Shown: in pieces, positions 1 to 64,000 of the stretch
Numbering within the stretch: the first letter of the stretch is position 1
Layout: every line of letters starts with the position of its first letter
Assembly (NCBI GenBank): GCA_024405015.1
Contig: JAKSPE010000012.1
Coordinates: forward strand, 1 to 64,000
Source of the DNA: Sphaerochaetaceae bacterium
Lineage (GTDB): Bacteria; Spirochaetota; Spirochaetia; Sphaerochaetales; Sphaerochaetaceae
DNA length: 64,000 nt
Direction of reading: 5' to 3'
Program-made: the position numbers and the translations under genes
The notes under the pieces: generated by a model
The model's database searches: none
The model's input: only the letters and a program-made list of their open reading frames with translations
Told to the model about the DNA's origin: nothing

Positions 1-2
1 TG

Positions 3-107
3 CCCCTTCCAGGACGCCATGCCGGCCTCGCTTGGGCTATCCTGCCCCGCAGGCCATGGCAGGCTGGAATGAACAAGCATCACACCGCCTGCCCACAATC
101 GCAGTGG
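3..107. repeat. REP-like palindromic repeat, solo copy
   Basis: This intergenic block matches a block beside the transposase at about 30.3 kb. Both have the same 17-base left arm CCCCTTCCAGGACGCCA (3-19 and 30296-30312). Both have a similar right arm, starting GGCAGGCTG and ending near CAATCGCA (58-103 and 30352-30399). Between the arms lies a palindrome, here GGCC...GGGCTATCCTGCCC...GGCC (25-55). The 14-base core is the reverse complement of the core of the 30451-30495 hairpin. It lies just past the stop codon of the PfkB gene and may extend beyond the window edge. The pairing of arms and core is seen directly; calling it REP-type is inference. Confidence 0.6.
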
Positions 108-116
108 CTTTTTCTC

Positions 117-1115
117 TTATGCCTGAGCAATCATCTGCTTCAGCTGTGGAATCTTCTCCAGGGCGAACTGGGCTCCCACCTGCTTGATGATCTGTCCTGC
201 CAAAAGCGATGCGATGGTGCCGCTCTTCTCAACGTCCATGCCGTTGCACAGTCCATAGAGGAAACCTGCTGCATAGGTGTCACCAGCGCCTGTGGTGTCT
301 ACCGGTGTCTCAGGACCCTGGACCGGGATTTCGAAGATGTGACCTTTGTGGCTTATGAAGGAACCCTTCTTGCCGTTCTTGACGATGGCTGTCTCACACA
401 GCTTTCCCATTGTCTTACAGCACTCATAAGGGTCGTAGTTGTCAAACATGATTCTGGCTTCTTCCTTGTTGGCGAAGACAACATCGCAGCTTTCTTTGAT
501 CAGCTCAAGGAAGGAGTCGTGATAGCGGCCCACAGCGAACGGATCTGCGATATCGAAGGAGATTGCAGTTCCGTTTGCCTTTGCGATTTTAAGGGCCTTT
601 TTGATGGCCTGCTTCTGATTTTCCGTATCCCACATGTAACCTGTGAAATGGAAGTAATCGGCATTGGCCACCTCAGATTCCACCACGTCATCGCTATTAA
701 AGTCGCGGTTGGCTCCGAGGTATGTGTTCATGGTCCTTTCAGAATCCGGTGTGATGAGGATGATGGAAGATCCCGTCACATTCTCAGAGACTGCAAGGTT
801 GTCTTTGACGCCCAGGGCTGTCAGACGCTCGCGGTAGATGGCTCCGTACTCGTCAGAGCCGATCTTTCCGGCAAGTGTCGTTTCTACGCCAAGGGCGCGC
901 AAGGTGATGATGGTATTCGGACAGGATCCGCCACAGGAGAAGGAAGGCTGCTTCTTGCTTTTGATGAACTGTGTAAGCTCCAGACGCTTGTCCAGGTTAA
1001 TGAGGTTCATGGTGCCTTTGTGAAGGCCAAGGGTCTCGAGGTCATCATCAGACACACTGACGATGACGTCGATGAGAGGATTTCCAATTCCGTAGACGGT
1101 TCCTGTCTTATCCAT
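117..1115 (-). CDS. PfkB-family carbohydrate/nucleoside kinase, adenosine kinase-like
   Basis: A 332-residue cytoplasmic ribokinase-family (PfkB) kinase. The N-terminal half has the substrate-lid strands and a GGSCPNT segment typical of the sugar-binding face. Near the C-terminus is the family signature DTTGAGDTYAAGF, whose Asp at about residue 279 is the catalytic base, followed by the usual nucleotide-binding helix. ANKEEA near residue 216 matches the PfkB pattern around the phosphate site. Overall spacing resembles adenosine kinase-like members, but the exact substrate (adenosine, another nucleoside or a sugar) cannot be fixed from sequence. The start ATG follows AGGAAACTCCT. It sits 17 bases after gpmI on the same strand, so the two are probably cotranscribed. 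Confidence 0.88.
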   Translation of the reverse strand: MDKTGTVYGIGNPLIDVIVSVSDDDLETLGLHKGTMNLINLDKRLELTQFIKSKKQPSFSCGGSCPNTIITLRALGVETTLAGKIGSDEYGAIYRERLTALGVKDNLAVSENVTGSSIILITPDSERTMNTYLGANRDFNSDDVVESEVANADYFHFTGYMWDTENQKQAIKKALKIAKANGTAISFDIADPFAVGRYHDSFLELIKESCDVVFANKEEARIMFDNYDPYECCKTMGKLCETAIVKNGKKGSFISHKGHIFEIPVQGPETPVDTTGAGDTYAAGFLYGLCNGMDVEKSGTIASLLAGQIIKQVGAQFALEKIPQLKQMIAQA

Positions 1116-1132
1116 AGGAGTTTCCTACCTAA

Positions 1133-2779
1133 TCAGTTGAAGTTCACGATGCAAGGATCGTAGCCTTCTGGGGCTTCGAATCCGAGAAGCTCGATACATG
1201 TTGTTGCGATGCTGCTGATTCCAAGACCTGTTGCAAGCTCCTTGGAGTACTCACCGTTGTAGCATGGGTCGAAGAGGATGCATGGTACTGGGTTGAGGCT
1301 GTGGCTTGTCTTTGACTTTGGCTCGCCGTTTGACTTCAGTGACACCTCTCCCTTCTTGTTGTGCTCGTACATGTCATCTGCATTACCGTGGTCAGCTGTG
1401 ATGAGCATGATACCACCGGCCTTCTCAACGGCATCCTTGATTCTGCCGATCTGGAGGTCCAGGCCTTCCATGGAGCAGACAACTGCCTCGAAGACGCCTG
1501 TGTGACCAACCATGTCACCGTTAGGGAAGTTCATCTTGATGAAGTCCCACTTGCCGCTTTCGATTTCAGAAATAACTCTGTCAGCGATCTCTGCACACTT
1601 CATCCAAGGTCTCTGCTCGAATGGAACGATATCAGAAGGAATCTCAACATATTCCTCAAGCTCTTCGCTGAACTTGCCGCTCTTGTTTCCGTTGAAGAAG
1701 TAGGTGACGTGACCGAACTTCTGTGTCTCGGAGATGGAGAACTGCTTGACGCCGCATGCGCAAAGGTATTCAGCCATGGTTCTGTCAATTGCAGGTGGGC
1801 TGACGAGGAACTGTGCTGGTACGTGGAGGTCTCCATCGTATTCCATCATTCCGGCATACTCGACCTGTGGAACGCGCTTTCTGTCGAACTCTGCAAGTTC
1901 CTTTGCCTCGAATGCCTTTGTGATCTCAAGGGCACGGTCTCCACGGAAGTTGAACAGAATCACGCTGTCGTGGTCCTGGATGGTTCCAACCGGCTGTCCG
2001 TTCTCTGCGATGACAAATGGAGGAAGGTCCTGGTCGATGGCACCGGTTTCAGCTCTGAGAGTTGTGATTGCCTCGTGTGCATCCTTGAACTGGCGGCCTT
2101 CACCAAGAACGTGTGTCTCCCATCCCTTTCTGACCATATCCCAGTTTGCGTTGTAGCGGTCCATGGTAATGACCATTCTTCCGCCGCCTGATGCGATTCT
2201 GCCGTCAAAGCCGTCGGTTGACAGGTCGGAAAGGAACTGTGCGAACGGATCGAAGTAATCAAGAGCGGATGTCTCTCCAACGTCACGTCCGTCAAGCAGT
2301 GCGTGGACACGAACCTTCTTGACGCCGTCTGCCTTGGCACGAACGACCATGTCCTGGAGGTTCTTGATGTGGCTGTGGACGTTACCGTCGCTCAGAAGTC
2401 CGAGGAAATGGAGTGTTGAACCATTGTCGATTGCATTTTTGACAAGTTTCTTCCAAGTTGGGCCATCGAACATTGCACCAGACTCAATGGAGTTTGCAAC
2501 GAGCTTTGCACCCTGTGAGAAGACTCTTCCACATCCCATTGCATTGTGGCCAACCTCTGAGTTACCCATATCTGCATCGGAAGGAAGTCCTACTGCTGTT
2601 CCGTGTGCCTTGAGCTTTGTCCATGAGCATGTGTTGTAAAGGTTGTCCAGGTTCTTTGTCATTGCCTGCTTTACAGCGTCGCCATCCTCATACTTGCCGA
2701 ATCCGACACCATCCATGATGACCAGAACAACTGGTCCCTTTCTTGAGATCTTTCCAGACTTTGCTAGTTTCTCGACCAT
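1133..2779 (-). CDS. gpmI: 2,3-bisphosphoglycerate-independent phosphoglycerate mutase
   Basis: Interconverts 3- and 2-phosphoglycerate in glycolysis without a bisphosphoglycerate cofactor, using two metal ions and a phosphoserine intermediate. The 548-residue protein is of normal family length. VIMDGVGFG (Asp23) begins the alkaline-phosphatase-like fold. MGNSEVGH places the phosphorylated serine at about Ser74, and ADHGNADDMYE (about 462-472) supplies further metal ligands. The region between them carries the phosphotransferase insert. An AAAGGAAT ribosome site precedes the start. A promoter with TTTATC and TATTAT hexamers 17 bases apart lies in the 74-base gap upstream, so gpmI and the following PfkB gene can be transcribed apart from lgt-pepP. 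Confidence 0.96.
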   Translation of the reverse strand: MVEKLAKSGKISRKGPVVLVIMDGVGFGKYEDGDAVKQAMTKNLDNLYNTCSWTKLKAHGTAVGLPSDADMGNSEVGHNAMGCGRVFSQGAKLVANSIESGAMFDGPTWKKLVKNAIDNGSTLHFLGLLSDGNVHSHIKNLQDMVVRAKADGVKKVRVHALLDGRDVGETSALDYFDPFAQFLSDLSTDGFDGRIASGGGRMVITMDRYNANWDMVRKGWETHVLGEGRQFKDAHEAITTLRAETGAIDQDLPPFVIAENGQPVGTIQDHDSVILFNFRGDRALEITKAFEAKELAEFDRKRVPQVEYAGMMEYDGDLHVPAQFLVSPPAIDRTMAEYLCACGVKQFSISETQKFGHVTYFFNGNKSGKFSEELEEYVEIPSDIVPFEQRPWMKCAEIADRVISEIESGKWDFIKMNFPNGDMVGHTGVFEAVVCSMEGLDLQIGRIKDAVEKAGGIMLITADHGNADDMYEHNKKGEVSLKSNGEPKSKTSHSLNPVPCILFDPCYNGEYSKELATGLGISSIATTCIELLGFEAPEGYDPCIVNFN

Positions 2780-2818
2780 TTTTCTATTCCTTTCATCTTC
2801 TCTTGGAAGACAGTAAAA

Positions 2819-2847
2819 ATAATAACAACATCAATGTGTTTGATAAA
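2819..2847 (-). promoter_or_regulatory. Candidate sigma70-type promoter of gpmI
   Basis: Read on the minus strand, TTTATC (2842-2847) and TATTAT (2819-2824) are separated by 17 bases. They lie between the aminopeptidase stop and the gpmI start. This is hexamer matching only. Confidence 0.45.
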
Positions 2848-2853
2848 GTTCCA

Positions 2854-4611
2854 TCAAAGAGGCTGTGTTGCCTCAATGAGATACTGCTTTGCATCCTCGT
2901 TTACCATGTCAATCAGGACTTCACGTACCCATCGGTGGTAGTCATCGACCATGTCGATCTCCTCCTGGGTGAGCATGTCCTTGACGATCAGGTCTCTTTC
3001 ATATGGGCAGGCGGTCAGGACCTCGAAGGTGTAGAACTGACCGAATTCTGTCTTCATTGCTTCGGTGACGGCAACAAGGTTCTCGATGCGAATGCCGTGC
3101 TTTCCTTCCTTGTAGAGGCCCGGCTCATCGCTGATGACCATACCTGGCTGCAGTGCAACCGGAGCTCCTGTTCCCTGTGCGGCAGAGACTCTTTGTGGGC
3201 CTTCGTGCACGGAAAGTCGGAATCCGACGCCGTGGCCCGTTCCATGGAAGTAGGACATTCCCTTCTGCCAGAGGAACTGGTGGGCAAGAACGTCCAGCTG
3301 GTGACCGCTTGTTCCTTTTGGGAAAACCTGTGCGGCAAGTGCCAGATGGCCCTTGAGAACCAGTGTGTAATCTTCCTTCTGCTCCTGTGTAGCCTCACCA
3401 AAGAGCAGGGTTCTTGTGATGTCTGTTGTTCCGCAGGTGTACTGTCCACCGGAGTCCAAGACAAGAAGGCCGCTTCCGGAAATCACCTTGTCGGTCTCCT
3501 CTGTTGCGCTGTAGTGGACAACGGCACCGTGCTCGGCAAAGCCTGCAATGGTGGAGAAGGACGGTCCGAGGTAATCCTCTTCCATCTCTCTCTCGTCAGA
3601 AAGTGCCTTGGCGATGGAAAGTTCTGTGAAGTCATATTCGTTACGCTTGACCATTGCCAGGAAGTTCACCATGGCAACACCGTCAAGGATGTGTGCGATT
3701 CTCATGCCCTCAAGCTCGGCTTCGTTCTTGACGGCCTTGAGGTCTGTGGAGTACTCACGGCCTTCGGAGACCTTGACACCACTTGCCTTGTCCAGGCCGT
3801 TTTTCAGTCTCATGTTGATGCGATCTGGGTTTAGGCGGACGGTGACGTCCTTAAGGGTAGCCAGTTCGTCCTCGATGGCATCGTAAGGAAGAACCTCATA
3901 GCAGTCTGGTGTAACGTCTGTGAAACGAGCCTTAGGGGTAAAGAGTTTGACGCTATCTGGACCAATGAGAAGGTGTGCGAGGAAAACCGGTGTGTCATCG
4001 ATGTCGGTACCTCGGAGGTTCAGCGTCCATGCGATGTCGTCCAGGCTTGAGATCAGATGGTAGTCTTCGCCGGCTGCCTTTCCGAGGGCTCGGATATTCT
4101 CGATTTTCTGTATTGGGGAAAGGCCGCAGAGCTCGTCATCCATTCTTGTGACAGGGTTCTGTGGCATCTGAGGACGGTCTGTCCAGATGTTGTCCAGAAT
4201 GTCTGCAGTTGCCTGGATGTTGATGCCCTTTGCGTTGTAACGGTTTTTTGCGCTGATCATGAGGGTCTCTGCGGAGATTCCGACCTTTTCGCCATGGGAG
4301 AATTCCTTGGCAAGGAAATCCACTGGGCTGGAAGCCTCTGGTCCATCGACCTTTCTCATTTCAAATGTGGTTCCGGCAATCTGTGCGGCACACTGGACGA
4401 AGTAGCGGGAATCGACCCAGATGAGGGCCTTGTCCATGGTGACGATGACCGTTCCAGCGCTGCCGGTGAAGCCGCTGATCCAACGTCTTGCATGCCAGCG
4501 GTCGCAGACATACTCACTCTGGTGTGGGTCTGTGCCGTTGATGATCCAGGCCTTGAGACCTGCTTTCTCCATTTCGCCTCTCAGGGCGCTTACTTTCTCA
4601 TTTATGTCCAT
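2854..4611 (-). CDS. Xaa-Pro aminopeptidase (M24B, aminopeptidase P, long form)
   Basis: A 585-residue cytoplasmic metallopeptidase that removes an N-terminal residue preceding proline. It has two creatinase-N-like domains and then the pita-bread M24 domain, the long three-domain layout seen in eukaryotic cytosolic APP1, against about 440 residues for E. coli PepP. Metal-site motifs are present in order: DSGGQYTCGTTDITRT (two Asp), GTGHGVGFRLSVHEGP (His), ISDEPGLYKEG (Glu) and GIRIENL (Glu). I chose the ATG at 4611 because it follows AAAGGAAAG; the reading frame runs 27 codons further upstream into lgt. With this start the gene overlaps the lgt end by 14 bases, which suggests translational coupling. 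Confidence 0.92.
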   Translation of the reverse strand: MDINEKVSALRGEMEKAGLKAWIINGTDPHQSEYVCDRWHARRWISGFTGSAGTVIVTMDKALIWVDSRYFVQCAAQIAGTTFEMRKVDGPEASSPVDFLAKEFSHGEKVGISAETLMISAKNRYNAKGINIQATADILDNIWTDRPQMPQNPVTRMDDELCGLSPIQKIENIRALGKAAGEDYHLISSLDDIAWTLNLRGTDIDDTPVFLAHLLIGPDSVKLFTPKARFTDVTPDCYEVLPYDAIEDELATLKDVTVRLNPDRINMRLKNGLDKASGVKVSEGREYSTDLKAVKNEAELEGMRIAHILDGVAMVNFLAMVKRNEYDFTELSIAKALSDEREMEEDYLGPSFSTIAGFAEHGAVVHYSATEETDKVISGSGLLVLDSGGQYTCGTTDITRTLLFGEATQEQKEDYTLVLKGHLALAAQVFPKGTSGHQLDVLAHQFLWQKGMSYFHGTGHGVGFRLSVHEGPQRVSAAQGTGAPVALQPGMVISDEPGLYKEGKHGIRIENLVAVTEAMKTEFGQFYTFEVLTACPYERDLIVKDMLTQEEIDMVDDYHRWVREVLIDMVNEDAKQYLIEATQPL

Positions 4612-5599
4612 TTTTCTTTCCTTTCCCTTTTTTCTCAGGGAGGATCGGCTTTGATTTGAGTGCAAAGATGATGACCGCCAAGCCACCGACAATCATGAGA
4701 AAGCACAGAATCTGTCCCATGGATATGTTGAAAAGTGACTTGAACAGGGCAGTCGGTTCCTTTTCCTTTCCCAGTGCAATGATGAATCCGAGCTGGCTGT
4801 CCGGCTCTCTGAAATATTCGATGACAAAGCGTACAAGGCCATAGCCCATGAAGTAGGCACCGGTAATGATGCCAGGCCCGTTCTTCTCTTTGCGCTTTTC
4901 GGCAATCGGTTTGACGACAAACCAGATGACAAGCCAAAGGAGGATTCCTTCAAACAGCATTTCATAGAGCTGGGACGGGTGTCGTGGAAGGTTTACATAG
5001 GAGCCTGCGCTGTAAGGCATGCCAACCTTGTCGGCGATGTCTCGTACCCACTGGATGTTTGTGGAGAACCTTGGAGCGTCCGGGAAGACCATTCCGATGC
5101 CGCTGGTTGTGACACGGCCCCAAAGTTCGCCGTTGATGAAGTTTCCGAGTCTTCCGAAGGTGTAGCCCAATGGGATACCTGCCAGAAGATGGTCAGCAAC
5201 GTCAAAGAAGTTGTATTTGTACTTTCTGCAGAACAGCACAACGCCAAGAACGCCTCCGACGGCACCGCCGTGATAGCTCATGCCAGGAAGACCGACAAAA
5301 CGTCCATTCATGAACGGCCAGAAGATGCGCCAAGGGTGTGTCCAGTAATACCAGGAGCCCTCGTAGAAGAGGGTGGAGAACAGTCTGGCTCCAAGAAGCA
5401 GAAAGCCGACACCATAGCAGAAAAGGGTCAGAGTATCGTCGACGGACATGCTCTTGACGGCCCCTCTGTTGCACTGGTAACGGAACAGGAGATAGGCGGT
5501 AGCAAATGCAAAGAGATACATGACCGCATACCATCGGATTGGCAAGAACGGTACGACTTGAGGTGATATCCAATTTGGGAAGTTCACGAACATCTGCAT
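4598..5599 (-). CDS. lgt: Prolipoprotein diacylglyceryl transferase
   Basis: An inner-membrane enzyme that moves diacylglycerol from phosphatidylglycerol to the lipobox cysteine of prelipoproteins, the first step of lipoprotein maturation. Several lipobox proteins occur in this window. About seven membrane helices are visible. The family signature GRLGNFINGELWGR is intact, as are SYHGGAVGG with its conserved His and RHPSQLYE. Two start codons, 5599 and 5593, fit the usual N-terminus before the PIRWYAVMY segment. Neither has a Shine-Dalgarno site. TGCTATCAT, an extended -10 box, lies only 8 bases upstream of 5599, so the transcript may begin almost at the start codon. The frame runs open to 5689, but that extension is atypical. 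Confidence 0.95.
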   Translation of the reverse strand: MQMFVNFPNWISPQVVPFLPIRWYAVMYLFAFATAYLLFRYQCNRGAVKSMSVDDTLTLFCYGVGFLLLGARLFSTLFYEGSWYYWTHPWRIFWPFMNGRFVGLPGMSYHGGAVGGVLGVVLFCRKYKYNFFDVADHLLAGIPLGYTFGRLGNFINGELWGRVTTSGIGMVFPDAPRFSTNIQWVRDIADKVGMPYSAGSYVNLPRHPSQLYEMLFEGILLWLVIWFVVKPIAEKRKEKNGPGIITGAYFMGYGLVRFVIEYFREPDSQLGFIIALGKEKEPTALFKSLFNISMGQILCFLMIVGGLAVIIFALKSKPILPEKKGKGKKNGHK

Positions 5600-5732
5600 A
5601 TATAAGGATGATAGCACAATTGAAGCGCAAACGTATAGAACAGGTGTTGAAAATGGCCATTGCAAATGTGTATTTTCAGTGTTGTACATGCTTTTGTGAG
5701 ACTACATGGAAAAAATGGTGTATATTTTGCGT

Positions 5733-7220
5733 ATGAAAAAAGCAGTATTAGTACTAATGGTTTTGATGGTCGCTCTGACGGCTTTGGTTGCAAACGGCAC
5801 GCCGGAAGAGCAGCAGATGTTCTTTGACAATCTCATGAAGAGCACTGCGCAAAGCTATCAGTCCAGTTCCAATGGGTACGTTGCAACCTCCACGGGTTCC
5901 GAAATCATCTCCCGTGATATGGCAACTCTTGAGAGATTGTACCAGTATGTCGACAAGAACTTCCTCTATGACATCGACTACGATGCCGTCTACGAGGCGA
6001 TGGCCACCGCGCTTTTTGACACGCTGGGCGACAAATATTCCTACTACGTCAAAGCCGAGGAGTCCGATGACTACGAGGAGCAGGTGACCGGCACCTATGG
6101 CGGACTTGGCATCTATTTCTCAAAGACCTATCAGGAATATCAGGATCCGGACGATGAGAGTACCATCTACTGTCTGATCACCCAGGTTTTCCCGAATACC
6201 CCAGCCTCACGGGCAGGACTCAAGGCTCAGGACTACATTATCGCAATCGATGGCGAGTCTGTCGTGGACCTTGATGCCAATGACTGTGCCAAGAGAATGA
6301 AGGGTATTGTCGGAACCACTGTTGATATCACAATCAAGAGAAACGATGCGATTTTCACGGTCACTATCAAACGTGAGATCATTGTTGTGCCGACTATCGA
6401 ATCCTGTATGATCGATGACAAGGTCGGCTATCTGGTGGTGAATGAGTTCTCAACCGGCACCGATTCCTCCATCCGAAGAGCTCTGGTGAAGATGAACTTG
6501 GAAGGTATGGAGAAGCTGATCATTGACCTCAGAAACTGCCCAGGCGGTGATGTGGATGTCTGTCTGAACATCGCCGATATGTTCATCACCGATTCCGAGA
6601 TTCTGACCGTTTCCTACAAGGATGCGTCAAGAAACGTCGTGTATCGTGCCACACCAAATCTTGTGGTTCCGCCTGAGGTTGAGGTGGTTGTCCTTATCAA
6701 CGGTGGTACGGCAAGTTCAGCCGAGATCCTGTCCTCTGCACTGCAGGGAAGCGGTAGAGCTGTTGTCATGGGAAGTACAAGTTACGGCAAGGGCATCATG
6801 CAGATCGTCTCATCGTTCGGAACCGGCTACACCTCCCTTACAACAGCAAGCTTTGTGGGCCCAAGCGGAGATACCATCCACAAGGAAGGTGTGAAGCCTG
6901 ACCTTGAGGTGGAGGAACTTACCGTCTTGGACGAGGAACTGGATGCCTACACCGAGCTTTTGAAGAGCAAGAAGGTCGATGACTTTGTGGATGCCAATCC
7001 AGAGTACAGTGCAGAAAATGTGTCCAAGTTCTCCGAAGAGAATGCTGATACTGGTCTCAGAAAGGAGATTCTGGATCTGGTTGCCCGCAACGAGTACTAC
7101 TCAAGAATGATCACCGATGACGTTCCGGTAGCCGATGTCGTTTACGACAACGTGCTCAAGGCTGCCTATGAGTACATTCAGAATTACGAGATTGTTGGTG
7201 GGAAAGTAGTGAATTTCTAG
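5733..7220 (+). CDS. S41-family C-terminal processing protease (CtpA/Prc type)
   Basis: An exported serine protease of the envelope, with an N-terminal signal segment (MKKAVLVLMVLMVALTALV), a helical region, a PDZ domain (about 110-215) and the S41 catalytic domain. The Ser-Lys dyad is visible: Ser328 in GGTASSAEI and Lys353 in YGKGIMQ, with the usual Gln357. Family members trim the C-termini of envelope proteins or activate peptidoglycan hydrolases. I preferred the ATG at 5733 over 5706 because it begins the signal peptide directly. TATATT ends 6 bases before it, with no ribosome site, so the mRNA may be leaderless. It is transcribed divergently from lgt and followed by a clear terminator. 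Confidence 0.92.
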   Translation: MKKAVLVLMVLMVALTALVANGTPEEQQMFFDNLMKSTAQSYQSSSNGYVATSTGSEIISRDMATLERLYQYVDKNFLYDIDYDAVYEAMATALFDTLGDKYSYYVKAEESDDYEEQVTGTYGGLGIYFSKTYQEYQDPDDESTIYCLITQVFPNTPASRAGLKAQDYIIAIDGESVVDLDANDCAKRMKGIVGTTVDITIKRNDAIFTVTIKREIIVVPTIESCMIDDKVGYLVVNEFSTGTDSSIRRALVKMNLEGMEKLIIDLRNCPGGDVDVCLNIADMFITDSEILTVSYKDASRNVVYRATPNLVVPPEVEVVVLINGGTASSAEILSSALQGSGRAVVMGSTSYGKGIMQIVSSFGTGYTSLTTASFVGPSGDTIHKEGVKPDLEVEELTVLDEELDAYTELLKSKKVDDFVDANPEYSAENVSKFSEENADTGLRKEILDLVARNEYYSRMITDDVPVADVVYDNVLKAAYEYIQNYEIVGGKVVNF

Positions 7221-7247
7221 TTCTTGAGCCCCTCTGAAAAAGGAAGG

Positions 7248-7272
7248 ACCTGCCCTATGGCAGGTTCTTTCA
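7248..7272 (+). terminator. Rho-independent terminator of the S41 protease gene
   Basis: ACCTGCC (7248-7254), loop CTAT and GGCAGGT (7259-7265) form a perfect 7-bp stem, followed by TCTTTC. It lies 28 bases after the stop codon. Confidence 0.8.
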
Positions 7273-7289
7273 TTATAAGAAGATAAAAG

Positions 7290-7576
7290 TTTAAATTTTT
7301 TTACTGTGCTATTTTTACACACACTATTGCACAAGTTATGCACAACCTTAGACACATGGTTGTCAAATTGTCATAAAAGGGGCTGTTTTGTATGGTTCCC
7401 AGTTTGGTACTAATCACATGAGTAGTAGATTGTAACTCTTTGTAATATAAAGAATTAAAAACCAAGCGCAGCTAGGTGATTTGTTTAAAAGTTATATAAG
7501 AATTATTGTTTTTTTGTAGTGTGAAAAAGCGCCCAAAAATAGGGTATTCACATAAGTTATGCACAAGTTATTGACA
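7290..7576. other. AT-rich gap with clustered DnaA-box-like 9-mers
   Basis: This 280-base gap has no gene. Two copies of TTATGCACA (7336-7344, 7557-7565) match the DnaA-box consensus TTATNCACA. TTTTACACA (7313-7321) and TTTTTCACA on the minus strand (7520-7528) match the relaxed form TTWTNCACA. Near-matches are GTATTCACA (7544-7552) and TATTGCACA (7325-7333). A long A/T stretch lies at 7283-7317. This is the composition expected of a replication origin or a DnaA-titrating/regulatory region, but dnaA and dnaN are not in the window and gene orientation does not switch cleanly here. Confidence 0.35.
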
Positions 7577-8350
7577 ACTGGATTCCAGGATTGTCTGAAC
7601 AGCTCCAATCGCGTAAATCGATGCAGTTTCACATCTTAGGATGTTTGTTTTCAGCAAAACCGCCTTGAATCCGCCCTTCAATAGAGCCTGGCATTCTTCT
7701 TCCTCGAGTCCACCTTCAGGTCCTACCACTAGTGCTGTGCTTCCGTCAAAACCTCTGACACAGGAGAAAAGGTCGCTCTGGTCCTCGGAAAGGCGGGTCT
7801 GATGCAGCACAAGGCCAAGGGTCGGAAGACCTTCGCTTCTTGCTGCGAAATCCTTTGGGATGTCGGCGATGTCAATGACGCCTGAGACCTTGGTCGGCAC
7901 AATGGAGCCGCTTTGCTGAATGGCCTCTGTGACAATGGCATCGTAGCGAGAAAGTCTGGATTCCTCCTTGCCTTCCAGGTTGGCAACACAGTTTCGGCTT
8001 TTGACCAGGACAATGTCGCGCACGCCAGCCTCGGTTGCCTTTTTGATGATGTCATCGGCCTTTCGTCCCTTTGGCAGGCATTGGTACAGGGTGATGCGCT
8101 TAAGGGGTCTTTCCTCTGGAAGTGCATCGGTCTGCTCCTTGATCTGCTCGGTTTTCTCTGCGCTGAGGATGCAGCTGCTTTTCATGACTTTCACAATGGT
8201 GAGATTCCAAAGCTCTCCATCGCGGTCCCTGCCCATGACGCACTGTCCTTCCTTGAGTCTGAGGGCGCGGATGAGATAGTTGAAGTCCTTGCCTGTGAGC
8301 TCCAGGGAGGATCCTTTGTTGAAAGTCGGTGGAAGCAGAAAAAGTCTCAT
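7568..8350 (-). CDS. rsmE: 16S rRNA (uracil-1498-N3)-methyltransferase
   Basis: An SPOUT-class methyltransferase that methylates U1498 of 16S rRNA using S-adenosylmethionine. The 260-residue protein has an N-terminal PUA-like RNA-binding part and a C-terminal knotted SPOUT domain. The domain shows LPKGRKADDIIKKATEAGV, VVGPEGGLEEEE and the knot segment ILRCETASIYAI, all diagnostic. The ATG at 8350 gives the typical MRLF start; an in-frame TTG six codons upstream is less likely. The ribosome site is weak. It is a single gene on the minus strand, and its 3' end borders the DnaA-box-rich gap. Confidence 0.94.
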   Translation of the reverse strand: MRLFLLPPTFNKGSSLELTGKDFNYLIRALRLKEGQCVMGRDRDGELWNLTIVKVMKSSCILSAEKTEQIKEQTDALPEERPLKRITLYQCLPKGRKADDIIKKATEAGVRDIVLVKSRNCVANLEGKEESRLSRYDAIVTEAIQQSGSIVPTKVSGVIDIADIPKDFAARSEGLPTLGLVLHQTRLSEDQSDLFSCVRGFDGSTALVVGPEGGLEEEECQALLKGGFKAVLLKTNILRCETASIYAIGAVQTILESSCQ

Positions 8351-8432
8351 GCCTAGATTATGTTGCAATTGGGTGATAAAAACAATCCGATTGTCTATTG
8401 TGGTGGTATAATTGTGCCTTGTGGAGGTTCAC

Positions 8433-10106
8433 ATGACAATTCCGCTTTCTGAGTATCCAAGACCGCAGATGGTCCGAGACAGCTATATGTGCCTGAACGG
8501 CAGATGGGAGCTGACATTCCTATCCGATGGCGAAAAGGCCCCTGTGTATCCTATTATGGTTCCGTATGCACCGGAGTGTGAGTTCAGCGGCGTCAACCGA
8601 ACGCTGCAGGCCCATGAGACCATGCTCTACAGCAGGCATGTGGATTTCCCGGAGCCTGTGGATTTTTCCAAGGAGCGTCTTGTCCTTCACTTCGGTGCGG
8701 TCGACTACCGAGCCATTGTGTACGTTGACAAGAAGCAGGTCTGTGAGCATATCGGCGGCTACCTTCCGTTCAGTGTTGTCTTGGACAAGGCATCCTTTGA
8801 TCTGGATGTCAGCGTGCAGGACCCAGGTGATACCAAGGAGATCTCCCGCGGAAAGCAGAGTTCCGAACCGGGCGGCATCTGGTACCCAAAGACAAGTGGT
8901 ATCTGGCAGACGGTCTGGATGGAGAAGGTTCCCATTTGCCATGTGACAGAACTGTCACTGAGAACGGATTTGCAAGGTTTCTGGATTACCGTGCATACGA
9001 GTGAGAAAACGGCCCAGAAAGCCGTTTTGACGCTTTGTGGAAACGAGTATCCATTTGACACCGAAACAGAGTACCGCGTCGATGTCCAGGATGCGCATCT
9101 GTGGACTCCAGAAGATCCTTATTTATATAACTTTGATATAACTGTCGGAGAAGACCATGTCCATTCCTATGTGGGACTGAGAACCTTTGGAACCGGAGCG
9201 GACAAGAAGGGTAGAAAAGTGCTGCTTCTGAACGGAAAGCCTTATTTCCATCATGGTCTTTTGGACCAGGGGTACTTCAAGGGTGGCTTTTACACACCGA
9301 TGTCTGACCAGGACTTCATCGATGACATCCAGCGCATGAAGGACATGGGCTTCAATACGCTTCGAAAGCACATCAAGGTGGAGCCTCTTCGCTGGTACTA
9401 CCATTGTGATCGGCTTGGCATGCTGGTGTGGCAGGATATGGTCTCTGGCGGTGGCGTCTACCGAAAGTCCACCGTCTCTGCCCCTCTTGCCATTGGGTCT
9501 TATCTGAAAGACAACCGCTACGATCTGTTTGCCCGCGAGGATGCGCACGAAAGGGAAGTCTGGGAGACGGAGTGCTATGCCATGGTCCGACACCTTTTCA
9601 ACTGTACCTGCATTGCCATGTGGGTTCCTTTCAACGAAGGTTGGGGACAGTTTGACAGCGTTAGGGTCACAAAAAACATGCTTGCCATCGACAGCAGCAG
9701 AACCATTGACCATGCCTCGGGTTGGCACGACCAGGGAATCGGCGATTTCAAGAGCCTTCATGTCTACTTCAAACCGTACCGCTTCAAGGCCGACAAGAAG
9801 GGAAGGTCTGTGATTCTGTCGGAGTTCGGCGGCTATGGTTACGATACCAACACCACAGCGCAGAAGAGCTTCGTCTACCGTTCCTACCAATCTCCCGATG
9901 ACCTGACCGATGGTATTGTGAAGCTTTACGAAAAGCAGATTCTCCCTGCAAAGCGCAAGGGCCTGGCTGCAAGCATCTACACACAGGTTTCCGATGTCGA
10001 GCAGGAGGTCAATGGACTGTTGACCTACGACCGCAAGATCATCAAGGTCCGAGTAAGCCGTATGGCAGAAATGTCAAAGAAACTGCTGGAAGGTGATATC
10101 AACTGA
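8433..10106 (+). CDS. Glycoside hydrolase family 2 protein (beta-galactosidase/beta-glucuronidase-like)
   Basis: A 557-residue GH2 glycosidase without a signal peptide, so probably cytoplasmic and acting on imported oligosaccharides. Domain order is the jelly-roll sugar-binding domain (about 15-165), an immunoglobulin-like domain (about 170-255) and a TIM barrel (about 260-540). FNEGWGQ carries the acid/base Glu at about 402, and LSEFGGYGY the nucleophile Glu at about 464. The length is nearer to beta-glucuronidase-sized members than to LacZ (about 1020), so the barrel is followed by almost nothing. GTGGAGG precedes the ATG by 5 bases. Its last 8 bases overlap the convergent glycosyltransferase gene. 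Exact substrate unknown. Confidence 0.9.
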   Translation: MTIPLSEYPRPQMVRDSYMCLNGRWELTFLSDGEKAPVYPIMVPYAPECEFSGVNRTLQAHETMLYSRHVDFPEPVDFSKERLVLHFGAVDYRAIVYVDKKQVCEHIGGYLPFSVVLDKASFDLDVSVQDPGDTKEISRGKQSSEPGGIWYPKTSGIWQTVWMEKVPICHVTELSLRTDLQGFWITVHTSEKTAQKAVLTLCGNEYPFDTETEYRVDVQDAHLWTPEDPYLYNFDITVGEDHVHSYVGLRTFGTGADKKGRKVLLLNGKPYFHHGLLDQGYFKGGFYTPMSDQDFIDDIQRMKDMGFNTLRKHIKVEPLRWYYHCDRLGMLVWQDMVSGGGVYRKSTVSAPLAIGSYLKDNRYDLFAREDAHEREVWETECYAMVRHLFNCTCIAMWVPFNEGWGQFDSVRVTKNMLAIDSSRTIDHASGWHDQGIGDFKSLHVYFKPYRFKADKKGRSVILSEFGGYGYDTNTTAQKSFVYRSYQSPDDLTDGIVKLYEKQILPAKRKGLAASIYTQVSDVEQEVNGLLTYDRKIIKVRVSRMAEMSKKLLEGDIN

Positions 10107-11277
10107 ACTTTCTGTTGTTGAACTTCTTCTCGTCAATGAGCTCCTGATAACGACCCAGAATGGTATCCATGAGCTCTCCGTCCCAAGGCATTGGAATGGT
10201 CTCATATGCCTTCTGCTCCATTTCCTTTCTCTTTTGCTCAGGAATGGCCAGAAACTCCTTTATGGCTTTGGCCACGTCCTCGTTTGTGTTGTTGCAGACG
10301 ATGCCGTTCTCGAGGTTCTGGATGACCTCCGCGGTGCAGGAGCCTTGTACGGCAAGGCCACAGGTATGCTGTGCGGCTGCCTCTCTGAGAACCATCGGAG
10401 CATTATCGTAGATGGATGGAAATACAAATAGTGTGGCAAGTGAATACAGCGCATCCAGGGCTTCCGCATCGGTGATATGGCCTGTCATGACGGTGTTCTC
10501 TGTGATGTTCTGATCCGCTATGAGTTTTCGGATGGCTTCTTCATCTGGTCCCAGTCCTGCTATGACAAGTTGGAAGGCAACGCCGTCTTTCTTGAGAAGT
10601 CCACAGGCTTCGATGGTTCTTTTGAGGTTCTTCTTCCAACTGAGTTGCCCCACATAGAGAAGTACCGGGATGTCCGTTCGGATCTTGTAGCGGTCTCTGA
10701 CTTCCGGAACCCTTGCAAGGTTCAGGACTCTGCGGTTGGTCCCGTTCGGCATTGTTCGCATCCTGCCCTTGAATCCATATTCTCTGAGTGTTTCCCCTGT
10801 GCCGTCAGATACGGACCATACTTCATCGCATCGGTTGTAGAAGTCCGCGACAATCTTGGAGCCGAACTTGGCCACCGTCTTGATGCCTGTAGCCTGCAGA
10901 AAGTCATCGTAGAACTTGGTATGAAAGGTTCCGACAAGTGGTACGTCCAGTTTTTTTGCCCAATGTGCACCGATGTTTCCTGCAAAGGCAGGTCCATGGA
11001 CATGGCAGATCTCAAACGGAATCTGCTTCATTCTGGAGGTGAAATGAGGATCAAGCCCTTCGATTCCGATTCGCCATGGAAGTTTCTTTGAGAGTTTTAC
11101 AGAGGTGAAATCGACAATCTCATAAGGAAGACCGCCTCTGTAGCCTGTGTTGTACTGAGGGGTGATGACGTAGACTTCGTTTCCACGCGCGCTCATGGTC
11201 TCAGCATAGGCCTTCATGACACGTCCTACTCCGTCAAATACCGGAATGAAGGACTCTCCAAACTGACCAATTACCAT
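10099..11277 (-). CDS. GT4-family glycosyltransferase
   Basis: A 392-residue GT-B-fold glycosyltransferase, probably transferring a sugar from a nucleotide donor to a lipid or glycan at the membrane face. The N-terminal Rossmann domain has the glycine-rich FDGVGRV segment and CHVHGPAFAG, as in group 1 enzymes. The C-terminal domain shows YVGQLSWKKNL, VIAGLGPDEEAI and PSIYDNAPMVLREAAA, the donor-binding strand with its conserved Glu. No membrane segment is evident. It resembles the alpha-mannosyl/glucosyl-diacylglycerol transferase group, but the acceptor cannot be told from sequence. It is convergent with GH2 and lies 33 bases after the membrane protein gene on the same strand. Confidence 0.9.
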   Translation of the reverse strand: MVIGQFGESFIPVFDGVGRVMKAYAETMSARGNEVYVITPQYNTGYRGGLPYEIVDFTSVKLSKKLPWRIGIEGLDPHFTSRMKQIPFEICHVHGPAFAGNIGAHWAKKLDVPLVGTFHTKFYDDFLQATGIKTVAKFGSKIVADFYNRCDEVWSVSDGTGETLREYGFKGRMRTMPNGTNRRVLNLARVPEVRDRYKIRTDIPVLLYVGQLSWKKNLKRTIEACGLLKKDGVAFQLVIAGLGPDEEAIRKLIADQNITENTVMTGHITDAEALDALYSLATLFVFPSIYDNAPMVLREAAAQHTCGLAVQGSCTAEVIQNLENGIVCNNTNEDVAKAIKEFLAIPEQKRKEMEQKAYETIPMPWDGELMDTILGRYQELIDEKKFNNRKFS

Positions 11278-11310
11278 AGGATAGACTCCTTGATAATGAA
11301 CACTTTGGAA

Positions 11311-12051
11311 TTACAGGATCACTGAGTTCCTTAATGTCATTATCATCAGTATGATTGCCCCAATCGCAAACAGTGCTGTTCCAACTGTAATATAAGCAAA
11401 GGATGTGAAGACGGCAACAAGGTAGGAGCCTACAATCATCATGATGGTAGCGACCTGTCTGAGAATCCAGGATCGCTGCAGATCAGAGGCGATGAGAATC
11501 AGATGGGCAATCACCGAAAGGACGCACAGAATGGTGAGTACTACAAGTGGTGCAGTCATGCTCCAGACACCTAAGACATCCTGTGGTGCAGGTAAGGTGA
11601 GAGACAGAAAAAGAACGCCAGCCCCGCCGATGAGCATGAAGCGGTTAGCGGCACCGTGTTCGTTGTTCTGGTTGAACAGCGAGAATCCAAGGACAGAGAA
11701 GAACATCATGAACTGTGAGAACATGACGAGTCTGACATTGACCCTTGGTGGCAGGATGCTCCAACCGGTCAGTCTTGTGAAGAACGACAGGATCTGCATC
11801 TCTGTCAGGGATGCAAACAGAAGATACAGAATGGTGAACAGGTTTCCAGGATTGTTGATGGAAACGTTGTTCTTGTAATAGGCAAGAGTCACAAGTACAA
11901 GCGCTACAATTCGAACGACTGTCGCAATGTAGGAGACGGCACCAGAACCGTCGGTAGAGACGACGATTCCATAAACGGAAATGCCGATTCCGATGAGAAA
12001 GGCGAGGGTTTGGAGTGTGACAACCAGAAAGCGCAGGAATCTGCTGTTCAT
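11311..12051 (-). CDS. Seven-helix integral membrane protein, unknown function
   Basis: A 246-residue, very hydrophobic protein with about seven predicted membrane helices, short loops and no recognizable catalytic motif. A charged segment (SLFNQNNEHGAANR) lies near the middle. I do not recognize the family. Its start codon shares one base with the stop of the SDF-type symporter upstream, and the glycosyltransferase follows 33 bases downstream. It is therefore probably cotranslated with the symporter, perhaps as a partner or a separate envelope function. Confidence 0.75.
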   Translation of the reverse strand: MNSRFLRFLVVTLQTLAFLIGIGISVYGIVVSTDGSGAVSYIATVVRIVALVLVTLAYYKNNVSINNPGNLFTILYLLFASLTEMQILSFFTRLTGWSILPPRVNVRLVMFSQFMMFFSVLGFSLFNQNNEHGAANRFMLIGGAGVLFLSLTLPAPQDVLGVWSMTAPLVVLTILCVLSVIAHLILIASDLQRSWILRQVATIMMIVGSYLVAVFTSFAYITVGTALFAIGAIILMIMTLRNSVIL

Positions 12052-13316
12052 CAGACGGTATCCTTTTCTCGGATGTAGCAGTCTGCCTTGAGCTGGTAAG
12101 CTGTGAAGCTTGTACCAAGACCTGCAAGCAGAGTGTCGAACATGAGTGCGAGTCCGTTCAGAAGCGGAAGGATTCCGATGATTGCGAATTCGGCACCAGA
12201 GATGTCAATGTTCAGAAGAGTAAGAGCAAAGGAGGATGCGAATACCACCTCAAAACCAGCGTGCAGGCTGCAGATGAAGCTTGCCAGCGTACATGCCAAG
12301 GCAATTGTCATGACCTGTACGGAAGTTGGCATGCTGCCGTTTACGGCAAATACGATGGAGCATGTGCAGATGGTTGAGATGAGGGCGCTTCCACCCTTTG
12401 TGATGATACTGTGGATTGGAAGGGCTGTTGAGACGACCTTCTTCTGGATGCCGAGGTTGATTCTGCAGTCGGTGTAGAGTGCAGGCTGGCTGAACATGAA
12501 GTTCACGGAGAAGAAGGCGGCGGTAGCTGCGGAAAGCAGTCTACAGATCTGGCGGTATGGGTTTCTTCTGAAACCTGTTGCAATGGCATAGACCAGAGGA
12601 ATCACAACCAGAAGACAGCCGAAGAAAGCGATGACGCAAAGGAGGATGAACTTCCAGGACTCGAAGACGGAGCCGTCGGTCCAAAGCTTTTCGTACCAGG
12701 TCCCGGAAATGAAGAACACACCGACCCAAAGGAGCTTTGCGATGTTCTTTGCAAGTCGGAACATGACTTCGCTGATGGAGTTCATGGTGATGTATGCCGG
12801 TCTGACGATTTCAGAGGTTGGTCGGATGGCATAGCCGAAAACGATTGCTACGAAGATGATTGGAAGCAGACAGTCAGTTGACTTGATGAGGTTCACAAAT
12901 GCATTGACGGAAAGTGGGTTGGCATCCCCAAGTCTATGGAAGGTTGCACTTGCCAGATCCTGGTACAGCACAGCCGCATCCTCTGCGGTCTTTGGAAGGG
13001 TTGAGGATGTTGGGAAGGCAGATGGGTAGGAGCGGAAGATCAGTGCGCCTGCAACAGCAAGGACCACTGAAGTGAATAGGGCCCAGAAAATGGAGGAAAG
13101 CCAGACGAATCCGTTTTCTCCTTTCTTTCGTGTCAGTGATGCTGTTCCTGCTGTCATTGTGAAGAAGGCAAGTGGGAACACGATAAAGATACCCAGTCTC
13201 ATCACAATGTCGGCCATAAAGGTCATTACAGAGCAAAAGAGCGCATTGTCCTTGAATACCAGCTCAAAGGCCAGTCCCATAGCAGATGCAGCCAAATAAG
13301 TTAACCATGTCTTCAT
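12051..13316 (-). CDS. Divergent dicarboxylate/amino acid:cation symporter (SDF/DAACS family)
   Basis: A 421-residue inner-membrane transporter. The hydrophobic profile and several segments fit the sodium:dicarboxylate/glutamate symporter fold: GIFIVFPLAFFTM in helix 3, a Ser/Gly-rich hairpin (ITKGGSALIST) and the C-terminal region around ILPLLNGLALMFDTLL. The canonical HP1/HP2 serine-rich and NMDGT-type motifs are poorly preserved, so the substrate may not be a dicarboxylate. A strong promoter match (TAGACA, 17 bases, TATAAT) ends 10 bases before the ATG, and no ribosome site is visible. The gene overlaps the next one by one base. Confidence 0.75.
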   Translation of the reverse strand: MKTWLTYLAASAMGLAFELVFKDNALFCSVMTFMADIVMRLGIFIVFPLAFFTMTAGTASLTRKKGENGFVWLSSIFWALFTSVVLAVAGALIFRSYPSAFPTSSTLPKTAEDAAVLYQDLASATFHRLGDANPLSVNAFVNLIKSTDCLLPIIFVAIVFGYAIRPTSEIVRPAYITMNSISEVMFRLAKNIAKLLWVGVFFISGTWYEKLWTDGSVFESWKFILLCVIAFFGCLLVVIPLVYAIATGFRRNPYRQICRLLSAATAAFFSVNFMFSQPALYTDCRINLGIQKKVVSTALPIHSIITKGGSALISTICTCSIVFAVNGSMPTSVQVMTIALACTLASFICSLHAGFEVVFASSFALTLLNIDISGAEFAIIGILPLLNGLALMFDTLLAGLGTSFTAYQLKADCYIREKDTV

Positions 13317-13326
13317 AGTAACAAGT

Positions 13327-13355
13327 ATTATATTTTCAATGCGTAAATGTGTCTA
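13327..13355 (-). promoter_or_regulatory. Promoter of the SDF-type symporter operon
   Basis: On the minus strand TAGACA (13350-13355) and TATAAT (13327-13332) are 17 bases apart. The expected start site near 13320 leaves a leader of about 4 bases. The -35 box overlaps the 3' end of the GH13 gene. Confidence 0.6.
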
Positions 13356-16300
13356 GTTCGACAGCAGGTTGTCCAACTGATACTGGGCATCTGCACAGCG
13401 TCTGAGCCAACTGTCCATTTCCTTTCTCATCGCAAGCTCGCTTTCCTCTGTGATCTCATCCTTGGCGGACAAGGCACGGCTTAGGAAGGAAAGGTACATG
13501 CACTCCTGGAAGGACTCACCACGGAACCAGCGGACTCCCTGGTATTCGTTTCTTCCAATGAGGTCCAGGAAGGTTCTTTCTGACAGAAGCTCCTGTACGC
13601 TGGCAATCTGCTTTACTGCAAGGATGGCACATCGGGTGGTGATGGCCTCTGGTGCATCGAAGAAACGGTCAAGCTGCAGAATCTGGGAGATGCGATAGAC
13701 GTCTTCCATCTTTGCGTTTGACTGCATGAACGGCATCACCAGGAAATAGGCTGCAAAGGATGTGACGATGTCATCGTCCATGATGGTGTTTGCATTGGAG
13801 AACACCTTGAAGCTGCAGACTTCATCCAGTTTGCCCAGAAGATCCACAATCGTCTGCGGTCTCATGACATGCATGTTCAGTCCAAGCTTTGCAAACAGGG
13901 TTTCCAGCTCCTCCATATAGGTGTAGCAGGAACCTAGGCTCTGCATGATGTTGCGTCTGTGTGAACTGGTACCCTTGCCCTGCAGCACAGCCTTCAGGTC
14001 TTTGCGGAACTTCTGTCCCTTGATTTGCTCAACAGCCTCGAAGAATGGCTCAAGGTAAAGGACGCGAATCTCATGGTCGAGGTCTGTGATTCCATGGCCC
14101 TGGTACTTTTCGTAGAGTCTCTCATAGACTCCATCGATGTCCTCAACCTCGTAGATGTTTGTGAAAACTTTTGTCTCATATCCGTTCAAGGATACTCGCA
14201 TGCCCTCTTCAAACAACTTTGCTGACTGGTAGAGATAGGTCTTTCCATTGTTGAAATTCTTGTAGACGAGGAATCTTCGGATGCCGCGTTTGAGTCTGAG
14301 GCTCTGTGCCAGAGAGACAGTTTCCATTCTTCGTTCGGAGCCGTCTTTGACGAGCTTTGGAGCGGACAGGTTGATCTTACCCTCCACATGTTCGTACTGG
14401 TTGTTGTACAGCACAAGGGCCATCTGGTTATCGTCTCCGTTGGTGTAGGCGAATACGGAATCCTGGACCTGACCGTCGTTAGCGATGACATCGAAAATCT
14501 GGAAATAGCGGGATTCGGAGAAAAGTCTACGCATCTTCAGAAGCGGGAAGATTCTTCTTTTATGCTCTTCAATGAGTCCTTCGTTCTCCTTTTCGTCCCA
14601 GTAGGCTCTCTGGTACTCCATGCCGTACTTTTCTCGGAAGCCTTCAATCTGACCGTGTCCGAACATCGGAAGACCTGGAAGTGTGGCAAGGAGTGTACAG
14701 ACGCCAAAGTACTTGTCTGCATCGCCGAACTGTGCAATTGCGGTATCCTCATCAGGATTGTTCATGAAGTTCACGTAGCGCTTGAGAATGTCCGGGTCAA
14801 AGGCGATGGTGGCCTTGATGCTGTCGCGGTACTTCTTGTTCTCCTGGTTCTTCAGCATGTGCATGAAGGCGCTGTTGTAGACTCTGTGCATTCCTAGGGT
14901 TCTGACGAAGTAGCTTTCCATCATCCAGAATGCCTCTGCCAAAAGCAATGTATCAGGAAGTTCGGAGGATATGCGGTCGACCACTTCTCTCCAGAACTCA
15001 TTTGGGATGCTTCTGTTGAAGTCTTCCTCGGTCATGCCATAGGAGGTTCTGCCTGCAATGTCTCCGCCTGTTCCTGGCTTTGGATACCAAAGTCTCTGGA
15101 TGTGTCTCTTGGCAAGGGTCATTGCGGCATCGAAGCGGATGATCGGGAAGTTTCTGGCAACCTCCAGAATCTGCTGGATCACAGCTTCTCGCGTCTGAGG
15201 ATTCAAAAAGTCCAGCTGAGCGGTGTCGTTCCATGGCATGGTGGTTCCATCGTTTCCATGGAAGATGTAGGAAGTCTCTCCTGTGCGTTTGTCGACTCTT
15301 TGGAAGGTGACGGCGGCATCGGTTCTGTTGTAGTAATGGTCCTCGATTCTCACATCGATATCCGGATTGTCGGAAAGGTTCGGACCGTTGAAGGAGTAGG
15401 ATGGAAATGGAGGGTAGGACTGCTGCATGAAGTAGTCGCTGTGGTTAACCATCCAGTCGCTGTCAAGTCCGGTATGGTTTGGCACCATGTCACTTGCCAG
15501 TCTGATTCCACGGCTCCAACAGCGTGAGCGCAGATTGTTCAAGGCTTCCCAACCACCGAGTCTGGAGGCAATCTGGTAACCTTTGAGCGAGTAGGCTGAG
15601 GATTCTGCATCTGGGTTTCCACAGAGGTTCTTGATTCTCTTTGAGGCTGGGCTTCTTTCCCAAAGGCCAATCAGCCAAAGGGCGGTGAAACCTTCGTCTC
15701 TGAGCTTATCAAGCTCCTGGTCTGGAATCTGGTCGAGTCTGCTGATATCGGTCTTGTACTTCTTGGAAAGCTGGTCCAGCCAGACAAGAGTGCTCTTTGC
15801 CATCATGACGACATTCGGCATCCAGTTGCGGTCTGGGGTGAAAGACTCGATCTCCTCGGAACCTGCGGAGCCTCCGCTTGTATAGTTTGGAACCTCCATC
15901 GGGCCGAATCCGCCGGCGATGCGAGGCTTGTCTTCCTCTCGCATGTAGTCCTGGCTCTTCAGAAGCAAAGTTTTGAGCGTCTCAGGAATGAAAGTATCCC
16001 AGTGCTCAATGATGTAGGTGATTTGTCTGTGAAGGGAATCCGGATACAGTCGTGCAGGCCTTGTCAAAAACGAGAAGAGGTCCTCCTCGGATGATTCTGT
16101 GAAATTGGTACCGCGCAGGTAACTTCCCATCATGGCGGTAAGAGCCCTTGTTCCCTGTGGGAATTCGAGCTTCTTCTGACTCAGCATATCGCCGGTTGCT
16201 GCAATGAGGGCAGGGTTTGCCTGGAAGACCTGATGCACGAAGAAAGCTCTGGCTGTCTCTTCCATCTTGAGGATTCTCGGGTCATTGAGACGGGTCGGGA

Positions 16301-16616
16301 ACATTTTGTCGTAGAACTTCAGAACTTCGTCGCAATCCTTGTTCTTCTGGGACAGCACTGTGATTCTGGAAAACGGTTCACTATCGGTTCCCCTGAGGTA
16401 GGCAGAGATGACAGTCTGGTAAATCAGATGCAGAACGGCAGAGGTGTAGACCTTTCCTGCAGAGATCGGATGCTCATGGTTGTTGTTATAGATGAGCGAA
16501 ATCTCCTGAGCCTGGCGATACATGCCATCCACATTGTTCTTGGTCTCGAACATTGGGAGGTCATATGTCATTTCATGTCTGCTGGTTTCTGATATTCTGA
16601 AATCTCTATTCTTCAT
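13353..16616 (-). CDS. Very large cytoplasmic GH13 (alpha-amylase superfamily) protein
   Basis: A 1087-residue alpha-glucan-active enzyme without a signal peptide. About 300 N-terminal residues have no domain I recognize. The GH13 barrel then runs from about 305 to 700: region I DMVPNHTG (377-384), region II IIRFDAAMT with nucleophile Asp496, region III LLAEAFW with acid/base Glu561, and a region IV-like FMNNPDED with Asp622. The usual His before that Asp is Pro. About 390 C-terminal residues follow the barrel and include a helical part. The large flanking domains set it apart from ordinary amylases; glycogen or maltodextrin turnover in the cytoplasm is a reasonable inference. It follows pth by 24 bases on the same strand. 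Confidence 0.85.
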   Translation of the reverse strand: MKNRDFRISETSRHEMTYDLPMFETKNNVDGMYRQAQEISLIYNNNHEHPISAGKVYTSAVLHLIYQTVISAYLRGTDSEPFSRITVLSQKNKDCDEVLKFYDKMFPTRLNDPRILKMEETARAFFVHQVFQANPALIAATGDMLSQKKLEFPQGTRALTAMMGSYLRGTNFTESSEEDLFSFLTRPARLYPDSLHRQITYIIEHWDTFIPETLKTLLLKSQDYMREEDKPRIAGGFGPMEVPNYTSGGSAGSEEIESFTPDRNWMPNVVMMAKSTLVWLDQLSKKYKTDISRLDQIPDQELDKLRDEGFTALWLIGLWERSPASKRIKNLCGNPDAESSAYSLKGYQIASRLGGWEALNNLRSRCWSRGIRLASDMVPNHTGLDSDWMVNHSDYFMQQSYPPFPSYSFNGPNLSDNPDIDVRIEDHYYNRTDAAVTFQRVDKRTGETSYIFHGNDGTTMPWNDTAQLDFLNPQTREAVIQQILEVARNFPIIRFDAAMTLAKRHIQRLWYPKPGTGGDIAGRTSYGMTEEDFNRSIPNEFWREVVDRISSELPDTLLLAEAFWMMESYFVRTLGMHRVYNSAFMHMLKNQENKKYRDSIKATIAFDPDILKRYVNFMNNPDEDTAIAQFGDADKYFGVCTLLATLPGLPMFGHGQIEGFREKYGMEYQRAYWDEKENEGLIEEHKRRIFPLLKMRRLFSESRYFQIFDVIANDGQVQDSVFAYTNGDDNQMALVLYNNQYEHVEGKINLSAPKLVKDGSERRMETVSLAQSLRLKRGIRRFLVYKNFNNGKTYLYQSAKLFEEGMRVSLNGYETKVFTNIYEVEDIDGVYERLYEKYQGHGITDLDHEIRVLYLEPFFEAVEQIKGQKFRKDLKAVLQGKGTSSHRRNIMQSLGSCYTYMEELETLFAKLGLNMHVMRPQTIVDLLGKLDEVCSFKVFSNANTIMDDDIVTSFAAYFLVMPFMQSNAKMEDVYRISQILQLDRFFDAPEAITTRCAILAVKQIASVQELLSERTFLDLIGRNEYQGVRWFRGESFQECMYLSFLSRALSAKDEITEESELAMRKEMDSWLRRCADAQYQLDNLLSN

Positions 16617-16640
16617 TCTGCCCCGTTTCCCTTTTGCTTT

Positions 16641-17162
16641 TCAGGTACTCATGTATTGTACTATGGATTCCGATATACTATCTAGTGTTGATTCCAACTG
16701 TTTTTCCTCCAAAGGGGAGAAACGTCCCAAGACATAGTCGGCAACCTGCATGACGGCAGGTGGTCGTCCAACGCCAATGCGTAGGCGCATGAACTGGTCT
16801 GTTCCCAGATTCTGCTTGATGGATCTGAGCCCATTATGGCCGCCCATGCCACCTCCCAGCTGGATTTTGGTTGTGCCAAATGGCAGTTCAATATCGTCGT
16901 GCACGACAAGAATGTCTTTGTTTTGTATGTTGTAGAACTTGGCTGCCTCTTGTACGGAAACGCCACTGACGTTCATGAATGTCTGCGGTTTGAGCAAAAT
17001 GGTATTGCCCTGTTTTGTGTACAGGGCATGGAATTTGGTCTGCCAGGTGTCTGTGATGTGTCTGGTTTTCAACAAATGGTCACAGGCGATCCATCCTGCA
17101 TTGTGTCTGGTCTGTCTGTATTGGATTCCAGGATTTCCTAGAAAAACGATTAGCTTTGGCAT
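16641..17162 (-). CDS. pth: Peptidyl-tRNA hydrolase
   Basis: Releases peptides from prematurely dropped peptidyl-tRNA so that the tRNA can be reused. At 173 residues it is slightly shorter than E. coli Pth. Conserved features are all present: FLGNPG at the N-terminus, TRHNAG with the catalytic His, KPQTFMNVSG, VVHDDIELPFG with the catalytic-network Asp, and GGHNGLRSI. I chose the ATG at 17162 because translation upstream of it lacks conservation. It is preceded by TATATT ending 6 bases away and no ribosome site, which predicts a leaderless mRNA. It probably heads a pth-GH13 transcript. Confidence 0.95.
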   Translation of the reverse strand: MPKLIVFLGNPGIQYRQTRHNAGWIACDHLLKTRHITDTWQTKFHALYTKQGNTILLKPQTFMNVSGVSVQEAAKFYNIQNKDILVVHDDIELPFGTTKIQLGGGMGGHNGLRSIKQNLGTDQFMRLRIGVGRPPAVMQVADYVLGRFSPLEEKQLESTLDSISESIVQYMST

Positions 17163-17168
17163 GATTAA

Positions 17169-17198
17169 AATATAAACCTTTGTGTGACGTACTGACAA
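17169..17198 (-). promoter_or_regulatory. Promoter of pth, placing the start site at the ATG
   Basis: On the minus strand TTGTCA (17193-17198) and TATATT (17169-17174) are 18 bases apart. Six bases separate the -10 box from the start codon. Confidence 0.6.
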
Positions 17199-17256
17199 GG
17201 AAAGTTGACAAGAGAGGACCAAGAAGTGACAATTGCAGTGTCTTTGGAGGTCCCCT

Positions 17257-17802
17257 ATGGCAGTTGCAAGAGAATATGACAGATGCGCTCTGGTAATGGG
17301 TGTGCTCTCATCCTATGAACAGCAGCACGAAACGCTCATTGCCCTTTTGGAAAGCCATTTCGGACCTGTTGAGGTGCAAAGTCCTGTGTTGGACTTTTCC
17401 TATACCGACTACTACGACGAGGAGATGGGCGGTCGACCTGTGCGATACCTTCTGCTGTTCAAGGACCTTGTGGACCCGTCAAAGCTTGCTGATTTCAAGA
17501 TTCTGACCAATGAGCTGGAGAAGGGATTCGCCTTTGAGAACGGCAACCGAAGAATCAATCTTGACCCAGGAATCCTGTCGCTTTCCAGCTTCATTTTGGC
17601 AACCTGCAAAGACCGTTCCCACCGTATTCCGTTGCATGATGGCATCTATGCTGAGACGACGCTGATCTACCAGAACAAGGACTTTCAGAGACTGCCTTGG
17701 ACCTATGCCGACTACAGCAGCGAAGAGGTGAAGGCCATTCTGAGAGACTTTCGTGACAAGTATCGGGCAAGTCTAAAAAGCATATCCAAAACCGATAAGT
17801 GA
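17257..17802 (+). CDS. DUF4416 family protein
   Basis: A 181-residue cytoplasmic protein that I recognize as the DUF4416 family, common in spirochaetes and some other bacteria and of unknown function. Visible conserved segments are FGPVEVQSPVLDFSYTDYY, YLLLFKDLVDP, RRINLDPGILSLSSFILAT and the C-terminal PWTYADY. The start is the ATG after TGGAGGT with 6-base spacing. It is transcribed divergently from pth, with a 94-base gap between start codons. I see no catalytic motif. Confidence 0.85.
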   Translation: MAVAREYDRCALVMGVLSSYEQQHETLIALLESHFGPVEVQSPVLDFSYTDYYDEEMGGRPVRYLLLFKDLVDPSKLADFKILTNELEKGFAFENGNRRINLDPGILSLSSFILATCKDRSHRIPLHDGIYAETTLIYQNKDFQRLPWTYADYSSEEVKAILRDFRDKYRASLKSISKTDK

Positions 17803-17888
17803 CATATAAAAATCAGGTAACAGTCAAATAAGAAGACATCATAAATTCTCAAAAAATAGTTTCTGCAGTTCTCTGGTATAGAGTAGGT

Positions 17889-18620
17889 ATGAAGAGAATT
17901 TTTGTATTTTTGTCTGTCGTTGTTGTTCTCGTATCTTTGGTCTCCTGTTCTATGGTGGAACCTACCAGGAGAATCACTGTCACAATTCCAACCCATCCAT
18001 GGGAGATCGCCTCTGGCCAAAACCTTTGGTATACCTTGAAATGGACCTGCGGAAACGAAATCACATCGATGCACATAAGCGCACACGAGCGCGTAATCAG
18101 TATTGATGTACCTGTTGGCGAAACGGTTCTTGTGGCTGCCTATCCGTTGGGAGACATGAGCCCATTCGGAGGGGCCATTACGCCGTTGGACGAGAATCCA
18201 AGGTTGATGCTGAGCCAAAATGATGGGGCTTTGGTGGCAGAGCTCATGAATGTGGACCGCTCTGTGACACACCAACTGAACTACACAAGACTTCGGGAAG
18301 TGATTCTCAAAAGCACTGAGGATTTCCGATGCATTGATAGGTTCACCGTGCTGCGGGACCTTCAGAATGGGGAACTTGCGGATACTTCCATCAGAATCTC
18401 CGATGTTTTTGAAGTGCCGGGCTTTGTGATTCCCAATGGCATTTGGACCAGCGAGTTCATTTGTGATGCATCCTTTGTGGTCTGGGAGAACCTGACAAGC
18501 CCGGTGCGGCTTCCTGAGGGTGTTTTCCGTTATCTGAACCCGGAAATGGGCAGAATTCTGGTTCTTGTGGTGGATTCCAGGGGTGAAACCTACAGCTATA
18601 TGAGGCCGTTTTTACCTTGA
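17889..18620 (+). CDS. Putative lipoprotein, unknown function
   Basis: A 243-residue protein with a basic N-terminus, hydrophobic stretch and lipobox LVSC (Cys20), so probably lipid-anchored in the envelope. The rest is rich in beta-strand-like segments with no family I recognize. TATAGA ends 6 bases before the ATG and no ribosome site is evident, so the transcript may be leaderless. It precedes the secreted four-gene cluster by 139 bases but has its own likely promoter, and the cluster has another. Confidence 0.75.
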   Translation: MKRIFVFLSVVVVLVSLVSCSMVEPTRRITVTIPTHPWEIASGQNLWYTLKWTCGNEITSMHISAHERVISIDVPVGETVLVAAYPLGDMSPFGGAITPLDENPRLMLSQNDGALVAELMNVDRSVTHQLNYTRLREVILKSTEDFRCIDRFTVLRDLQNGELADTSIRISDVFEVPGFVIPNGIWTSEFICDASFVVWENLTSPVRLPEGVFRYLNPEMGRILVLVVDSRGETYSYMRPFLP

Positions 18621-18688
18621 TGAAAAGATTTTTTTCAAAAATTTTCATTGAGAAGGTGTGAAAATTGTAAAAAAAATTAACAAAATGC

Positions 18689-18718
18689 TTTACATATATA
18701 TAAAAGGTTGTTTATAAT
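18689..18718 (+). promoter_or_regulatory. Promoter of the secreted four-gene cluster
   Basis: TTTACA (18689-18694) and TATAAT (18713-18718) are 18 bases apart in a very A/T-rich gap. The predicted start near 18725 gives a leader of about 35 bases containing the AGGGGAGGGG ribosome site. Confidence 0.6.
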
Positions 18719-18759
18719 GATGCTAAGATATTATACTTCCATTAGGGGAGGGGCCTGGT

Positions 18760-19311
18760 ATGACACACAAGAAGCTTGTTTCAGTTGTTGCATTTATGCT
18801 TCTTGCCTCACTGTGCCTTTTTGCCGAAAGAGTAGTCCTTTCTTCTACGAATTTCAAATTGAAGCACGTTGTGAACGTTAGTGCCGACTTCCATTTTGAG
18901 TTCTATAATCCAGAAACGAACAAGAGTATGACTGAAGCTACTATGGACAGTGCTGGTAGGCATGTCTTTTCAACTCTTGTCATTATTTACAATACACAGA
19001 TTACCCTAAAGAGCATTTCTGTTGAGTTTTCGGATTTGGTAAATACGGAAGACCCAACGATATTCTATCCCTATACGATGGAAGTTCTGAAGCCTAACTC
19101 AACGGATCACTATGCTGAAATCACTCCTACCGCCAATAAACATGGAGCTGGATCTTGTGTTCTTTTTAATAGAAATACATCATTCTCAAAGTATTCACCT
19201 GCAGTCTGGGATACGGATGAGGTTTGTGATTTTGCAATAACACTTGATGACACGGATGTGCCATATGGTACATACGCTGGTACCATCAAATATACATTTA
19301 CGCAAAGGTAG
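18760..19311 (+). CDS. Secreted beta-rich protein 1 of the four-gene cluster
   Basis: A 183-residue protein with a signal peptide ending near LCLFA (mature start about AERVVLSS). It is followed by alternating hydrophobic/polar strand-like segments and two Cys (about residues 133 and 152, in GAGSCVLF and DEVCDF). The C-terminus reads GTYAGTIKYTFTQR, a motif shared with the next three proteins. I do not recognize a family; the layout resembles single-domain pilin-like or spore-coat-U-like beta sandwiches, which is inference. It is the first gene of the operon, with a purine-rich ribosome site (GGGGAGGGG), and is visibly more A/T-rich than its neighbours outside the cluster. Confidence 0.8.
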   Translation: MTHKKLVSVVAFMLLASLCLFAERVVLSSTNFKLKHVVNVSADFHFEFYNPETNKSMTEATMDSAGRHVFSTLVIIYNTQITLKSISVEFSDLVNTEDPTIFYPYTMEVLKPNSTDHYAEITPTANKHGAGSCVLFNRNTSFSKYSPAVWDTDEVCDFAITLDDTDVPYGTYAGTIKYTFTQR

Positions 19312-19320
19312 GAGGAGAAG

Positions 19321-20073
19321 ATGAAACGTTTTACTTTCTTTATGGTCATTCTCCTTTGTGCTGCTTTTGTGCATGCGGATGGCAGTAGTTTGCCTACACT
19401 GGGTAGTGCGTCAAAGGTTATTACAGCCTACAAGAGAAAGATGACAGACGATATTCCAGAAGCGGAAGTTCATCTCCGCCTTTTGGATTCCAATGAAAAT
19501 GAGTTCTTCTTGAATTCTGATGTGGACATCCCTCTGAATGCACGAAATATTGAATATTCTGCTCTATCATGGGTTTTTAGTGGAAACATTTATGGTCCGT
19601 TGACTGTGACTTACACATTCAATCCTATGTATGATGAAGGTATTACAACAACGACTGCCACTAAGATCATTCCGTATGATGTTACATTGACACATACACA
19701 GACACGAATAGGAAATACTCCAATTGCAGTCAATAAGGCTTCTGGTGCTACTTCTTATATGACAAATTCGTTTACTACATATAAGTTCAAGTATGCTGAT
19801 AGCGTTACTGGGGTTGGTACAAAGAAGAGCATTACAACTAGTGCCCAATCCATTAGTGTTGTTTATGACATGAGTGCAAATACTGTGGTTAAGACTGCAG
19901 GAGATGCCGATGCGAACTATACACTTGATGTTTGTGACTACTGGAACCGATATGGTTTTGCTTTGGTTACATTGAAAATCACTCCAGAAGGAACTCGAGT
20001 CGGAAATACAACAAAGTTTGACGATGGTGTGTATTATGCAAATGTTTCTGTTGAAATAAGTGTTAATCGTTAG
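19321..20073 (+). CDS. Secreted beta-rich protein 2 of the four-gene cluster
   Basis: A 250-residue protein with a signal peptide cut near VHADG. The mature part is Thr/Ser-rich and beta-strand-like, and ends with GVYYANVSVEISVNR, matching the shared terminal motif (Gly-x-Tyr, then a strand of alternating hydrophobics). There is no lipobox, so it is periplasmic or surface-exported. It follows gene 1 by 9 bases with an AGGAGGAG ribosome site, which supports one operon. Function unknown. Confidence 0.8.
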   Translation: MKRFTFFMVILLCAAFVHADGSSLPTLGSASKVITAYKRKMTDDIPEAEVHLRLLDSNENEFFLNSDVDIPLNARNIEYSALSWVFSGNIYGPLTVTYTFNPMYDEGITTTTATKIIPYDVTLTHTQTRIGNTPIAVNKASGATSYMTNSFTTYKFKYADSVTGVGTKKSITTSAQSISVVYDMSANTVVKTAGDADANYTLDVCDYWNRYGFALVTLKITPEGTRVGNTTKFDDGVYYANVSVEISVNR

Positions 20074-20088
20074 GAGAGGAGGTAGGAT

Positions 20089-20700
20089 ATGAAAAAAGCG
20101 ATTTCCATTTTGATTCTTCTCTTTGTTTCATTTGTTGTTTGTGCAGAAGTATCTCCTCCTTATTCCCACTATATGATTGGACATGTTGATTCTGCAACGG
20201 ACTTTTCCGTCTCGATTCTGGAGGAGGCTCTTCCGTTTGACTTGGATGGATCCGATGTGGCATATAATCCGAATTATCAGACACAGATTAGAGGACTTAG
20301 AATCGGCTCCTATTCTCTTCTTTCCAATTCTGGAAACTTTGAGCTGCTCATTTCCCATTCGAAACTGACATTACGCGATGCTACAAGAGCCAATGATGAA
20401 GGAACTCTTTCTCAAATCGATTACAGACTGTATGTGATTGCCGATTATCGCAATACCAAATTCCTTTCCTGTTTGAGTGATTCCAATGCAAGCAATCCGG
20501 ATTCTGCCAGCAACCGTGTCCGTGTCGCGGGAGATAATCCTGATGTTTGGCCGTCTGGAGCATCTATGTGTTCCATTGTCAACCAGAGCATCTATGTTAG
20601 TCTCGATGACAATACACGTGGTTCGACCGCTGCTACGATTGCGGATCTGAAGGGTGGAACATATGAGTCCACAATCTACTTTATGTTGAAGGGACAGTGA
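20089..20700 (+). CDS. Secreted beta-rich protein 3 of the four-gene cluster
   Basis: A 203-residue protein with a signal peptide (MKKAISILILLFVSFVVCA) cut before EVSPPYS. A Cys lies at -2 from the cut, but no lipobox is formed. Two Cys in the mature part (LSCLSD and SMCSIV) might pair. The C-terminus GGTYESTIYFMLKGQ fits the cluster motif. GAGAGGAGGT precedes the ATG with good spacing. Its stop codon shares a base with the start of gene 4. Function unknown. Confidence 0.8.
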   Translation: MKKAISILILLFVSFVVCAEVSPPYSHYMIGHVDSATDFSVSILEEALPFDLDGSDVAYNPNYQTQIRGLRIGSYSLLSNSGNFELLISHSKLTLRDATRANDEGTLSQIDYRLYVIADYRNTKFLSCLSDSNASNPDSASNRVRVAGDNPDVWPSGASMCSIVNQSIYVSLDDNTRGSTAATIADLKGGTYESTIYFMLKGQ

Positions 20701-22046
20701 TGAAGATAAATAGGTTTATTCTTTCCATTATTATGATCAGTCTCTTTGGCATGATGTCTGTATTTGCCGGTGGTGCAAACGAAGCTCGACTGTACTACCT
20801 GCCTAGAAATGTTGCTAACAACAGAAGCGTTATGATTGAATTGACAGAGCAGAAGGCTCTTACTGTTGGCAATATTACCACTAACTATTCCAATACCTCT
20901 ACAAATAATCTTGCGATATTCCGTTTGCGCAATAGTCTGAATGATGGTGATCAGCCTGCACCTGGAAATATTGTCATGACAATCTCTTCGGAAGATGGCT
21001 GGTATTTTGTCAATGAGAACAACCCTACCAGTAAGCGAAGCTTTGAGCTGAATGCCTTCTGTGTTGAAGAAAAGAATGTAAACCGAGATTACTCAACTAC
21101 TGTAAGCACCCAGGCCTTGGGAACAAATACAACACTGACAAACAGTAGCGCAACAGCTTCTTTCCGCAAGGTTGGTAATACGTATCAGTTGTCGATGCCA
21201 AGAACAACATTCTCTAGAGATCGCCTGTCAATGTTTTCAGCCTATATAAGAGAGTATGATATCTGTGTAAAGATTCCAGATACCAATACGGAACTGGAAA
21301 CCGGTTACTATCAGACAACATTGACGATTACGACGACTCAATACTACGAGCATGAAACAAAAGTATCTTGGGGTGTTGCCAACTTGGAACGAGATGGTGG
21401 TGTAAGAACCATGACCGAGACCATTACCATTCGAGGTTATGTTGGCTTGGATCCTGAAATGGATAACAGCTCCTACAGCTTCTCCGTCTCTTCTGCAAGT
21501 GATACCTATACTATGGATTTGGGAATCACATCTCAGACTACTCCATATAATGTTGCTGATGTTCAGTTCTCACATCTTGAACTTGTCAATTCCGATCCAA
21601 CAAGCAGTGAAAACACACTGAAGAATAAGTTTACAATCTATATCTCTCCAACCAGTGATTATACAGCTTCTGGTGAATATCGTTTCATTAAGATGAATTC
21701 CGAGAACCAAGCTCGTACTGCGGAAAATACCATTTATTATGATCTGTATGTAAATACTAGTTCGGGGTTCCAGAAATTCAGTGCCATCACCAGCAGAATG
21801 ACATTCCCGGATGGCTCTATAGGTTCTGCAGGTGTTGGAACACCTGCTACGACGTTCAAAATACTACCGGTCTATTCTAGTGATCAAATATCACAAGCTG
21901 GAGCAGCTGGAGGTTCAGACCAGTGGAAGGAGACCTGGATACTTGATCAGAACATCTATCTAAAGCTGACAAATGCATCCTTGCAGGCAACACACCAGTC
22001 TGGTCTGTATTATTCCTATATCTACTTCACACTTGTGGCGAACTAA
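20700..22046 (+). CDS. Secreted beta-rich protein 4 of the cluster, two-domain
   Basis: A 448-residue protein with a signal peptide cut near VFAGGA. The mature part appears to be two tandem units of about 200 residues. The first ends with TGYYQTTLTITTT (about residues 208-220), and the second ends at the C-terminus with GLYYSYIYFTLVAN; both fit the motif seen in the other three proteins. It is Asn/Thr/Ser-rich with almost no Cys. The ATG at 20700 overlaps the previous stop (TGATG), with GAAGGGA as ribosome site. This is the largest and last member of the operon, perhaps a tip or anchor component, but no chaperone, usher or sortase gene is nearby. Confidence 0.8.
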   Translation: MKINRFILSIIMISLFGMMSVFAGGANEARLYYLPRNVANNRSVMIELTEQKALTVGNITTNYSNTSTNNLAIFRLRNSLNDGDQPAPGNIVMTISSEDGWYFVNENNPTSKRSFELNAFCVEEKNVNRDYSTTVSTQALGTNTTLTNSSATASFRKVGNTYQLSMPRTTFSRDRLSMFSAYIREYDICVKIPDTNTELETGYYQTTLTITTTQYYEHETKVSWGVANLERDGGVRTMTETITIRGYVGLDPEMDNSSYSFSVSSASDTYTMDLGITSQTTPYNVADVQFSHLELVNSDPTSSENTLKNKFTIYISPTSDYTASGEYRFIKMNSENQARTAENTIYYDLYVNTSSGFQKFSAITSRMTFPDGSIGSAGVGTPATTFKILPVYSSDQISQAGAAGGSDQWKETWILDQNIYLKLTNASLQATHQSGLYYSYIYFTLVAN

Positions 22047-22100
22047 GGGCTTTGGAAATCTGCTGGATTGCAAATCCGACCAAAGTCTTTGGACAAAAAG

Positions 22101-22129
22101 AATGCCAGCTTTTTCAGCTGGCATTTTTC
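22101..22129. terminator. Bidirectional terminator between the secreted cluster and leuS
   Basis: A perfect 10-bp stem AATGCCAGCT / AGCTGGCATT (22101-22110, 22116-22125) with a 5-base loop is flanked by T-run and A-run. It serves the convergent secreted cluster and leuS. Confidence 0.85.
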
Positions 22130-22148
22130 ATATCCTTAGGATGTTTTC

Positions 22149-24674
22149 TTATTTCACGACAAAGCTGATCAGCTTGCCTGGAACAACGATCTCCTTGACG
22201 ATTGTGACACCTTCCAGGTACTTCTTCACGTTCTCGTTCTCCTTGGCTGCTGCAAGGATCTGCTCCTTTGCGCTGTCCTTGGCGACCATGATCTTTGCTC
22301 TGACCTTTCCGTTGACCTGGACAACAATCTGAATCTCGTCATCGACGGTAAGGGCCTCATTGTACTCTGGCCACTTGACGTTGGCAACAGATGGCTCGTG
22401 TCCTGCCTTCTCCCAAAGCTCTTCAGCAAGGTGAGGAGTATATGGGCTGAGCATCAGGATGAACGGCTCCCAAGCTTCACGTGGCAGTGTCTCAAGCTTG
22501 GCAAGGTCATTGATGTAGATCATCATCTGACTGATTGCTGTGTTGAAGTTCAGTGTAGCTGTGTCGTCTGTGACCTTCTTGATGGTCTTGTGCAGGCTCT
22601 TCATGATCTCATGTGGTGCCTTCTCATCGGTGAGTGTCTTCTCATCAGCAAGGCGCCAGATGCGGTCGATGAAACGCCATACACCAGCGATACCGGAAGT
22701 TGACCATGGCTTTGAAACCTGAAGAGGTCCCATGAACATCTCGTACATGCGCATGGTGTCGGCACCATACTCACGCTCAACCTCATCTGGGTTGATGACG
22801 TTCTTAAGGCTCTTGGACATCTTGGCAATAACTCTCTCAAGCTCCTCGCCGGTTTCCTGATCTACGAAGACGCCGTCCTTCTCGACAACCTGGTCGGCTG
22901 GGACAAGGGACTTGTTCTTCTTCTGGTAGGCAAAGGATGTGATCATACCCTGGTTGACCAGTCTGGCAAATGGCTCTGGAGTGGAGACCAGTCCGAGGTC
23001 GAACAGGACTTTGTGCCAGAATCTAGCATAAAGCAGGTGCAGAACAGCATGCTCGGTTCCACCAATGTAGAGGTTGACCGGCATCCAGTACTTTTCCTTC
23101 TCTTCGTCAACGAAGCGGTTAGGGTTCTTTGGATCGATGTAGCGCAGATAATACCAGCAAGATCCGCCCCACTGTGGCATGGTGTTGGTCTCACGCTTTG
23201 CGTCGCCGCCACACTTAGGACACTTGCAGTTCACCCAGCTTTCGATGTTTGCCAGTGGGCTTTCACCGGTTCCGGATGGCTGATAGCTTTCAACCTCTGG
23301 CAGTGTCAGTGGAAGATCCTGTTCTGGAACAAGAACGGTACCACAGTGCTTACAGTGGATGAGTGGGATTGGCTCGCCCCAGTATCTCTGGCGGCTGAAG
23401 ATCCAGTCTCTGAGTTTGAAGTTGATTGTCTTATGACCGATCTTTCTCTCTTCCAGGAACTCAATCATCTTTGCAATGGCATCTGCCTTGTTCAGGCCAT
23501 CGACAAAGCCGCTGTTGACGTGGATTCCGTCTTCTGTCCAAGCCTGCTGCTGAACATCGACCTCAGACTTGAGGACCTCGATGATCGGGAGGTTGAACTT
23601 CTTTGCGAATTCCCAGTCTCTTGTATCGTGTGCAGGAACAGCCATGATGGCACCTGTACCGTAGGAGATCAGTACATAGTCTGCAATCCAGATTGGAATC
23701 TCCTTTCCGTTGACAGGGTTGATGGCATAGCTTCCGGAGAAGACACCAGTCTTGTCCTTGGCAAGGTCTGTTCTGTCCAGGTCGCTCTTCTTTGCTGCCT
23801 GCTCAATGTAGGCCTTGACTGCGCTCTCGTTCTCCTTTGTGGTGAGCTTTCCAACCAGTGGATGCTCTGGGGAGATGACCATATAGGTTGCACCGAAGAG
23901 TGTGTCACATCTTGTTGTGAAGACTTCAAGCTTTCCGTCTGGGTCATTCTCAAGTCCCTTGACCTGGAACAGGACGGAGGCACCTTCGGACTTGCCGATC
24001 CAGTTGCGCTGCATCATCTTGACGGACTCTGGCCAATCAACAAGGTCCAGGTCGTCGATGAGTCTCTGTGCATAGGCTGTGATCTTGAGAACCCACTGTC
24101 GGATGTTCTTCTTCTCTACCTGTGCTCCACAGCGATCACACTTGCCTTCCTTGACCTCTTCGTTGGCAAGGCCTGTCTTACAGCGAGGACACCAGTTGAT
24201 TGGAGCCTGGCTTTCGTAAGCCAGTCCCTTCTCATAAAGCTTCTCGAAGATCCACTGTGTCCAGTGGTAGTAGTCAGGGTCACATGTTGAGATCTCTCTG
24301 TCCCAGTCATAGCAGAAACCGAGGCTCTTGATCTGACGTCTGAAGTTGTTGATGTTCTTCTCTGTTGTGATTGCTGGGTGTGTACCAGTCTGGATTGCAT
24401 AGTTCTCAGCAGGAAGACCGAAGGAGTCGAATCCCATTGGATGAAGAACGTTGAAACCGTTCATTCTGAGGTATCTGCAGTAGATGTCAGTTGCTGTGTA
24501 GCCTTCAGGATGACCAACGTGAAGACCTGCTCCTGATGGATATGGGAACATGTCCAGGACATAGGCCCTCTTCTCCTTAGGGAAGGATGGGTCTTCTGTG
24601 ACGGCAAAGGTCTTATTCTCTGCCCAATACTTCTGCCATTTCGGCTCTGTTTCACTGAATGGATATCTGCTCAT
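22149..24674 (-). CDS. leuS: Leucyl-tRNA synthetase
   Basis: Charges tRNA-Leu. The 841-residue protein is of normal bacterial length. The class I signatures are present: [12 protein letters not shown] (HIGH) near residue 45 and AKMSKSLKN (KMSKS). Between them are the CP1 editing domain ([20 protein letters not shown], and an intact [12 protein letters not shown]) and zinc-type CxxC pairs (CPRC/CDRC; CKHC/CPKCGG). The ATG at 24674 was chosen because TTGACT-17-TAAGAT ends 7 bases before it. The mRNA leader would be about one base, and no Shine-Dalgarno site is present. Single-gene transcript, divergent from the YhhN gene. Confidence 0.97.
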
Positions 24675-24681
24675 GCCCACA

Positions 24682-24710
24682 ATCTTATATATAAGGGCCA
24701 AATGAGTCAA
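24682..24710 (-). promoter_or_regulatory. Promoter of leuS
   Basis: On the minus strand TTGACT (24705-24710) and TAAGAT (24682-24687) are 17 bases apart. Seven bases remain to the ATG. Confidence 0.5.
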
Positions 24711-24742
24711 TGAACCAAGCGGTGGGCAAGTGTTGCAAAATG

Positions 24743-24771
24743 TTGCATAACGGTATCGTTTCGTTTATTCT
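24743..24771 (+). promoter_or_regulatory. Promoter of the YhhN-family gene
   Basis: TTGCAT (24743-24748), a 17-base spacer and TATTCT (24766-24771) end exactly 6 bases before the ATG at 24778, predicting a leaderless mRNA. Confidence 0.5.
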
Positions 24772-24777
24772 TTTCCC

Positions 24778-25461
24778 ATGACGTTAAAGCATATTGTCGC
24801 ACTGGCAATCTATCTTATCGATGTGACGCTGTGTCTCGTTTCCATCCGACGGAAAGACTCCAAAGTCTATGCACTGACAAAGCCGCTTCTCATGCCGCTT
24901 CTGTGTGTGGTGTATCTTGTATTTCTGCCAGTCGCTTTAAGAAGCCAGAACCACCAGCTATTTATCGTTCTTGCTCTGATGTTTCACACCCTTGGCGATG
25001 TGATGCTTCTGTTTCCTCGATCAAAGACCATGAAGTATTTCTATGCGGGTATGGCGGCATTCTTTTTGGGTCATATCCTATATGCCTTATGGTTTGTCAG
25101 AGCAGAAGTGGGACACTCGATTTGGGGTGCTATTGTGATGCTCATCGTGTGTATTATCATGCAATACCTGCTTTATAGGCAATTGATGGCGGGTCCTAGA
25201 AAGTATGCACCAAAGTTGGTTCCATACTCGTCGGGCCTTGCTTTGTTTGCTGTTTCCATCACGTCGACACTGGGTAACGGATCGCCTGTGTATGCCACAC
25301 TCATCTGTATGTTGGGCATAAGCCTTTTCTGCTTTTCCGACTATTGCATTCTCAGACGAACCGTTCGCATGCCGCTTTTTGGTCAGATGGTTGTGATGAG
25401 CACCTACATTGCTGCCGAAAGTCTGATTGTCCTTGGCATTCTGCTGCTGCAAATTTTCTAA
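24778..25461 (+). CDS. YhhN-family membrane protein (lysoplasmalogenase-like)
   Basis: A 227-residue inner-membrane protein with about eight helices. It matches the YhhN/TMEM86 family: an early LTKPLLMPLL segment, FHTLGDVMLLF with its conserved Gly-Asp, FFLGHILYALWF with a conserved His, and a C-terminal FSDYCI-like helix. Characterized relatives hydrolyse the vinyl-ether bond of lysoplasmalogens; plasmalogens occur in some anaerobes, so this role is plausible but inferred. No ribosome site is visible, and the -10 box sits 6 bases before the ATG. It lies 57 bases upstream of parE on the same strand. Confidence 0.82.
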   Translation: MTLKHIVALAIYLIDVTLCLVSIRRKDSKVYALTKPLLMPLLCVVYLVFLPVALRSQNHQLFIVLALMFHTLGDVMLLFPRSKTMKYFYAGMAAFFLGHILYALWFVRAEVGHSIWGAIVMLIVCIIMQYLLYRQLMAGPRKYAPKLVPYSSGLALFAVSITSTLGNGSPVYATLICMLGISLFCFSDYCILRRTVRMPLFGQMVVMSTYIAAESLIVLGILLLQIF

Positions 25462-25502
25462 ATATACACAAGTATAATATCTACTCTCAAGTCAAAGATT
25501 TT

Positions 25503-25511
25503 TGCTATAAT
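25503..25511 (+). promoter_or_regulatory. Extended -10 promoter of parE
   Basis: TGCTATAAT (25503-25511) is a consensus extended -10 element, and the parE ATG begins 7 bases later. No convincing -35 box is seen. Confidence 0.5.
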
Positions 25512-25518
25512 GGCTGTT

Positions 25519-27330
25519 ATGGCAGAAAAAAAACCTATTTATGACGAAAACGCGATTAAGACGATGTCGCCACTTGAGCATATCAGGCTCAGACCTGGTA
25601 TGTACATTGGCCGTCTCGGTAATGGAAATCATGTAGATGATGGAATCTATGTCCTGATGAAAGAGGTCATAGACAACAGTATCGATGAATTCATCATGGG
25701 CGCAGGTAACAGAATCACAATCAGACTCGAAGACAAGAAAGTCAGTGTTCGTGACCTTGGAAGAGGAATCCCTCTTGGAAAGGTCATTGACTGTGTGTCT
25801 GAGATCAATACCGGTGCCAAGTACAATGACGATGTTTTCCAGTTCAGCGTTGGTCTGAATGGTGTTGGTACAAAGGCTGTCAACGCACTCAGCTCCTGGT
25901 TCCACGTCAAATCATTCCGTGATGGCAGATACCTTGAGGCCTTTTTCTCCAAGGGTGTGCTGACAAGTCAGAACGAGGGCAAAACTGACGAGCCAAACGG
26001 AACACTCACAGAGTTCATTCCAGACGAGGAGGTCTTTGGACCATACAGCTTCAACGATGAGTTCATCACCCAGAGACTGAACAACTACTGCTACCTCAAC
26101 ATGGGCCTGACCCTTGACTACAACAAGAGAATCTTCAAGAGCCAGCACGGTCTTCTTGACCTTCTGGAGAAGGAAGTCGAGGACAACGGCATTTACCAGA
26201 TCATCCATTACAAGAGCAAGACCATCGAGTTCGCTTTCACCCATACCAGGGAGTTCAGCGGGGAGAACTATTTCTCCTACGTTAACGGTCAGTACACCAG
26301 CGATGGTGGAACACACCAGGCTGCATTCAAGGAAGGTATCCTTGCTGGTGTGAAGGAGTTCTTCAAGAAATCCACTTGGGCACCACAGGATGTCAGAGAA
26401 GGTATCGTCGGAGCGATTGCCATTAAGGTCCAGACCCCTGTCTTTGAAAGCCAGACCAAGAACAAGCTCGGTAACACCGAAGTGCGAATGCCGATTATCA
26501 ACGAAGTCAAGGAAGCCATTATTGACTTCCTTCACAAGAACCCTGAGGCAGCACAGCTTCTGAACCAGAAGATCCTGACCAACGAGAACATCCGAAAGAA
26601 GCTTTCCGAGGTCAAGAAAATCGCCAAGGAGAACGCCAAGAAGATCTCCATCAACATTCCGAAACTCAAGGACTGCAAGTTCCATCTTGGCCAGACCGGT
26701 CCTCATGCCGATATGGGTGAAAGATCCATGATCTTCCTCACTGAGGGTGATTCCGCATCCGGTACACTCAACACCGCTCGTGACGTCATGACACAGGCCG
26801 TATTCAGCCTTCGTGGAAAGCCGCTTAACACAAACGGTATGGCAATGACCGACATGTACAAGAACGCAGAGCTGTACAACGTCATGGCAGCACTGGGTAT
26901 CGAGAACGGCATTGACGGCCTTCGCTACTCCAAGGTCATTTTCGCAACCGATGCTGATATCGACGGTTTCCACATCCGAATCCTTCTTCTGACATACTTT
27001 CTCAGCTATTTCGAGGATCTTATCCACGCCGGAAGACTTTGGATTCTGGATACCCCTCTGTTTAGAGTCCGAAACAAGAGTGTTACCACCTATTGCTATT
27101 CCGAGGACGAGCGAGATCGCATGATGAAGCAGATCCGCGGCGCAGAGGTCACACGATTCAAAGGTCTTGGTGAAATCTCAGCCAAGGAGTTCGGACAGTT
27201 CATCGGCGAAGATATGCGCCTGATTCCTGTCACCATGGACAGCCTTGCAGAGGCCAAGAAGGCAATGAATTTCTACATGGGAAACAACACACCGGAAAGG
27301 CGTGATTTCATCATGGAAAATCTGGTTTGA
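25519..27330 (+). CDS. parE: Type II topoisomerase subunit B (ParE/compact GyrB-like)
   Basis: A 603-residue ATPase subunit of a type IIA topoisomerase that, with the next gene product, passes DNA duplexes to decatenate or relax chromosomes. The N-terminal GHKL ATPase shows VIDNSIDE, RDLGRGIP and VGLNGVGTKAVN. The TOPRIM domain shows LTEGDSASGT (about 408-417) and the metal motif ATDADIDGFHI. It lacks the insert of proteobacterial GyrB and is short, favouring ParE. The frame opens at an ATG at 25510, but that codon lies in the -10 box, so the ATG at 25519 is more likely and the transcript would be nearly leaderless. Operon with parC, 14-base gap. Confidence 0.92.
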   Translation: MAEKKPIYDENAIKTMSPLEHIRLRPGMYIGRLGNGNHVDDGIYVLMKEVIDNSIDEFIMGAGNRITIRLEDKKVSVRDLGRGIPLGKVIDCVSEINTGAKYNDDVFQFSVGLNGVGTKAVNALSSWFHVKSFRDGRYLEAFFSKGVLTSQNEGKTDEPNGTLTEFIPDEEVFGPYSFNDEFITQRLNNYCYLNMGLTLDYNKRIFKSQHGLLDLLEKEVEDNGIYQIIHYKSKTIEFAFTHTREFSGENYFSYVNGQYTSDGGTHQAAFKEGILAGVKEFFKKSTWAPQDVREGIVGAIAIKVQTPVFESQTKNKLGNTEVRMPIINEVKEAIIDFLHKNPEAAQLLNQKILTNENIRKKLSEVKKIAKENAKKISINIPKLKDCKFHLGQTGPHADMGERSMIFLTEGDSASGTLNTARDVMTQAVFSLRGKPLNTNGMAMTDMYKNAELYNVMAALGIENGIDGLRYSKVIFATDADIDGFHIRILLLTYFLSYFEDLIHAGRLWILDTPLFRVRNKSVTTYCYSEDERDRMMKQIRGAEVTRFKGLGEISAKEFGQFIGEDMRLIPVTMDSLAEAKKAMNFYMGNNTPERRDFIMENLV

Positions 27331-27344
27331 GGAGGAGGTAGAAT

Positions 27345-29432
27345 ATGGCAAACGCAAAAGAACTGTTCAGACAGAACTTCATCGAATACGCCTCCTACGT
27401 CATCAAGGATAGAGCAATTCCTGACATCGAGGACGGTCTCAAACCAGTACAGAGAAGAATTCTCCACACCATGATCGAGATGGATGACGGCCGTTTCAAC
27501 AAGGTCGCCAACGTCGTCGGTTCTACCATGCATTACCATCCACATGGTGATGCCTCCATCTATACCGCACTGGTCAACCTTGCCAACTGTGACCTGTTCA
27601 TTGATAAGCAGGGTAACTACGGAAACTTCATGACAGGTGACGGCGCAGCTGCAGCCCGATACATTGAGTGTCGTCTGCTTCCATTCGCCAAGAAGGTTCT
27701 CTACAATCCTGAGATCACCGAGTATGTCGAGTCCTACGATGGAAGAAACAAAGAGCCTGTCGTGTTCCCTGCAAAGATTCCTGTAGTCCTGATTCAGGGC
27801 ACCGAAGGTATCGCTGTCGGTATGTCCACAAAGATCCTTCCACACAACGCACTGGAGGTCATTGACGCTCAGATTGCGGCAATCAAGGGAGAGTCGTTCC
27901 AGCTGTTCCCTGACTTCCCAGGTGGCGGCATCATGGACGTGTCCGACTACAACGACGGACTGGGCTCTGTTGCTGTACGTGCAAAGCTCGATACCTCCAA
28001 TGCCAAGAAGATTGTCATTGAGGAGCTTCCGTTCGGAGTCGACAGCGAAAAGATGATCCACAGCATTGAGGATGCCATCAAGAAGGGCCGCCTCAAAATC
28101 CAGAGTGTCAGCGATTTCACAGCCGATAAGGTCAACATCGAGATCTATTTGGCAAAGGGAACCTACACCAAGGACATCGTTGATGCCCTTTACGCCTACA
28201 CACTCTGTGAGCAGAAGATCTCCGTGAACTGTCTTGTCATCCGCGATAAGCTGCCGCATGTCTGCACCGTAAGCGATGTCGTGAAGTACCATGCCGACCA
28301 CATCATCCGCGTCTCACAGGCCGAGCTTGAGGTCGAGAAGGGACACCTTTATGACAAGCTCCATACAAGAACACTTGAGAGAATCTTCATTGAGGAGAGA
28401 ATCTACAAGAGAATCGAGCAGAAGCGTACCCAGGAAGCTGTGGTCCAGGCGGTAAAGTCCGGCTTCGAACCTTATTCCGACCAGCTTGTCCGAGAGGTCA
28501 ACGACGAGGATGTTGACAGACTGCTCAAGATCCCAATTCGCAGAATCTCTCTCTTTGACATTGAGAAGAACAAGCAGGAGATTGACCAGATCAATGCGGA
28601 CATCAAGCAGGTCGAGTACAACCTCACTCACCTTGACGAGTACTCTATCAAGACACTGCAGAACATCAGAGCTGATCTGGAAGATGACATGCATAAGCGT
28701 AAGACCGTCATCACAGACTTCAACATCATTGACGTCAAGGATGTTGCAAAGCGTGATCTGGATCTGCGCTATGACGCAATGACCGGTTACATCGGAACAA
28801 ACGTCAAGACCGGAAACAGCATGGTCAAAGTCTCTGAGTACGACAAGATTCTCATCATCCAGAAGAGCGGAACCTACTACATGACGAACGTCACAGACAA
28901 GAGCTTTGTGGGCAAGGACATCGTGTACTGCGGCCTTGCAGACAAGCAGAGTCTGGAGGACCTTGTCTTCACAGTCCTTTACATGGACAAGAAGACCAAG
29001 ATCATGTACATCAAGCGCTGTAAGCTCTCAGGCTTCATTCTGAACAAGCCATATGAACTACTTCCGGATCCAGAGAACAACTCCCTCAAGAAGCTCTCTG
29101 TGCTTCCGAATGCAGAAGTCACCATCACCTACAAGGCTGGAAGAGTCAAGGAGTCAACCTTCCTGTTCTCTGATTTCAACGTCAAGGGAGCAAAGGCTGG
29201 TGGCGTGACCATCACCAAGAAGGAGATCGCATCCATCCGCATCAAGGCCTGTAAGCTTGTAGACCCTTCCACAAAGCCTGCTGCAGCACCTGTCGTAGAA
29301 GAAGAGGATGATGAGGTGGAGGAGATTGTCGAGAAGCAGGACGAGAAGGCCCAGGCTCCAGCTGAGCCTAAGGCTGCTCCAAAGAAGTCTTCCGCGGATG
29401 ATATGCCGGGGCTTTTCGATGATGTCGATTGA
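27345..29432 (+). CDS. parC: Type II topoisomerase subunit A (ParC-like)
   Basis: A 695-residue DNA-cleaving subunit partnering ParE. The catalytic tyrosine is Tyr106 in AAARYIECR. DGLKPVQRRIL and HYHPHGDASIY mark the winged-helix core. At the positions equivalent to E. coli ParC Ser80 and Glu84, the main quinolone-contact residues, it has Ala70 and Thr74. A long coiled-coil tower and a reduced C-terminal DNA-wrapping region follow, then an acidic/Ala/Pro-rich tail ending MPGLFDDVD. The GAGGAGGT ribosome site is strong. The 3' end overlaps the pseudouridine synthase gene by 11 bases. Confidence 0.92.
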   Translation: MANAKELFRQNFIEYASYVIKDRAIPDIEDGLKPVQRRILHTMIEMDDGRFNKVANVVGSTMHYHPHGDASIYTALVNLANCDLFIDKQGNYGNFMTGDGAAAARYIECRLLPFAKKVLYNPEITEYVESYDGRNKEPVVFPAKIPVVLIQGTEGIAVGMSTKILPHNALEVIDAQIAAIKGESFQLFPDFPGGGIMDVSDYNDGLGSVAVRAKLDTSNAKKIVIEELPFGVDSEKMIHSIEDAIKKGRLKIQSVSDFTADKVNIEIYLAKGTYTKDIVDALYAYTLCEQKISVNCLVIRDKLPHVCTVSDVVKYHADHIIRVSQAELEVEKGHLYDKLHTRTLERIFIEERIYKRIEQKRTQEAVVQAVKSGFEPYSDQLVREVNDEDVDRLLKIPIRRISLFDIEKNKQEIDQINADIKQVEYNLTHLDEYSIKTLQNIRADLEDDMHKRKTVITDFNIIDVKDVAKRDLDLRYDAMTGYIGTNVKTGNSMVKVSEYDKILIIQKSGTYYMTNVTDKSFVGKDIVYCGLADKQSLEDLVFTVLYMDKKTKIMYIKRCKLSGFILNKPYELLPDPENNSLKKLSVLPNAEVTITYKAGRVKESTFLFSDFNVKGAKAGGVTITKKEIASIRIKACKLVDPSTKPAAAPVVEEEDDEVEEIVEKQDEKAQAPAEPKAAPKKSSADDMPGLFDDVD

Positions 29433-30144
29433 TTACATCGCTGACAGAGTCCTTTACGAGGACAACCATATCATTATCATAAACAAACTGCCTGGAGAGA
29501 TTGTCCAGGCAGATAAGACTGGAGATGTTACGCTCCTGGATGATGTGAAAGCCTACCTCAAGGTCAAGTATAACAAGCCTGGCAATGTCTTCTTGGGTCT
29601 GCCTCACAGATTGGACAGACCAACAAGTGGCATTGTTGTGCTTGCGCGTACCGACAAGGCTTTAAGTCGCCTGAGCGAGATGTTCCGAAAGGGTGAGGTG
29701 GACAAGTGGTACTGGGCCATTGTGGACAAGCCTATGACCCCTCCAAGTGGAGAGCTTCGCCATTTCATTTACCGTGACAGTTCCAAGAACAAGAGTTTTG
29801 CCTATCGTCCTGCCTCTGACGGACGAGCTCCTCAGCTGAAGGGTATCCGACAGACAGACCTCCAGGAGGCTCGCCTTTCCTATGAGCAGATCGGTCAGTC
29901 AGAAAAGTACTGTCTTCTTAACATCAAGCTTCTTACCGGAAGACACCATCAGATCCGATGTCAGCTTGCAGCCTGTGGTGTGCACATCAAGGGCGATCTG
30001 AAATACGGATTTCCACGTTCCAATCCAGATGGTGGCATTTGCCTCCATTCCCACGAGGTCTCTTTCATCCACCCTGTCAGCAAGCAGCCTGTGCATGTCG
30101 TAGCGCCAACTCCTATAGACCGAATCTGGAGTTTCTTCAGTTGA
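29422..30144 (+). CDS. RluA-family pseudouridine synthase
   Basis: A 240-residue enzyme converting uridine to pseudouridine in rRNA or tRNA. PHRLDRPTSGIVVLAR contains the catalytic Asp, and LLTGRHHQIRCQLA the conserved Arg of the RluA class. There is no S4 domain, as in RluA and the RluC-like short forms. The start at 29422 (MSIDYIAD) overlaps the parC 3' end, so translation is probably coupled; an adjacent ATG at 29419 is equally possible. Which uridine is modified cannot be said. It is the last gene before the RAYT element. Confidence 0.88.
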   Translation: MSIDYIADRVLYEDNHIIIINKLPGEIVQADKTGDVTLLDDVKAYLKVKYNKPGNVFLGLPHRLDRPTSGIVVLARTDKALSRLSEMFRKGEVDKWYWAIVDKPMTPPSGELRHFIYRDSSKNKSFAYRPASDGRAPQLKGIRQTDLQEARLSYEQIGQSEKYCLLNIKLLTGRHHQIRCQLAACGVHIKGDLKYGFPRSNPDGGICLHSHEVSFIHPVSKQPVHVVAPTPIDRIWSFFS

Positions 30145-30174
30145 GTCGGTCTATTTAGTTACTTATCAGGTTCA

Positions 30175-30258
30175 GTGATAACAGCGAATCCAGCGGTTCC
30201 AGCGTGCGTTTCGAGTACAGCGATCCCATCGATTGACATCAAGTACAGCGTTTTCATT
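30175..30258 (+). repeat. Left inverted arm with 9-base periodicity
   Basis: Starting GATAACA, the arm repeats GCGAATCCA, GCGGTTCCA, GCGTGCGTT, TCGAGTACA and GCGATCCCA in 9-base steps. It ends with the 28-base sequence that is exactly inverted at 31312-31339. Confidence 0.7.
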
Positions 30259-30295
30259 TGGCTCGTGTGCATATGCCATGTAAGGCTTGATCATA

Positions 30296-30399
30296 CCCCT
30301 TCCAGGACGCCACGCCATGGCGGCGCCAGGCTTAGGGGCCGCTTGCCATTTGGCAGGCTGGTCTGAACAGGTATCACACAGCATCTGACACAATCGCAA
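30296..30399 (+). repeat. REP-like block, second copy
   Basis: It shares the CCCCTTCCAGGACGCCA arm and the GGCAGGCTG...CAATCGCA arm with the copy at the left window edge. The palindrome between the arms differs (ATGGCGGC...GCCGCTTGCCAT), so the arms are conserved while the hairpin varies. Confidence 0.6.
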
Positions 30400-30450
30400 C
30401 GTGTGATTGTGGATTGGTTGTGCCAGAGCCTGTGCGTTCTAGAAGCCATG

Positions 30451-30495
30451 GGCCAAAAGAGCGCGGGCAGGATAGCCCTGCGCCGTCTTTTGGCC
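30451..30495. repeat. 45-base palindrome (REP-type hairpin)
   Basis: GGCCAAAAGA...TCTTTTGGCC form the outer stem, GCGC...GCGC extends it, and GGGCAGGATAGCCC is the core. The core is the reverse complement of the core in the window-edge repeat (34-47). It lies 66 bases past the transposase stop codon. Confidence 0.7.
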
Positions 30496-30560
30496 GGCTG
30501 CGGTCCCGAAGGGAAGCATGCATCAGGCTATGCATGACCCATACACATGAGCACAAAAGA

Positions 30561-31244
30561 TCAAGAGTTTTGCTTATTGATGAATACACTCTCAGTTTGT
30601 GTTTTCGGCCAGGTTCTTGCCAAACTATTTGCGTACTCCAAAACTGTTTTCTTTGAATTCGTGGAGTAAAGTTCGAGGAGATCTTTTGTGTCCAGATTGA
30701 AAAGGCTGGAGTAAAGTTTCATGTTGTATCCAGGGCCAGGATGAGCATTTTCAAATACCCAGAAACATGAAAATGGTACAGTTCTCCCTTCTGCCTTCAA
30801 TTGCTGTGGGTTGTCGTATATGTATTTGCCAACATAAAGAAGATTTGCGATATCTTTGATCGGAACATAAAGCGTGTGTCTTTCAAAGACCTTGCGATTG
30901 CTCTTCCAGTTTCGTGTTTTGCGAATGAGTCTACTGACTTGGCTATTGGTTGATCGAATCAGCTCAGCGATGTCCTCCCATCTGTCTGTCATGAAGACTT
31001 CATGCGTATGATTCGGCATGGTGACAGAAAAGAGAACTGTTATTCCCATCTTCTCACAAAGCCGATTCAATAGACGTTGTCGGTACTGTGCGATATCAAT
31101 GTTGAAGATCGCTTCATGGCCCCATGCTCGTGTCATTACGTGATAGAAATGAGAGGTCTTGTCGATATTGTTTGCGAGTGTTCCTTCTGCCAAATCCGTA
31201 GTTTGCTTTTTCTTGGCTATGGCCTCATATGTTAAGTTTTGCAT
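30561..31244 (-). CDS. REP-associated tyrosine transposase (Y1/IS200-like, RAYT)
   Basis: A 227-residue HUH-superfamily single-strand nuclease/transposase. SVTMPNHTHEVF carries the metal-binding His-x-His pair (His79, His81), and VGKYIYDNPQQ (about 138-148) carries the catalytic Tyr in the RAYT-typical Tyr...Asn-Pro context. The C-terminal extension of about 80 residues beyond that helix is usual for RAYTs and unlike classic IS200 TnpA (about 150 residues). The start at 31244 follows TAGGAGG with good spacing; the frame is open upstream to 31337 but without a ribosome site. The gene appears intact. Family members act on REP hairpins in trans and are usually single-copy domesticated genes. Confidence 0.88.
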   Translation of the reverse strand: MQNLTYEAIAKKKQTTDLAEGTLANNIDKTSHFYHVMTRAWGHEAIFNIDIAQYRQRLLNRLCEKMGITVLFSVTMPNHTHEVFMTDRWEDIAELIRSTNSQVSRLIRKTRNWKSNRKVFERHTLYVPIKDIANLLYVGKYIYDNPQQLKAEGRTVPFSCFWVFENAHPGPGYNMKLYSSLFNLDTKDLLELYSTNSKKTVLEYANSLARTWPKTQTESVFINKQNS

Positions 31245-31311
31245 ATGCGTCCTCCTATAAGCCCTATACCAGAAAAGTGCAGAAAACATTTTTTGAGAGG
31301 AATGGCCAAGC

Positions 31312-31403
31312 AATGAAAACGCTGTACTTGATGTCAATCGCCGTTATCGCTGGGATCGCCGTACACGTTGGTATCGCTGTACTCGCCGTTATCGCTGGGA
31401 TAT
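31312..31403 (-). repeat. Right inverted arm with 9-base periodicity
   Basis: The reverse complement reads GCGATAACG, GCGAGTACA, GCGATACCA, ACGTGTACG, GCGATCCCA, GCGATAACG in 9-base steps. It ends in the 28-base segment identical to the left arm. It lies 67 bases upstream of the transposase start. Confidence 0.7.
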
Positions 31404-31652
31404 GAATACTGCAATTCTTTCACCAACACCCAGCAATCCCAAGGAAAACCAAACAGGAAAACAGTCTCTCCAAGTGTCTTTCAACCACAATATATATTTT
31501 TATTAGTGTATGTTGGGATAATTTGGGATTCCCATCACAGCATTGATACATATTTTGTGATTTTTTGCTAAATTGCTAAAAATAATCATACGTTTTGAAT
31601 AATTCCGCAAATCTTTGTGTTTGATTTTGCTTTTTTACGCAATAAGTTTCAG
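31404..31652. other. A/T-rich gap upstream of gdhA, no gene seen
   Basis: About 250 bases between the RAYT element and the gdhA promoter. It contains A/T-rich tracts and short stop-interrupted frames. I see no RNA gene, terminator or repeat that stands out. Confidence 0.5.
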
Positions 31653-31680
31653 TTGACAACTGGGGTATATGGTTTATACT
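31653..31680 (+). promoter_or_regulatory. Promoter of gdhA
   Basis: TTGACA (31653-31658), a 16-base spacer and TATACT (31675-31680). The predicted start is near 31687. A perfect 12-base palindrome CACAAGCTTGTG (31692-31703) follows in the leader and could be an operator. Confidence 0.7.
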
Positions 31681-31724
31681 GACCTTGCAAGCACAAGCTT
31701 GTGTGTTTTCATTGGAGGAACAGA

Positions 31725-33062
31725 ATGTACAAATTAGACGAGTTTATGGCCGAACTCGAGCGCAAGAATCCAGCACAGCCAGAGTTCATTCAGGCAGCAA
31801 GAGAAGTTATCGCATCTGTCATTGACGTTGTAAACGCTAATCCACTTTATCTTAAGAATAAGATTCTCGACAGAATCGTCGAGCCAGAAAGAATCATCCA
31901 GTTCAGAGTTGAATGGGAAGATGACAATCATGAGCTTCAGGTTAACCGCGGATACAGAGTCCAGTACAACAGTGCTATCGGACCTTACAAGGGCGGACTT
32001 AGATTCCACGCTAATGTAACACTCGGAACTCTCAAGTTCCTGGGATTCGAGCAGATCTTCAAGAATTCCCTCACAACACTCCCAATGGGCGGTGGAAAGG
32101 GTGGTTCAGACTTCTCACCAAAGGGAAAGTCCGACGCAGAAATTCAGAGATTCTGCCGTGCATTCATGACAGAGCTCCAGAAGCACATTGGTCCTGACAC
32201 AGACGTTCCTGCTGGAGACCTCGGAGTTGGTGGAAGAGAGATCGGTTACCTCTATGGTACCTATAGAAAGCTCAGAGACGAGAACACTGGCGTCCTTACC
32301 GGAAAGGGTTGGGGCTGGGGTGGCTCACTTGTCAGACCAGAGGCAACAGGTTTCGGAACTATGTATTTCGCAAACGAGATGCTCAAGGAGCATAAGGATA
32401 CCATGAAGGGCAAGAGAGTTGCCATTTCCGGTTTCGGTAACGTCGCTTGGGGCGCTGTCACAAAGGCTGCAGAGCTTGGTGCCAAGGTTGTCACAATCTC
32501 CGGACCAGATGGATATGTCCTTGATGAGGAAGGTATCAACACTCCTGAAAAGATCGCTTACATGCTCGAACTCAGAGCTTCCAACCAGGATATCGTAGCT
32601 CCATACGCAGAGAAGTTCGGCGCTAAGTTCGTTCCAGGCAAGAAGCCTTGGGAAGTTCCAGTAGACATGGCTTTCCCATGTGCACTCCAGAACGAGCTCA
32701 GAGAGGAAGATGCAAAGCAGCTGATCGCCAACGGCGTCAAGTATGTCATTGAGACATCCAACATGGGTTGTACTCCAGAAGCTATTGAAGCTTTCCAGGC
32801 TGCAAAGATCCCATTCGCTCCTGGTAAGGCAGCAAACGCTGGTGGTGTTGCAGTATCCGGTCTTGAGATGACACAGAATGCAATGCACTACTACTGGTCA
32901 GCAGCAGAAGTTGATGAGAAGCTTCACAACATCATGATCAACATCCACGAAGCATGTGTCCGCGAAGGAAAGCAGGCTGACGGTTATGTTGACTACGTCA
33001 AGGGTGCTAACATCGCCGGCTTCAAGAAGGTCGCTGATGCAATGTGTCAGCAGGGCTTCTAA
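31725..33062 (+). CDS. gdhA: NADP-type glutamate dehydrogenase
   Basis: Reductively aminates 2-oxoglutarate to glutamate, assimilating ammonia. The 445-residue protein is of the hexameric class. The catalytic segment LPMGGGKGGSDFSPKGKSD places Lys125 in the active site, and QVNRGYRVQYNSAIGPYKGGLRFH is the substrate-binding stretch. The Rossmann part has ISGFGNVAWGA for the dinucleotide. The similarity pattern (GWGWGGSLVRPEATGFG) is that of the short NADP-linked enzymes. The ATG at 31725 follows TTGGAGGA; an upstream in-frame extension to 31701 is not conserved. It has its own promoter and terminator and is thus monocistronic. Confidence 0.97.
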   Translation: MYKLDEFMAELERKNPAQPEFIQAAREVIASVIDVVNANPLYLKNKILDRIVEPERIIQFRVEWEDDNHELQVNRGYRVQYNSAIGPYKGGLRFHANVTLGTLKFLGFEQIFKNSLTTLPMGGGKGGSDFSPKGKSDAEIQRFCRAFMTELQKHIGPDTDVPAGDLGVGGREIGYLYGTYRKLRDENTGVLTGKGWGWGGSLVRPEATGFGTMYFANEMLKEHKDTMKGKRVAISGFGNVAWGAVTKAAELGAKVVTISGPDGYVLDEEGINTPEKIAYMLELRASNQDIVAPYAEKFGAKFVPGKKPWEVPVDMAFPCALQNELREEDAKQLIANGVKYVIETSNMGCTPEAIEAFQAAKIPFAPGKAANAGGVAVSGLEMTQNAMHYYWSAAEVDEKLHNIMINIHEACVREGKQADGYVDYVKGANIAGFKKVADAMCQQGF

Positions 33063-33101
33063 TAAAAGAACGTTCTTCATTAAAAGTATAGATGTCATTT
33101 T

Positions 33102-33133
33102 GAGAGGCAGGCTTTTGGCCTGTCTCTCTTTTT
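33102..33133 (+). terminator. Terminator of gdhA
   Basis: GAGAGGCAGG (33102-33111) pairs with CCTGTCTCTC (33119-33128) through one G-U pair, followed by TTTTT. Confidence 0.85.
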
Positions 33134-33192
33134 GTCTTTCCACACTTCCTCTACATTGATAATATAGTTTCCAAACGGCACAGGGAGGGCTT

Positions 33193-36108
33193 ATGTACTA
33201 CCAGCTTGATGAAACTTGGCTTCCTTTCTCGAATCTCATGCTAAGGCATGTGTACAACGTTCTGCTCATTTGCTCTGAATATGACAGATTCATGTTGGAG
33301 GAAGATGGAAGAGTGGAAGAGGAACTGTATAAGGAATACACGAACCTCGGTCTGTCAAACCCTCCAAAGATCATCCATACCAGCAGCGAGACAGAAGCCC
33401 TTGAAATGATTCGAGCCCAGAAGTTCGACCTGGTCATTTCCATGCTTGACCTGGGAAGCGGTAGGGTCGAGGCCCTTGCCAAATCCGTCAAGGAATATGA
33501 TCCGGAGCTTCCGTTCATTGCCTTGGCACCGTCTCCTGACCATCGAAAGGCCAAGGTTCTGAAAGGCGAGGATTGCCCTTATATCGATTACATGTTCTAC
33601 TGGCTGGGCAATCCGTCTGTCTTCCTTGCCATGATCAAGCTCATCGAGGACCGCATCAATGTCGACCATGATACCGATGAGGCTGACGTTGAGGTCATCA
33701 TTTTCGTCGAGGATTCCGTACGCTTCATCTCCTCTTATCTGCCTCAGATGTATATGCTTCTGATTGAGCAGAACCGAGCATCCATCCGTGAGGCTCTCAA
33801 CGATTGGGGTATGAAGCTCAGAATGCGCGGACGACCTAAAATCCTTCTTGCCAGAAGCTATGAAGAGGCATTGTCCCTGTATGATAAATATAGCCAGAAT
33901 GTGCTCGGTGTCATAACCGACCTTACATTCCCATCTCCTTATGGCCGTGACATGGCTGGAGACTACCTGATCCAGGCAATCCAGAAAGATAACCCTGAGT
34001 GCCCGATCCTGCTGCAGTCCACAGACAAGAAAATCTCTGAGAAGATTGCCGCCGACAGAGGTGTGGATTTCGTCTGGAAGCTTTCTCCTGACCGTTATCT
34101 CGCATTAGGTGAATACTTCAAGGTCAAGTATGACTTCGGTCCATTTGATTTCCGAAACCCAGAGGACAGAAGCGTCATCTCCACAGCATACTCTATGAAG
34201 GAGCTTCAGGAGCAACTTCTGAGTATTCCGCTCGAGTCGTTCATCTACCATGTCAGAAAGAACGATTTCTCCCGCTGGCTCCGAGCCCAGTCTCTGTATC
34301 AGCTGGCCTCCAAAATGAAGCCGATTACGCTGCTTCCGGATGCATCCAATGCAGAGGAGGTGCGTCAGCTCATCCATACCACCATCAAGGAATACCGAAA
34401 GGAGAGAACCCGTGGAACCATCGCAGAGTTCAAGCGAGAGTCCTACGATGAGACGCTGTTCTTCACAAGACTCGGAAAGGGTTCTCTTGGTGGAAAGGGA
34501 CGAGGTCTTGCTTTCATTGCCATGGAGATGAAGGCTGCAGGAATCCGCAAAAAATATCCGGATCTGTATGTCTCCATTCCTAGAACGGTTGTCATCTCCA
34601 CTGAGATCTTTGACCAGTTCCTGGAACTGAACCACTACAGGCCAAGTGAATTCACCGACAGAACCGATGATGAGATTCTGACCATGTTCTTGGAAGGAAA
34701 GCTTCCAAACGAATTTGAGAAGGATCTTGAGAGAATTGTGGAAGTCATTCGCGTTCCAATGTCTGTGCGTTCCTCCTCCCTTTTGGAGGACAGCCATTTC
34801 CAGCCGTTTGCCGGTGTGTATCAGACATCCATGATTGCTAACGTCGGAACGGACCAGGAGCGCCTTAATTGCCTTGAAATGGCAATCAAGACGGTCTGGG
34901 CTTCCACCTATTTCAAGTCTGCCAGAGAGTACCTCAAGAGGACCGGACACTCCGTTGAAGAGGAGAAGATGGCAGTTATCCTCCAGCAGATTACAGGCTC
35001 TGACCACGAAGGTCTGTGGTTCCCGAACATCTCAGGTGTCGCCAGATCCCTGGACTACTATCCTGCAGGAAGCCGAACGGCTGAGGATGGCATTGGTATG
35101 CTGGCCTTCGGTATGGGAAAGACCGTTGTCGATGAAGGTGCTGCCTTCCGCTTCTGCCCTGGAAAGCCAAAGGTTCCAGTGAACTCCCTCAATGGTAGAA
35201 ACTCCTCACAGCGCAAGTTCTATGCCTTGGATAGAAGTGTGAAATTCAATCCGCATCAGGATATTGATAACCTTGTCCAACTTGACCTTTCCAAGGCATA
35301 TCAGTGGCCGAATGCCATCAAGGGCGTGGTGTCCGTCATGACCACTTCTGGTTTCATGTCTGAGTGCATCACAGACCCAGGTTTCAAGACCCTTACATTC
35401 AATGGCATCATCAAGTACGATATGCTTCCGCTTGCCAAGATTGTGGACGATGTTCTGAAGCTTGGTGCACAGACAATGAGTGAGCCTGTTGAGATTGAGT
35501 TTGCAGTGAACACGGAGCGTGAGAAGCCGGACTTCTCCATTCTCCAGATTCGACCGATTTCCAACACCGACCGCTTTGAAGATGTCGAAATCACAGACGA
35601 AGAGCAGGAAACTGCGATTGTCTCCTGTAACAAGGTCATGGGAAACGGTAAGGCAGAGGGAATTCGCGATATCATCTGCGTCAAGCCAGAGCTTTTCAAG
35701 CGTGCAGAAATGGTTGAGATGGCCTTTGAACTGGAGCAGTTGAACTCTTCAACCGAGGATCAGTATGTTCTGATTGCTGCAGGTCGCCTTGGTTCTTCCG
35801 ATAACTGGCTTGGAATTCCATGTTCCTGGTCCCAGATCTCCAAGGCCCATGTCATTGTCGAGACTGGACTCAAAGAGATTCAGGCAGAGCCGAGTGAAGG
35901 AACCCACTTCTTCCAGAATGTGACATCTCTTGGATGTCTGTACCTGACCAACAATCCGCTAGCCGGTGATGGTAAGGTGGATTTTGACAAGATTCTAGCC
36001 ATGGAGAAGGTTCGTGAGACCAAGCACTTTGTTCATGTTCGCAGTAGCCAGGACCTTTCCATCAAGGCCGATGGCCTCAGTGGAAAGGCAATTGTAGGAA
36101 CAGTCTAA
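33193..36108 (+). CDS. Receiver-domain/PEP-synthase N-domain fusion protein
   Basis: A 971-residue cytoplasmic protein. Residues about 20-155 form a degenerate CheY-like domain (ISMLDLG keeps Asp86, but the acidic pair is altered). Residues about 165-310 form a more canonical receiver: FVEDSVRF acidic pocket, Asp243 in VITDLTFP, Ser/Thr at 276-277, Lys296 in VWKLSPD. From about 420 comes the ATP-grasp-type pyruvate-phosphate dikinase N domain, with RLGKGSLGGKGRG, VRSSSLLEDSHFQPFAG and ILQIRPIS, then a C-terminal domain of about 190 residues. The phosphohistidine swivel and PEP-binding barrel of PEP synthase are absent, so a complete PpsA/PpdK reaction is not expected. Strong GGGAGGG ribosome site. 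It overlaps the convergent membrane gene by 4 bases. Confidence 0.85.
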   Translation: MYYQLDETWLPFSNLMLRHVYNVLLICSEYDRFMLEEDGRVEEELYKEYTNLGLSNPPKIIHTSSETEALEMIRAQKFDLVISMLDLGSGRVEALAKSVKEYDPELPFIALAPSPDHRKAKVLKGEDCPYIDYMFYWLGNPSVFLAMIKLIEDRINVDHDTDEADVEVIIFVEDSVRFISSYLPQMYMLLIEQNRASIREALNDWGMKLRMRGRPKILLARSYEEALSLYDKYSQNVLGVITDLTFPSPYGRDMAGDYLIQAIQKDNPECPILLQSTDKKISEKIAADRGVDFVWKLSPDRYLALGEYFKVKYDFGPFDFRNPEDRSVISTAYSMKELQEQLLSIPLESFIYHVRKNDFSRWLRAQSLYQLASKMKPITLLPDASNAEEVRQLIHTTIKEYRKERTRGTIAEFKRESYDETLFFTRLGKGSLGGKGRGLAFIAMEMKAAGIRKKYPDLYVSIPRTVVISTEIFDQFLELNHYRPSEFTDRTDDEILTMFLEGKLPNEFEKDLERIVEVIRVPMSVRSSSLLEDSHFQPFAGVYQTSMIANVGTDQERLNCLEMAIKTVWASTYFKSAREYLKRTGHSVEEEKMAVILQQITGSDHEGLWFPNISGVARSLDYYPAGSRTAEDGIGMLAFGMGKTVVDEGAAFRFCPGKPKVPVNSLNGRNSSQRKFYALDRSVKFNPHQDIDNLVQLDLSKAYQWPNAIKGVVSVMTTSGFMSECITDPGFKTLTFNGIIKYDMLPLAKIVDDVLKLGAQTMSEPVEIEFAVNTEREKPDFSILQIRPISNTDRFEDVEITDEEQETAIVSCNKVMGNGKAEGIRDIICVKPELFKRAEMVEMAFELEQLNSSTEDQYVLIAAGRLGSSDNWLGIPCSWSQISKAHVIVETGLKEIQAEPSEGTHFFQNVTSLGCLYLTNNPLAGDGKVDFDKILAMEKVRETKHFVHVRSSQDLSIKADGLSGKAIVGTV

Positions 36109-36920
36109 TCCCTTTTTGTCTTCAGTGCTTCCTTGACCTTTCGCAGGGCTTCGGCGTGCTTGATGGAGCGCATAGTAGGGAAGGCTTTCACAAGTCGCTT
36201 CTGCATGTAGTTCATGCTGTTTATCTTATCATTTAGACGGGCCTTGAGATTCTCAAGGCTCTCTTTATGTTCCTGCACCTCACTCTTGAGTTTTTGCATC
36301 TTATCGGAGGTGTAAACCTTGCTTGCAGAGCTTGAGATGCGTTTTCCGATGTCGTCGGACATCTGGTGAATCTGAGCGGCGATCTTCTCGATTTCCTCCA
36401 GTTTGCGGTTGAAATGGAAAACGGCAGTTGCAGTGGAAATCGAATCGATGACAAATGTGACAGTCAGCAAGGGAAGGGCTATGTAGGAGAAGAGATTTGG
36501 AATGTGTGCGACAAAGAAATCCACAGATGGCTGGATGACGGTAATCAGAAACACGCAGGCAAGGCCCCAGACCAGAGAGAATGCCATACAGACGTAACCG
36601 CCGATGTTCATCGGCATATTCGAATAGTCCCACCATCGGTGATGGAAGATTTTCTCCATGAGGAATCCTGTGACAAGCTCCAAGGCCGATGTCACAAGGA
36701 CAGAGCCGAGAAACAGCAGTAGAAGATTTCCTTTCAGTGGCTGTAGACATAACACAACTGCTACCACGCCAAAGCCATAGATTGGGCACAGCGGTCCATT
36801 CAGAAAGCCTCTGTTTTCGAATCCGCCACGGGCGCATGTGGAGTAGATCACTTCCACGGTCCAGCCCAGAAAGGCATAGATGAAAAATAGCCAAATGTAT
36901 CGGATAACCTGCACCAACAT
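36105..36920 (-). CDS. CmpB-type putative ABC-transporter permease family membrane protein (PF06541-like)
   Basis: A 271-residue inner-membrane protein. The first 175 residues hold about five helices with the family hallmark NRGFLNGPLCPIYGFG and the W-W-D-Y-S segment. The C-terminal about 95 residues are charged and helical, consistent with a cytoplasmic coiled coil (LEEIEKIAAQI, LKSEVQEHKESLENLKARL). Although the family is named after transporters, no ATPase gene is adjacent and the role is unknown. The ATG at 36920 was chosen because AGGAG lies 8 bases upstream; 36926 is too close to it. It is convergent with the receiver/PEP-binding gene. Confidence 0.8.
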   Translation of the reverse strand: MLVQVIRYIWLFFIYAFLGWTVEVIYSTCARGGFENRGFLNGPLCPIYGFGVVAVVLCLQPLKGNLLLLFLGSVLVTSALELVTGFLMEKIFHHRWWDYSNMPMNIGGYVCMAFSLVWGLACVFLITVIQPSVDFFVAHIPNLFSYIALPLLTVTFVIDSISTATAVFHFNRKLEEIEKIAAQIHQMSDDIGKRISSSASKVYTSDKMQKLKSEVQEHKESLENLKARLNDKINSMNYMQKRLVKAFPTMRSIKHAEALRKVKEALKTKRD

Positions 36921-36983
36921 AATCATTGCTCCTGCTTTTACTAAATCTAATATACGAAAAAACAAGTGCGTGGGCAAATGAAA

Positions 36984-37001
36984 GGCCGCATTGCTGCGGC
37001 C
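36984..37001 (-). terminator. Terminator after the D/W/Y-rich protein gene
   Basis: GGCCGCA / TGCGGCC with a 4-base loop; on the minus strand it is followed by TTTCATTT. It lies 22 bases past the stop codon at 37024. Confidence 0.7.
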
Positions 37002-37023
37002 TGATGTGTGATTTGCATGAATC

Positions 37024-37986
37024 TCACTTGAATGCGTTGATCAGCTTCTGAAGCTGGGCAATGTCATAGCTGTCAAAGTAATTGGCATTCTGAAAATCCT
37101 TGGTGGTCATGTCATAGGTGTAGGTGTCAGAGTTGTAATAGCTCTGAAGTGCGTCCCAGTCGATGTATTCAAGAAGTTCCACAGCATAGCTGAAGTTGGA
37201 TGCCTGGGAATCGGAAAGTCCGAAGAGTCTTCCAAGAGCATAGTAGTCAGGCTCTGCATAGTCCCAATCCCAATCGTAGTCGTAATCGGAATACCAATCA
37301 CTGTAGTCATAGTCGGAGTACCAGTCGCTGTCATCATAGTCTGCGAACAGGCTGCTGAAGTCATAGTCGTCTGAGCCCCAGCTGTACAGAGCTGTCAGGT
37401 CAAGGATCTCATAGTCTTCTGGAACCTCGAAACGAGATGCATCTGCGCCGGATTTCAGAGAATCGATGATCAGAACACTTCTGTCTCCATAGGATCCGGA
37501 TTCGACTGTGGCAATTGCGTAAAGGTCGTTGCCGTTGTACCAGTAGGTGGTTGTGACGTTGCCTTTCTGAGCCTTTTCATAGGAAAGGGTCTTTCCATCG
37601 AATTTGCCGTTTCCGCTTTCCATTACGTCAAAGTCTGTGTCAATGTTGAATTCGCTGGCATCAGAGTCATCTGCAGGTGAGACCATACACATCCTTGAGG
37701 ATTCATCAATGGTGTATGTCTTGCCATCTTTGATGAGGATCTTCAAGGTCTCGTAGCCCTCAGTCATTTCCAGATAGTACTGGCCTGCATGCTCACTGAT
37801 TATGACAGATCCACCATCGGACTTGATAGGGTTTCCGCTGAAATCCAGAGAATGCATAGCGCCTGTGAGTGTGTACTCACCACTTTTGAGAATGGTCTCA
37901 TACTTGGAGAACTTCTTGGAAGCTGCACAGAAAGCGGAACTGACAGCGAGGGTCAGAACCAAAAGGACTAGCAGAGTTTTCTTCAT
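37024..37986 (-). CDS. Exported protein with Asp/Trp/Tyr-rich repeat, unknown function
   Basis: A 320-residue protein with a signal peptide (MKKTLLVLLVLTLAVSSAFCA), so exported; SAFC is not a good lipobox. Residues about 25-200 are a beta-rich domain resembling periplasmic carrier-type sandwiches, without a family I can name. At about 220-255 lies a strikingly acidic and aromatic stretch in which SDWYSDYDY occurs twice in tandem, then DWDWDYAEPDYY. A helical C-terminal part follows. The aromatic/acidic repeat might bind metal, glycans or peptidoglycan; this is speculation. It lies 15 bases downstream of the lipoprotein gene on the same strand, so both are probably cotranscribed. Confidence 0.75.
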   Translation of the reverse strand: MKKTLLVLLVLTLAVSSAFCAASKKFSKYETILKSGEYTLTGAMHSLDFSGNPIKSDGGSVIISEHAGQYYLEMTEGYETLKILIKDGKTYTIDESSRMCMVSPADDSDASEFNIDTDFDVMESGNGKFDGKTLSYEKAQKGNVTTTYWYNGNDLYAIATVESGSYGDRSVLIIDSLKSGADASRFEVPEDYEILDLTALYSWGSDDYDFSSLFADYDDSDWYSDYDYSDWYSDYDYDWDWDYAEPDYYALGRLFGLSDSQASNFSYAVELLEYIDWDALQSYYNSDTYTYDMTTKDFQNANYFDSYDIAQLQKLINAFK

Positions 37987-38001
37987 GGCAATGCCTCAGA
38001 A

Positions 38002-38511
38002 TCAAAGGTAGCCGTTGTCTACGAGATAGACATACTGGCCAATGGCGCCAGAGAAGGAATCTGCAACATAGTTTGCCTGATAGTCGAGAGTCTTGAGACC
38101 GAACTCTGTGATACCCTGGGAAACCTTCTTTGCAATTGGTCCAAGGTAGACCTCTGTGTAGGCATCGACGAACTGGATACAGATGATAGCCTTGTCTTCC
38201 TGAGCTGTGAGAATGATATCTGCAACAATGTAACCGTCCTGTGCAAGAGGTCCTACGTTAGAGTTGAATTCAATCTTGTCGATTGTGACGGTCTTTGCTT
38301 CCTTATCAGAAACGATCTCTTCGCCCTCATAGTAGTCCTTTGCGAACTTCTCAAGAATCTTGAAGACTTCATCTGCGCTGTATGTCTTGGATGCGTAATC
38401 GGAAACTTTGACTTCTCTGACGATAGGCTCAACGTCGGTAGCCTTTGTTGTGGAACAGGATACTGCAAGAAGCAGTACCAGGATAAGTGATGCGAATAAC
38501 AGTTTTTTCAT
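38002..38511 (-). CDS. Putative lipoprotein, unknown function
   Basis: A 169-residue protein with lipobox LAVSC (Cys19) after a typical hydrophobic signal, so probably an envelope lipoprotein. The mature part is a small alpha/beta domain (VFKILEKFAKDYYEGEEIV, then strands with acidic residues) that I cannot assign. The start at 38511 follows AGGGAGA; an 11-codon upstream extension is less likely because the signal peptide begins here. First gene of a two-gene operon with the D/W/Y-rich exported protein. Confidence 0.78.
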   Translation of the reverse strand: MKKLLFASLILVLLLAVSCSTTKATDVEPIVREVKVSDYASKTYSADEVFKILEKFAKDYYEGEEIVSDKEAKTVTIDKIEFNSNVGPLAQDGYIVADIILTAQEDKAIICIQFVDAYTEVYLGPIAKKVSQGITEFGLKTLDYQANYVADSFSGAIGQYVYLVDNGYL

Positions 38512-38591
38512 CGTTTTCTCCCTATATATCCATATTATTGTCACTTAAGTCACAGTCCGTCAAATGGTTCTTGTCGTTTGGGTTCAATTGT

Positions 38592-38626
38592 AAAAAAAAT
38601 GGGAACCGCCAATCGGCGATTCCCAT
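38592..38626 (-). terminator. Terminator of nifJ
   Basis: On the minus strand ATGGGAATCGCC...GGCGGTTCCCAT forms a long stem followed by eight T residues (38598-38591). It lies 21 bases after the nifJ stop. Confidence 0.9.
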
Positions 38627-38647
38627 CTGTATTCAAGCCTGAGAAAC

Positions 38648-41600
38648 TCAAGCCTTGTACATGTCAATGAGCTTGAGCAGGTGCTCGTAGCGAGCCTTTG
38701 CCTCTTCCTCATTCTGCTGGAAGAGAACACCAGCACGAGCTGGGAACTCACGTGTGAGTCTGCTGTAGCGAGCCTCGTTCATCAGGAACTCCTGGTAGCC
38801 ACCAGCTGGTGCCTTGGAGTCGAGAGTGAACTTGTTCTCTGCTTCTGGGTTGTATCTGAAGAGGTTCCAGTAACCGCACTCGACAGCCTTCTTCATTTCC
38901 TTCTGGCAGTTCATCATACCACCCTTGATTGAGTGCATCTCACAAGGAGCGTAACCGATGATGAGGGAAGGACCGTTGTAAGCCTCTGCCTCTGTGATTG
39001 CCTTGATTGTCTGAGCTGGGTTAGCTCCCATAGCAACCTGAGCGACATAGACGTAGCCGTACTGCATTGCGATTTCGGAAAGGCTCTTCTTCTTTGTTTC
39101 CTTACCGGCTGCTGCGAACTGAGCGACCTGACCGATGTTGGAAGCCTTAGAAGCCTGTCCACCTGTGTTGGAGTAAACCTCTGTGTCGAAGACGAAGATG
39201 TTGACATCCTTCTTGGAAGCGATGACGTGATCAAGTCCACCGTAACCAATGTCGTATGCCCAACCGTCACCACCGAAGATCCAGACGGACTTCTTGGAGA
39301 GGTATTCCTTCTTGGCAAGGATTGCCTTGGAAGCATCGCAACCGCACTTCTCGAGTGCTGCAACGAGAGCATCTGTAGCTGCCTTGTTTGCTTCGCCATT
39401 GTTCATTGTGTCGAGCCATGCCTGAGCCTCGGCCTTTGCTGGAGCATCAGACTCTGCAATTGCCTTGATCTGCTCTGCGAGGTCCTCACGGATCTTGTCC
39501 TGACCGACGAACATACCGAGACCGTGCTCAGCGTTGTCCTCGAACAGTGAGTTACACCATGCTGGTCCCTTGCCTTCCTTGTTTGTGCAATAAGGAGATG
39601 TTGAAGCAGGACCGCCCCAAATTGAAGAACAACCTGTTGCGTTGGAGATGTACATTCTGTCGCCGAAGAGCTGTGTTACGAGACGAGCATAAGATGTCTC
39701 TGCACAACCTGCACATGAGCCGGAGAACTCGAGCATTGGCTGGCGGAACTGGCTTCCCTTGACTGTGTTGTCCTGCATTTCCTTCTTCTCGGAGACGTTA
39801 GCAACGCAGTAGTTGAAGACATCCTGCTGAGCGAGCTCGCTTTCCTGAGAGACCATTGTGAGAGCTGCTGTAGGACATGCACCAACACAAACACCACAAC
39901 CCATACAATCGAGAGGGGAGATAGCGATTGTGAACTTGTAGACACCCTTGCCCTTTCCGGCCTTGACGTCCATGACCTGAGCTGCTGCTGGGAGAGCTGC
40001 TGCTTCAGCGTCTGTAAGAGCGTATGGTCTGAGAGTTGCGTGTGGGCAGACGTAAGAACAGTTGTTACACTGGATACACTTTGCTGCATCCCACTTTGGA
40101 ACGGAGACTGCAACACCGCGCTTCTCGTATGCTGCTGCACCAAGCTCGAACTGACCGTCGACGTGATCCATGAATGCGGAAACTGGGAGGCTGTCGCCGT
40201 CCATCTTGTCGACTGGATCGAGGATTGTGTTGACCATCTTGACCAGCTCAGCCTTACCGGACTTCTCTGCGACGACTGTCTCGTCTGTAGCTGTTGCCCA
40301 ATCTGCTGGAACCTCAACCTTCTTGAATGCTGTTGCACCAAGGTCGATTGCCTTGTGGTTCATGTCAACGATATCCTGGCCCTTCTTGAGGTAGGACTGT
40401 GTTGCCTTTTCCTTCATGTGGGCGATAGCCTCTTCCTGAGGCATGACCTTTGCGAGAGTGAAGAATGCGCTCTGGAGAATTGTGTTTGTTCTCTTGCCCA
40501 TTCCGATCTTCTGTGCGAGGTCGATAGCGTCGATTGTGTAAAGCTGGATGTTGTTCTGTGCGATGTAGCGCTTGGAAGCTGCATCAATGTGGTGTGCGAG
40601 CTCCTCGTCACTCCACTGGCAGTTGATCATGTAAACTCCGTTTGGCTTGACGTCCTGGACCATCTTGAAGCCCTTTGTGACGTAGCTTGGGTTATGACAT
40701 GCAACGAAGTCAGCCTTGTTGATGTAGTATGGGCTCTTGATTGGCTTGTCACCGAATCTGAGGTGGCTGATTGTTACACCACCAGTCTTCTTTGAGTCAT
40801 ACTGGAAATAAGCCTGGACGAACTTGTCTGTGTAGTCTCCGATGATCTTGATGGAGTTCTTGTTAGCACCGACTGTACCGTCTCCGCCGAGACCCCAGAA
40901 CTTACACTCGATTGTGCCTTCTGCAGCAGTGTTAGGAGCGTTCTTGTCTTCGTCGAGGCTGAGGTTTGTGACATCATCGTTGATACCGATTGTGAAGATT
41001 CTCTTTGGAGCATCCTTCTTGAGCTCGTTGTAGACAGCGAAGACAGATGCTGGAGGAGTGTCCTTGGAACCGAGACCGTAGCGGCCGCCGATGACCTTGA
41101 CATCATCAAGACCTGCGTTGGCGAATGCTGTGACAACATCGAGGTAGAGAGGTTCACCCTGTGCACCTGGCTCCTTTGTTCTGTCGAGGACGGCAACCTT
41201 CTTGGCTGTCTTTGGAAGAGCAGAGATGAGTCTGTCAGCTGCAAATGGTCTGTAGAGTCTGACCTTGATGATACCGACCTTCTCACCGTGTGCGTTGAGG
41301 TAGTCGATGACCTCTTCTGCAACGTCACAGATGGAACCCATAGCGATGATGACGCGGTCTGCATCTGGAGCGCCGTAGTAGTTGAAGAGCTTGTAGTCTG
41401 TTCCGAGCTTTGCGTTGACCTTATCCATGTAGGACTCGACAACTGCTGGGAGCTCATCGTAGAACTTGTTGCAAGCTTCTCTGTGCTGGAAGAAGATATC
41501 ACCATTCTCGTGGCTTCCTCTCATGTGTGGGTGCTCTGGGTTGAGAGCGTGCTTTCTGAATGCCTCAACAGCATCCATGTCACACATTTCCTTGAGGTCT

Positions 41601-42166
41601 GCATAATCCCAAACAGCGATCTTCTGGATTTCGTGGCTTGTTCTGAAACCATCGAAGAAGTTGATGAATGGAACCTTTCCTGTGAGAGCAGCGAGGTGTG
41701 CAACTGGTGAGAGGTCCATGACTTCCTGGACGTTGCCTTCACAAAGCATTGCAAAACCTGTCTGGCGGCAAGCCATGACGTCACTGTGGTCACCGAAGAT
41801 GTTGAGAGCCTGTGTTGAAACGGTACGTGCTGAGACGTGGAAAACACAAGGTAGCTGCTCACCAGCGATCTTGTACATGTTCGGGATCATAAGGAGAAGA
41901 CCCTGAGATGCTGTGTAGGTTGTTGTGAGTGCACCAGCTCCGAGGGAACCGTGTACTGCACCTGCTGCACCAGCTTCTGACTGCATCTCGACAACCTTGA
42001 CCTTTGTGCCGAAGATGTTCTTCAGACCATTAGCGCTCCACTGGTCGACAAAGTCTGCCATTGGGCTGGATGGTGTGATAGGATAGATAGCGGCAACTTC
42101 TGAGTATGCATAGCTTACGTGTGCTGCTGCATTGTTACCGTCCATGGATTTCATTTTTCTCACCAT
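38648..42166 (-). CDS. nifJ: Pyruvate:ferredoxin (flavodoxin) oxidoreductase, single chain
   Basis: Oxidatively decarboxylates pyruvate to acetyl-CoA and CO2, passing electrons to ferredoxin; a central step of anaerobic fermentation. The 1172-residue chain is the fused homodimeric type. Domain order: the pyrimidine-binding core (AAHVSYAYSEVAAIYPITPSSPMADFVDQW), the transketolase C-like domain, the gamma domain, and two 4Fe-4S clusters (CIQCNNCSYVCP and CMGCGVCVGACP). The thiamine-diphosphate domain comes last, with SGSCAGCAETSYARL, IFGGDGWAYDIGYGGLDH and VYSNTGGQASKA. The start at 42166 follows AAGGAGG; the frame extends 17 codons upstream without support. It stands alone, with a strong terminator. 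Confidence 0.97.
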   Translation of the reverse strand: MVRKMKSMDGNNAAAHVSYAYSEVAAIYPITPSSPMADFVDQWSANGLKNIFGTKVKVVEMQSEAGAAGAVHGSLGAGALTTTYTASQGLLLMIPNMYKIAGEQLPCVFHVSARTVSTQALNIFGDHSDVMACRQTGFAMLCEGNVQEVMDLSPVAHLAALTGKVPFINFFDGFRTSHEIQKIAVWDYADLKEMCDMDAVEAFRKHALNPEHPHMRGSHENGDIFFQHREACNKFYDELPAVVESYMDKVNAKLGTDYKLFNYYGAPDADRVIIAMGSICDVAEEVIDYLNAHGEKVGIIKVRLYRPFAADRLISALPKTAKKVAVLDRTKEPGAQGEPLYLDVVTAFANAGLDDVKVIGGRYGLGSKDTPPASVFAVYNELKKDAPKRIFTIGINDDVTNLSLDEDKNAPNTAAEGTIECKFWGLGGDGTVGANKNSIKIIGDYTDKFVQAYFQYDSKKTGGVTISHLRFGDKPIKSPYYINKADFVACHNPSYVTKGFKMVQDVKPNGVYMINCQWSDEELAHHIDAASKRYIAQNNIQLYTIDAIDLAQKIGMGKRTNTILQSAFFTLAKVMPQEEAIAHMKEKATQSYLKKGQDIVDMNHKAIDLGATAFKKVEVPADWATATDETVVAEKSGKAELVKMVNTILDPVDKMDGDSLPVSAFMDHVDGQFELGAAAYEKRGVAVSVPKWDAAKCIQCNNCSYVCPHATLRPYALTDAEAAALPAAAQVMDVKAGKGKGVYKFTIAISPLDCMGCGVCVGACPTAALTMVSQESELAQQDVFNYCVANVSEKKEMQDNTVKGSQFRQPMLEFSGSCAGCAETSYARLVTQLFGDRMYISNATGCSSIWGGPASTSPYCTNKEGKGPAWCNSLFEDNAEHGLGMFVGQDKIREDLAEQIKAIAESDAPAKAEAQAWLDTMNNGEANKAATDALVAALEKCGCDASKAILAKKEYLSKKSVWIFGGDGWAYDIGYGGLDHVIASKKDVNIFVFDTEVYSNTGGQASKASNIGQVAQFAAAGKETKKKSLSEIAMQYGYVYVAQVAMGANPAQTIKAITEAEAYNGPSLIIGYAPCEMHSIKGGMMNCQKEMKKAVECGYWNLFRYNPEAENKFTLDSKAPAGGYQEFLMNEARYSRLTREFPARAGVLFQQNEEEAKARYEHLLKLIDMYKA

Positions 42167-42371
42167 GAAGAGCCTCCTTGAATTAATTGGCCGCAACATC
42201 CTATCGCGGCAAATCATTATTCGGTTTTATTGTTTGGCATGCGTTTGAAGCACGCCTGACGGCATAAAGAGGTAAACCCAAAAGGCCGTCAGTATAAAAA
42301 TAAACTGATTTAAATATATTTACAAGTGAGACGGAGTAGGAAAGAGGCTGATATTCGGGTGTTTTTTCGGA
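42167..42371 (-). promoter_or_regulatory. nifJ upstream region with inverted repeats
   Basis: This 205-base gap separates nifJ from the WYL regulator gene, both on the minus strand. It contains a perfect 8-base inverted repeat CTGACGGC (42256-42263) / GCCGTCAG (42285-42292). A TATACT (minus strand, 42291-42296) that could be a -10 box abuts it. A shorter CCGC/GCGG hairpin (42191-42209) lies near the ribosome site. A convincing -35 box was not found. Confidence 0.4.
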
Positions 42372-43331
42372 CTATTTGTATATCTTCAGAATCTGCTCAA
42401 GGTAGTTGGTGAAGCGGATTCTGAAACTGGTTGGACCGACGATTTCAACGGCATCGCCACACTGGATGATTCTAAGGATGAGCTCAATGGAGTTTTCGGC
42501 ATCGAATCTGCATCGGTAGGAGCCTGAAGGAAGTTTGGTGATTTCGATTTTTCCGTGGGAGAGCGTGTCAAAGGAGTTGAGGGCACTCTTCTGATGTACG
42601 ATGAGCTCAAGTGGAATGGTGTCTACCACAAACTCCGGACTTGCAGGGGATTCCATTCTGCGGAAAGCCTTGAGGTTGTCCGGTATGGTGTAGGTCTCGT
42701 TCAGGATGGTGACGCTGCTGATTTTGGTGATGTCCAAAGTGACGATTTCTGTGGTGTGTCGAAGTCGGCCTGTGACGGTCACTGGGTTTCGACCGATCTC
42801 CGTCTCGACGAAACCGATGAAGTAAGGGGCCAGTTCGGTCTCTTCTTCCGTGTTGCCGGCGCTGTGGATGATTCTGACGATTCTACCGGAGACCCAAGCG
42901 TCAATGAGCACTTCCAGCACCTCGTTGTTTTGGGTGTTGGCGGCAATGGTCTCAGACTCGATCTGCTCAGCGATGGAGATGATGTTGTTGCTTACCTTAG
43001 GTGCATAGCTTTTCATGCCCATGGCGATTTTTCTCAGACCTGAGGCGAGGTGAGGGGTTCTGAATTCGGAGTTCTTCAAAAGCATCTCGGCACCCATGTT
43101 CAGGGCAAGGCTCTCATAGACGCTTAAGGCAACATGCTCATCCTCATCACTTTGGATAATCTTGATGAGGTTGTTGTCCTCGTAGATGTTGCTGTATTGC
43201 TTCAGCTCATCGATGTAACGTCCGATGGTGCTTCTGTGGACCCCCAGACGTCTTGCGATATCTGATTTTCTGAGACCTTCCGGATGGCTTCTGAGTATGA
43301 GCTCGAGCTGAGCAACACGTTCTCCTTTCAT
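42372..43331 (-). CDS. WYL-domain transcriptional regulator
   Basis: A 319-residue DNA-binding regulator. The N-terminal winged helix (GLRKSDIARRLGVHRSTIGRYIDELKQY) is followed by a WYL-type sensor region (about 130-230, with APYFIGFVETEIGR in place of the usual WYL/YLIAYC pattern). A C-terminal WCX-like extension follows. WYL regulators bind small ligands or single-stranded nucleic acid and control stress, defence or metabolic genes. It is divergent from slyX-MATE, and the 127-base gap holds GTTG/CAAC-type repeats that could be its operator. Ribosome site AAAAGGGG. The ligand is unknown. Confidence 0.82.
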   Translation of the reverse strand: MKGERVAQLELILRSHPEGLRKSDIARRLGVHRSTIGRYIDELKQYSNIYEDNNLIKIIQSDEDEHVALSVYESLALNMGAEMLLKNSEFRTPHLASGLRKIAMGMKSYAPKVSNNIISIAEQIESETIAANTQNNEVLEVLIDAWVSGRIVRIIHSAGNTEEETELAPYFIGFVETEIGRNPVTVTGRLRHTTEIVTLDITKISSVTILNETYTIPDNLKAFRRMESPASPEFVVDTIPLELIVHQKSALNSFDTLSHGKIEITKLPSGSYRCRFDAENSIELILRIIQCGDAVEIVGPTSFRIRFTNYLEQILKIYK

Positions 43332-43372
43332 GTGAATACCCCTTTTGTCCTGCTAAGGTTGTGCAACGTGGA

Positions 43373-43401
43373 TTGCAACAGCCTCGCCAGTACATTATAA
43401 T
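43373..43401 (+). promoter_or_regulatory. Promoter of slyX-MATE
   Basis: TTGCAA (43373-43378), a 17-base spacer and TATAAT (43396-43401), with the predicted start near 43408. A GTTG-TG-CAAC palindrome overlaps just upstream (about 43359-43368). Confidence 0.65.
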
Positions 43402-43458
43402 GGCCATGAGCAACAAAATGCAACAATATTGATGCAAAGTCGTTATGGGGATAGAGAT

Positions 43459-43659
43459 ATGAGCGAAATACAGGACCGAATCTTGAGAATTGAAACAGAT
43501 ATGACCTATCTGCAGGATATGGTGCAACAACTGAACGACATTGTCACGCAACAGCAGGCTCTTGTCTCAAAACTGGAAAAGCAGAACGAGGTTCTGGCAA
43601 AAAGGGTCGAGGAACTCGATACCGAAGCAAGACCGAACCGAAGACCTCCACACTATTGA
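43459..43659 (+). CDS. slyX: SlyX family protein
   Basis: A 66-residue cytoplasmic protein, almost entirely a coiled coil (ILRIETDMTYLQDMVQQLND, then KLEKQNEVLAKRVEEL), ending RRPPHY. The Pro-Pro-His-Tyr end is the hallmark of SlyX. Function is unknown; the name comes from proximity to slyD in E. coli. The ATG at 43459 follows GGGGATAGA; an upstream in-frame ATG is poorer. Its stop overlaps a possible ATG of the MATE exporter gene, so the two are cotranscribed. Confidence 0.82.
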   Translation: MSEIQDRILRIETDMTYLQDMVQQLNDIVTQQQALVSKLEKQNEVLAKRVEELDTEARPNRRPPHY

Positions 43660-43673
43660 TGGGATCAGAAACC

Positions 43674-45044
43674 ATGGAAAACGACAGATCCTTTCTTGCC
43701 AAGGAGCCCATCGGCACTCTTTTGATAAAACTTGCTCTTCCGGCTGTTGCGGCGCAGCTGATCAACATGCTCTACAACATCGTTGACCGTATCTACATCG
43801 GTCACATTCCTGAGACAGGTGCATTGGCTCTGACCGGTGTCGGCGTATGTTTGCCAATTCTTCTTATCGTTTCAGCTTTCGCATCTCTTGTCGGAAGCGG
43901 CGGAGCACCTAGAGCCTCCATTGCCATGGGACGTGGTGACAACGAGAAAGCTGAACTGATCATGGGCAATTGCTTTACCTTGCAGCTTGTCTTGTCAGCG
44001 ATCCTAACGATAGTCATATTTGCCTTCAATCGTCCACTTTTACTTGCCTTCGGTGCTTCTGAGAATACCATTGGCTATGCCGTCTCCTACATAAGAATCT
44101 ATTCTCTTGGCACGGTTTTCGTCCAATTCGCCCTTGGTATGAACATGTTTATCACCGCGCAGGGTTTTGCCAAGACAAGCATGCTCACCGTTGTCATCGG
44201 TGCTGCCTTGAACATTGTTCTGGATCCGATTTTCATCTATGTCTTTGGCCTTGGTGTACGTGGTGCAGCAATCGCAACCGTCATCTCCCAGGCTGTTTCG
44301 GCAATGTGGATCATATTCTTCCTGTTCGGCAAGAAGACCGCACTCAGAATCCGCATCCAGAACCTCCGACTTCGCGGTGATGTGGTAGGCTCTGTCGTTT
44401 CCCTCGGTCTTGCCCAGTTCATCATGCAGAGCACCGAGAGCCTGATCAGCATCTGTTTCAACTCGTCGCTTCTCAAGTACGGCGGAGACATCGCCGTCGG
44501 CGCCATGACCATCTGCCACTCGGTGATGCAGTTTGCAACAACACCTGTTTCCGGTTTTGGGCAGGGTGCACAGCCGATTACCAGCTACAATTTCGGTGCG
44601 GGCAAGAAGGACCGTGTCAAAGAGGCGTACCTTCTGCTGCTCAAGGTTGATATGGTTGTGGAGTTTGCCTTCTGGGCTGTGGTGATGCTTTTCCCGGCCT
44701 CTCTTGCCAAGGTCTTTACCCCTGATGCTTCTCTTGTGCCATACACAGCCAGGATGCTTCGGATCTACATGTCGGTCATCTGCCTGTTCTCCATCCAGAT
44801 GGCATGTCAGGCTACCTTCACTGCCATCGGCTATGCCAAGAGCGCCATCATCGTCGCCTGCATGAGAAAGATCATTTTGCTGATTCCTCTGATCTACATC
44901 ATGCCGCTTCTGGTGCGAAGCGACCGTGTGCTTGCGGTGTTCCTTGCTGAGCCGATTGCGGATTTCCTGTCTGTGACATTCTGTACCATCCTTTTCCTGT
45001 CTCAGTTCCGCAAGGCACTTAGAAGCATGGACCGCACTTTGTAG
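43674..45044 (+). CDS. MATE-family multidrug/cation exporter
   Basis: A 456-residue inner-membrane antiporter with twelve predicted helices in two related halves. Family features are PAVAAQLINMLYNIVDRIYIGH in helix 1, GSGGAPRASIAMGRGD after helix 2, and the second-half counterpart (PVSGFGQGAQPITSYNFGAGKKDRVKEA). Members export cationic drugs or metabolites in exchange for sodium ions or protons. Substrate unknown. An alternative start at 43659 overlaps the slyX stop (TGATG); I chose 43674 because a GGGA sequence precedes it and the family N-terminus fits (MENDRSFLAKEPIGTLL). Confidence 0.92.
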   Translation: MENDRSFLAKEPIGTLLIKLALPAVAAQLINMLYNIVDRIYIGHIPETGALALTGVGVCLPILLIVSAFASLVGSGGAPRASIAMGRGDNEKAELIMGNCFTLQLVLSAILTIVIFAFNRPLLLAFGASENTIGYAVSYIRIYSLGTVFVQFALGMNMFITAQGFAKTSMLTVVIGAALNIVLDPIFIYVFGLGVRGAAIATVISQAVSAMWIIFFLFGKKTALRIRIQNLRLRGDVVGSVVSLGLAQFIMQSTESLISICFNSSLLKYGGDIAVGAMTICHSVMQFATTPVSGFGQGAQPITSYNFGAGKKDRVKEAYLLLLKVDMVVEFAFWAVVMLFPASLAKVFTPDASLVPYTARMLRIYMSVICLFSIQMACQATFTAIGYAKSAIIVACMRKIILLIPLIYIMPLLVRSDRVLAVFLAEPIADFLSVTFCTILFLSQFRKALRSMDRTL

Positions 45045-45099
45045 TCTTTGACTGTTCTCAGTTGTCTGTTTTTCTGTTACATTTAAACAAGGTGACAGC

Positions 45100-48000
45100 A
45101 TGACAGAATTCGTACATTTACATAACCATACAGACTACTCTCTGCTTGATGGTGCCGCATCAAGTGCCAAGTATATCGCAAAGGCCCAGGAATATGGCAT
45201 GAAGGCTCTTGCCATCACTGACCATGGAAACATGTTCGGTGTGCTTGACTTCTACGACAACTGTCTCAAGGCTGGCATCCAGCCGATTCCTGGTTGCGAA
45301 TTCTACATCAACCCGGAAGGCCGAACCGTCAAGGATGCAGGCTTTCACTACTATCACCTGATTCTGCTTGCCATGAACGACAAGGGCTACCATAACCTCA
45401 TGGAGCTCAACAGCATTGCATACACCGAAGGCTTCTACTACAAGCCTCGTATCGACAATGAGGTTCTTGAGACACACAGCGAAGGCCTCATCTGCCTTTC
45501 CGCCTGTCTTGCTGGAGAGATTCCACAGAAGCTCCTTGCCGGAAACGTCGAAGGTGCCTACGAGGTTGCCAAGTGGTACAAGAATCTGTTCGGTGACCGC
45601 TACTACATTGAAATCCAGAACCACTTCATTCCGGAGGAGGTTCAGGTCCTGCCTCAGCTGGCAAAGCTTGCTAGAGACCTCGACATTCCAATGGTTGCCA
45701 CCAACGACATCCACTACATCGAGAAGTCCGATGCAAATGCACACGACATTCTCATGTGTATCGGTACCGGAAAGAAGAAGTCCGACACCGACCGTATGAA
45801 GTTCGACACCGAGGAGTTCTATCTCAAAAGCGGTGACGAGATGGCCGAGCTCTTTTCCGAGTACCCTGAGGCAATCTCCAATACCCTGAAGATCGCCGAG
45901 CGCTGCAACTTCAAGATTGAGTTCCCAGGTCCGATCCTTCCAGATGTCGATGTTCCATCGGAGTACAAGGACACGAAGGAATATCTGACAGCCCTTTCCT
46001 GGCAGGGTCTCAGACGCCGTTATCCAGGTTACGAGAGCGACCCAGAGAAAAAGAAGATTCTGGAAACCCGACTCAACTATGAGCTTGGTGTTATCCTGAA
46101 GATGGGATTTGATGGCTACTACCTGATTGTCCGAGACTACATCTACTGGGCCAAGACCCATGACATTCCAGTCGGAGCCGGACGTGGATCCGGTGCTGGT
46201 TCCATGGTTGCCTACTGTGTTGACATCACCAACGTCGACCCGATCAAACACGACCTTCTGTTCGAGCGATTCTTGAATCCGGAGCGAGTCTCTCTTCCTG
46301 ATTTTGATATTGACTTCTGCTTCGAAGGCCGCCAGACGGTCATCGATTATGTCACCGAGCACTATGGTGTGAACCGCGTCGGACAGATTGCAACTTTCGG
46401 AACCCTCAAGGCCAAAGCCGTCGTCAAGGATGTCGCTAGAGTCCTTGATATTCCGTTTGACGAGTCCAACAAAATCACCAAACTCATTCTGGATGCCCTG
46501 GATGATGAAGCCAAGGCCGCACATGTGTCATCGCTTCTGGAATGGTCGCTTCACCAGAGCCCTGAACTTCAGGAAATGAGAAGCCGCGGCGGTGTGTATG
46601 AAGAGCTCTTTGACGTATCACTCAGACTTGAGAACCTGGCAAGACATGTCTCTACTCACGCCTGTGGTGTCGTCATTGGAAAGACTCCTCTTCTGAACTA
46701 CGTCCCACTGTATCGTGATCCGAAAAGCGGTGGTATCTCCACCCAGTACACCATGAACAACCTGGAGCGTTGTGGCCTGGTCAAGATGGACTTCTTGGGA
46801 CTCAAGACCCTGACACTCATCCGAAATACCATCAGACTCATTCATAAGACCGAGCCGGACTTTGACATTGAGAAGATCCCGGAGAACGACAAGGAGACCT
46901 TCGAGATGATGTCCAAGGGCGACAGCATGATGGTGTTCCAGCTCGAAAGTCCGGGCATGCAGAAGAACCTCAAACTTCTGGAGCCGACCCGTTTCGAAGA
47001 GCTTGACGCCATGGTTTCCCTGTATCGTCCGGGTCCTATGGACTACATTCCGAAATACATCGACTCCAAGCAGGGAAGAATCCCAATTGAATATCCGGAC
47101 CCAGCCCTCGAGGACCTTCTGAAATCCACCTATGGTGTCATCGTCTACCAGGAGCAGGTCATGCGTGTCTCCCAGATCATTGCAGGCTTCACCCTTGGAG
47201 AAGCAGATACGCTGCGAAAGATCATGGGAAAGAAGAAGGTCAAGGAGATGCCTGCCCAGCGTGAGAAGTTCATCAAGGGCGCCATGGCACTGGGACACTC
47301 CCAGCAGCATGCAGAGGACATCTTCGATATGCTCATGCCGTTTGCCAAATACGGCTTCAACAAGAGCCATAGCGTCTGCTACACCGTTCTTGCCTACCGA
47401 ACCGCATACCTGAAGTGCCACTACCGCGTAGAGTTCCTCGCCGCCAACCTGACCAACGAAATCGGCTCCGGCGACAAGTACAAGGAATACCTGGACTTCG
47501 TCAAGAACGACGGAATCCAGATCTTGCCTCCAAGTATCAACGACTCCGATATGTACTTCAACGTCGTCGACGGAAAGATGATCTACGGACTTGCCGGAAT
47601 TAAGGGCGTCGGTGCACCGACGGTTCAGAGCATCCTCGACGAGCGTGAGGCCAATGGACCATACAAGGACTTTTTGGACTTCATCCGAAGAAGCGATGCC
47701 AAGTGCCTGAACTCAGGTGTTCTGGAAGGTCTCATCAATGCTGGAGCCTTTGATTGCTTCGGTTACAACCGTCCGACACTGCTTGCCAATTTTGAAGCTG
47801 CCATCAAATCCACCAAGGAAGACAAGGATGCCCAGAGCATGGGACAGAACCTGCTCTTCGGTGGTGATGACGATGATGTTGTGACCTTTGAGATGAAGGT
47901 ACAGCCAGATTACGAGTTCCTGGAAAAACTTGAGATTGAGAAAAATTACTTGGGCTTCTATGTTTCAGGACATCCTTTAGATACCTACAAGACTGCCTGG

Positions 48001-48576
48001 GAGAATTGCGTGAAACTGGATCTGTCCAAGCCGGAGCGTATCTCGGAAGGCCCGAAGTACGATTTCATCGGCATGGTCTCCGAACGCAAAGAGGTCGTGA
48101 CCAAGAGCGGTGGCAAGATGGGCCGTCTTGTTGTGGAGGACTACAACGGAAGGCTTGAGGTCACCGTATTCCCGAAACAATGGGCCATGTGCTCCATGGG
48201 AATCGTGGTCGGAAAGATCATCGGTGTTCATGGAAGTTTCAAGAGCTTCAACGGTCGAATGGGTTTCACTGCCGATGTCGTCTATGGCGATCCGATGCAG
48301 ATGAAGCCAGATCATGCCAAGCGTGTTTTCGTCGAGATTGACCAAAGTGTCTATGCTGGTCGCCAGTCCATCAAGGAAATGCGCTCCGTCGCCAAGAAGC
48401 ATCGTGGTGCTGCAGACCTTGTCATGGTCGTCTATCCGGGAACCGATGACGATGGCAAGCTGACTGGAAGATCCAGAAAGGTCATAGCTGACAAATCCTT
48501 CAGTGTGGATGGAAGTCGAGAGCTCCTTTCTGAGCTCATCGAGTGTCAGATGGTGCACGATGTGTACTGTGAGTAA
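45100..48576 (+). CDS. dnaE: DNA polymerase III alpha subunit
   Basis: The replicative C-family polymerase, 1158 residues, essentially the E. coli length. The N-terminal PHP domain starts VHLHNHTDYSLLDGA. The palm contains GAGRGSGAGS and LPDFDIDFCFEGR (catalytic Asp at about 402 and 404). The fingers follow, with KYGFNKSHSVCYTVLAY. A tandem helix-hairpin-helix (GIKGVGAPTVQSIL) and an OB domain (YDFIGMVSERKEV) follow toward the C-terminus. The start is the ATG after AAGGTGA. It probably begins the dnaE-yggT-recG group, with 17- and 10-base gaps. Confidence 0.97.
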   Translation: MTEFVHLHNHTDYSLLDGAASSAKYIAKAQEYGMKALAITDHGNMFGVLDFYDNCLKAGIQPIPGCEFYINPEGRTVKDAGFHYYHLILLAMNDKGYHNLMELNSIAYTEGFYYKPRIDNEVLETHSEGLICLSACLAGEIPQKLLAGNVEGAYEVAKWYKNLFGDRYYIEIQNHFIPEEVQVLPQLAKLARDLDIPMVATNDIHYIEKSDANAHDILMCIGTGKKKSDTDRMKFDTEEFYLKSGDEMAELFSEYPEAISNTLKIAERCNFKIEFPGPILPDVDVPSEYKDTKEYLTALSWQGLRRRYPGYESDPEKKKILETRLNYELGVILKMGFDGYYLIVRDYIYWAKTHDIPVGAGRGSGAGSMVAYCVDITNVDPIKHDLLFERFLNPERVSLPDFDIDFCFEGRQTVIDYVTEHYGVNRVGQIATFGTLKAKAVVKDVARVLDIPFDESNKITKLILDALDDEAKAAHVSSLLEWSLHQSPELQEMRSRGGVYEELFDVSLRLENLARHVSTHACGVVIGKTPLLNYVPLYRDPKSGGISTQYTMNNLERCGLVKMDFLGLKTLTLIRNTIRLIHKTEPDFDIEKIPENDKETFEMMSKGDSMMVFQLESPGMQKNLKLLEPTRFEELDAMVSLYRPGPMDYIPKYIDSKQGRIPIEYPDPALEDLLKSTYGVIVYQEQVMRVSQIIAGFTLGEADTLRKIMGKKKVKEMPAQREKFIKGAMALGHSQQHAEDIFDMLMPFAKYGFNKSHSVCYTVLAYRTAYLKCHYRVEFLAANLTNEIGSGDKYKEYLDFVKNDGIQILPPSINDSDMYFNVVDGKMIYGLAGIKGVGAPTVQSILDEREANGPYKDFLDFIRRSDAKCLNSGVLEGLINAGAFDCFGYNRPTLLANFEAAIKSTKEDKDAQSMGQNLLFGGDDDDVVTFEMKVQPDYEFLEKLEIEKNYLGFYVSGHPLDTYKTAWENCVKLDLSKPERISEGPKYDFIGMVSERKEVVTKSGGKMGRLVVEDYNGRLEVTVFPKQWAMCSMGIVVGKIIGVHGSFKSFNGRMGFTADVVYGDPMQMKPDHAKRVFVEIDQSVYAGRQSIKEMRSVAKKHRGAADLVMVVYPGTDDDGKLTGRSRKVIADKSFSVDGSRELLSELIECQMVHDVYCE

Positions 48577-48593
48577 CGGATTAGGAGGATAGG

Positions 48594-49259
48594 ATGAATT
48601 TCATCAGAGCAATATGTTCCATTCTTTCATGGCTTGTTGGTGTGTACAGCACCATCATTGTCATTCGTGTCATCGTCTCATGGGTGCTGACCTTCAGCAG
48701 AAGAAACGGCTGGAGATCCGGTTACGGTGGATATGGCTACAACCAGAACGAGGTTCAGGAGCCTTCCTTTGCGGAGACGTTGGACCGCATTCTCGGCACC
48801 ATCGCCGACCCATACTTGAACATGTTTGACAACGTCACCTCCCTCAAGAGAGGTAACGTTGATTTCACACCGCTTCTTGCGCTTGTTCTTCTGAACCTTG
48901 TACGAAGCGTTCTGAATGTCGTTGCCCAGGCTGGCTCCATTACGCTGTGGTTGGTTTTCGCCATCATCGTGGAAGGCCTTTGGACCTTGGTGTCCTTTGT
49001 CATGGTCGTCATGCTGATTCTCATGATCGTAAGACTTGTTGTTGCAAAAGGAAATTCCTACCAGAGCATGAGCACCCTCAACTTCATCGATTCCATTCTG
49101 GAGGTTCCTGTCAGTAAGATCTACAAGATGTTCTTCCGCAAAAAAGGCCAGATGGATGACCAGAAGCTTGTGATCTATTCGCTGATCATCTACTTCATTC
49201 TCTTTGTCGTTCTGAAGGCAGTTGAGAGAGGTCTTGTCAATCTGCTTCTGAGCCTGTAA
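48594..49259 (+). CDS. YggT-family membrane protein
   Basis: A 221-residue inner-membrane protein with four to five helices. It matches a YggT repeat pair: helix, SWVLTFSRRN... PYLNMFDNV, then a second set with IVRLVV...FIDSILEVPVSKIYKMFF. The family is linked to cell division or osmotic-shock phenotypes in other bacteria, but the function is not established. AGGAGGA precedes the ATG. It lies between dnaE and recG on the same strand. Confidence 0.8.
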   Translation: MNFIRAICSILSWLVGVYSTIIVIRVIVSWVLTFSRRNGWRSGYGGYGYNQNEVQEPSFAETLDRILGTIADPYLNMFDNVTSLKRGNVDFTPLLALVLLNLVRSVLNVVAQAGSITLWLVFAIIVEGLWTLVSFVMVVMLILMIVRLVVAKGNSYQSMSTLNFIDSILEVPVSKIYKMFFRKKGQMDDQKLVIYSLIIYFILFVVLKAVERGLVNLLLSL

Positions 49260-49269
49260 GGGATTTGCC

Positions 49270-51336
49270 ATGTTCGTCTGCGAGCTTACCCAAGACATAA
49301 AGACTCTGACCGGCGTCGGTAAGAAGACACGGGAGGACTATGGCAACTTGGGCGTCAGCACCATTGGCGATTTGATTTCCATGACCCCAAAAGGCTACGA
49401 GGACCGTAGTCACAGGGTCTGCATCGGTCATCAGAATGACAGCGATGGAACATGGACCAACACCTTTGTCCGAGCCGAAAGCGTCAGCGAATTCGGTCCT
49501 GGAAGAAAGAACGTCAAAATCATTGTCCGCGATACCGAGAACAACCAGAAGGCCTTTCTGATGGGGTTCAACAGGACCTTTCTGGCAAAGTCCGTCTTCC
49601 CTGGTTGCTATTACCACCTTTATGCGAATGTTGTGCCTTATGGTACAGGCCTGACCTCGTCACAGTTTGAGCTCAAACCGGTAAGAGAGGACTCCATTCT
49701 GCTGTCAAATGTTGGGGATCTGGAGCTCAACCAGGGAATTCTTCCTGTGTACAGCCTCAGCGGAGGCCTGACGCAGAAGACCATCCGACGTGATGTCAAA
49801 GCCGCTCTTGCCTTGGCGCAAGGAATTGACGATGAACTTCCGCAGAGTCTGATTGCCAAGTACAAGCTCATTTCTTTGGACCAGGCACTGCGTGAAATCC
49901 ATTTCCCGACATCGGAGAAGGCCCTGAAGGAGGCTAGGCGAGCCCTTGCTTTCCGCGAGGTGTTCTATCTGCAGCTTGAGACCAAAAGACGTCCACCTGT
50001 GGAGCGTAAGCGCAAGGCCATTGAAAACAGAGTCTATGCTGCAGAGACACGCTTTGTGGAAAGCCTTCCGTTTGAACTGACCGATGACCAGAAGAAGGTC
50101 CTAAGTGAAATCCGACAGGACATGAGCGGACCTGAAAGCATGAATCGCTTGCTACAAGGTGATGTCGGTTCCGGTAAGACCCTTGTGGCCTGGGTGTCCG
50201 CACTGCATGCCATCTGTAATGGCGCACAGGTTGCCTTCATGGCGCCAACCGAGCTGCTGGCTCGTCAGCACGCCCAGGTTGCTGATGCACTTTTCCGCGA
50301 TTGTGGCGTGACGGTTGCCTTTCTCAACGGCGAGGTCCATGGACGACCAAGACAGGCTCTTTTGGACCAGCTCAAAGCCGGAAACATCGACCTTCTGATT
50401 GGAACCCATGCGCTCTTTTCCAAGGATGTCGTCTATCGGAACCTTCGCTATGTCATCATCGACGAGCAGCATCGCTTTGGTGTTGAGCAGCGCCAGGCAC
50501 TGCTAGAGAAGGGCATTGAACCAGACGTGCTTCTGATGACGGCAACCCCGATTCCTCGAACTCTCGCACTGACAGTGTTCGGAAACCTGAATGTCTCAAC
50601 CATCCGCACCATGCCGAAGGGCCGACTTCCGATCATCACATACCTTGTGGATGATTCCAAGCGAGACCGTATGTACCAGGCGGTAGGAGTCGAGATGCAG
50701 CGAGGCCATCAGGCCTATTTCGTCTATCCTCGCATCGATGACGAAGGCAATTCGGACTTGCGCGACGTACAGACCATGTACGAGTTCCTGTCCACCCAGA
50801 AGTATCCGTCGTTCAAGGGCGCTCTGATTCACAGCCGACTTCCGGAAGAGGATAAGATTGCCATTCTCAATGACTTTGCCGCAGGAAAGATCAATTACCT
50901 CGTTTCCACTTCTGTTGTTGAGGTCGGAATCGACGTTCCGAATGCCACCTGCATGGTTGTCGAACATAGTGAGAACTTCGGCTTGTCCGCTTTGCATCAG
51001 CTTCGTGGCCGTGTCGGAAGAAGCAGTCTGCAAAGCTGGTGCTTCCTTGCGTTTGAGAAGAACATCACCGAGGATGGAAAAAAGCGCCTTTCGGTTCTGC
51101 ACAGAACCAATGACGGCTTTGAGATTGCAGAGGAAGACCTCAAGATTCGTGGACCTGGAGAACTGTCCGGCCTTAGACAGAGCGGCTTCATGCACCTCAA
51201 ATATGCAGATCTTGAGAAGGATGTCTCCATGATGTCCACAGCCCGCGATGAGGTGGACAGCATTCTTGCCAAAGACCCAGGACTCATCAGCCTGGACAAT
51301 GCCGTTATCCGAAAAGTTCTGTCTCTACAGAAATGA
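49270..51336 (+). CDS. recG: ATP-dependent DNA helicase RecG
   Basis: A superfamily 2 helicase/translocase that regresses stalled forks and processes branched DNA; 688 residues, normal length. The N-terminal wedge (helix-hairpin-helix GVGKKTREDYGNLGVSTIGD and an OB fold) is followed by the motor. The Walker A is LLQGDVGSGKTLVAW (about 294-308), Walker B is DEQHRFG, and the SAT-like motif MTATPIPRTLALT. Motif VI is QLRGRVGRSS, and the TRG-type helical hairpin follows near the C-terminus. Follows the yggT gene by 10 bases. Confidence 0.96.
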   Translation: MFVCELTQDIKTLTGVGKKTREDYGNLGVSTIGDLISMTPKGYEDRSHRVCIGHQNDSDGTWTNTFVRAESVSEFGPGRKNVKIIVRDTENNQKAFLMGFNRTFLAKSVFPGCYYHLYANVVPYGTGLTSSQFELKPVREDSILLSNVGDLELNQGILPVYSLSGGLTQKTIRRDVKAALALAQGIDDELPQSLIAKYKLISLDQALREIHFPTSEKALKEARRALAFREVFYLQLETKRRPPVERKRKAIENRVYAAETRFVESLPFELTDDQKKVLSEIRQDMSGPESMNRLLQGDVGSGKTLVAWVSALHAICNGAQVAFMAPTELLARQHAQVADALFRDCGVTVAFLNGEVHGRPRQALLDQLKAGNIDLLIGTHALFSKDVVYRNLRYVIIDEQHRFGVEQRQALLEKGIEPDVLLMTATPIPRTLALTVFGNLNVSTIRTMPKGRLPIITYLVDDSKRDRMYQAVGVEMQRGHQAYFVYPRIDDEGNSDLRDVQTMYEFLSTQKYPSFKGALIHSRLPEEDKIAILNDFAAGKINYLVSTSVVEVGIDVPNATCMVVEHSENFGLSALHQLRGRVGRSSLQSWCFLAFEKNITEDGKKRLSVLHRTNDGFEIAEEDLKIRGPGELSGLRQSGFMHLKYADLEKDVSMMSTARDEVDSILAKDPGLISLDNAVIRKVLSLQK

Positions 51337-51522
51337 TGAGCTGTGGCGCTTATGTGCGTCATGAACGTCGTATGCACATCCAAACTGGTGAGGAATCTGT
51401 ATTGTTCAGTGCAATCTGTTTCGTCTGTGTAACCTCTCCCATCGAATAAATTGTGTGGTTTCGTATCCTGACTCTTTGATTTGTCCGTCTTCCGTGTAAG
51501 AATCGCAGTTGGGAGTATGCAC
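51337..51522. other. Gap between recG and a small ORF, no clear feature
   Basis: About 190 bases with no conserved reading frame or clear terminator. It precedes the small ORF and the RHH-nucleotidyltransferase gene, a short region that looks like accessory remnants. Confidence 0.4.
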
Positions 51523-51789
51523 ATGATGTCATATGAAAACAATCTCCAGATGCATTTTGTCCAGATTGGTTTGGAGGAAGGGGAAAGGCGTGGTCGCATG
51601 AAGACACTTCGCGATGTGGCTTTCCATATGTCTGAACTTGGAATCGATGTGGCTACCATCGCCAAATGTTTGGACCTCAGCCCAATGAACCTGAGATATC
51701 TTCTGAACTGTACTGACTGGGATATCTGCAGCACAACTGTGTCAGAGTGTCGGATCAATGAGCCCGTCTATCGGCAGAAAACCAATTGA
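51523..51789 (+). CDS. Small HTH-like protein, possible remnant of a PD-(D/E)XK/Rpn-type transposase tail
   Basis: An 88-residue frame (MMSYENNLQMHFVQIGLEEG) preceded by GGGAG at 7 bases. Its second half, SELGIDVATIAKCLDLSPMN, looks like the short helix-turn-helix tail found at the C-terminus of Rpn/PD-(D/E)XK-type proteins, after an EEGERRGR stretch that is also typical of them. The nuclease domain itself is missing upstream, where the DNA is non-coding. It may be a decayed transposase-like gene or a small real regulator. Coding status is uncertain. Confidence 0.4.
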   Translation: MMSYENNLQMHFVQIGLEEGERRGRMKTLRDVAFHMSELGIDVATIAKCLDLSPMNLRYLLNCTDWDICSTTVSECRINEPVYRQKTN

Positions 51790-51850
51790 GAAGCAATAAG
51801 GATTGCCTGTTGAACTAGATAGGTATATACTTATCTATAAGGAGAACAAT

Positions 51851-52348
51851 ATGGTCAGTGAAGCCAAGAAAAGGGCACAATTGAAATATGACAAGGAAAA
51901 CACCAGGCAGATCATTTTGAAATTGAATACCAAAACAGATGCGGATGTGATTGGAAAGCTTGATAGCGTTGGAAACAAGCAAGGATTTTTGAAGGACCTT
52001 GTTCGCACAAGCCTGCGTCGTGATGATGGTGTACTGTCCTTGGAATCGATTCAACTTCTTGTTCTCCCTGTTGCCAAGCGCAATTCTTTGCGAAGTATTA
52101 CTCTTTTTGGCTCCTACGCACGAAATGAGGCCGGGCCAGATAGTGATGTTGACCTTCTGATAGATGGTGGCGATTACAAGGGACTGTTCGGATTTATGGC
52201 TGTGAAAGAGCAGTTTGAGAAAGCACTGGGAAAAGAGGTTGATCTGATATCAAAAGCGTCCCTTGAAGAGAATGTTTCGGGATCCGGTTTGCTGTTTCGT
52301 CAGAATGTGGCTAGAGATGCGAAGGTGATTTACATGGCTCAGGAATGA
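51851..52348 (+). CDS. Ribbon-helix-helix plus MNT-type nucleotidyltransferase fusion
   Basis: A 165-residue protein. Residues about 1-60 (EAKKRAQLKYDKENTRQIIL, then NKQGFLKDLVRTSL) match the small RHH-like antitoxin/repressor-type domain common in gut bacteria. Residues about 80-165 are a minimal nucleotidyltransferase: ITLFGSYARNEAGPDSDVDL, with Gly-Ser and the Asp-x-Asp metal pair, and a third acidic residue in KEVDLIS. Such MNT proteins usually neutralize a HEPN toxin; none lies next to it, since rsmD follows on the other strand. TAAGGAG precedes the ATG. Joining the two domains in one chain is unusual. An orphan antitoxin or a transferase with its own DNA-binding domain are both possible. 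Confidence 0.75.
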   Translation: MVSEAKKRAQLKYDKENTRQIILKLNTKTDADVIGKLDSVGNKQGFLKDLVRTSLRRDDGVLSLESIQLLVLPVAKRNSLRSITLFGSYARNEAGPDSDVDLLIDGGDYKGLFGFMAVKEQFEKALGKEVDLISKASLEENVSGSGLLFRQNVARDAKVIYMAQE

Positions 52349-52361
52349 ACCGCGTAGCCAA

Positions 52362-52940
52362 TCACTGACCCAGGGCGCACTCGCTCATGTTGCGATAGAA
52401 CTTGAGCATGTTTCTTCCATACTTTCTGGTATCAACAAGTTTGAGGTCGCCAATCTGCTCTGGCCACTGGTTCTCCTCAGGGGCTGGGAAGTGGATGATG
52501 AAAAGTCCATCTGGCTTCACAGCGTGTCTGCGGTCGGTAAGCTCTGCAAGCTGGATCTTGTTGCCCATTGGAAATGGAGGGTCTGCATACACGATATCGT
52601 ACTGCATCTGTGCGGTTGGGATGAACTTCAGAACATTGGAATTGAAGATCTTGATGTCACACTCGGCGGTTGCCCAACTGATGTTCTTCTCCATGGTAGG
52701 GCGCTTTGCCTTGTCCATCTCAACCAGGTGGACCAGTGTTGCGCCCCGGGAGGCGGCCTCGAGTCCTACACATCCGCTGCCTGAGAACAGGTCGCAGAAC
52801 GAGGCTCCATCCAGTGGTCCGAGGATGGCGAAGAGGGACTCTCGCATTCTGTCCATGGCTGGACGGATCTCAAGTTCTCCTGTCGGAATGATCACTTTTC
52901 TTCCGCAGTATTTTCCACCAGTGATTCTCATTGTAAGCAT
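52362..52940 (-). CDS. rsmD: 16S rRNA (guanine-966-N2)-methyltransferase
   Basis: An S-adenosylmethionine-dependent methyltransferase for G966 of 16S rRNA; 192 residues. It begins MRITGGKYCGR; RPAMDRMRESLFAILG matches the family N-terminal motif. FCDLFSGSGCVGLEAASRGA is the SAM-binding loop and YADPPFPMG the catalytic DPPF motif. GGCAGG precedes the ATG at 52940 by 6 bases. It starts 2 bases after the FAD subunit gene of the molybdenum-hydroxylase set, so it is in the same transcript, although its function is unrelated. Confidence 0.92.
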   Translation of the reverse strand: MLTMRITGGKYCGRKVIIPTGELEIRPAMDRMRESLFAILGPLDGASFCDLFSGSGCVGLEAASRGATLVHLVEMDKAKRPTMEKNISWATAECDIKIFNSNVLKFIPTAQMQYDIVYADPPFPMGNKIQLAELTDRRHAVKPDGLFIIHFPAPEENQWPEQIGDLKLVDTRKYGRNMLKFYRNMSECALGQ

Positions 52941-52942
52941 AA

Positions 52943-53833
52943 TCAGCCTGCCAGGTATGAAGTGTTGATTTCGTTGAGCACGACCTCGAGAAGTCTTACG
53001 GCTCGCTCGATCTGAAGCTGGTTCGTGTTCTGGCGGACGGAGACCCTGAGATCGGATGCCAGTCGGTTAGACACCTTGTAGATCTTCTCTGCCGTGATTG
53101 GGAAACTGATTGTTGACAGAAGGTTGTCAAAATCCTGTGACATGTAGAAGCAGGAGTTCGGAAGTGTGATGCACAGACTTGGGAGTGTGATGTTTCCCTG
53201 TGTCAGAGAATACTGAAGTCCGAATAGGACCGCTTCGTTTGGATTCTGCATTGGGGAGTCCAAGGTCCTTGCGATGAACTGGAACTGCTGAGAGGCATCG
53301 GTTGGGATTCTGACCTTTGTGAGAATGGCATTGTCTGCAAACAGGAAGTTTCCTTTTCGGTCATAGAGCTTTGCAACCGGCACCCAACGTGCGATTGCGG
53401 TCTTTGAGACCATGCGGATCTCAGCCTGTGCGTTGAGTGTTGCAAGGATGCAGCTCATGGCATATCGTGTGTCGCTTGTGCAGAGGGAGCCTCCAACGGT
53501 TGCCTGGTTTCGGATGACAGAGCTTCCGATGTCGCTGATGGCCTTGTAGAGCTCCTTTGAGAAGATGAAGTTTCCCATCGTGAGCAGCTGCTGCAAGGTG
53601 ACCATGGCACCAGCCTCAAGATAGCGGTCGGCATGGTAGATTCTTGTGAGGTCTGTGATGCCAGCCAGGGAGATGATATCTCTCTGGTTTGGGTTCGGAT
53701 AGAAGTTCGGGCGGCTCATGATGTATGTGCCACCTGCCCAGAACTTTGCATCCGGATTCTTGAGTTTGTTTGCAATTGCCTCACTTACCGTCTTTGGGGT
53801 GAAGACTGTTGGGGATCTAAGACCTTCTGGCAC
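52943..53833 (-). CDS. Molybdenum-hydroxylase FAD-binding subunit (XdhB/CoxM-like)
   Basis: A 296-residue FAD subunit of the xanthine dehydrogenase/CO dehydrogenase type. It shows WAGGTYIMSRP, the FAD-binding loop (normally A-G-G-T), VIRNQATVGGSLCTSDTRY, and the C-terminal CoxM-type domain. The first in-frame Met lies inside the preceding gene; I chose the GTG at 53833 because CAGGAG lies 8 bases upstream, giving MPEGLRSPTVFTPKTVSEAI. This overlaps the iron-sulfur gene by 17 bases. It would pass electrons from the iron-sulfur subunit to NAD or another acceptor. Confidence 0.82.
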   Translation of the reverse strand: MPEGLRSPTVFTPKTVSEAIANKLKNPDAKFWAGGTYIMSRPNFYPNPNQRDIISLAGITDLTRIYHADRYLEAGAMVTLQQLLTMGNFIFSKELYKAISDIGSSVIRNQATVGGSLCTSDTRYAMSCILATLNAQAEIRMVSKTAIARWVPVAKLYDRKGNFLFADNAILTKVRIPTDASQQFQFIARTLDSPMQNPNEAVLFGLQYSLTQGNITLPSLCITLPNSCFYMSQDFDNLLSTISFPITAEKIYKVSNRLASDLRVSVRQNTNQLQIERAVRLLEVVLNEINTSYLAG

Positions 53834-54419
53834 GGCGTCTGCTCCTGTATTTGTAGGCAAGGTTGATGATCTTCTCAAGCTCTGCCGTCTCAATGCACTG
53901 GCAGCTGCTGAGTGCCATTTCCCTTGTGATCAGCTCTGAACTGATGGATCCTGTTCCTATTCTGCTTCTTGCGGCCTGCTCGTTTGTGTTGGCACCTGAG
54001 ACATGGTTCATGTCAGAGTTGGAACCTGCACCGAACTGGAAGCCGCTGACTCTGTTCTGGTTCTCCTTGTCCACCTTGTTCAGAATGGACTCGATGATGA
54101 TTGTCTTTGATGCATAGCACTGTGGACAAGGCTGGTTTCCGACATCGGAGTAGGCTCGTTCGATGTCGTGGCAGAATCTTGTCTTCTGGAAACCTTCGAA
54201 GGTCAGGATGCTTGCACCGTTGATCTTGAATGCCGGAACAAGGCAGCTGAGTGCTGCGTTTCCGTTGATGAGCACGATGCAGTTTCCGCAGGAGGCACCA
54301 AGACACTGGCTGTTCTCACCAAATGTGATGATCTGTTCCTTCAAAATGAGGCTGAGTGGTTTGTCGGAGTTCACGACAAGCGAGTACTGTGATCCGTTGA
54401 TGTTGCAGTTGAGTCTCAT
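53817..54419 (-). CDS. Molybdenum-hydroxylase [2Fe-2S] subunit with enlarged linker
   Basis: A 200-residue electron-transfer subunit. The plant-type [2Fe-2S] site has Cys39, Cys44, Cys47 and Cys59 (CLGASCGNC...SCL). The second [2Fe-2S] site has the pairs Cys98/Cys101 (CPQC) and Cys173/Cys175 (CQC). In canonical XdhC/CoxS proteins these two pairs are about 31 residues apart; here 71 residues separate them. The insert is Asn/Ser/Gly-rich, around QNRVSGFQFGAGSNSDMNHV. It ends basic (RSRRRARRS). The gene overlaps its neighbours on both sides (4 bases with the large subunit, 17 with the FAD subunit), so all three are made together. Confidence 0.85.
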   Translation of the reverse strand: MRLNCNINGSQYSLVVNSDKPLSLILKEQIITFGENSQCLGASCGNCIVLINGNAALSCLVPAFKINGASILTFEGFQKTRFCHDIERAYSDVGNQPCPQCYASKTIIIESILNKVDKENQNRVSGFQFGAGSNSDMNHVSGANTNEQAARSRIGTGSISSELITREMALSSCQCIETAELEKIINLAYKYRSRRRARRS

Positions 54420-56431
54420 CTGTCACCTTCCTTGGCTGTTGAGAGCATCTTCTCTCCGAATGTGTTCTTCTTGGCGATTCCCAGAATGTCATCACTTGTG
54501 ACCGGGACTCTTCGGATGGTGTGTCCGAGGGCCTGTGACAGCGCACTCATCAGCGCTGCTGTGGTAAGACCTCTGAGGGCTGCCGTGAGCGATGAGGAGG
54601 TAAACGATCCATCCTGGTCAATCTTGATGTCGATGTTGCACTTGCTTGAGATTCTCGGGCAAATGTCGGAAAGCACCGTTGTGATGGTGTGTCTTGCCTT
54701 GTTCAGAAGTCTGTCCTGGTCAAAGACGTGTCCGAGATGGAAATTGACCCAGATGTTGTCAATCACAGGAGCCAGCATGACGGTGTCAATGTGAAGGTCC
54801 ACGGCTACGGTTCCGATACAGGAGCTGAAATAGAACGGATCCATGAAATCGGCTTCGTAGTCTGCCGTGATGGTGATCGGAAGTCTTGAGAACTCTCGCT
54901 TTCTGGCAAGTTCCGAACAGGATTTGATCAGAAGCGAGGAAACGATTCCGATTTTTCTGGAAAGGGCACTTGGTCCCAGGTCGATGATTGTCGGGTCGTT
55001 GACATCGAGGAAGTAGATGTCCTCGTCTGAGATCTGGATGAACTGTCGGATGGTCTGTTTCCAGATGCCGATCATGGATTTGTCGCAGTTCATTCCGGTA
55101 TTGACGATAAGCCTTTCATCCTCGGTCAATGTAACGGAGAGCTTGTAGTTTGCAATGGAGTTGAACTGCTGGGAAAATCCCATGATGCCTTCGCCCGTTG
55201 CGATACCGATACCTCTGGAATAGTTCACAAGTGGGTTCATCTTGCCCATGTAGAGTTTCTTCTGGGTGTTTGCCGCATACTTTCTGCTGTACCAGGAACT
55301 TGCCATGACCGCTTCCAGAGAGCCTTCGAGCTTGTCGAAATCAGAACTTTCCTTGACGCTTTCACAAAGTGGGAAGCCCTTCTTTCCGATGCCCTTGATT
55401 CTGTCCAGTCTCCAAAGGCCAGGCTGCATGCCAAGGCTTGCGGCAAGGGATGTGAAGTGGTTCTCGGTTCCCGCGAGCGCCATGGAGTAGCCAAGGTCTC
55501 CGAAGAAGTTGGCAGGAGGAGTGGAGCTTCTCATGATGGTGATGTTCACTTCCGCTGCCTTGATCGGATACACAGAGACCAGACCCGCAAGAATGTTGTG
55601 GCACACTTCTGTGGTGAAAATAGGGAAGGCTCCGAGGTCAATGATGCAGTTTGCCTTGTCGGCAACTGGTGTGCCGTCTGGAAGGTAGGCTGTCTCATGG
55701 TCGATCTTGAGTCTTGGCTGCCATGACTCCATTGGACTGCTGAGCTCAACAAGCTCACCAGACTGCTCTGCGGCCATGGCTGCGATTGCGGCAATGATGG
55801 ATGGCTGCACGATGAGCTGGTCATATGGGGCATAGTAGGACTGCGGATGCAGGGTGATGTTCTCAATTGGGTAGCCGACAGATTCTGCGACTGCTTTTCT
55901 GACGTGAATCGGCCACTGGGAGGCGACACGCAGATTCATCTTGCCATCTTTCTTGACGGCGAAGATTCTCTGGTCGCCAAGCATCGGCTTGGAGAACGGA
56001 GTGGTCTCGAACGAAGACTTGAAGACCTTTGTCTTTTCGTTGAAATACTCATCCGGGTCACCGAAGGTCCAGATGAACGGCTCGCCGAACTGCTCGCTGT
56101 GCAGGTCCTCGGAATCCGGTCGGATCTGGTAGGAGACCTTGACCTCGTTGCAGAATAGGTCTACGTCCTCTGCCTCATAGCCGAAAACCGCCAGGACAGG
56201 CTGGCCTTTGTAGTAGACCTCGTCACGGGCAAAGATCGGGAACTGCTCATCCATGACGTGGATGTTTGGGTTGCTTCCGAAGTCGGATGCGCTGAGTACC
56301 AGCATGTGTCTGAACTGGTTTTCACCAGGGATGCTGATGTCTGCAATCCTTCCGCTCGAGACTGTTGAGGTGACAAGTTTTCCAATGAGATGTTTTCTGT
56401 TGAGTTCGAATAGTTCACTCTGTTCAGGCAT
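54416..56431 (-). CDS. Molybdenum-hydroxylase-like large subunit, cofactor motifs altered
   Basis: A 671-residue homologue of the xanthine dehydrogenase/aldehyde oxidase large subunit, about 100 residues short. The N-terminal part is recognizable (HVMDEQFPIFARDEVYYKG, then QPVLAVFGYEAEDVD). Where the family has the GGGFGGK pterin-cofactor motif, after SQWPIHVRKAVAESVGYP, this protein reads SYYAPYDQ. Where the R-G-x-G-x-P-Q motif is expected it reads GDLGYSMALAG. I cannot find the catalytic Glu context either. It may use a different cofactor or serve structurally, or be an inactive relative. It is followed by the two small subunits at a 4-base overlap. Confidence 0.72.
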   Translation of the reverse strand: MPEQSELFELNRKHLIGKLVTSTVSSGRIADISIPGENQFRHMLVLSASDFGSNPNIHVMDEQFPIFARDEVYYKGQPVLAVFGYEAEDVDLFCNEVKVSYQIRPDSEDLHSEQFGEPFIWTFGDPDEYFNEKTKVFKSSFETTPFSKPMLGDQRIFAVKKDGKMNLRVASQWPIHVRKAVAESVGYPIENITLHPQSYYAPYDQLIVQPSIIAAIAAMAAEQSGELVELSSPMESWQPRLKIDHETAYLPDGTPVADKANCIIDLGAFPIFTTEVCHNILAGLVSVYPIKAAEVNITIMRSSTPPANFFGDLGYSMALAGTENHFTSLAASLGMQPGLWRLDRIKGIGKKGFPLCESVKESSDFDKLEGSLEAVMASSWYSRKYAANTQKKLYMGKMNPLVNYSRGIGIATGEGIMGFSQQFNSIANYKLSVTLTEDERLIVNTGMNCDKSMIGIWKQTIRQFIQISDEDIYFLDVNDPTIIDLGPSALSRKIGIVSSLLIKSCSELARKREFSRLPITITADYEADFMDPFYFSSCIGTVAVDLHIDTVMLAPVIDNIWVNFHLGHVFDQDRLLNKARHTITTVLSDICPRISSKCNIDIKIDQDGSFTSSSLTAALRGLTTAALMSALSQALGHTIRRVPVTSDDILGIAKKNTFGEKMLSTAKEGDR

Positions 56432-56493
56432 ACGGTAAGAATAGCACCGTCATGCTGTTTTTTCAACAATAGTGGAATACCTTACAGATTTGT

Positions 56494-56499
56494 TATAAA
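56494..56499 (+). promoter_or_regulatory. Extended -10 promoter of ligA
   Basis: TGTTATAAA (56491-56499) is a TGn-type extended -10 element ending 8 bases before the ATG, which leaves a leader of about 2 bases. No ribosome site is seen. Confidence 0.4.
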
Positions 56500-56504
56500 A
56501 TTAA

Positions 56505-58613
<2,109 letters not shown>

Positions 58614-58621
58614 GAGGACAT

Positions 58622-58996
58622 ATGGACAAGGTAAGTCTGAAGATCAAGCTCTATCTGGAAAACGAGAATGACAAGTTCATGGGAATCGGTGTGCTGTGGC
58701 TTTTGCAGAAGGTCGATGCGACAGGTTCCTTGCGAGCAGCTGCAGCCGAGCTTGGGATCTCCTATTCCAAGGCCTTTCGGATGGTGGAGAATCTTGAGGC
58801 GGCACTGGGTGTCGATGTTCTTGAAAGACGAAAGGGTGGAGTCAATAGAAGTGGCGCCAGCCTCACACCGTTTGGGCAGGAGTTCATCGTCCTGTATGAC
58901 GACTTTCAGAAAACGTGCAAAAAGCTGCTGGAAGATCCGTTTGACACCTTTGAGAAAAGACTCAAAACCTTGGTTTCCGCATCGTTGGAAGGTTGA
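58622..58996 (+). CDS. ModE-type winged-helix regulator (DNA-binding domain only)
   Basis: A 124-residue LysR/ModE-like winged helix: LLQKVDATGSLRAAAAELGI, then SYSKAFRMVENLEAALG, then a basic wing (ERRKGGVNRSGASLTP). It lacks the C-terminal molybdate-binding domains of E. coli ModE, as do many short members that rely on another protein or on unknown ligands. AGGAGG precedes the ATG. It lies in an operon with ligA, about 2 kb from the molybdenum-hydroxylase-like genes, which is suggestive but not proof that it regulates them. Confidence 0.8.
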   Translation: MDKVSLKIKLYLENENDKFMGIGVLWLLQKVDATGSLRAAAAELGISYSKAFRMVENLEAALGVDVLERRKGGVNRSGASLTPFGQEFIVLYDDFQKTCKKLLEDPFDTFEKRLKTLVSASLEG

Positions 58997-59020
58997 GAAT
59001 TCGAAAAAACAAAAATTGAT

Positions 59021-59069
59021 GCAATACTATTGCCATAAAAGAAATATGTGTTTCTATGAAAAGTATTGC
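59021..59069. repeat. Inverted repeat upstream of the sRNA promoter
   Basis: GCAATACT (59021-59028) and AGTATTGC (59062-59069) are perfect reverse complements with 33 bases between them. They end 20 bases before the -35 box of the candidate sRNA. They could be an operator or a stem; no T-run follows on the plus strand. Confidence 0.5.
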
Positions 59070-59089
59070 TAAAAAAATATCAAACCCTA

Positions 59090-59118
59090 TTGTCTTTTTT
59101 TACTAATGCTAATATATT
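59090..59118 (+). promoter_or_regulatory. Promoter of the candidate small RNA
   Basis: TTGTCT (59090-59095), a 17-base spacer and TATATT (59113-59118). The expected start is at about 59125. Confidence 0.7.
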
Positions 59119-59124
59119 TGTTGC

Positions 59125-59196
59125 ATACGAGATGTAAATCTCAACCTCCTTTTGTTCCCCCATGGTTTGACCTCCTTTTTTCCATGGGGTTTTTTA
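59125..59196 (+). ncRNA. Candidate small RNA with two anti-Shine-Dalgarno segments
   Basis: The predicted transcript of about 72 bases runs from a promoter-defined start to a terminator. It begins with a 5-bp hairpin (GAGAT-GTAA-ATCTC, 59130-59143). An unpaired AACCTCCTTTTG (about 59143-59154) follows. The terminator stem CCCCATGG/CCATGGGG has a loop containing GACCTCCTTTTTT. Both segments are complementary to ribosome binding sites of the AAAGGAGGT form, and match the 16S 3' end CACCTCCTTT. No ribosome site or start codon is present on this strand. An RNA blocking translation starts, or one titrated by mRNAs, is inferred. On the opposite strand the same bases could encode a 27-residue peptide, which is the main alternative. 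Confidence 0.6.
59158..59196 (+). terminator. Rho-independent terminator of the small RNA
   Basis: A perfect 8-bp stem CCCCATGG (59158-59165) / CCATGGGG (59182-59189) is followed by a T-run (59190-59196). The 16-base loop contains the second CCTCCTTT. Confidence 0.8.
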
Positions 59197-59387
59197 TTGC
59201 CTTTTTTCAGAAATTTGCAGAATATGATTTGCATATATATCGATACGATATTCAAAATCATACCTTTATGCTTGGAAAATTCGGCTTCTTTTGCATAAAA
59301 CACTACCAAATTGCAATTTTTCTATTGCTGTTATGGAATCCTGGATGTATATTAATTGTGCATTCTTGCAATATATAAGGGATTATC
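59197..59387. other. A/T-rich argR upstream region
   Basis: About 190 bases without a gene. Several A/T-rich inverted half-sites resembling ARG boxes (TTGCAT, ATTCAAAATCAT) occur, but none is convincing. AAGGGA gives argR a ribosome site. Confidence 0.35.
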
Positions 59388-59858
59388 ATGAAGCAGAGAT
59401 ACAACAGACTTACCGTCATCAAGGAACTCATCAAGAAGAATCGAATCGATAACCAGGACACCTTGCTCAACCTCCTGAAAGAAGAGGGGTACGATGTCAC
59501 ACAGGCAACCCTTTCCAGAGACCTCAAGATGCTGAAGGTCGGCAAGATCTCAGACGGTTGGAGCGGCTACTACTATTCTTTGCCTGACAACGACGTTGTC
59601 GCAGAGTCCGAGAAGAGCTATATCCAGGACGTCCGACGAGGCATCATCTCCCTTGAATTCAGCGGAAACATTGGTGTCATCAAGACCCGTGAAGGCCATG
59701 CAAACAGTGTTGCAGTCGGACTTGAAGCTCTTGGACTTCCGGAGATTCTGGGAACCCTTGCCGGAGACGATACCATTATGGTGATTCTCCGAGAAGGCAT
59801 GACAAAGGAAGACCTTCTTGAGAGCTTCAAATCAAGAATTCCTGAAATAGAAGACTGA
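59388..59858 (+). CDS. argR: Arginine repressor ArgR
   Basis: An arginine-responsive DNA-binding hexamer that controls arginine synthesis or use. The 156-residue protein has a winged helix (YDVTQATLSRDLKMLKVGKI) and the C-terminal arginine-binding/oligomerization domain (TREGHANSVAVGLEALGLPE, GTLAGDDTIMVILREG). No arginine genes are in this window, so its targets lie elsewhere. Ribosome site AAGGGA. It is preceded by the candidate small RNA on the same strand and followed by pgi with its own promoter. Confidence 0.93.
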   Translation: MKQRYNRLTVIKELIKKNRIDNQDTLLNLLKEEGYDVTQATLSRDLKMLKVGKISDGWSGYYYSLPDNDVVAESEKSYIQDVRRGIISLEFSGNIGVIKTREGHANSVAVGLEALGLPEILGTLAGDDTIMVILREGMTKEDLLESFKSRIPEIED

Positions 59859-59872
59859 AACCCCTCCATAAC

Positions 59873-59901
59873 TTGTTAATATTCTCTTTAGATTATATAT
59901 T
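59873..59901 (+). promoter_or_regulatory. Promoter of pgi
   Basis: TTGTTA (59873-59878) and TATATT (59896-59901) are 17 bases apart. The predicted start is near 59908, leaving a leader of about 34 bases. Confidence 0.7.
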
Positions 59902-59941
59902 ATAGCCATTCCCTCAATTTCTATGGGGTGTGGAGGTAATT

Positions 59942-61534
59942 GTGATCAACTACAAAGATCTTGATCTTACAGATAACTATGCAGTTCTCAAGGCTAAGAA
60001 GCCTTTTGACATCAAGACATGTCTCAATGCAGACAGAATCCGAAAGTCCAACATCCGTGAAGCTGGATCCATGTCCTACAACTATGCCGCAATGCCTGTT
60101 GATGAGGATATCATCGATACCCTTCAGGCTCTTGCCGATGAGCAGCAGCTCATTGAGAAGTACAAGGCTCTTCTCAGCGGCGAGCGCATGAACACTGGCG
60201 AGGACCGTCTGGTTCTCCATCAGCTTACCCGCGGTCGCGCAATCGACGGTCTCAAAGTTATGGCCGACGGCGTCGAGAAGGGTGATTTCTACAACCAGGA
60301 GCTTGAGAAGATCAGAGTCTTCTCCGAGAAGGTCCGAAGCGGTGAGATCAAGGGTTCCACGGGTAAGGAGATCAAGACCGTCATCCAGATTGGAATCGGT
60401 GGTTCCGACCTCGGTCCAAGAGCACTTTGCTATGCCCTGAACCTCATTGGACCTCAGGACGGATGCACCAAGAAGCTTGAGGCAAGATTCATCTCCAACG
60501 TCGACCCAGACGATGCCTGTGCAGTGGTTTCCGGTCTGGATTTGGAAAGCACACTGTTCATCCTGGTTTCCAAGAGCGGAACAACCCAAGAGACACTTGC
60601 AAACAGAGACCTCGTCTTCAAGGTCATGCGTGACAGCGGTGTTCAGGGCCTGGTTCCAGAGAAGCATGTCGTTGCCGTCACAAGCAACACCAGCCCACTG
60701 GCAAACAATCCTGACATTCTTGCCGTCTTCTTCATGGACGACTACATTGGCGGCCGCTACTCCGCAACAAGCCCAGTTGGCGGTGTTATCCTTTCTCTGA
60801 CCTATGGCTTTGACGTTTTCAAGGCAATTCTGGATGGAGCACATGCCGAGGATGTCTGTGCCCTTGAGTCTGACATCCGAAAGAACGGAACTCTCATGGA
60901 TGCCATGATCGGCATCTACCTCAGAAACGCACTTGGCTATCCTTACACCGCAGTTCTTCCATACAGCCAGAGCCTGCACAGAATGCCGGCACATTTCCAG
61001 CAGCTTGATATGGAGTCCAACGGAAAGCACGTCAACCGCTTTGGAAAGGTCGTGAACTACCAGACAGGTCCAGTCATCTTCGGTGAGCCGGGAACAAACG
61101 GACAGCATTCCTTCTATCAGCTTCTGCACCAGGGCACTGACATTGTTCCAATGCAGTTCATCGGTTTCAGAAATGCTCAGGGAGAGCTGGATAACATGAA
61201 CGGCGGATCCACAAGCCAGACAAAGCTCAAGGCAAACCTTGTTGCTCAGATCGTCGCATTCGCATGTGGACGTGACAATGCCGAGAATCCAAACAAGAGC
61301 TTTGAGGGTTCAAGACCATCCAGCCTTCTTTGCGCTGACAGACTTGACCCATTCACACTGGGTGCCATTCTGGCACACTTTGAAAACAAGGTCATGTTCC
61401 AGGGCTTTGTCTGGAACATCAACAGCTTCGACCAGGAAGGTGTCCAGCTTGGTAAGATCCTTGCCAAGAAGGTTCTTGCCGGTTGTGAAGGTGATGAGAA
61501 CCTTGAGGCCTATGCCGAGATCATGGGCATCTGA
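59942..61534 (+). CDS. pgi: Glucose-6-phosphate isomerase
   Basis: Interconverts glucose-6-phosphate and fructose-6-phosphate. The 530-residue protein shows GIGGSDLGPRALCYAL, VSKSGTTQETLAN (phosphate loop), GGRYSATSPVGG, QLDMESNGKHVNRFG and EPGTNGQHSFYQLLHQG, with the catalytic Glu and His of the family. The start is GTG at 59942, 6 bases after GGAGG; an upstream in-frame GTG at 59930 overlaps that ribosome site. Monocistronic, with its own promoter. lemA begins 40 bases downstream. Confidence 0.97.
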   Translation: MINYKDLDLTDNYAVLKAKKPFDIKTCLNADRIRKSNIREAGSMSYNYAAMPVDEDIIDTLQALADEQQLIEKYKALLSGERMNTGEDRLVLHQLTRGRAIDGLKVMADGVEKGDFYNQELEKIRVFSEKVRSGEIKGSTGKEIKTVIQIGIGGSDLGPRALCYALNLIGPQDGCTKKLEARFISNVDPDDACAVVSGLDLESTLFILVSKSGTTQETLANRDLVFKVMRDSGVQGLVPEKHVVAVTSNTSPLANNPDILAVFFMDDYIGGRYSATSPVGGVILSLTYGFDVFKAILDGAHAEDVCALESDIRKNGTLMDAMIGIYLRNALGYPYTAVLPYSQSLHRMPAHFQQLDMESNGKHVNRFGKVVNYQTGPVIFGEPGTNGQHSFYQLLHQGTDIVPMQFIGFRNAQGELDNMNGGSTSQTKLKANLVAQIVAFACGRDNAENPNKSFEGSRPSSLLCADRLDPFTLGAILAHFENKVMFQGFVWNINSFDQEGVQLGKILAKKVLAGCEGDENLEAYAEIMGI

Positions 61535-61574
61535 TTGGAATCAGATTTAGATTTAGATAAGAAAGGAGTTCACA

Positions 61575-62123
61575 ATGGTTATTGCAATTCTTGTAATCGT
61601 CGTACTCGCAATGTTGATCATCTCAACATACAACAACTGTGTCAGACTTAAGAACCAGGGAGAAGAGGCTTATGCTCAGATCGATGCACACCTGAAGCAG
61701 CGCTATGACCTGATCCCGAACCTCGTCGAGACCGTCAAGGGTTACGCCAAGCACGAGCAGGGAACACTCACCGCCGTCATCGAGGCAAGAAATGCCGCAA
61801 TGAGCGCTGGTACCGTTGAGGGCAAGGACAAGGCTGAGAAGGCTCTTGAGGGAACCCTCAAGACTCTGTTCGCTCTCAGCGAAGCCTATCCGGATCTTAA
61901 GGCAAACACCAACTTCACCAACCTCCAGAATCAGCTCACAAAGCTTGAGTCTGAGATTCTCCAGGCCAGAAAGTACTACAACGGAGTCGTCAAGACATTC
62001 AACACAAAGATCGAGACTTTCCCAGCTTCTCTGATTGTCGGTCTGTTCGGCGGCAAGTTCAAGAAGATGACCTATCTTGAGGTTGCAGAGGCCGAAAGAC
62101 AGAACGTCAAGGTTCAGTTCTGA
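61575..62123 (+). CDS. lemA: LemA family membrane-anchored protein
   Basis: A 182-residue protein with an N-terminal membrane anchor and a long helical bundle. NQGEEAYAQIDAHLKQRYDL and LIPNLVETVKGYAKHEQGTL are the family signature, with AEAERQNVKVQF at the C-terminus. Function is poorly known; the family is often next to DUF2207 proteins or a Htp-type protease. AAAGGAG precedes the ATG. It is followed 8 bases later by the DUF2207 gene, the usual partner. Confidence 0.9.
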   Translation: MVIAILVIVVLAMLIISTYNNCVRLKNQGEEAYAQIDAHLKQRYDLIPNLVETVKGYAKHEQGTLTAVIEARNAAMSAGTVEGKDKAEKALEGTLKTLFALSEAYPDLKANTNFTNLQNQLTKLESEILQARKYYNGVVKTFNTKIETFPASLIVGLFGGKFKKMTYLEVAEAERQNVKVQF

Positions 62124-62131
62124 TTCTGCCC

Positions 62132-64000
62132 ATGAAGAAAGCATTTGCTATTATGATGGTCCTCTTTGTGGGGACCATCTGTGTTTTTGCAGCTTATGGT
62201 GTGGATTATTACATCGAAAACTATGATGTGGAGATTGTCGTTGGAAACGATGCCGTTCACTACATCACGGAAACCATCGATGTCTATTTCGAAGGTCCTC
62301 ATCATGGAATCGTTCGAGAGATCCCAATTGATTACTCTGAGTACAATGGCATGAAGGTTCGTGTCAGGGACCTTTCATGCTCAGACCCTTATGAGACAAA
62401 CGAGGATAACGGCTATCTGGTCATGCAGATCGGATCTTCCTCCAAAACCTACAAGGGTGCCAAGCGCTATGAGATTTCCTACTCCTACGATGTCGGTGCC
62501 GATACCTTTGATGACTATGATGAGTTCTACATGAACGTCATCGGCCATGACTGGGAATGTGAGATCAAACATGCAACATTTGCCGTGTATCTTCCTTATG
62601 TCGAAAGTGACACCTTCACAGACCTGAATGCCTTCGGCGATTGGGTGTACGACTACACCTGGTTCACTGATGGTCGCTACGGCAATGGGTATGCTGACAA
62701 GACCGAAGTCTATCTGTATCAGTTCGAGGAAGAGGGTGGTTGGCTGCTTTTGGAAGGTGAGTCCTATGGACTTGGCCCATACGAAGGTGTGACGCTTAGA
62801 ACCGAACTTCCGGAAGGCTGGTACCAGGGCGCTCGCCAGCGTTGGGATTATCGTGGCATCATGAGCATCATCAGCCCAGTTGTCACCATTGTTCTTGTGG
62901 CCTTGGCTATGCTCGTCTGGGCAACCTACGGAAAGGACTCCATCCCAATCATCGTTGCTAGATTCACCGCACCGGATGACATGTCCCCTCTGATGGTGGG
63001 CTATGTCGCAGACTCCTCCGTGGATGACAAGGATGTCATCTCCATGTTGTTCTACTGGGCCGACCAGGGACTTCTGACCATTGAGGAGAAGAAGGGCGAC
63101 AAGTATGAGTTCACAAAGCTCATGGATATCATGGACTACGCCGTCAAGAGTGGAAAGAACATCCCGCTGCATGAGATCAAGCTGTTCAATGGATTTTTCA
63201 AGGGCTGTGAAGTCGGCGACACAATGACCTTCTCCAAACTTGAGAAGAACGGCTTCTACGACACCATCGTTGACACCAAACTCAAGACCAGACTGTTCTT
63301 CAGAAAGGACAAGGCTCTGCTGGATCGCAAGAGCATTGGTTTTTCCGTGCTCTTTGCTCTGCTTTCCTTTGTCCCTCTTGTGTTGGGAACACTCAGAATC
63401 GGCCTTTACGAGTTCGCACCGGATGTGGTGTTCTTTGCCTTTGCACTTTCCCTGTTTGTCTTTTTGATCAATCTGGCTCTGTTTGACCTGCTGTTCAAGC
63501 GATGGTATCTGCGAAAGAGCAATGTTTTTATGTCCATTGTCTGTGCCATTCCGACACTGATTATGGCGGCTGCTTTCATTGGTGTTGAGGGTGATATCAC
63601 CGGAACTGCAAACTTCTCACAGTGTCTGGTTCCGGCTCTTGGTAGTGCTCTGATGGCATTCTTCGGAATCATCATCGAAAAGAGAAGTGCCTACGGAGAC
63701 AAGGTCCTTGAGCAGATTCTGGGCTACCGCGAGTTCATCGATAAAGTTGAAATCGACAAACTCAAGATGATGATAGACGAAGATCCAAGCCTGTATTTCC
63801 ATGTGCTCAGCTATGCTGTGGTACTTGGTCTTGAGGACAAGTGGGCAAAGAAGTTCGATGGCATGATTGTGCCACAGCCTTCCTGGTACCGAGGCTACAA
63901 TGCCTTTGATGTGTATTACATGTCCAGAATGGCAAATCGCATGTATCACACCATCCCTGCTGCATCCATTCCGAAGTCCTCAGCTTCCGGCAGCGCCGGT
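62132..64000 (+). CDS. DUF2207 family membrane protein, 3' end cut by the window
   Basis: The first 623 residues of an exported membrane protein. A signal peptide (MKKAFAIMMVLFVGTICVFA) leads the extracytoplasmic DUF2207 domain (about 25-235; GPHHGIVREIPIDYSEYNG). Then come a membrane helix (about 250-268), a winged-helix-like cytoplasmic part (WADQGLLTIEEKKGDKYEFT), and three more helices around 410-520. The visible end is Ser/Gly-rich. It follows lemA directly and has no clear ribosome site, consistent with coupling to the lemA stop. The stop codon lies beyond the window. Confidence 0.85.
   Translation, partial: MKKAFAIMMVLFVGTICVFAAYGVDYYIENYDVEIVVGNDAVHYITETIDVYFEGPHHGIVREIPIDYSEYNGMKVRVRDLSCSDPYETNEDNGYLVMQIGSSSKTYKGAKRYEISYSYDVGADTFDDYDEFYMNVIGHDWECEIKHATFAVYLPYVESDTFTDLNAFGDWVYDYTWFTDGRYGNGYADKTEVYLYQFEEEGGWLLLEGESYGLGPYEGVTLRTELPEGWYQGARQRWDYRGIMSIISPVVTIVLVALAMLVWATYGKDSIPIIVARFTAPDDMSPLMVGYVADSSVDDKDVISMLFYWADQGLLTIEEKKGDKYEFTKLMDIMDYAVKSGKNIPLHEIKLFNGFFKGCEVGDTMTFSKLEKNGFYDTIVDTKLKTRLFFRKDKALLDRKSIGFSVLFALLSFVPLVLGTLRIGLYEFAPDVVFFAFALSLFVFLINLALFDLLFKRWYLRKSNVFMSIVCAIPTLIMAAAFIGVEGDITGTANFSQCLVPALGSALMAFFGIIIEKRSAYGDKVLEQILGYREFIDKVEIDKLKMMIDEDPSLYFHVLSYAVVLGLEDKWAKKFDGMIVPQPSWYRGYNAFDVYYMSRMANRMYHTIPAASIPKSSASGSAG

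What the first reader, a model, noticed from the sequence alone, without database searches (positions are those of the whole stretch)
59090..59196. Candidate 72-nt small RNA with two anti-Shine-Dalgarno segments
Promoter (TTGTCT-17-TATATT), start near 59125, a 5' hairpin and a perfect-stem terminator define a compact transcript. It carries CCTCCTTT twice, once unpaired and once in the terminator loop. Genes here use AGGAGG-type sites, so the RNA could pair with many of them; parC (GAGGAGGT) and the third secreted gene (GAGAGGAGGT) fit well. Alpha-proteobacterial 'cuckoo' RNAs with paired anti-SD loops are a known analogue of the architecture, but I know of no spirochaete example. The promoter, hairpins and motifs are read directly; the function is inferred.
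Basis: partly seen in the sequence, partly recalled or inferred. Interest (0 to 1): 0.82.

Follow-up and report, generated by a model that had tools for sequence, protein, structure and literature searches.

The report
Spirochaete-wide anti-Shine-Dalgarno small RNA
A short, previously undescribed RNA gene found across spirochaete bacteria carries two copies of the ribosome's own mRNA-finding sequence and in many of them sits behind a stress sigma-factor promoter, which suggests that it switches off protein synthesis from selected messages under stress.

Summary
Window 59125-59196 (+) is a real small-RNA gene: promoter TTGTCT-17-TATATT, 5' hairpin, unpaired ACCUCCUUUU, and a terminator whose loop carries ACCUCCUUUU again. 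Same-genus genomes keep about 70 nt at 93-99% identity while the flanks diverge. A covariance model finds it in 120 of 139 family genomes, one copy each; a second model finds it in 216 of 395 Spirochaetia genomes. The terminator stem covaries (9 of 10 pairs changed on both sides, 98% paired), the CCUCCUUUs are nearly invariant, and pfp/pgi/ModE-like synteny links families. No Rfam family or paper found describes it.

New finding: outside the window's family most copies sit behind TGTAAC-N17-GTT. The same motif precedes an ECF sigma-factor gene next to cysS in eight genomes, the window's own included. So the RNA probably belonged ancestrally to that sigma factor's regulon; the window's family uses a sigma70-type promoter instead.

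Best explanation: an Hfq-independent, trans-acting anti-Shine-Dalgarno RNA that blocks translation of selected mRNAs, as LhrC, alpha-r14/cuckoo and FoxI do, without belonging to those families. Targets and expression are untested. Strong GGAGG sites are only slightly above chance here, so 'many targets' is unproven.

The parts
59090..59095 (+). -35 hexamer TTGTCT of a sigma70-type promoter
   Evidence: TTG at the same place with a 17-nt spacer in nine same-genus loci.
59113..59118 (+). -10 hexamer TATATT
   Evidence: TAnnnT or near forms in same-genus loci.
59125..59196 (+). small RNA gene, about 72 nt (start inferred from the -10 element, end from the U-tract)
   Evidence: Conserved in same genus, family and class; folds with z = -3.2.
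59129..59142 (+). 5' hairpin GAGAU-GUAA-AUCUC; sequence differs between genera, hairpin kept
   Evidence: compensatory changes in a related genus; individual folds.
59144..59153 (+). anti-SD segment 1, ACCUCCUUUU, unpaired; its first 9 nt equal the 16S rRNA 3' tail ACCUCCUUU
   Evidence: 16S tail read in relatives; nearly invariant in the family.
59158..59189 (+). terminator hairpin, 8-bp stem CCCCAUGG/CCAUGGGG with 16-nt loop
   Evidence: 9 of 10 stem pairs with two-sided changes, 98.2% paired across 22 distinct sequences.
59170..59179 (+). anti-SD segment 2, ACCUCCUUUU, in the terminator loop; the most conserved part of the RNA
   Evidence: the only block kept invariant in the most distant set.
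59190..59195 (+). U-tract of the intrinsic terminator
   Evidence: T-run after the stem in nearly all relatives.
58622..58996 (+). upstream neighbour, ModE-like HTH_1 protein (synteny marker)
   Evidence: Pfam PF00126; the same type of gene precedes pfp and the RNA in L077.
59388..59858 (+). downstream neighbour argR; starts about 190 nt after the terminator, not part of the RNA
   Evidence: Pfam PF01316/PF02863.

Best explanation
This is a free-standing small RNA gene of a new, Spirochaetia-wide family. It most likely acts in trans: either ACCUCCUUUU segment, one in a single-stranded stretch and one in the terminator loop, copies the anti-SD tail of 16S rRNA, pairs with the SD region of an mRNA and blocks ribosome binding, without Hfq. 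In most families outside the window's own it is preceded by a promoter like that of an autoregulated ECF sigma factor (gene next to cysS, followed by a zinc-finger anti-sigma-like protein), so there it is probably the repressive RNA arm of an extracytoplasmic stress response. In the window's family the promoter has been replaced by a sigma70-type one. Shown by sequence: conserved RNA gene, covarying structure, conserved segments, promoter types and the sigma-factor motif match, synteny, absence of detectable Hfq. Inferred: expression, sigma-factor dependence, pairing, repression, target set.
For: Conservation limited to the RNA in the genus. One copy in 120 of 139 family genomes; 216 of 395 class genomes. 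Terminator stem: 9 of 10 pairs with compensatory change, 98.2% paired, 0 of 500 shuffles as high. 5' hairpin compensatory changes. Segments unpaired or in the loop in most of the 14 folded RNAs. 16S tail GGAUCACCUCCUUUCU shares ACCUCCUUU with both segments. TGTWAC-N17-GTT upstream of the RNA in 21 of 25 best non-family loci, 22 of 40 weaker ones, 0 of 88 family loci (chance 0.49 per 64 kb). The same motif in the cysS-ecf gap of eight genomes including the window's, with a zf-HC2 protein downstream in the two checked. Synteny with pfp, pgi and a ModE-like gene. No Hfq in 61 genomes, control search positive.
Against: No transcript data. Predicted target sites are not clearly enriched. Identity of the segment to the 16S tail makes complementarity non-diagnostic. 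In some class members (L018, L233) segment 1 is partly paired or in a small loop in the predicted fold, and distant copies (L249, L251, L256, L258-L260) keep only the terminator-loop segment.
Confidence: 0.72

Rival explanations
1. The RNA acts globally on the ribosome rather than on selected mRNAs: a decoy of the 16S tail that competes for SDs in general and lowers SD-led initiation under stress.
For: Both segments copy 9 nt of the 16S 3' tail exactly; two copies per RNA, nearly invariant; probable stress promoter in much of the class.
Against: Only ACCUCCUUU, not the rest of the 16S tail, is copied. An sRNA would need very high abundance to compete with ribosomes. Strong SDs are few in this genome.
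Confidence: 0.13
2. It binds a protein rather than mRNA: a mimic of the 16S 3' end that titrates a ribosome-maturation factor such as Era, which recognises the 3' end of 16S rRNA (own knowledge).
For: Identity of the segment to the 16S 3' tail; conservation stronger than simple seed pairing may need.
Against: The part of the Era site upstream of ACCUCC (GAUC) is not kept: the RNA has UUURACCUCC or YAACCUCC. The U-rich 3' side, absent from 16S, is conserved instead.
Confidence: 0.06
3. Leader or attenuator of the downstream gene (argR in the window), or merely the terminator of the upstream operon.
For: Lies between two genes on the same strand in the window; follows pfp on the same strand in several genera.
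Against: Downstream genes differ (argR, HAD-type, convergent recG or pgi), it has its own conserved promoter, and a terminator alone would not keep two invariant 10-nt segments.
Confidence: 0.05
4. Minus-strand function: AGGAGGTCAAACCATG is an SD plus start codon for a short protein.
For: The motif is there (59161-59176, minus strand).
Against: The ATG exists only because this genus has CCATGG in the stem; other genera have CTGGG or GCGG there, and no minus-strand T-run follows. Stem covariation and T-run polarity favour plus.
Confidence: 0.02

Closest known systems
LhrC sRNAs of Listeria (Rfam RF00616; PMC4132741)
   Same: Redundant CU-rich sites in the single-stranded stretch and in the terminator loop (plus loop A), translation block of the target mRNA, Hfq dispensable, induced by cell-envelope stress. 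Best weak Rfam match to the window RNA.
   Different: 31 bits against a gathering score of 110; CUCCC/UCCC-type motif instead of a copy of the 16S tail; five copies under LisRK; no phylogenetic link.
alpha-r14 / NfeR1 / cuckoo RNAs (CcsR) of Alphaproteobacteria (PMC10746234, PMC10253847)
   Same: Ultraconserved anti-SD motif repeated in unpaired regions while stems vary; NfeR1 is Hfq-independent with redundant motifs; stress-sigma (RpoHI/RpoHII) promoter for CcsR.
   Different: Motif CCUCCUCCC in three hairpins; CcsR linked to a DUF1127 gene and processed from a longer transcript; here one 5' hairpin without the motif, one linker copy and one loop copy.
FoxI/FoxJ of Fusobacterium nucleatum (PMC11005410) and MicA/RybB of enterobacteria
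   Same: sRNAs that form the noncoding, repressive arm of an ECF sigmaE response; C-rich seed in FoxI and FoxJ.
   Different: Not homologous in sequence or structure; ECF dependence is inferred here and is not expected in the window's own family.

Membership tests
Any Rfam 15 family | Score at or above the curated gathering threshold | tested here: not met
   No match in the window nor in eight related loci; best sub-threshold match LhrC, 31 of 110 bits.
LhrC (RF00616) | Gathering score 110 bits | tested here: not met
   31 bits.
[quoted passage not shown]
   Stretch and terminator loop carry the site; the 5' hairpin loop does not.
Cuckoo / alpha-r14 | CCUCCUCCC in the unpaired region of each hairpin | tested here: not met
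   Motif here is ACCUCCUUUU, in a linker and one loop.
Cuckoo / alpha-r14 | Association with a DUF1127 gene (CcsR/CIN1 loci) | tested here: inconclusive
   Neighbours inspected are ligA, ModE-like, argR, pgi, pfp, recG; no dedicated search for DUF1127 was made.
Trans-acting anti-SD sRNA (functional class) | Accessible segment complementary to SD regions | tested here: met
   Segments unpaired or in the loop in the window RNA and most relatives; sequence equals 9 nt of the 16S tail. Prediction only.
Trans-acting anti-SD sRNA (functional class) | Independent transcript with own promoter and terminator | tested here: inconclusive
   Conserved promoter and terminator by sequence; no RNA data available.
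Trans-acting anti-SD sRNA (functional class) | Represses target mRNAs by pairing at the ribosome site | not testable with these tools
   Needs reporter or pulse-expression experiments.
ECF-sigma-dependent sRNA (relatives outside the window's family) | Promoter motif identical to that of the autoregulated ECF gene | tested here: met
   TGTWAC-N17-GTT at the RNA in 21 of 25 best loci and at cysS-linked ecf genes in eight genomes (chance 0.49 per 64 kb).
ECF-sigma-dependent sRNA (window's own family) | The same ECF promoter motif at the RNA | tested here: not met
   0 of 88 family loci have it; none in the window.
Hfq-dependent sRNA | Host encodes Hfq | tested here: not met
   PF17209 in 0 of 61 genomes; control genomes positive. 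The window's genome is about 85% complete and atypical Hfq proteins could be missed.

The most novel reading that the evidence does not exclude
A small RNA ancestral to class Spirochaetia that copies the 16S anti-SD tail and is the noncoding, translation-repressing arm of a conserved cysS-linked ECF stress response, later rewired to sigma70 control in Sphaerochaetaceae: an Hfq-free analogue of the sigmaE-RybB/MicA system that arose independently.
Probability: 0.5. Interest if true: 0.85.

Novelty: new variant of a known kind. Interest (0 to 1): 0.78.

Why it matters
Spirochaetes have few known sRNAs (a 2022 review counts 6 distinct annotated ones for the phylum), and Hfq was not found in these relatives. 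A conserved RNA present in a large part of the class gives a direct entry into their post-transcriptional control. If it is the RNA arm of an ECF response, then repression of translation by stress-induced C-rich or anti-SD RNAs has arisen separately in spirochaetes, fusobacteria, firmicutes and proteobacteria. The promoter switch in Sphaerochaetaceae would be a clean natural case of rewiring an sRNA from stress-induced to sigma70 control.

Tried and rejected
(1) Rfam, gathering and relaxed thresholds: nothing above threshold; LhrC 31 of 110 bits. (2) Presence outside Spirochaetia: pattern hits in Omnitrophota, WOR-3, Uzinura, Microcoleus and others were not supported where checked with the covariance model; the 6 hits in other classes of the phylum are weak (E 3e-4 to 6e-3) and taken as chance. 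(3) Extended-complementarity targets: AAAGGAGGTYR before ATG in ten same-genus genomes finds mainly the RNA's own minus strand plus about one site per genome, as in the control. (4) Identifying genes behind the 30 fetched AGGAGGT-ATG sites: at least three are not gene starts (stops in frame); not pursued. (5) ECF-gene presence as an explanation of the promoter difference: region-4 hits occur in both groups, so the difference lies in the promoter. (6) A conserved small ORF in the RNA: only AUG-GUU-UGA in the stem of this genus, not kept elsewhere. (7) 16S gene of the window's genome: not in the assembly, so relatives were used. (8) Scripted target prediction and trees: the script machine was lost.

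Full report
Observation. Single-sequence statistics are modest: the promoter match alone is at chance level, and the fold is at z = -3.2. The two CCTCCTTTT copies are the only ones in 64 kb.

It is a conserved gene. Searching 41 genomes with 121 bases finds 9 of 10 same-genus genomes at 93-99% identity over about 70 nt starting near 59129; the upstream and downstream DNA has diverged. In nine same-genus loci read by eye, the window included, a TTG -35 and a TA-rich -10 keep a 17-nt spacer. A covariance model of the 55-nt core finds exactly one copy in 120 of 139 genomes of the family (67 of 75 good ones, 18 of 22 genera). A model made from more distant sequences finds 216 of 395 genomes of the class in 84 of 133 genera, while outside the class only weak hits appear. 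Named hosts from the contig collection include Sphaerochaeta halotolerans, Sphaerochaeta sp. S2, Bullifex porci, a Pleomorphochaeta MAG, Candidatus Ornithospirochaeta and Candidatus Aphodenecus, so the window's family is taken to be Sphaerochaetaceae (inference from these names).

Structure. The terminator stem has 9 of 10 pairs with changes on both sides and 98.2% standard pairs, against at most 66% when the partner is slid. The stem changes freely (CCCCAUGG, CCCCCUGG, CCCCUCAGGG, CCCCACAUAGCGG, GCCUCGGUAGG) while the loop keeps UUURACCUCCUUUU. The 5' hairpin differs between genera; within one genus it shows compensatory changes (2 of 6 pairs, 94% paired, only 6 sequences). In most individually folded relatives segment 1 is unpaired and segment 2 lies in the terminator loop; L018 and L233 are partial exceptions for segment 1, some others pair one or two of its bases, and L077 has minor loop pairing. 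In the most distant forms only the loop segment remains, so the terminator loop is probably the main seed.

What the segment is. The 16S rRNA of complete relatives ends GGCTGGATCACCTCCTTT, followed by CT in the one read further. Both segments repeat ACCUCCUUU of this anti-SD tail and add one more U. Hfq was not found in 61 of 61 genomes, with positive controls.

Promoter switch and ECF link. Outside the family the RNA is mostly preceded by TGTAAC or TGTTAC-N17-GTT: 21 of the 25 best loci and 22 of 40 weaker ones carry it, and 0 of 88 family loci do (my count from that table; several loci are repeat fetches of the same genome). Chance gives 0.49 per 64 kb, about 0.02 per locus. In the f24 loci (probably Treponemataceae, inference from genome size) TGTAAC is present with a spacing of 16 in three and 15 in one (by eye). 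I then fetched 20 ECF sigma-factor loci. Seven of them, and the window's own genome (L294), have the same motif in the short gap between cysS and the ecf gene. In the two loci checked with Pfam the gene is an ECF sigma factor, followed by a zf-HC2 protein, and in L294 cysS is confirmed upstream; both downstream proteins have a hydrophobic stretch typical of membrane anti-sigma factors (by eye). This is the pattern of an autoregulated ECF factor, so the RNA is very probably in its regulon in those species. In the window's family the factor keeps its own promoter (L294), but the RNA has a sigma70-type promoter. Direct evidence of sigma-factor dependence is lacking.

Orthology. ModE-like - pfp - RNA (L077), pfp - RNA (L075, L059), pfp - RNA - pgi in another family (L215), pgi near the RNA (L222), and ligA - ModE-like - RNA - argR - pgi in the window form one syntenic series (pfp, pgi, recG and ligA named from the sequences by eye). 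The changing downstream neighbour argues against a leader function.

Targets. GGAGG-N4-11-ATG is found 25 times in the window against 20.3 in shuffles; AGGAGGT-N3-9-ATG 52 times in the genome against 33 for the reversed control; longer matches are not enriched. parC (27345) and a secreted protein gene (20089) do have AGGAGGT sites, but since the RNA copies the ribosome's own tail, complementarity cannot separate targets from ordinary strong SDs. A modest set of strong-SD mRNAs is the likeliest target group (inference).

Comparison. It works like LhrC (redundant CU-rich sites including the terminator loop, envelope stress, Hfq dispensable), alpha-r14/cuckoo RNAs (repeated anti-SD motif, stress sigma) and FoxI/FoxJ (sigmaE-dependent repressive arm). 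It fails the sequence or motif features that define LhrC and cuckoo membership (and the membership table). No paper found in the open library describes it; most subscription papers were not searchable.

Confidence. RNA gene: about 0.95. Anti-SD pairing as main mode: about 0.75. ECF control in much of the class: about 0.8. Overall statement: 0.72.

Noticed in passing
L294 (G000:C19), cysS-ecf gap near 2000-2025 (-): The window's own genome has a cysS-linked ECF sigma gene with a zf-HC2 protein downstream and a TGTAAC-N17-GTT promoter; the arrangement recurs in seven other genomes.
   Followed up: yes
L262/L263, L267/L268, L253/L254, L255/L256: Several genomes outside the family carry two copies of the RNA; some second copies keep only the loop segment (L256, L268).
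   Followed up: partly
L245-L248, L250, L252: Copies in complete genomes of 2.7-2.9 Mb of another family, probably Treponema by size (inference); spacing of the TGTAAC promoter is 15-16 instead of 17.
   Followed up: partly
genomes G211 and G156: No match in a 1.1-Mb f24 genome (G211) and in a 1.2-Mb f19 genome (G156): possible loss in strongly reduced, host-bound spirochaetes (inference).
   Followed up: no
L015, L051, L073-L075, L085 upstream of the core: In Sphaerochaeta-like genera the 5' part is about 60-70 nt longer with a conserved AGAAAGAGAACGAC and GGAUUUUUUCUAACC; it may hold a second function.
   Followed up: no
window 19321-20700: Two adjacent genes for proteins with signal-peptide-like N-termini (250 and 203 aa), with GGAGG-type sites upstream; possible surface proteins.
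   Followed up: no
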